Positions 1-14,029 of a stretch of DNA of 14,029 nt are shown piece after piece. Under the pieces are notes generated by a model. The model was not told the origin of the DNA, ran no database searches, and saw nothing but the letters and a program-made list of their open reading frames with translations. Made by a program: the position numbers and the translations under genes. Source of the stretch: Casimicrobiaceae bacterium (GTDB lineage Bacteria > Pseudomonadota > Gammaproteobacteria > Burkholderiales > Casimicrobiaceae); contig CATPAO010000115.1 in the NCBI GenBank assembly GCA_955652025.1, forward strand, positions 1 to 14,029. Direction: 5' to 3'. Position 1 is the stretch's first letter, and every line of letters begins with the position of its first letter.

Positions 1-1
1 G

Positions 2-370
2 AAGATACCCACGCTGGTGCCGAAGGTGAATGCGGACGGCAACGAGATCGGCGGCCTGCAAACACTGATGGACCGGCTACCGATCGGCACCTATCTCGGC
101 TGGAACATCGTTACGAGCGGGTTCAACAAGGGGCGCATCTGTGCTTTCACCGGCGGCTTCGTACCCTTTGCGAAGACCAAGGTCGAGCGCGCGGCGACCA
201 ACGATCCGCGCCCGTCGCTCGAGGAGCGCTACCCCTCGGTCAGCGCGTTCGCCGCGGCCGCGGTCGTGAGCGACCTCGTCTCGCGGCGTTACTTGTTGCC
301 GGCCGACGGCGACCGGGAACTGAGCAAGGCAATCGCCGACGTGGTCAATAACGGTCTCCTGCCGCAATGA
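2..370 (+). CDS. Alpha/beta-hydrolase-domain protein, C-terminal end (5' partial)
   Basis: This is the last 122 codons of a gene whose beginning lies outside the window. The frame is open from base 2 and ends at TGA 368-370. The text VPKVNADGNEIGG, then PIGTYLGWN, then FVPFAKTKVERAATNDPRPS and ERYPSV matches, from memory, the C-terminal block of the Abhydrolase_10 (alpha/beta hydrolase domain) family. These are large, often exported proteins of unknown substrate. The catalytic residues cannot be seen because they would lie upstream. A separate N-terminal piece of the same family lies at 13225-13916 on the same strand, so the malonate region sits between two members of this family. The 184 bases that follow, before the next start, hold no gene I can support. 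Family assignment is fairly secure; function is not known. Confidence 0.75.
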   Translation, partial: KIPTLVPKVNADGNEIGGLQTLMDRLPIGTYLGWNIVTSGFNKGRICAFTGGFVPFAKTKVERAATNDPRPSLEERYPSVSAFAAAAVVSDLVSRRYLLPADGDRELSKAIADVVNNGLLPQ

Positions 371-554
371 GGCGTCCCAAGGCAAGCCGCCGGCGGTGTC
401 TGTGTCTCGCCTCGCCGGCGGTCCAGTCGTTCCGAGTATTCTGACCGGGCTCAAGATCGGTTGGGCGTTCGCGCGATCGAGACTCGCACCGTCAAGCGTT
501 GGGGCATGCAGCATTGACCCTCGCGCAAATCAAGCAACGTTTCTCGGAGGAGAC

Positions 555-1553
555 ATGTCGTTGCCAACGAAAATTCTCACGTTCCTGCTGTTGGCGGTGT
601 TCGCGCTGCCCGCCGTCGCCGAGTCGAACGAAATCAGCATCGCGCAGCAGTACGGCGTCAGCTTCCTGCCGCTCATGGTGATGGAGCGCGACAAGCTGGT
701 CGAGAAGCACGCGAGGGCCGAAGGCCTCCCCGAGGTGAAGGTCAACTGGATCAAAGTTGCCGGCCCCAGCGTGATGAACGACGGCGTTATCAGCGGCGCG
801 TTGCAGTTCATCGCCATCGGCGCGCCATCGCTCATCACCCTTTGGGACAAGACGCAGGGGAACGTCAAGGGTGTATCGGCGATGACGACCTATCCTCTTT
901 ATCTCAACACGCGCAACCCAAACGTGAAATCGCCGCGCGACTTCAGCGACAAGGACAAGATCGTCGTGCCGTCGATCAAGGTGTCGACGCAGGCAATCAT
1001 GCTCGAGATGCTGGCCGCGAAAGAATTCGGCGACGCAAACTACGCGCGCTTCGATCCATGGACGGTGGCGCTGTCGCACCCCGACGGCCTTCTCGCCATC
1101 ACCAATAACACCGCGGGGGTCAACGCGCACTTCACGTCGTCGCCGTTTCATGAGCAGGAGCTCAAAGTGCCGGGCGTGCGGCTCTTGACCACCAACTACG
1201 ACATTCTCGGTGGGCCGGCCACGGCGGTCGTCATCGGAGCGTCGTCGAAGTATCGGGAAGCCAATCCCAAATCGTACAAGGCGTTCTTCGACGCGCTGAA
1301 GGAGGCGATCGACACGATCAACCAGAACAAGCGGGCGGCGGCGAAGGTGTACCTCGAGCAGGCGAAGGACACGAAGAACAGCGTCGATGACATCTATGCG
1401 ATGATTAGCGCGCCGAACTACGCTTACACGCTGGCCCCGCAAAAGGTGTTCAAGACCGCGGAGTTCATGGGCAAGATCGGCTCGCTCAAGAACAAGCCGG
1501 CGTCGTGGAAGGACCTGTTCTTTCCCGAAGTGCACAATCTGCAAGGCGATTGA
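555..1553 (+). CDS. ABC transporter periplasmic substrate-binding protein (NitT/TauT type)
   Basis: A 332-residue exported binding protein. Residues 1-23 form a Sec-type signal peptide: a short charged start, a hydrophobic run around TFLLLAVFALPA, and a likely cut after AVA. The mature start, with ISIAQQYGVSFLPLMVME at 28-45, is typical of NMT1/SsuA-like receptors for organic anions or sulfonates. I chose ATG 555 because GGAGGAG lies just before it and the signal peptide begins there; the frame is open further upstream but without a signal or ribosome site. No permease or ATPase gene lies beside it, so it is an orphan receptor here. It is followed after 16 bases by the AtuA-like gene, which suggests co-transcription and a shared substrate. 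The ligand cannot be read from the sequence. Confidence 0.85.
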   Translation: MSLPTKILTFLLLAVFALPAVAESNEISIAQQYGVSFLPLMVMERDKLVEKHARAEGLPEVKVNWIKVAGPSVMNDGVISGALQFIAIGAPSLITLWDKTQGNVKGVSAMTTYPLYLNTRNPNVKSPRDFSDKDKIVVPSIKVSTQAIMLEMLAAKEFGDANYARFDPWTVALSHPDGLLAITNNTAGVNAHFTSSPFHEQELKVPGVRLLTTNYDILGGPATAVVIGASSKYREANPKSYKAFFDALKEAIDTINQNKRAAAKVYLEQAKDTKNSVDDIYAMISAPNYAYTLAPQKVFKTAEFMGKIGSLKNKPASWKDLFFPEVHNLQGD

Positions 1554-1569
1554 CGGACAGGAAGCGGAC

Positions 1570-2913
1570 GTGGGCGATCGGCTGCGCATCGGAAGCGGAG
1601 CGGGATTTTCGGGCGACCGCCTGGACGCCTCGCTGTTGCTGGCGGAGCGCGGCGAACTCGACTACCTCGTGCTCGAATGCCTGGCCGAGCGCACGATCGC
1701 GCTGGCGCAGCTTCGCCGGCGCAAAGACGCATCGCGCGGCTACGATCCCCGGCTCGAGCAGCGGATCGAGCAGTTGTTGCCCATCCTTCATCGGTGCCGC
1801 ACGCGACTCGTCAGCAACATGGGAGCCGCGAATCCGCTCGCCGCGGCCGACGCGATCGTGACGATCGCAAAACGCCTGGAGATCGCCGTCAAGGTGGCGG
1901 TGGTCACCGGCGACGACGTTCTCGACGCGCTGCCCGGTGACGCGCGCGCAATGGAAGGCGGTGCCCTGCTGTCGTCGTATGCGCCGTTGGTGTCGGCCAA
2001 CGCGTATCTCGGGACGGCCGCGCTGTTGCCCGCGCTCGCGACCGGCGCTGACATCATCATCACCGGGCGCGTCGCCGATCCGTCGTTGTTCGTGGCGCCG
2101 ATCGCGCACCACTACGGATGGTCGCAGGACGACTTCGATCGGATCGCTCGCGGCACATGCATCGGCCATCTGCTCGAATGCGCAGGCCAGATTTGCGGCG
2201 GTTATTTTGCCGACCCGGGCGTGAAGGACATTCCCGATATGCCGCGACTGGGCTTTCCGTACGCCGACGTCGACAGCGACGGCAACGCGACGATCGGCAA
2301 GGTCGCCGGCACGGGCGGCCGCATCACGCTCGCCACGACCAAGGAACAGTTGCTCTACGAAGTGACCGATCCGTGCGGCTACCTGACACCCGACGTGATC
2401 GCCGATTTCACGACGGTTCGGCTCGCCGAGACCGGACCCGATCGCATCGATGTTCGCGGCGCGACCGGGCGCGCGCGGCCCGGCGAGCTCAAGGTCAGCG
2501 TCGGCTATTTCGCCGGCTATGTCGGAGAAGGCGAAATCGGCTATGCGGGAACGAATGCGCTCGGGCGTGGCCGGCTCGCCGCCGACATTGTCCGAGAACG
2601 CCTCGGCGGTATTTTTCCCGAAATGAGAGTCGACCTCATCGGCAGTACATCGTTGCATGGACGGTCGTTCGCGCCTGACGAGGCGCCGTACGAAGTGCGT
2701 CTGCGCGTCGCGGCGCGCGCGGCCACCGCCGAGCGGGCGGCGATTGTCGGCGACGAAGTCGAAGCGCTCTACACGAACGGTCCGGCGGGAGGGGGCGGCG
2801 CACGGAAGTACGTGCACGAGCAGATCGGCATTGTGTCGACGCTGATCGACCGCGAGCGCGTCGCGAGCGACGTCGTCATCCGTGAATGGGTGGGTCATGC
2901 CGAAACTGTATGA
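1570..2913 (+). CDS. AtuA-family protein (DUF1446, acyclic terpene utilisation-like)
   Basis: A 447-residue protein with the AtuA/DUF1446 hallmarks: RIGSGAGFSGDR at 6-17, LDYLVLECLAERT at 30-42, VSNMGAANP at 81-89, and IITGRVADPSLF at 163-174. AtuA was named from the acyclic terpene (citronellol/geraniol) cluster of Pseudomonas, but most DUF1446 proteins sit in other acyl-CoA pathways and their reaction is unproven. The start is GTG 1570, with AGGAAG upstream and the family motif beginning five residues in. The gene lies 16 bases after the binding-protein gene and overlaps the small C-terminal-domain gene that follows. In many family members the two AtuA parts are one chain; here they are separate genes. 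No terpene-specific atu genes (carboxylase, citronellyl-CoA dehydrogenase) are visible, so a terpene role is not supported. Confidence 0.88.
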   Translation: MGDRLRIGSGAGFSGDRLDASLLLAERGELDYLVLECLAERTIALAQLRRRKDASRGYDPRLEQRIEQLLPILHRCRTRLVSNMGAANPLAAADAIVTIAKRLEIAVKVAVVTGDDVLDALPGDARAMEGGALLSSYAPLVSANAYLGTAALLPALATGADIIITGRVADPSLFVAPIAHHYGWSQDDFDRIARGTCIGHLLECAGQICGGYFADPGVKDIPDMPRLGFPYADVDSDGNATIGKVAGTGGRITLATTKEQLLYEVTDPCGYLTPDVIADFTTVRLAETGPDRIDVRGATGRARPGELKVSVGYFAGYVGEGEIGYAGTNALGRGRLAADIVRERLGGIFPEMRVDLIGSTSLHGRSFAPDEAPYEVRLRVAARAATAERAAIVGDEVEALYTNGPAGGGGARKYVHEQIGIVSTLIDRERVASDVVIREWVGHAETV

Positions 2914-3199
2914 CCTCGCGCATTGCCGCGCCGGCGACAAGGGCAACACGTCGATCCTGTCGGTCATCGCTTATCGGCCGGAGGACTATCCACTCCTGGT
3001 CGAGCGCGTGACCGTGGACGCGGTGCGCCGGCACATGCAAGGCATCGTCCAAGGCGAAATCCGGCGCTTCGAGCTGCCGTATCTCGGCGCGCTGCAGTTC
3101 GTCTGCGCGCATTCGCTGAGCGGCGGCGTCACGACGTCGCTCGCGCAGGACGCGCATGGCAAGTCGCTGTCGTCGGCGCTTCTCGAGATGCAACTGTAA
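2897..3199 (+). CDS. AtuA C-terminal-domain protein (small partner of the AtuA-like gene)
   Basis: A 100-residue protein starting MPKLYDLAHCRAGDKGNTS, the signature of the short AtuA-like C-terminal domain (ferredoxin-like fold in family descriptions). The middle FELPYLGALQFVCAHSLSGG and the C-terminal SLAQDAHGKSLSSALLEM are also typical. I chose ATG 2897, which overlaps the end of the AtuA-like gene by 17 bases; GTG 2882 in the same frame would add five residues (MNGWV). The overlap implies translational coupling and a two-subunit protein equivalent to the fused forms. It ends four bases before the stop of mdcH, which comes from the opposite strand, so the two operons converge with no room for a terminator between them. 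The biochemical role is unknown. Confidence 0.82.
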   Translation: MPKLYDLAHCRAGDKGNTSILSVIAYRPEDYPLLVERVTVDAVRRHMQGIVQGEIRRFELPYLGALQFVCAHSLSGGVTTSLAQDAHGKSLSSALLEMQL

Positions 3200-3203
3200 G
3201 GCG

Positions 3204-4130
3204 TCAGTTGCGCGAGGCGATCTGGCGCTTCACCCACGCGACGATCGCCGCCACATCGCGAAATTCGTCGACCGAGCGCGCCTCGATGTCGTCGTGACGC
3301 TCGCGCGCCATCCGGCAGAGCGCGCGACCGGGACCGAGCTCGAGATAGACGCGGCAGCCGCGCTCGTATAGCGTGTCGAGACACTGTGCCCACTCGACAG
3401 TCGACGCGATCTGAGCCGACAGCGTCGCGATCGCGCGCTCGCGCGTGACGACGAGCGCCGCGTCGATGCCCGCGACGACGGCGGGCGACGGTGCGCGCAA
3501 CGGCGACCGTTCGAGTGCGGCGCGAAACGGCGCGACCGCGCCGGCCAGCAGCGGCGTATGCGATGCGATGCCGACCCGAAGCGCCGTGACTTGCGCGCCC
3601 GCACGATCGCAGCGATCTTTCACGAGCGTGAGCGCGGCATCGGTGCCGCCGACAACGAACATCTCATCCGCGATCACGATCGCGATGAATGCTTCCAGGC
3701 CGGCGCAGTCGCGGATAAGCGCGGGACGCGACAGGCCGCGGATCGCCACGACCCCGCCCGGCCGATCCGCCGCAGCGTGATCCATCGCCAATGCGCGTGC
3801 GCGCGCGAGTTGCGCGAGCGCGCCGGCGTCGAGCGCATCGCACACGCCGTAACAGGCGAGCTCGCCGACACTGTAGCCGGCGACGGCTGCGGGCCGCGGC
3901 AATGAGCGGCGCAGCGCCGCCCAGAGCGCGAGTTGCGCGATGCAGATCAGCGGCTGCGCGATGGCGTTGTCGAAGATCGCCTCGCCTTTCGCGAGCCACG
4001 CGCGCGGGTCTTCTGCCAATGCCTCGCCCGCTTGTTCAACGACCTGCAACCCCTCGGCGTCGCGGCACGCAAGATCGAACATCGCCGCGTGCTGCACCCC
4101 CTGGCCCGGGCACAAGACGGCGAATGTCAT
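3204..4130 (-). CDS. mdcH: Malonate decarboxylase malonyl-CoA:ACP malonyltransferase MdcH
   Basis: A 308-residue acyltransferase of the FabD type. It moves malonyl from malonyl-CoA to the malonate decarboxylase carrier protein MdcC, priming the enzyme before the acetate/malonate exchange cycle runs. Visible motifs are CPGQGVQ near residue 7, the nucleophile elbow GYSVGE at 85-90 with Ser87 (Tyr replaces the more common His of GHSxGE), an arginine near 112 in the usual position after the elbow, and the catalytic His191 in ASHTPLL. Length fits the family. It is the last gene of the operon, and its ATG overlaps the mdcB stop as ATGA. The assignment to MdcH rather than housekeeping FabD comes from its place in the mdc cluster and from the variant elbow. 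Confidence 0.93.
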   Translation of the reverse strand: MTFAVLCPGQGVQHAAMFDLACRDAEGLQVVEQAGEALAEDPRAWLAKGEAIFDNAIAQPLICIAQLALWAALRRSLPRPAAVAGYSVGELACYGVCDALDAGALAQLARARALAMDHAAADRPGGVVAIRGLSRPALIRDCAGLEAFIAIVIADEMFVVGGTDAALTLVKDRCDRAGAQVTALRVGIASHTPLLAGAVAPFRAALERSPLRAPSPAVVAGIDAALVVTRERAIATLSAQIASTVEWAQCLDTLYERGCRVYLELGPGRALCRMARERHDDIEARSVDEFRDVAAIVAWVKRQIASRN

Positions 4131-4999
4131 CCGGCAGCGGCGCGCTGGATCCGGTCGACGAAGATCGCCGCGGCCAGCAGGTCCGCGGAGCCGCCTGGCG
4201 ACACGCGATGCGCGACGAATTCTCGATGAATCGACAGCGCGCGCGGTACCGCGTCGCGCGAGTGGACGTCGCCCGCGCTGCGGAATTCCCGCGCGCGACG
4301 CTGGACGAGCGCCAAGCCGGCGGCGCCGGCGCGATGCAGCACGTTGGTATCGTCGACGTGCGCGAGCAGCGCGAAAAACGCCGACAGTCGCGCGAGTCGC
4401 GCATCGCAGCTCCGCACAATCGCCGCCCGGAGCGCCGGTAGCGCAACCTCGAACACCGACGGGAACGCGTAGAGCGCCTCACCGCGCGCACCGGGCGCGC
4501 CGTAACGAGCCATCGCCGTCGCGCCGTGCGATCGCGACGCCGACGCCGTGGAGGCGAGCGCGGCGCACCATTCGTTCACTAGAATGCGGCGTAATGTCCC
4601 GTCGGTCGGCGCGGCACCGATCGCATGCGCGCGCGCCGCTGCGGCGCATAGAAGGCCCAATGTGAAGATGGCGCCACGATGAGTATTGACGCCATCGGTC
4701 GCGGCGAGCATCGCGGCCTCGGCGCGGATGCCGAGTGCCTGCAATCGTGCGAACGGCGCGCGTTGCCCGCCCGCCGCGGCGATGTCGGCGAAGTAACGCG
4801 ATAGCGCGAAGAGGCTCACGACGAAGGTTGATGCGTCCATGTCGGCATGCGCGCCCGAATCGCGCAGGCTGACCAGACCTGGCTTGGGGAACAGCGCCAG
4901 CTCGGCCCATAAACTCGCGATGGCGCTTCGTGCGATGGTCGCCGCGCTCGCACTAGTCGGCTCAGGTGCGAGATCTAGCGCGCACGAGGCGGCGCTCAT
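4127..4999 (-). CDS. mdcB: Triphosphoribosyl-dephospho-CoA synthase MdcB
   Basis: A 290-residue CitG/MdcB-family protein that makes 2'-(5''-triphosphoribosyl)-3'-dephospho-CoA from ATP and dephospho-CoA, the precursor of the MdcC prosthetic group. Motifs in order are FPKPGLVS (37-44), GAHADMD (49-55), GVNTHRGAIF (103-112), HGATAMARYG (158-167) with GARGEA (170-175), and SPGGSADLLAA (267-277). I chose ATG 4999, giving MSAASCALDL. However, the frame stays open through the upstream repeat to ATG 5086, which overlaps the mdcG stop as ATGA. Starting there would add 29 repeat-encoded residues beginning MSAAGPRQGADC. No clear Shine-Dalgarno lies before 4999 apart from the GGGGG of the repeat, so the real start is uncertain. 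The gene overlaps mdcH by four bases. Confidence 0.92.
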   Translation of the reverse strand: MSAASCALDLAPEPTSASAATIARSAIASLWAELALFPKPGLVSLRDSGAHADMDASTFVVSLFALSRYFADIAAAGGQRAPFARLQALGIRAEAAMLAATDGVNTHRGAIFTLGLLCAAAARAHAIGAAPTDGTLRRILVNEWCAALASTASASRSHGATAMARYGAPGARGEALYAFPSVFEVALPALRAAIVRSCDARLARLSAFFALLAHVDDTNVLHRAGAAGLALVQRRAREFRSAGDVHSRDAVPRALSIHREFVAHRVSPGGSADLLAAAIFVDRIQRAAAG

Positions 5000-5087
5000 G
5001 GGACCCCCACGCTTGCTGCTATCGCCGCTGCGCTGCCCCCGAGAGGGGGAGCAATCCGCGCCTTGGCGCGGCCCGGCGGCGCTCATG
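4988..5087 (-). repeat. Intra-operon palindromic repeat, copy A (mdcG/mdcB junction)
   Basis: A GC-rich repeat fills the whole 83-base gap between mdcG and mdcB. Read in the operon direction it runs from ATGAGCGCCGCCGGGCCG to AAGCGTGGGGGTCCC. It contains two inverted repeats: CCCCC-GAGA-GGGGG (5036-5049) and CCGCGCC-TT-GGCGCGG (5056-5071). The 13-mer GGCGGCGCTCATG occurs on both sides (4988-5000 and 5075-5087), so both the mdcG stop and the mdcB start sit in the same duplicated sequence. The frame from ATG 5086 stays open and runs into mdcB. Confidence 0.9.
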
Positions 5088-5802
5088 AGGCCACCATTGC
5101 GGCAGCGAGACGCGCCTGCAGTGTCGAACGCTCGACGAGCGCGACACGGTCGATGTTCTTCGCCAGTACGCGTGCGCCACGTTCCGCGTGAACCCATTCG
5201 CGCCATGCAACGGCATCGCCGCCCGGAAACAGAATTTCGCCATCGATGCGGCGACACACATCACACTCCCACCGTTCGTAGAGCGACGCGACGATGTCGA
5301 TTTCGCCTACGCTGGCGGGCCGGAACAACAGGTCGACGTCGGAATCGTCGTGCAAGTAGTCGAGGCCGGTGATCACCTGCCACGCGACCGAGCCGAACAC
5401 CGATAGACGCACATGTACGTCGCGCGCGGCGGCGTCGAGCGCCGCGAGCGGACGCCGCCGCGCCGGCGGCAACGCGCGGGCGACAGCGCCGAGCGCAAGT
5501 GGCGGCGCCCACCGTGCAACGCCCGCGCCCGGCAGGTGAAACGCGAGTCGCGACTTGCCGCGCGACCGCGGCAGCGGCAATCCTGCCGCGACGCCGCCGC
5601 ACGCCGGCGCATGATCGTCGTTGCGGCGGACGACGAGCGGCCAATCACGCACGCGCCACAGGTCGAGCGCCTCGCGCATCTGTTCATCACGCGCCTCGGC
5701 TCTCATTCTGGTGCGTTCGGAGGCAACCGGCCAGATCAACGTATGCCGCGGCCATCGCGATCCGGCATTCGCGTCGATGTCACTGAGGCGGGCCGCGATC
5801 AT
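5083..5802 (-). CDS. mdcG: Malonate decarboxylase holo-ACP synthase (phosphoribosyl-dephospho-CoA transferase) MdcG
   Basis: A 239-residue nucleotidyltransferase-like enzyme that attaches the phosphoribosyl-dephospho-CoA group made by MdcB to the serine of MdcC. The core FGSVAWQVITGLDYL (136-150) followed by SDVDLLF (154-160) carries the GS...DxD pattern of nucleotidyltransferases, with Asp155 and Asp157 as likely metal ligands. FPGGDAVAWRE (192-202) is a second conserved block. ATG 5802 overlaps the mdcE stop as ATGA, which supports this start; the frame is open much further upstream only as a shadow of mdcE. The N-terminus is somewhat longer than I expect for the family. Its stop TGA (5083-5085) lies at the edge of repeat copy A, which fills the whole gap to mdcB. 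Confidence 0.9.
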   Translation of the reverse strand: MIAARLSDIDANAGSRWPRHTLIWPVASERTRMRAEARDEQMREALDLWRVRDWPLVVRRNDDHAPACGGVAAGLPLPRSRGKSRLAFHLPGAGVARWAPPLALGAVARALPPARRRPLAALDAAARDVHVRLSVFGSVAWQVITGLDYLHDDSDVDLLFRPASVGEIDIVASLYERWECDVCRRIDGEILFPGGDAVAWREWVHAERGARVLAKNIDRVALVERSTLQARLAAAMVAS

Positions 5803-6497
5803 TCGGACGCCGCACGCGTGGCGATCGGCGCGGCGAGGTTGCGTCCACCGCGCGAATGTCCGAGATCGCGCCGCATGTCCTGCGCCGGTGCGTCCGTGAG
5901 TGCGCGGGTGAGGTGCGCCGCCAGATCGCCGTCCCACAACCCGTCGATCGCGCCCATTTGCACGTAATTGATCGCGCCGGGCGCGAACACTGGCGACGCC
6001 TGCGCGAGCGCGCACAGGCGTTCCTCGGGCAGTCGCGTGACGCGCGCCATCGCCGGAAGGTTCATGACCCGGATCTCGGATTCGGGCAGCGCGGCGCACA
6101 GATCGGCCATCATGCCGCTCGCCAGGAAACCACCGGACAGTGCCTGGTCGTAGACGAGTCCGAGCACGCGATGACCGCGCGAGCGCGCGACTTCCACGCA
6201 TTTTGCGAGGTGCGCCATGTAACGGTGGATGCCGAGGAGCTCGTCGCGACGGCGCAGCCGCTGGCCTTGTGTGTCGACCAGGAACAGGAGCGGCCGGCCC
6301 GGATGCTCGCGTACCGTCGCGAGTACGCGCGCCGACATGGCGAGCGCCAGCTCGACGCCGATTTCGGCATGATCGGTTGTGCCGACGACCGCGAACACGG
6401 TGTCGCCACAGCGTCCGCTGCCGGCCAGCAAATCGCCGTCGACCCCGATGTCGTGACCGTCGGGAAACAGGCGGGTCGCTACCTCCTGCCATCGCAT
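5799..6497 (-). CDS. mdcE: Malonate decarboxylase gamma subunit MdcE
   Basis: A 232-residue carboxyltransferase-like subunit (crotonase-type fold). With MdcD it decarboxylates malonyl-S-ACP to acetyl-S-ACP and CO2. Visible family text includes LFLVDTQGQRLRRRDELLGI (71-90), YMAHLAKC (93-100), YDQALSGGFLASG (116-128), and the C-terminal FAPGAINYVQMGAIDGLW (171-188). ATG 6497 is chosen because AAGGAAG stands about eight bases before it. The gap from the mdcD stop is 22 bases, the largest spacer in the operon that does not contain the repeat. The gene overlaps mdcG by four bases. Length is slightly short for the family but no core block is missing. Confidence 0.93.
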   Translation of the reverse strand: MRWQEVATRLFPDGHDIGVDGDLLAGSGRCGDTVFAVVGTTDHAEIGVELALAMSARVLATVREHPGRPLLFLVDTQGQRLRRRDELLGIHRYMAHLAKCVEVARSRGHRVLGLVYDQALSGGFLASGMMADLCAALPESEIRVMNLPAMARVTRLPEERLCALAQASPVFAPGAINYVQMGAIDGLWDGDLAAHLTRALTDAPAQDMRRDLGHSRGGRNLAAPIATRAASE

Positions 6498-6519
6498 GTC
6501 GATCGTCTTCCTTACTCGC

Positions 6520-7398
6520 TCACGCTGCGCGAAGCCGTTGTCCAAGCGCCACCAGCGCATCCGTTGCGAGCAGCGGAACATTCTCCGGCTGGTCGAAGCC
6601 CAAGTCGCGCCAGATGTCCTCGCCGTCACCGTAGGTGCCGAAACGCGCGAGGCGCTGCTCGAGCATCGTGTGCTCGCGCAAGACGGCGTCGAGGTCGAGC
6701 CGGTGGCCCTCGCGCACGGCACGCGCCAGCGCGTCGCGAAACGCATGTTGTCGATCGTCGACCAGAAGGTCGCAGTCGGCCAGCAGAAAGCGATGTTTCC
6801 CGCCGACGGTGCGCCAGACGAGCGCGCGGTCGCGCGAATCGAACTCCTCGACGCCACGCGCCGTCTCGATCACTTCCGGTCCGGAAATACCGAGCCGTCC
6901 CTCTTCGGACATGACGACGCTCGTGCAGCACGCGGCGGCGATGCCCATGCCACCGAAGCATCCGTACTGACCGCCAATCGCCGCGACGACGGGTGTGCCC
7001 GCGACGCGCGCGGCGCAAATCGCGCGGATGACCTCCGACACCGCGATCAATCCGGCGTTGGCTTCCTGCAATCGGACACCGCCCGACTCGAGCAGAAGCA
7101 CGACGCCGGCAATGTGCCCGCTCCGCGCGCGCTCCAGCAATCCGACGATTTTCGCGCCTTGCACTTCGCCGACCGCACCGCCCATGAAGCCGCCTTCCTG
7201 TGCGGCGATGAGCACGGAAAGGCCATCCAGCGTGGCCTCGCCGATCACGACGCCATCGTCGAACGCGACCGGCAAGTCGAGCGCCTGCAGATGCGGCGAG
7301 AGCGTGCGCGCCGTCGGCGGCAGAATTTCCCGGAAGGATCCGGCATCGAGGATGCCGGCGAGGCGCTCGCGCGCCGTCGCTTCGTAATAGCTACGCAT
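6520..7398 (-). CDS. mdcD: Malonate decarboxylase beta subunit MdcD
   Basis: A 292-residue subunit of the carboxyltransferase/crotonase type that acts with MdcE in decarboxylating malonyl-ACP. It is related to the beta subunit of acetyl-CoA carboxylase carboxyltransferase. Recognisable blocks are the start MRSYYEATARERLAGILD, AAQEGGFMGGAVGEVQGAK (65-83), LLLESGGVRLQEANAGL (101-117), AIGGQYGCFGGMGIAA (140-155), and MSEEGRLGISGPEVIE (162-177). The N-terminal text fits ATG 7398, which overlaps the mdcC stop by eight bases (ATGCGTAG). A longer frame runs upstream to 7479 but only inside mdcC. Nothing is missing compared with the family. Confidence 0.94.
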   Translation of the reverse strand: MRSYYEATARERLAGILDAGSFREILPPTARTLSPHLQALDLPVAFDDGVVIGEATLDGLSVLIAAQEGGFMGGAVGEVQGAKIVGLLERARSGHIAGVVLLLESGGVRLQEANAGLIAVSEVIRAICAARVAGTPVVAAIGGQYGCFGGMGIAAACCTSVVMSEEGRLGISGPEVIETARGVEEFDSRDRALVWRTVGGKHRFLLADCDLLVDDRQHAFRDALARAVREGHRLDLDAVLREHTMLEQRLARFGTYGDGEDIWRDLGFDQPENVPLLATDALVALGQRLRAA

Positions 7399-7720
7399 CG
7401 GCGCCTCGCGCGGATTGCGTGAACGCCTCGATCGCCTGGTCGAGGCGCAGAGCGACGATGGCCGGCGTCGCTCCGGCATCGTTGATCGAAACGCGAATCG
7501 CCCCCAGGCGATGACGATCGAAAAAGTCCTGCATCACAGCCTGCCACACGGCGCCGAAGCCATGCGCCGCCGTGTTGATATCGATTGCGCACGCGCTGTC
7601 CTGGGGCGTCGGCTCGATCAGGACCTCGAGATTGCCCGACGCGACGACACCGACGATCCGCGCCGGCGCTGCATGCGCCGCCGGTCGGCCACCATCGAAT
7701 CGAAATTCAAGTCGTTCCAT
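7391..7720 (-). CDS. mdcC: Malonate decarboxylase acyl carrier protein (delta subunit) MdcC
   Basis: A 109-residue carrier protein that bears the acetyl/malonyl thioester during the reaction. Unlike fatty-acid ACP it has no DSL motif. The phosphoribosyl-dephospho-CoA group goes on a serine in GVVASGNLEV, here Ser28. The C-terminal half SINDAGATPAIVALRLDQA is also typical. ATG 7720 has GGAG about nine bases upstream. The 103-base gap to mdcA is mostly filled by repeat copy B in the orientation opposite to transcription, so mdcC is the one gene in the operon whose own ribosome site clearly survives downstream of a repeat. It overlaps mdcD by eight bases. Confidence 0.93.
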   Translation of the reverse strand: MERLEFRFDGGRPAAHAAPARIVGVVASGNLEVLIEPTPQDSACAIDINTAAHGFGAVWQAVMQDFFDRHRLGAIRVSINDAGATPAIVALRLDQAIEAFTQSARGADA

Positions 7721-7735
7721 CGAAGCGCTCCGTTC

Positions 7736-7815
7736 GCGCCGCCGGGCCGCCCCAAGGCGCGAACTGCGCCTTCTCTGGGGGCAGCGCAGCGGCGAAGCCG
7801 CAAGCGTGGGGGTCC
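7736..7815 (+). repeat. Intra-operon palindromic repeat, copy B (mdcA/mdcC gap, inverted)
   Basis: An 80-base copy of the same repeat, here in the plus orientation and so opposite to the operon. It shares GCGCCGCCGGGCCG, CCCAAGGCGCGAA, GGGGGCAGCGCAGCGGCGA and GCAAGCGTGGGGGTCC with the other copies. The C-run of the main hairpin is degraded (CCTTCTCTGGGGG). It lacks the ATGA edge and does not touch a stop or start codon. In the plus frame it reads AAGPPQGANCAFSGGSAAAK, a peptide string I associate with misannotated ends of Burkholderiales proteins. Confidence 0.88.
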
Positions 7816-7823
7816 AACATCCC

Positions 7824-9500
7824 TCACCAGTTCCGGAACCGCTTCGGCGGCTGATAGAGCCCGCCGGAGGCGCGCACCAGATCCTTGATCGAGCGCGCCG
7901 CGAGCAGATCGCGCGTCGCGTCGCGCTTTTCGATGCCCAAGTCTTCCGCGCGCCGGATCACGCCGCGCTGGCGCAGCTTTGCGACGGCGCGGCGGTCGCG
8001 CTTCATGCCGACCGCCGTGTAACCGGCGACGCCGCGGATCGCTTGCTCGATCTCGGCGTCGTCGCGGCAGAGCCGCAGGTTGGCGATCCCTTCCTCGGTC
8101 AGGATATGCGTGACGTCGTCGCCGTAGATCATGATCGGCGGCAGCGCCATGTTCGCCGACTCCGCGAGCTCCCACGCATCGAGCCGCTCGACAAACGCGG
8201 GCTCCATGTGCTCGCGAAACGTTTCGACCATTTGCACGACGAGCTTGCGTCCGCGCGGCGCGCCGGAACGACCTTGTTGCGCTTCGCGTCCGGCCGCGAG
8301 CCACGCCGGCGTCGCATGCCGGCGTCCGCGCGCGTCCGCGCCCATGTTCGGCGCGCCGCCGAAGCCCGCGATGCGACCGAGCGTGGCGGTCGAGCTGTTG
8401 CCGGCCAAGTCGATCTGCAGCGTCGAGCCGATGAACATGTCGCAGGCGTAGTGGCCGGCCGTCTGGCAGAACGCGCGGTTGCTGCGCATCGATCCGTCGG
8501 GGCCGGTGAAGAACACATCGGGCCGTGCGCGCACATAGTCTTCCATGCCGAGCTCGGACCCGAACGAATGCACGGACTCGACAAAACCCGCCTCGATCGC
8601 CGGAATCAGCGTCGGATGCGGATTGAGCGCCCAATGGCGGCAGATCTTCCCGCGCAAGCCGAGCGACTCGGCGTAGGTCGGCAGCAACAGCTCGATCGCC
8701 GCGGTGTCGAAACCGATGCCGTGATTGAGGCGATCGACGCCGTACGGAGCATAGATGCCCTTGATGGCCATCATCGCCATCAGCACCTGGATCTCCGAGA
8801 TCCTTGCCGGATCGCGTGTGAACAGCGGCTCGATGTAGTGCGGCGCCGGGCTCTGGACGACGAAGCCGACCCAGTCGGACGGAATGTCGATCCGCGGCAG
8901 CCGCTCGACGATCTCGTTCACCTGCGCGACGACGAGTCCGCTCTTGAACGCCGTCGCTTCAGCGATGACCGGCGTGTCCTCGGTGTTGGGACCGGTGTAG
9001 AGATTGCCGTCGCGGTCGGCCGATTGCGCGGCGACGAGCGCGACATCGGGCGTCAGGTCGATGAAATAGCGGCCGAAAAGCTCGAGGTACGTGTGGATCG
9101 CGCCGATCGCGATCCGCCCGGAGCCGGCGAGCTTGGCGAGCCGCGCTGCTTGCGGGCCCGAAAACGAGAAGTCGAGCCTCGACGCGATGCCGCGCTCGAA
9201 TACGTCGAGGTGTTCAGGCAGCGCGAGCACCGATTGCACCATGTGGAGGTCGTGCACGCGTGCGACATCGACTTCGGTCAGCGCGCGCGCGAGAAAATCG
9301 GCCTGCTTCTGGTTGTCGCCTTCGAGGCAGACGCGATCGCCGGTGAGGATCACTTCTTCGAGCAGCGCGACGATCGCATCGGCGTCGACGATCTTGCCAG
9401 ACAGGCACGGGCCCAGCCGCGCGGCGGCGCGCTCCATCCGGCGGATGCGGCCCTGTGCGCGCCGGTTCCATACGCGCGGCGCGGCCATCGGCGCGTTCAT
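7824..9500 (-). CDS. mdcA: Malonate decarboxylase alpha subunit MdcA (acetyl-ACP:malonate transferase)
   Basis: A 558-residue transferase that exchanges the acetyl group on MdcC for malonate, releasing acetate and forming malonyl-ACP. Visible blocks include the start WNRRAQGRIRRMERA, EGDNQKQADFLARALTEVD (59-77), HDLHMVQSVLALPEHLDVF, DRDGNLYTGPNTEDTPVIAE, then PYGVDRLNHGIGFDTAAIEL, AGNSSTATLGRIAGFGGAPN and GRKLVVQMVETFREH, and the end YQPPKRFRNW. Length agrees with the family. ATG 9500 lies four bases after the dctM stop; ATG at residue 5 is a possible alternative. It is the first decarboxylase gene and follows the transporter directly, which ties transport and catabolism into one transcript. 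Confidence 0.95.
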   Translation of the reverse strand: MNAPMAAPRVWNRRAQGRIRRMERAAARLGPCLSGKIVDADAIVALLEEVILTGDRVCLEGDNQKQADFLARALTEVDVARVHDLHMVQSVLALPEHLDVFERGIASRLDFSFSGPQAARLAKLAGSGRIAIGAIHTYLELFGRYFIDLTPDVALVAAQSADRDGNLYTGPNTEDTPVIAEATAFKSGLVVAQVNEIVERLPRIDIPSDWVGFVVQSPAPHYIEPLFTRDPARISEIQVLMAMMAIKGIYAPYGVDRLNHGIGFDTAAIELLLPTYAESLGLRGKICRHWALNPHPTLIPAIEAGFVESVHSFGSELGMEDYVRARPDVFFTGPDGSMRSNRAFCQTAGHYACDMFIGSTLQIDLAGNSSTATLGRIAGFGGAPNMGADARGRRHATPAWLAAGREAQQGRSGAPRGRKLVVQMVETFREHMEPAFVERLDAWELAESANMALPPIMIYGDDVTHILTEEGIANLRLCRDDAEIEQAIRGVAGYTAVGMKRDRRAVAKLRQRGVIRRAEDLGIEKRDATRDLLAARSIKDLVRASGGLYQPPKRFRNW

Positions 9501-9504
9501 GGTG

Positions 9505-10863
9505 TTAGAGGCCCTTGGGCGCGCCCATCACCCAATCGGGAAAGCCGTTGGCGATGCCTGGGAAGAGACAGATCAGCACGATCGCGACGAACATCAGGCC
9601 GACGAACGGCAGCACGCCCCAGATGACGTCGCGCAACGGAATATCGGGCGCGATGTTCTTGATGACGAAGATGTTGAGCCCGACCGGCGGATGGATCAAT
9701 CCCATCTCCATCACGATCGTCATCAGCACGCCGAACCAGATCAGGTCGAAGCCGGCGCCCTTAAGCGGCGGCAGGATGATCGGCGCGGTCATCAGGATGA
9801 TCGACACCGGCGGCAGGAAGAAGCCGAGGATCACGACCATGAACAGGATCGCGGCGAGCAGGAGCCATTTGGACAGCTGCATCGCGACGATGCCTTGCGC
9901 CGCCGATTGGCTGATGTGCAGGTAGCTCATCACATAGGAGAACAAGAGCGACATGCCGATGATGAACATCAGCATCGTCGATTCCTTGACCGTCTGCGCG
10001 AGAATCGGCTTGACGTCCTTCGGCCGCCACACGTGATAGACGATCGCGATCAGCAACAGCGCCAGCACGGCGCCGAGGCCGGCTGTCTCCGAAGGCGTCG
10101 CGTAACCGCCGTAGAGCGCCACCATCACGCCGATCAGCAGGATGACGAACGGCAACACGCGCGGCAGCATCTCGACCTTCTCGTGCAGCGTGTACTTATG
10201 TTGCTCCAGGTACGCGTGGTGCGTGCCTTCGCGCTCGAACGCGGCGTGCGCCGCCCGGTACTCCTTGCGGAAGCGGAACATCGCATAGAGCGAGAATAGC
10301 GCGACCAGCAGCAATCCCGGTCCGATGCCGGCCAGGAACAGACGGCCGAGCGAGACTTCGGCGGCGACCGCGTAGAGGATCATCGTGATCGATGGCGGTA
10401 GCAGGATGCCGAGCGTGCCACCCGCGGCGATGATGCCGGCTGCAAATCCAGGCGAGTATCCGCGCTTGCGCATCTCGGGAATGCCGGCACTGCCGATCGC
10501 CGAGCACGTCGCCGGGGAGGAGCCCGCCATCGCGGCGAACAGTGCGCAGGTGAATACGTTCGCGATACCGAGCCCGCCGGGAATGCGTTGCATCCAAGCG
10601 TGCATCGCGAGATAGAGGTCGCGGCCCGCAGCGGAGCGGCCGATCGCCGCGCCTTTCAAGATGAACAGCGGGATCGATAGCAGCGTGATCGACGCCATTT
10701 CCTCGTAGACGTTCTGCGTGACCGTGTCGAGCGACGCCGAGGGCATGAACAAGGCCATGAAAAGGATCGCGACGAAACCCAGCGCAAAGGCGATCGGCAT
10801 CCCCGAGAACATCACGACGAGCGTGACCACTCCAAACAGGAGACCGAGCGCGAGCACGCTCAA
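9505..10863 (-). CDS. dctM: TRAP transporter large membrane subunit DctM
   Basis: A 452-residue multi-pass membrane protein (about twelve hydrophobic segments), the ion-coupled channel subunit of a TRAP uptake system. The DctM signature AMAGSSPATCSAIGSAGIPE at 111-130, continuing to RGYSPGFAAGIIAAGGTLGI (134-153) and LLPPSITMI, is clear. A charged stretch at about 196-235 interrupts the membrane segments, as in the longer members of the family. The start is TTG 10863, since moving to the next ATG would remove much of the first membrane helix. TTGA here also overlaps the stop of a 29-codon frame inside repeat copy C. That repeat fills the whole 82-base gap to dctQ, and its GGGGG tract is the only purine-rich stretch before the start. 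Malonate as substrate is inferred from the operon. Confidence 0.92.
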   Translation of the reverse strand: MSVLALGLLFGVVTLVVMFSGMPIAFALGFVAILFMALFMPSASLDTVTQNVYEEMASITLLSIPLFILKGAAIGRSAAGRDLYLAMHAWMQRIPGGLGIANVFTCALFAAMAGSSPATCSAIGSAGIPEMRKRGYSPGFAAGIIAAGGTLGILLPPSITMILYAVAAEVSLGRLFLAGIGPGLLLVALFSLYAMFRFRKEYRAAHAAFEREGTHHAYLEQHKYTLHEKVEMLPRVLPFVILLIGVMVALYGGYATPSETAGLGAVLALLLIAIVYHVWRPKDVKPILAQTVKESTMLMFIIGMSLLFSYVMSYLHISQSAAQGIVAMQLSKWLLLAAILFMVVILGFFLPPVSIILMTAPIILPPLKGAGFDLIWFGVLMTIVMEMGLIHPPVGLNIFVIKNIAPDIPLRDVIWGVLPFVGLMFVAIVLICLFPGIANGFPDWVMGAPKGL

Positions 10864-10948
10864 GGGACCCCCACGCTTGCGGGTGTCGCCGCTGCGCTGC
10901 CCCTAAAGGGGGAGTAATTCGCGCCTTGGGACGGCCCGGCGGCGCTCA
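10864..10948 (-). repeat. Intra-operon palindromic repeat, copy C (dctQ/dctM junction)
   Basis: An 85-base copy fills the whole gap between dctQ and dctM in the same orientation as copy A. Its hairpin is CCCC-TAAA-GGGG (10900-10911). Read along the operon it begins GTGAGCGCCGCCGGGCCG, where TGA is the dctQ stop, and ends GGGGGTCCC directly before the dctM TTG. A frame of 29 codons starts at that GTG (10949) and ends at a TGA (10862-10860) overlapping the dctM start as TTGA. TGAGCG occurs on both sides. Confidence 0.9.
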
Positions 10949-11512
10949 CGACGTCCCGCTCCTCGCGGCAAAATGCGCGGCGACCTGAAGCAGCAATTGG
11001 ACGACCAGTAACGTCATCCCTGCCCCCATCAAGCCGTAGGGAATCGTGAGCGGCGGCGAAAAAGTCGACGACGTCGTCATCTTGTCGACCCATGCTTCGT
11101 GGAAGAGCGTCCACGACTTCCACGCGAAGAAGGCGCAGAACGCGAGCGTCAGAACGTCGACGACCACCATCCGGTAGCGATCGATGGCCGGCGGCAGGAT
11201 GCTGGCGACGGCCTCGATGCCGACGTGGCCGCGCTGGGCCTGCACCCACGCGCCACATAGGAACACGGCGCCCACGATGCAAAACACGGCGACCTCGTCC
11301 TGCCAATCGGTCGCCGCCCGGAATAGGTAGCGCGAGAAGACGCTGTACGTCAGCACCAGCGATGCCGCGACGAGCGCGGTCATCCCGAAGAACAGCGTCA
11401 CCCTATTGATGCCGGCCAGCATGCGCTCCAGCATTCCCAGCGCGCCGGCGTGACGTTCCTCGACGCGCTCGGGGACCCCGGGAACGTCGACGCCGTCGAT
11501 GCCGTGGCTCAT
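10946..11512 (-). CDS. dctQ: TRAP transporter small membrane subunit DctQ
   Basis: A 188-residue membrane protein with four hydrophobic segments at about 38-60, 74-92, 114-134 and 158-178, the standard layout of DctQ small subunits. VFSRYLFRAATDWQDEVAVF (58-77) is the typical motif at the end of the first helix, and QAQRGHVGIE (91-100) is the conserved loop. ATG 11512 (MSHGIDGVDV) is preferred; the frame is open upstream only across dctP. The start overlaps, as ATGA, the stop of a 14-codon frame within the short repeat remnant D. The stop TGA 10946-10948 is at the edge of repeat copy C. It pairs with DctM in the membrane and receives substrate from DctP. Confidence 0.9.
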   Translation of the reverse strand: MSHGIDGVDVPGVPERVEERHAGALGMLERMLAGINRVTLFFGMTALVAASLVLTYSVFSRYLFRAATDWQDEVAVFCIVGAVFLCGAWVQAQRGHVGIEAVASILPPAIDRYRMVVVDVLTLAFCAFFAWKSWTLFHEAWVDKMTTSSTFSPPLTIPYGLMGAGMTLLVVQLLLQVAAHFAARSGTS

Positions 11513-11552
11513 AAATGAGCCCCCACGCTTGCGGCCAACGCCGCTGCGCTCA
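11513..11552 (-). repeat. Shortened repeat, copy D (dctP/dctQ junction)
   Basis: A 40-base remnant of the same repeat. It keeps GCGCAGCGGCG and GCAAGCGTGGGGG but lacks the GCCGGGCCG half and the main hairpin. It fills the 37-base gap between dctP and dctQ. TATGAGC stands on both sides: the first copy contains the dctP stop and the second contains the dctQ start. A 14-codon frame runs from ATG 11553 to a TGA (11511-11509) overlapping the dctQ ATG. Confidence 0.75.
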
Positions 11553-12572
11553 TAGCAGCTTTTGCGCCAACGCCAGAAGTTTCGCGCAGTTCTCGTTCTT
11601 GTCGGCGTAGTCCTTCCAGACCGGCTTCGCCAGCGCCTGCCACTTGGCGAGCGTCGCGTCGTCCAGGTCCGACACCTTCGCCCCGGCCTTCGTGTAGACG
11701 CTGGCCACCGCGACGTCGTCCGCTTTGGCGCTGTCCACGGCGAATTTCTCGAGCTCGGCGCCGACCGCCATGACCGCGTCCTGCTGCGCCTTCGGCAGCT
11801 TGTCGAAGACATCCTTCGACATCATCAGCGGCTCGAACATGAACCAGTACGATTTTCCACGGCCGCTTGTCAGGAACTTCGAGACCTCTTCGAGGCGAAA
11901 GGAGATCAGGCTGGTCGACGACGTCAATGCTGAGTCCATCGCGCCGGTCTGCATCGCCGCGTAGATCTCGTTCGACGGCAGCGACAGCACCGACGAGCCG
12001 GCGTCCTTGAACATCATGTCCATTTCGCGGCTGCCGCCGCGCACCTTCATGCCCTTCGCGTCGTCGGGCGTGACGAGCGCCTTCGCACGGCTCGCGACGC
12101 CGCCCGCCTGCCAGATCCACGTCACGACGATGACGCCCTTCTCGGCCAGGAATTGCGACAGGAACTTGCCGACTTCGCCGGTCTTCCATTTGCTGCCGAT
12201 TTCATACGAGGGCACGAGCGCGGGTAGGAGCCCGATATTCGTCTCCGGAACCTCGCCGCCCGCGTAGGAGAGCGGCACGAGCGACAGGTCGAGCGCGCCG
12301 CGGCGCAGTGCGCTGAACTGTGAATTCACCTTGACGAGCGACGAGTTCGGGTAAATGTCGAACTTGAGTCCGCCGTTCGTGCGTTTTTCGACGTCCGCGG
12401 CAAACTTTCGGACGAGCCGGTCGCGGAAGTCGCCTTGGTCGATCGCCCCGCCGGGAAATTGATGCGAAATCTTGAGCGTGGTCGGATTCTGGGCGAACGC
12501 ATGCGTGCCGGCGAGCGCGAGGGGAACGGCAGCGGCGGCGCCTGCGACCAGACGGCGGCGAGTGACATTCAT
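11550..12572 (-). CDS. dctP: TRAP transporter periplasmic solute-binding protein DctP
   Basis: A 340-residue exported receptor of the DctP family. The N-terminus NVTRRRLVAGAAAAVPLALA ending AFA, with a likely cut before Gln28, carries an arginine run resembling a Tat signal. TTLKISHQFPGGA (31-43) and the later ALDLSLVPLSY block, followed by GMKVRGGSREMDMMFKDAGS, are usual for TRAP receptors. ATG 12572 has GGAGG seven bases upstream. It is the first gene of the malonate operon and lies about 74 bases downstream of the predicted start of transcription. Its place before mdcA points to malonate, in line with the MatPQM TRAP malonate transporter described in Sinorhizobium; the ligand itself cannot be read from the sequence. 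Confidence 0.92.
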   Translation of the reverse strand: MNVTRRRLVAGAAAAVPLALAGTHAFAQNPTTLKISHQFPGGAIDQGDFRDRLVRKFAADVEKRTNGGLKFDIYPNSSLVKVNSQFSALRRGALDLSLVPLSYAGGEVPETNIGLLPALVPSYEIGSKWKTGEVGKFLSQFLAEKGVIVVTWIWQAGGVASRAKALVTPDDAKGMKVRGGSREMDMMFKDAGSSVLSLPSNEIYAAMQTGAMDSALTSSTSLISFRLEEVSKFLTSGRGKSYWFMFEPLMMSKDVFDKLPKAQQDAVMAVGAELEKFAVDSAKADDVAVASVYTKAGAKVSDLDDATLAKWQALAKPVWKDYADKNENCAKLLALAQKLL

Positions 12573-12636
12573 GGCTTCCTCCTTCGATGATGGCGAAAGT
12601 TCAGCGCCGGTGCAATTCCGGCATGCAAGACGTTGT

Positions 12637-12659
12637 TATTCTGTATACAAAACAGAATA
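12637..12659. promoter_or_regulatory. Predicted operator overlapping P1 (GntR/MdcY-like)
   Basis: A perfect 8-base inverted repeat, TATTCTGT and ACAGAATA, with a 7-base spacer. It includes the smaller palindrome TGTATACA (12642-12649). The outer arm is the -10 box itself, and TGTATACA is centred on the predicted start of transcription. A protein bound here would block RNA polymerase. From memory, the malonate operon repressor MdcY (GntR family) of Acinetobacter binds a site centred on TTGTATACAA, and the minus strand here reads TTGTATACAG. No such regulator is encoded in the window. Confidence 0.65.
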
Positions 12660-12682
12660 TGGGGATTTGCGAAACGCGTCAA
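12654..12682 (-). promoter_or_regulatory. Predicted sigma70-type promoter of the malonate operon (P1)
   Basis: On the minus strand TTGACG (12682-12677) is followed by 17 bases and then TATTCT (12659-12654), a near-consensus -35/-10 pair with ideal spacing. Transcription would start near 12647, leaving a leader of about 74 bases before dctP, which has GGAGG before its ATG. No comparable promoter is seen inside the operon. Confidence 0.75.
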
Positions 12683-12689
12683 GATAGCG

Positions 12690-12889
12690 CGGAATTGCGT
12701 TTCCGGCGATCAAATCGTGCCTCCATTGGAAGGGTTCCTTGGGTAACCGATTTGACCGAGCCCGCCGGATGGGCTTGTCGGACAGAGTTGCGTTTCCGGT
12801 CCGCGGAGGCTCGTCGCCGTTGGTGTGTTCCCCGTCTTGCCCGGGGGGCTCAGTCACCGGCGGGTGACGCTGACGTTATACAGCGACTC
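12690..12889. other. Non-coding middle of the control region, with short repeats
   Basis: I see no convincing gene here on either strand; open frames are short, without ribosome sites or recognisable families. It holds a 12-base direct repeat TTGCGTTTCCGG at 12695-12706 and 12788-12799 (93 bases apart, upstream of P1) and an inverted repeat GTCACC-GGCG-GGTGAC at 12853-12868 upstream of P2. These may be protein-binding sites; there is no direct evidence. Confidence 0.4.
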
Positions 12890-12918
12890 TTGACTTGGTA
12901 TCTCACAGGGAATAATTT
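12890..12918 (+). promoter_or_regulatory. Possible divergent promoter (P2)
   Basis: On the plus strand TTGACT (12890-12895), a 17-base spacer, then TAATTT (12913-12918). The -10 is only fair, but the spacing is ideal and the surrounding DNA is less GC-rich than the genes. It would drive the small frame at 13002 and, after a leader of about 300 bases, the hydrolase-like gene at 13225. Confidence 0.4.
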
Positions 12919-12928
12919 GCATACAGAA
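12916..12928 (+). promoter_or_regulatory. Second copy of the operator core, overlapping P2
   Basis: TTTGCATACAGAA here differs by one base from TTTGTATACAGAA in the P1 operator (minus strand, 12651-12639). It overlaps the end of the P2 -10 box and the expected start point, much as the first copy does at P1. It lacks the full outer inverted repeat, so it would be a weaker site. Confidence 0.4.
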
Positions 12929-13001
12929 CGACGGTCGAATGCGGCTTCGTTGTCCCGACAAGCCGATTACAAAAGCGTCGGCTGGGCTGTTGGAGGAATC
13001 G

Positions 13002-13124
13002 ATGCACATCGATCGAGGCGGTACTTTGGCGTCGTTTGCCGCGAGGCTCGCCTACGCCCACACATTCCGCTTTGCCACAACGATGGAACAAGGACGCGCG
13101 ACGCGATACGCAGGAGATGATTGA
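13002..13124 (+). CDS. Possible 40-residue small protein or leader peptide
   Basis: A short frame starting MHIDRGGTLASFAARLAYAH and ending at TGA 13122-13124. The reason to list it is its ribosome site: GGAGGA stands six bases before the ATG, stronger than that of several certain genes in this window. The start codon lies inside an inverted repeat, ATCGATG-CA-CATCGAT (12998-13013), which could hide it in RNA or bind a protein in DNA. It lies downstream of the possible promoter P2 and 100 bases upstream of the hydrolase-like gene. I recognise no family. It may equally be chance in a GC-rich region. Confidence 0.25.
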   Translation: MHIDRGGTLASFAARLAYAHTFRFATTMEQGRATRYAGDD

Positions 13125-13135
13125 ATCGATTTAAT
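13120..13135. promoter_or_regulatory. Near-palindrome upstream of the hydrolase-like gene
   Basis: ATTGAATCGATTTAAT is a 16-base near-palindrome with one mismatched pair and an AT-rich core AATCGATT. It lies 90 bases before ATG 13225. It could be an operator; no matching -10/-35 pair is obvious beside it. Confidence 0.25.
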
Positions 13136-13224
13136 GCAAGTCGCCGAGCCTGCGGGCATCGCGTCGCATCGGCGGAACCAAGTGGCACACGTGCCGTGAT
13201 TTTCAAGCCAGGAGGAAACGAAAA

Positions 13225-13916
13225 ATGGTCTCGCAACGGATTGGAACTGTGACTTCGCGCGGCGCGATCGGCGTTGCGCTTGCCGCCGTCGCCGCGACGC
13301 TGGTGCCTTGGGTGCCGCTCGCCGATGCGCGCGTGACGCGGATCGTCATCGACACGGTTTCACCGGTCAGACGCCGGTACCGGTGGGATACGAGGAACTC
13401 ACCGGCCGGGCGTTCGGCGAGCTCGACCCGAAGGATCCGCACAACACGATCATTACCGACATCGGGCTCGTGTCAGGCAAGGCTCAATACATCGCGAGCT
13501 TCCGAATCCGCAAGCCGACCGACATGAGCCTGGCGAGCGGCGTCATCTGGCACGACGTTCCGAACCGCGGCGGCAACGTCGCGTTTCCTGCCGATTCGCT
13601 CGCGGCCAACGACGTGCAATTGCTGAGCGGCTGGCAAGGCGACAACGCGGGTGGAACCACTGTTCCGGCCAACGCGAGCTGCATCCCGCCCTATGTCGCG
13701 CCTTGCGCCGCGCCGAAGTTCGCGAACCACTACGTTAAGACGCCCGTGCTGACCGGCGTCACCGGCCAGATCCTCGGCCGCATCGTCAACCGGAGCGGCT
13801 TGAATGCGGCGCCACTCAACGTGATGGGCAATCCGATCCCGTACTTTCCGGCCAATCCGAATGACAATTCAGGCGATACGCTGACGATTGTGCGCCACGA
13901 CGGCGCGGGAAGGTAA
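13225..13916 (+). pseudogene. Alpha/beta-hydrolase-domain protein, N-terminal part, frameshifted and cut short
   Basis: Two frames together encode the N-terminal region of an Abhydrolase_10-type protein. Frame one starts at ATG 13225 with AGGAGGA upstream. It gives a signal-peptide-like segment (VALAAVAATLVPWVPLADA) and then RVTRIVIDTVSP. The match then moves to another frame: GQTPVPVGYEELTGRAFGEL, DPKDPHNTIITDIGLVSGKA, IRKPTDMSLASGVIWHDVPN, up to DNSGDTLTIVRHDGAGR and TAA 13914-13916. The switch lies at about 13352-13375, so a small insertion or deletion is needed to join them. Members of the family are several hundred residues longer, so the C-terminal part is missing too. Either the gene is broken, with a second event near 13905, or the first shift is a sequencing error. 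Confidence 0.72.
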
Positions 13917-14020
13917 ATAGTATGACTACCTGAACGCAGCTTGCTGCATGAGAGATGGGGGACGGCCCCCCGAGGACGGGTTGCAGGATCAGTTCTCAAA
14001 CCACCCCCAGCTGCTTGGGG
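13911..14020 (+). other. Hairpin-rich segment after the truncated hydrolase gene
   Basis: Four short inverted repeats follow one another: AGG..TAGT-ATG-ACTA-CCT (13911-13931), GCAGC-TT-GCTGC (13936-13947), GGGGG-ACGG-CCCCC (13957-13970), and CCCCA-GCTGCT-TGGGG (14005-14020). No hydrolase coding text continues here. The dense pairing and the sudden loss of the gene suggest the edge of an inserted element with a structured end, but no transposase or intron protein is visible before the window ends. I cannot name the element. Confidence 0.35.
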
Positions 14021-14029
14021 ATAAGAGCC

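Follow-up and report, generated by a model that had tools for sequence, protein, structure and literature searches.

A GC-rich betaproteobacterial repeat that probably settles at stop/start overlaps of operon genes and spares both ends

Introduction

MIRU insertion sites reportedly have the form DTGA, an observation attributed to Supply et al. in 1997. The available part of a 2025 review describes MIRU as mobile-looking elements that insert at start codons, with an internal ORF coupled through a -4 spacing, and proposes that insertion affects expression only minimally (PMC12548453); according to an excerpt of another report, one locus can hold several units, 77 and 53 bp long (PMC4213456). The repeat analysed here resembles MIRU in its position at a start/stop overlap and in the -4 geometry of its ORF relative to the flanking gene, a likeness of geometry only. 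It differs, in a comparison made by description, in belonging to another phylum, in carrying a strong Shine-Dalgarno (SD)-like G-run and in forming several length classes. MIRU hosts are mycobacteria, whereas all 73 stretches that we recovered from named genomes come from Betaproteobacteria or 'Proteobacteria'. By this analogy, the nearest among known mechanisms, the repeat most likely works like MIRU but is not to be classed as one.

REPs have a conserved tetranucleotide beside their hairpin, and we know of no case in which they serve as coupling frames. They are characterized, in the accessible text of one study, as short dispersed hairpin repeats with RAYT transposases (PMC2817692). The present repeats are likewise short, dispersed and equipped with hairpins, but several of the repeat-rich genomes show no Y1 transposase match. 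The G/C intrastrand triplex motif of E. coli, a C-run followed by two G-runs, is always intergenic according to the sections available, which describe no link to stop/start overlaps (PMC4666352); the repeat has the same C-run/G-run/G-run layout.

The Beta-proteobacterial repeat element (BRE; Hot et al. 2011) is described in the available text as a GC-rich, tandem element of 75-91 bp, some copies of which share a few bases with the ends of ORFs; its function was left open (PMC3110155). Its hosts, given there as Polaromonas, Rhodoferax and other Comamonadaceae, overlap those of the repeat (PMC3110155, same sections). Our family, a ~90-bp GC-rich repeat of Betaproteobacteria that is often tandem, agrees with BRE in length, high GC, tandem copies and overlap with ORF ends, and probably is BRE, the match being by description as the BRE text gives no sequence. 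Stop/start overlaps and mini-frames are absent from the part of the BRE account that was available (PMC3110155). Among the literature matches listed, in which subscription journals are thinly covered, there was no description of BRE at such overlaps; a search for BRE by name gave, beyond PMC3110155, only an off-topic match, and of the repeat strings, only the shortest appeared among the matches listed.

Repeat copies in the TRAP transporter and malonate decarboxylase genes

The window, that is, the whole stretch of 14,029 nucleotides that was analysed, comes from a Casimicrobiaceae bacterium assembly (2.78 Mb in 400 contigs, 67% complete) and contains TRAP transporter genes beside a malonate decarboxylase operon. 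The three TRAP genes are confirmed by Pfam, and two of them also by NCBIfam above its cut-off (Table 1).

Table 1. Genes, repeat copies and associated signals in the window
Feature	Position	Strand	Remarks
dctM, TRAP transporter large permease	9505..10863	(-)	TTG start, backed by L438; Pfam, NCBIfam
dctQ, TRAP transporter small permease	10946..11512	(-)	Pfam
dctP, TRAP transporter solute-binding protein	11550..12572	(-)	Pfam, NCBIfam
Repeat copy A, mdcG/mdcB junction	4997..5086	(-)	ATGA at either end
Repeat copy B, mdcA/mdcC junction	7735..7817	(+)	antisense to the genes; left edge without ATGA
Repeat copy C, dctQ/dctM junction	10860..10949	(-)	GTGA at the upstream end, TTGA at the downstream end, 86 nt apart
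Mini-frame C, GTG to TGA, 29 codons and stop	10860..10949	(-)	no Pfam match
SD-like run GUGGGGG of copy C	10868..10874	(-)	ends 4 nt 5' of the dctM TTG; -9.3 kcal/mol with the anti-SD
Repeat copy D, dctP/dctQ junction	11509..11553	(-)	shortened, ~45 nt of the interior missing; mini-frame of 14 codons and stop

The initial annotation had pointed to mini-frames that bridge one gene's stop to the next gene's start in copies C and D. Both exist, exact to the base when read on the minus strand. In copy C, the GTG at 10949-10947 overlaps the dctQ stop TGA at 10948-10946 (GTGA), and the frame ends at the TGA at 10862-10860, which overlaps the dctM start TTG at 10863-10861 (TTGA). In copy D, the ATG at 11553-11551 overlaps the dctP stop TGA at 11552-11550, and the 14-codon frame ends at the TGA at 11511-11509, overlapping the dctQ ATG at 11512-11510. 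Each mini-frame forms the last part of a longer open frame (11306-10860 for C and 12189-11509 for D), so that openness by itself tells little. Copy A is one base longer than copy C, and owing to this extra base its mini-frame continues in frame into mdcB. No other pooled locus gave a match to the shortened form of copy D.

The dctQ/dctM junction reads GTGA, repeat, TTGAGCGTG in the window and ATGAGCGTG in the element-free relative L438. Because the latter has the same codons with ATG replacing TTG, the true dctM start is likely TTG 10863, judging from this alignment, although the codon-usage gene caller favoured GTG 10857. Start codons at repeat junctions, such as those of dctM and mdcB, are easily miscalled in annotation.

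Sampling, hosts and copy numbers of the repeat family

Mini-frames C and D lie in a repeat family of ~86 bp, with a GC content of 74% in the model consensus. BLAST matches were obtained in 32 of 80 relatives (own genome included), all within the same family (32/48), and in none of the 32 genomes from the order's other families; no more than 11 candidates were scored in each genome. Copy numbers vary widely within one genus: one genome (G008) has 111 pattern matches, and three others (G004, G006 and G019) gave no BLAST match to the repeat among the 11 candidates scored in each. From this variation we infer that the repeat is mobile.

In 280 kb taken around pattern and BLAST matches, nhmmer identified 82 copies. 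An exact-pattern scan of named genomes yielded 73 stretches, in records named Betaproteobacteria, beta proteobacterium, Burkholderiales, Comamonadaceae, Polaromonas, Ramlibacter, Aromatoleum and Proteobacteria; 38 of these matched genomes already pooled (G008, G002, G014 and G047) and were dropped, and 35 were kept. The initial pool held 408 copies in 346 arrays. Eight arrays of the mixed set, with 11 copies between them, proved to be the same loci as in G005, G012, G017 and G031 and were removed. The final set consists of 397 distinct copies in 338 arrays, from 11 genomes and mixed loci; the copies are related, so the counts below are not independent. The removal altered none of the conclusions; the background gene pairs, the range of bridging-frame lengths, the -+ bridging counts, the length classes and the codon-position values given below still include the duplicates. 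Genes were called with an in-house codon-usage caller, a non-standard program. In the relatives, copies were retrieved via the G-run at the repeat end, and copies without this run are therefore under-represented.

Placement at stop/start overlaps

From sequence comparison, we consider it likely that the spacers at these junctions represent a small non-autonomous element, probably BRE, which has become dispersed among Betaproteobacteria and settles at NTGA overlaps, sparing both ends and donating an SD along with a putative, usually in-phase mini-frame. Many copies would have settled in the operon direction at 4-nt overlaps of co-directional genes, with NTGA left at either end. The upstream gene retains its TGA, overlapped by the repeat's own NTG, and the downstream gene retains its NTG and gains the strong SD-like GUGGGGGU a few bases upstream. 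Because the spacer at most such junctions is a frame free of stops whose length is a multiple of three, a ribosome re-starting at the upstream end would, if the frame is translated, stop exactly on the downstream start; at other junctions, the frame runs on into the downstream gene, whose product would be extended at its N-terminus.

The left edge was assessed in the 161 arrays whose left end is intact and whose element shares its strand with an upstream gene. In 85 of them, the upstream gene ends exactly on the repeat's left TGA, the next commonest exact offset accounting for 5 arrays; it ends off this TGA in 76, by more than 30 nt in 26, so the complete layout is missing from many copies. 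Elements with the left TGA occur in 129 ++ arrays and 18 -- arrays, and the remaining elements, which include another subfamily, in 29 and 30, respectively. An in-phase NTGA at the right edge is present in 68 of 115 ++ single copies (44 of 68 coupled, 24 of 47 other) and in 5 of 14 -+ copies, compared with 2 of 27 in the -- or +- context. Being common in the ++ context and rare in the latter, the right-edge NTGA belongs to the downstream gene.

Thirteen genomes of the same genus were then compared by searching with the starts of eight downstream genes, and none of the orthologous loci fetched contained a repeat match. Where both flanking orthologues were aligned, a 4-nt overlap was found in 21 of 30 element-free junctions, namely, in 8 of 12 for pth/ychF, 9 of 11 for an ABC transporter, 3 of 5 for formate dehydrogenase, 1 of 1 for dctQ/dctM and 0 of 1 for junction C361 (gene names other than dctQ/dctM are our reading of the translations). 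For three junction queries (C84, C275 and C336), no pair of orthologues could be used, and the only pair for C361, which does not overlap, was counted; the L431 junction has an ATGA overlap by eye that the script missed and is scored as a miss. Since a 4-nt overlap occurs in only 88 of 700 repeat-free co-directional pairs, the repeat appears to target pre-existing overlaps and to spare both ends, a placement strongly supported by these alignments. Copy D is without such element-free support because the dctP/dctQ junction of L438 shows no 4-nt overlap.

The upstream overlap would be trivial if the repeat's own TGA truncated whatever gene it entered. Such stop-codon capture could explain why the left edge TGAGC is found in many contexts and why the upstream gene may end there in the +- context too. 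It is nevertheless very improbable: the overlap is already present in most element-free junctions, the upstream proteins that were compared align with their relatives (in the case of pth and formate dehydrogenase, as far as the end or close to it), and the downstream genes begin at the repeat's other edge.

A repeat-borne initiation signal

The initial annotation was mistaken in holding that dctM and dctQ have no clear Shine-Dalgarno of their own: the ribosome-binding site of the downstream genes is the repeat's own GUGGGGGU. Pairing of the repeat G-run with the anti-SD gives -9.3 kcal/mol for dctM and -8.4 kcal/mol for dctQ, whereas the median over 1084 other starts, taken before duplicate removal, is -3.2. 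In that same set, bridged starts (n=44) reached a median SD energy of -9.3 and element-free -4 pairs (n=89) one of -4.6, the former figure being biased by the retrieval of relatives' copies via the G-run; in 42 of the 44 bridged junctions of that set, the G-run lies 3 to 10 nt 5' of the start.

SD donation alone could suffice for the downstream gene, and it is the main rival to a coupling function. The repeat would be tolerated for its strong SD, and the open frame would be a by-product of GC-rich sequence and of the length of the founder. We regard this as quite possible, although we lean against it; the difference in SD energy between bridged and other starts speaks for it, and it leaves the retention of the upstream overlap unexplained. 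What else bears on it is the phase of the spacers.

Phase of the mini-frames

We counted a junction as bridged when an in-phase mini-frame has a stop that overlaps the next start, and as fused when the frame continues into the next gene. Only strict one-hop chaining was used; looser multi-hop chaining was dropped as it admits chance matches within genes. The 67 co-directional junctions with a downstream start within 60 nt comprise 41 bridged, 13 fused in frame and 13 others (44, 13 and 14, n=71, with the duplicates still in). The bridging frames range from 81 to 264 nt. The 75 ++ arrays that have the upstream stop on the left TGA and a start available there divide into 42 bridged, 13 fused and 20 others. 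Over 200 rounds with the 67 junctions, dinucleotide-shuffled spacers of the same length gave 32.3 +/- 2.2 bridges (maximum 38), random phase 16.1 +/- 3.2 (maximum 24), and both together 11.9 +/- 3.2 (maximum 20). The comparison with shuffled controls that the initial annotation had called for thus comes out in favour of the bridging frames, and phase accounts for most of the excess.

By phase alone, 45 of the 67 junctions are bridging, 13 are of the fusion type and 9 are in the third phase, which breaks the frame; when each distinct genome-and-distance pair is counted once, the numbers are 27, 11 and 9 (n=47, P = 6e-4). Of the 59 tandem periods, 18 were measurable, and these form one continuous frame in 10 cases, overlap chains in 7 and a frame-breaking arrangement in 1. 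The rarity of the frame-breaking phase in both sets weighs against SD donation as the whole explanation, as does the fact that most length classes represented by three or more copies in a single genome (79, 82, 91, 97 and 103) share a phase, but classes 81 and 83 exist as well. In favour of SD donation, the third-phase copies persist, and the phase of the inner length is much alike inside and outside coupled junctions: the main phase class holds 44 of 63 coupled copies, 30 of 42 other ++ copies and 41 of 65 remaining copies. The same is true of openness (0.96 at coupled junctions and 0.94 outside the ++ context, before duplicate removal). In the -+ context, with no upstream gene on that strand, 5 of 14 arrays are bridged and 4 fused, a small sample. 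Selection on repeat length at the level of the locus was not detected in the comparison of coupled with other copies. Phase is therefore inherited by the family and not set at each junction: the in-phase length is a family trait, and selection at each site is undetectable.

The proposal that the mini-frames keep translational coupling despite the insertion stands in part. It fits the junctions without the repeat, most of which already have the 4-nt overlap, but the phase is family-wide and nine of the 67 junctions break the frame. Tentatively, BRE may be a MIRU-like coupling cassette that evolved independently in Betaproteobacteria and targets overlaps with its own start, frame, SD and stop, the in-phase lineages having been kept because only these could spread through operons without breaking translation. 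The placement at overlaps would offer a likely explanation for a betaproteobacterial repeat to which the 2011 study assigned no function. It would also add a second case, apparently unrelated to the first, of repeats adapted to the stop/start overlaps of operons. Should the mini-frames prove to be translated, the dozens of natural bridged, fused and out-of-phase junctions would provide a ready test of termination-reinitiation.

Peptide, structure and mobilization

The codon positions of the mini-frames give no support to a selected peptide. Among four length classes, no clear excess of divergence at the third codon position was found; the third position is the highest in two, by small margins, and in an example class of 18 copies the values are 0.097, 0.129 and 0.107. 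Selection for a conserved peptide was accordingly rejected, and the lack of a codon-position signal also speaks for SD donation.

Part of the conservation can be explained by nucleic-acid structure because the left-end stem covaries (G-C in 96, A-T in 16 and other combinations in 7 of 119 copies, before duplicate removal). This covariation, along with a C-run/G-run/G-run layout that resembles the published G/C triplex motifs as described in the available text (PMC4666352), would suit a structural or transcriptional device, such as a REP-like hairpin, an attenuator or a triplex-forming motif, for which placement at junctions is incidental. We consider such a device unlikely to be the explanation, as it predicts neither the exact NTGA edges nor the operon orientation nor the phase. 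Folding of copies A, C and D against shuffles gave z-scores of 0.08 (copy C), -1.29 and -1.54, so RNA structure was rejected as the main feature. Across the whole window, Rfam at the gathering score gave no match in the repeat, and its sole match is a group II intron at 13957-14029.

No mobilizer was found; a RAYT mobilizer was considered and rejected because the presence of a Y1 transposase does not track the repeat copies. PF01797 (Y1/RAYT transposase) was unmatched in G000, G014, G047 and G025, several of the tested genomes being incomplete, and it was matched in G008, in G002 and in G006, a genome free of BLAST matches to the repeat. The plasmid collection contained two single matches to the repeat, one inside a Fic-family gene and the other in a stretch without an annotated gene.

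Repeat copies at gene junctions of the window

The repeat copy at the mdcG/mdcB junction, copy A, exceeds by one base the length that would keep its mini-frame in the bridging phase, and therefore the frame enters mdcB in frame. The MdcB protein may carry a 29-residue N-terminal extension derived from the repeat. Copy D, at the dctP/dctQ junction, is a shortened form that has no other match across the pooled loci. The loss is a multiple of three, and the missing segment was apparently bounded by two AGCGC repeats.

Features in the window
Feature	Positions	Strand	Remarks
Copy A	4997-5086	minus	Frame continues in frame into mdcB
Copy D	11509-11553	minus	About 45 nt of interior absent
Group II intron (Rfam RF01999 match)	13957-14029		Truncated by window end

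Variation of the repeat family

Across the whole family, the order of C-run, G-run and G-run resembles published intrastrand triplex motifs. The Shine-Dalgarno-like element of the repeat is its second G-run, which thus has a double role.

A related subfamily that lacks the ATGA left edge is present at four loci, L072 (C131), L074 (C199), L055 (C268) and L020 (C164), all of which contain CTAGATGA in the first edge, read on the opposite strand. At L072, the other edge, in the same reading, is GGGAGGCTAGATG, which would offer a Shine-Dalgarno-like run, a stop and a start.

Copy number varies widely inside a single genus: BLAST yielded no match to the repeat in G004, G006 and G019 (11 candidates scored per genome), whereas the pattern search found 111 matches in the related genome G008.
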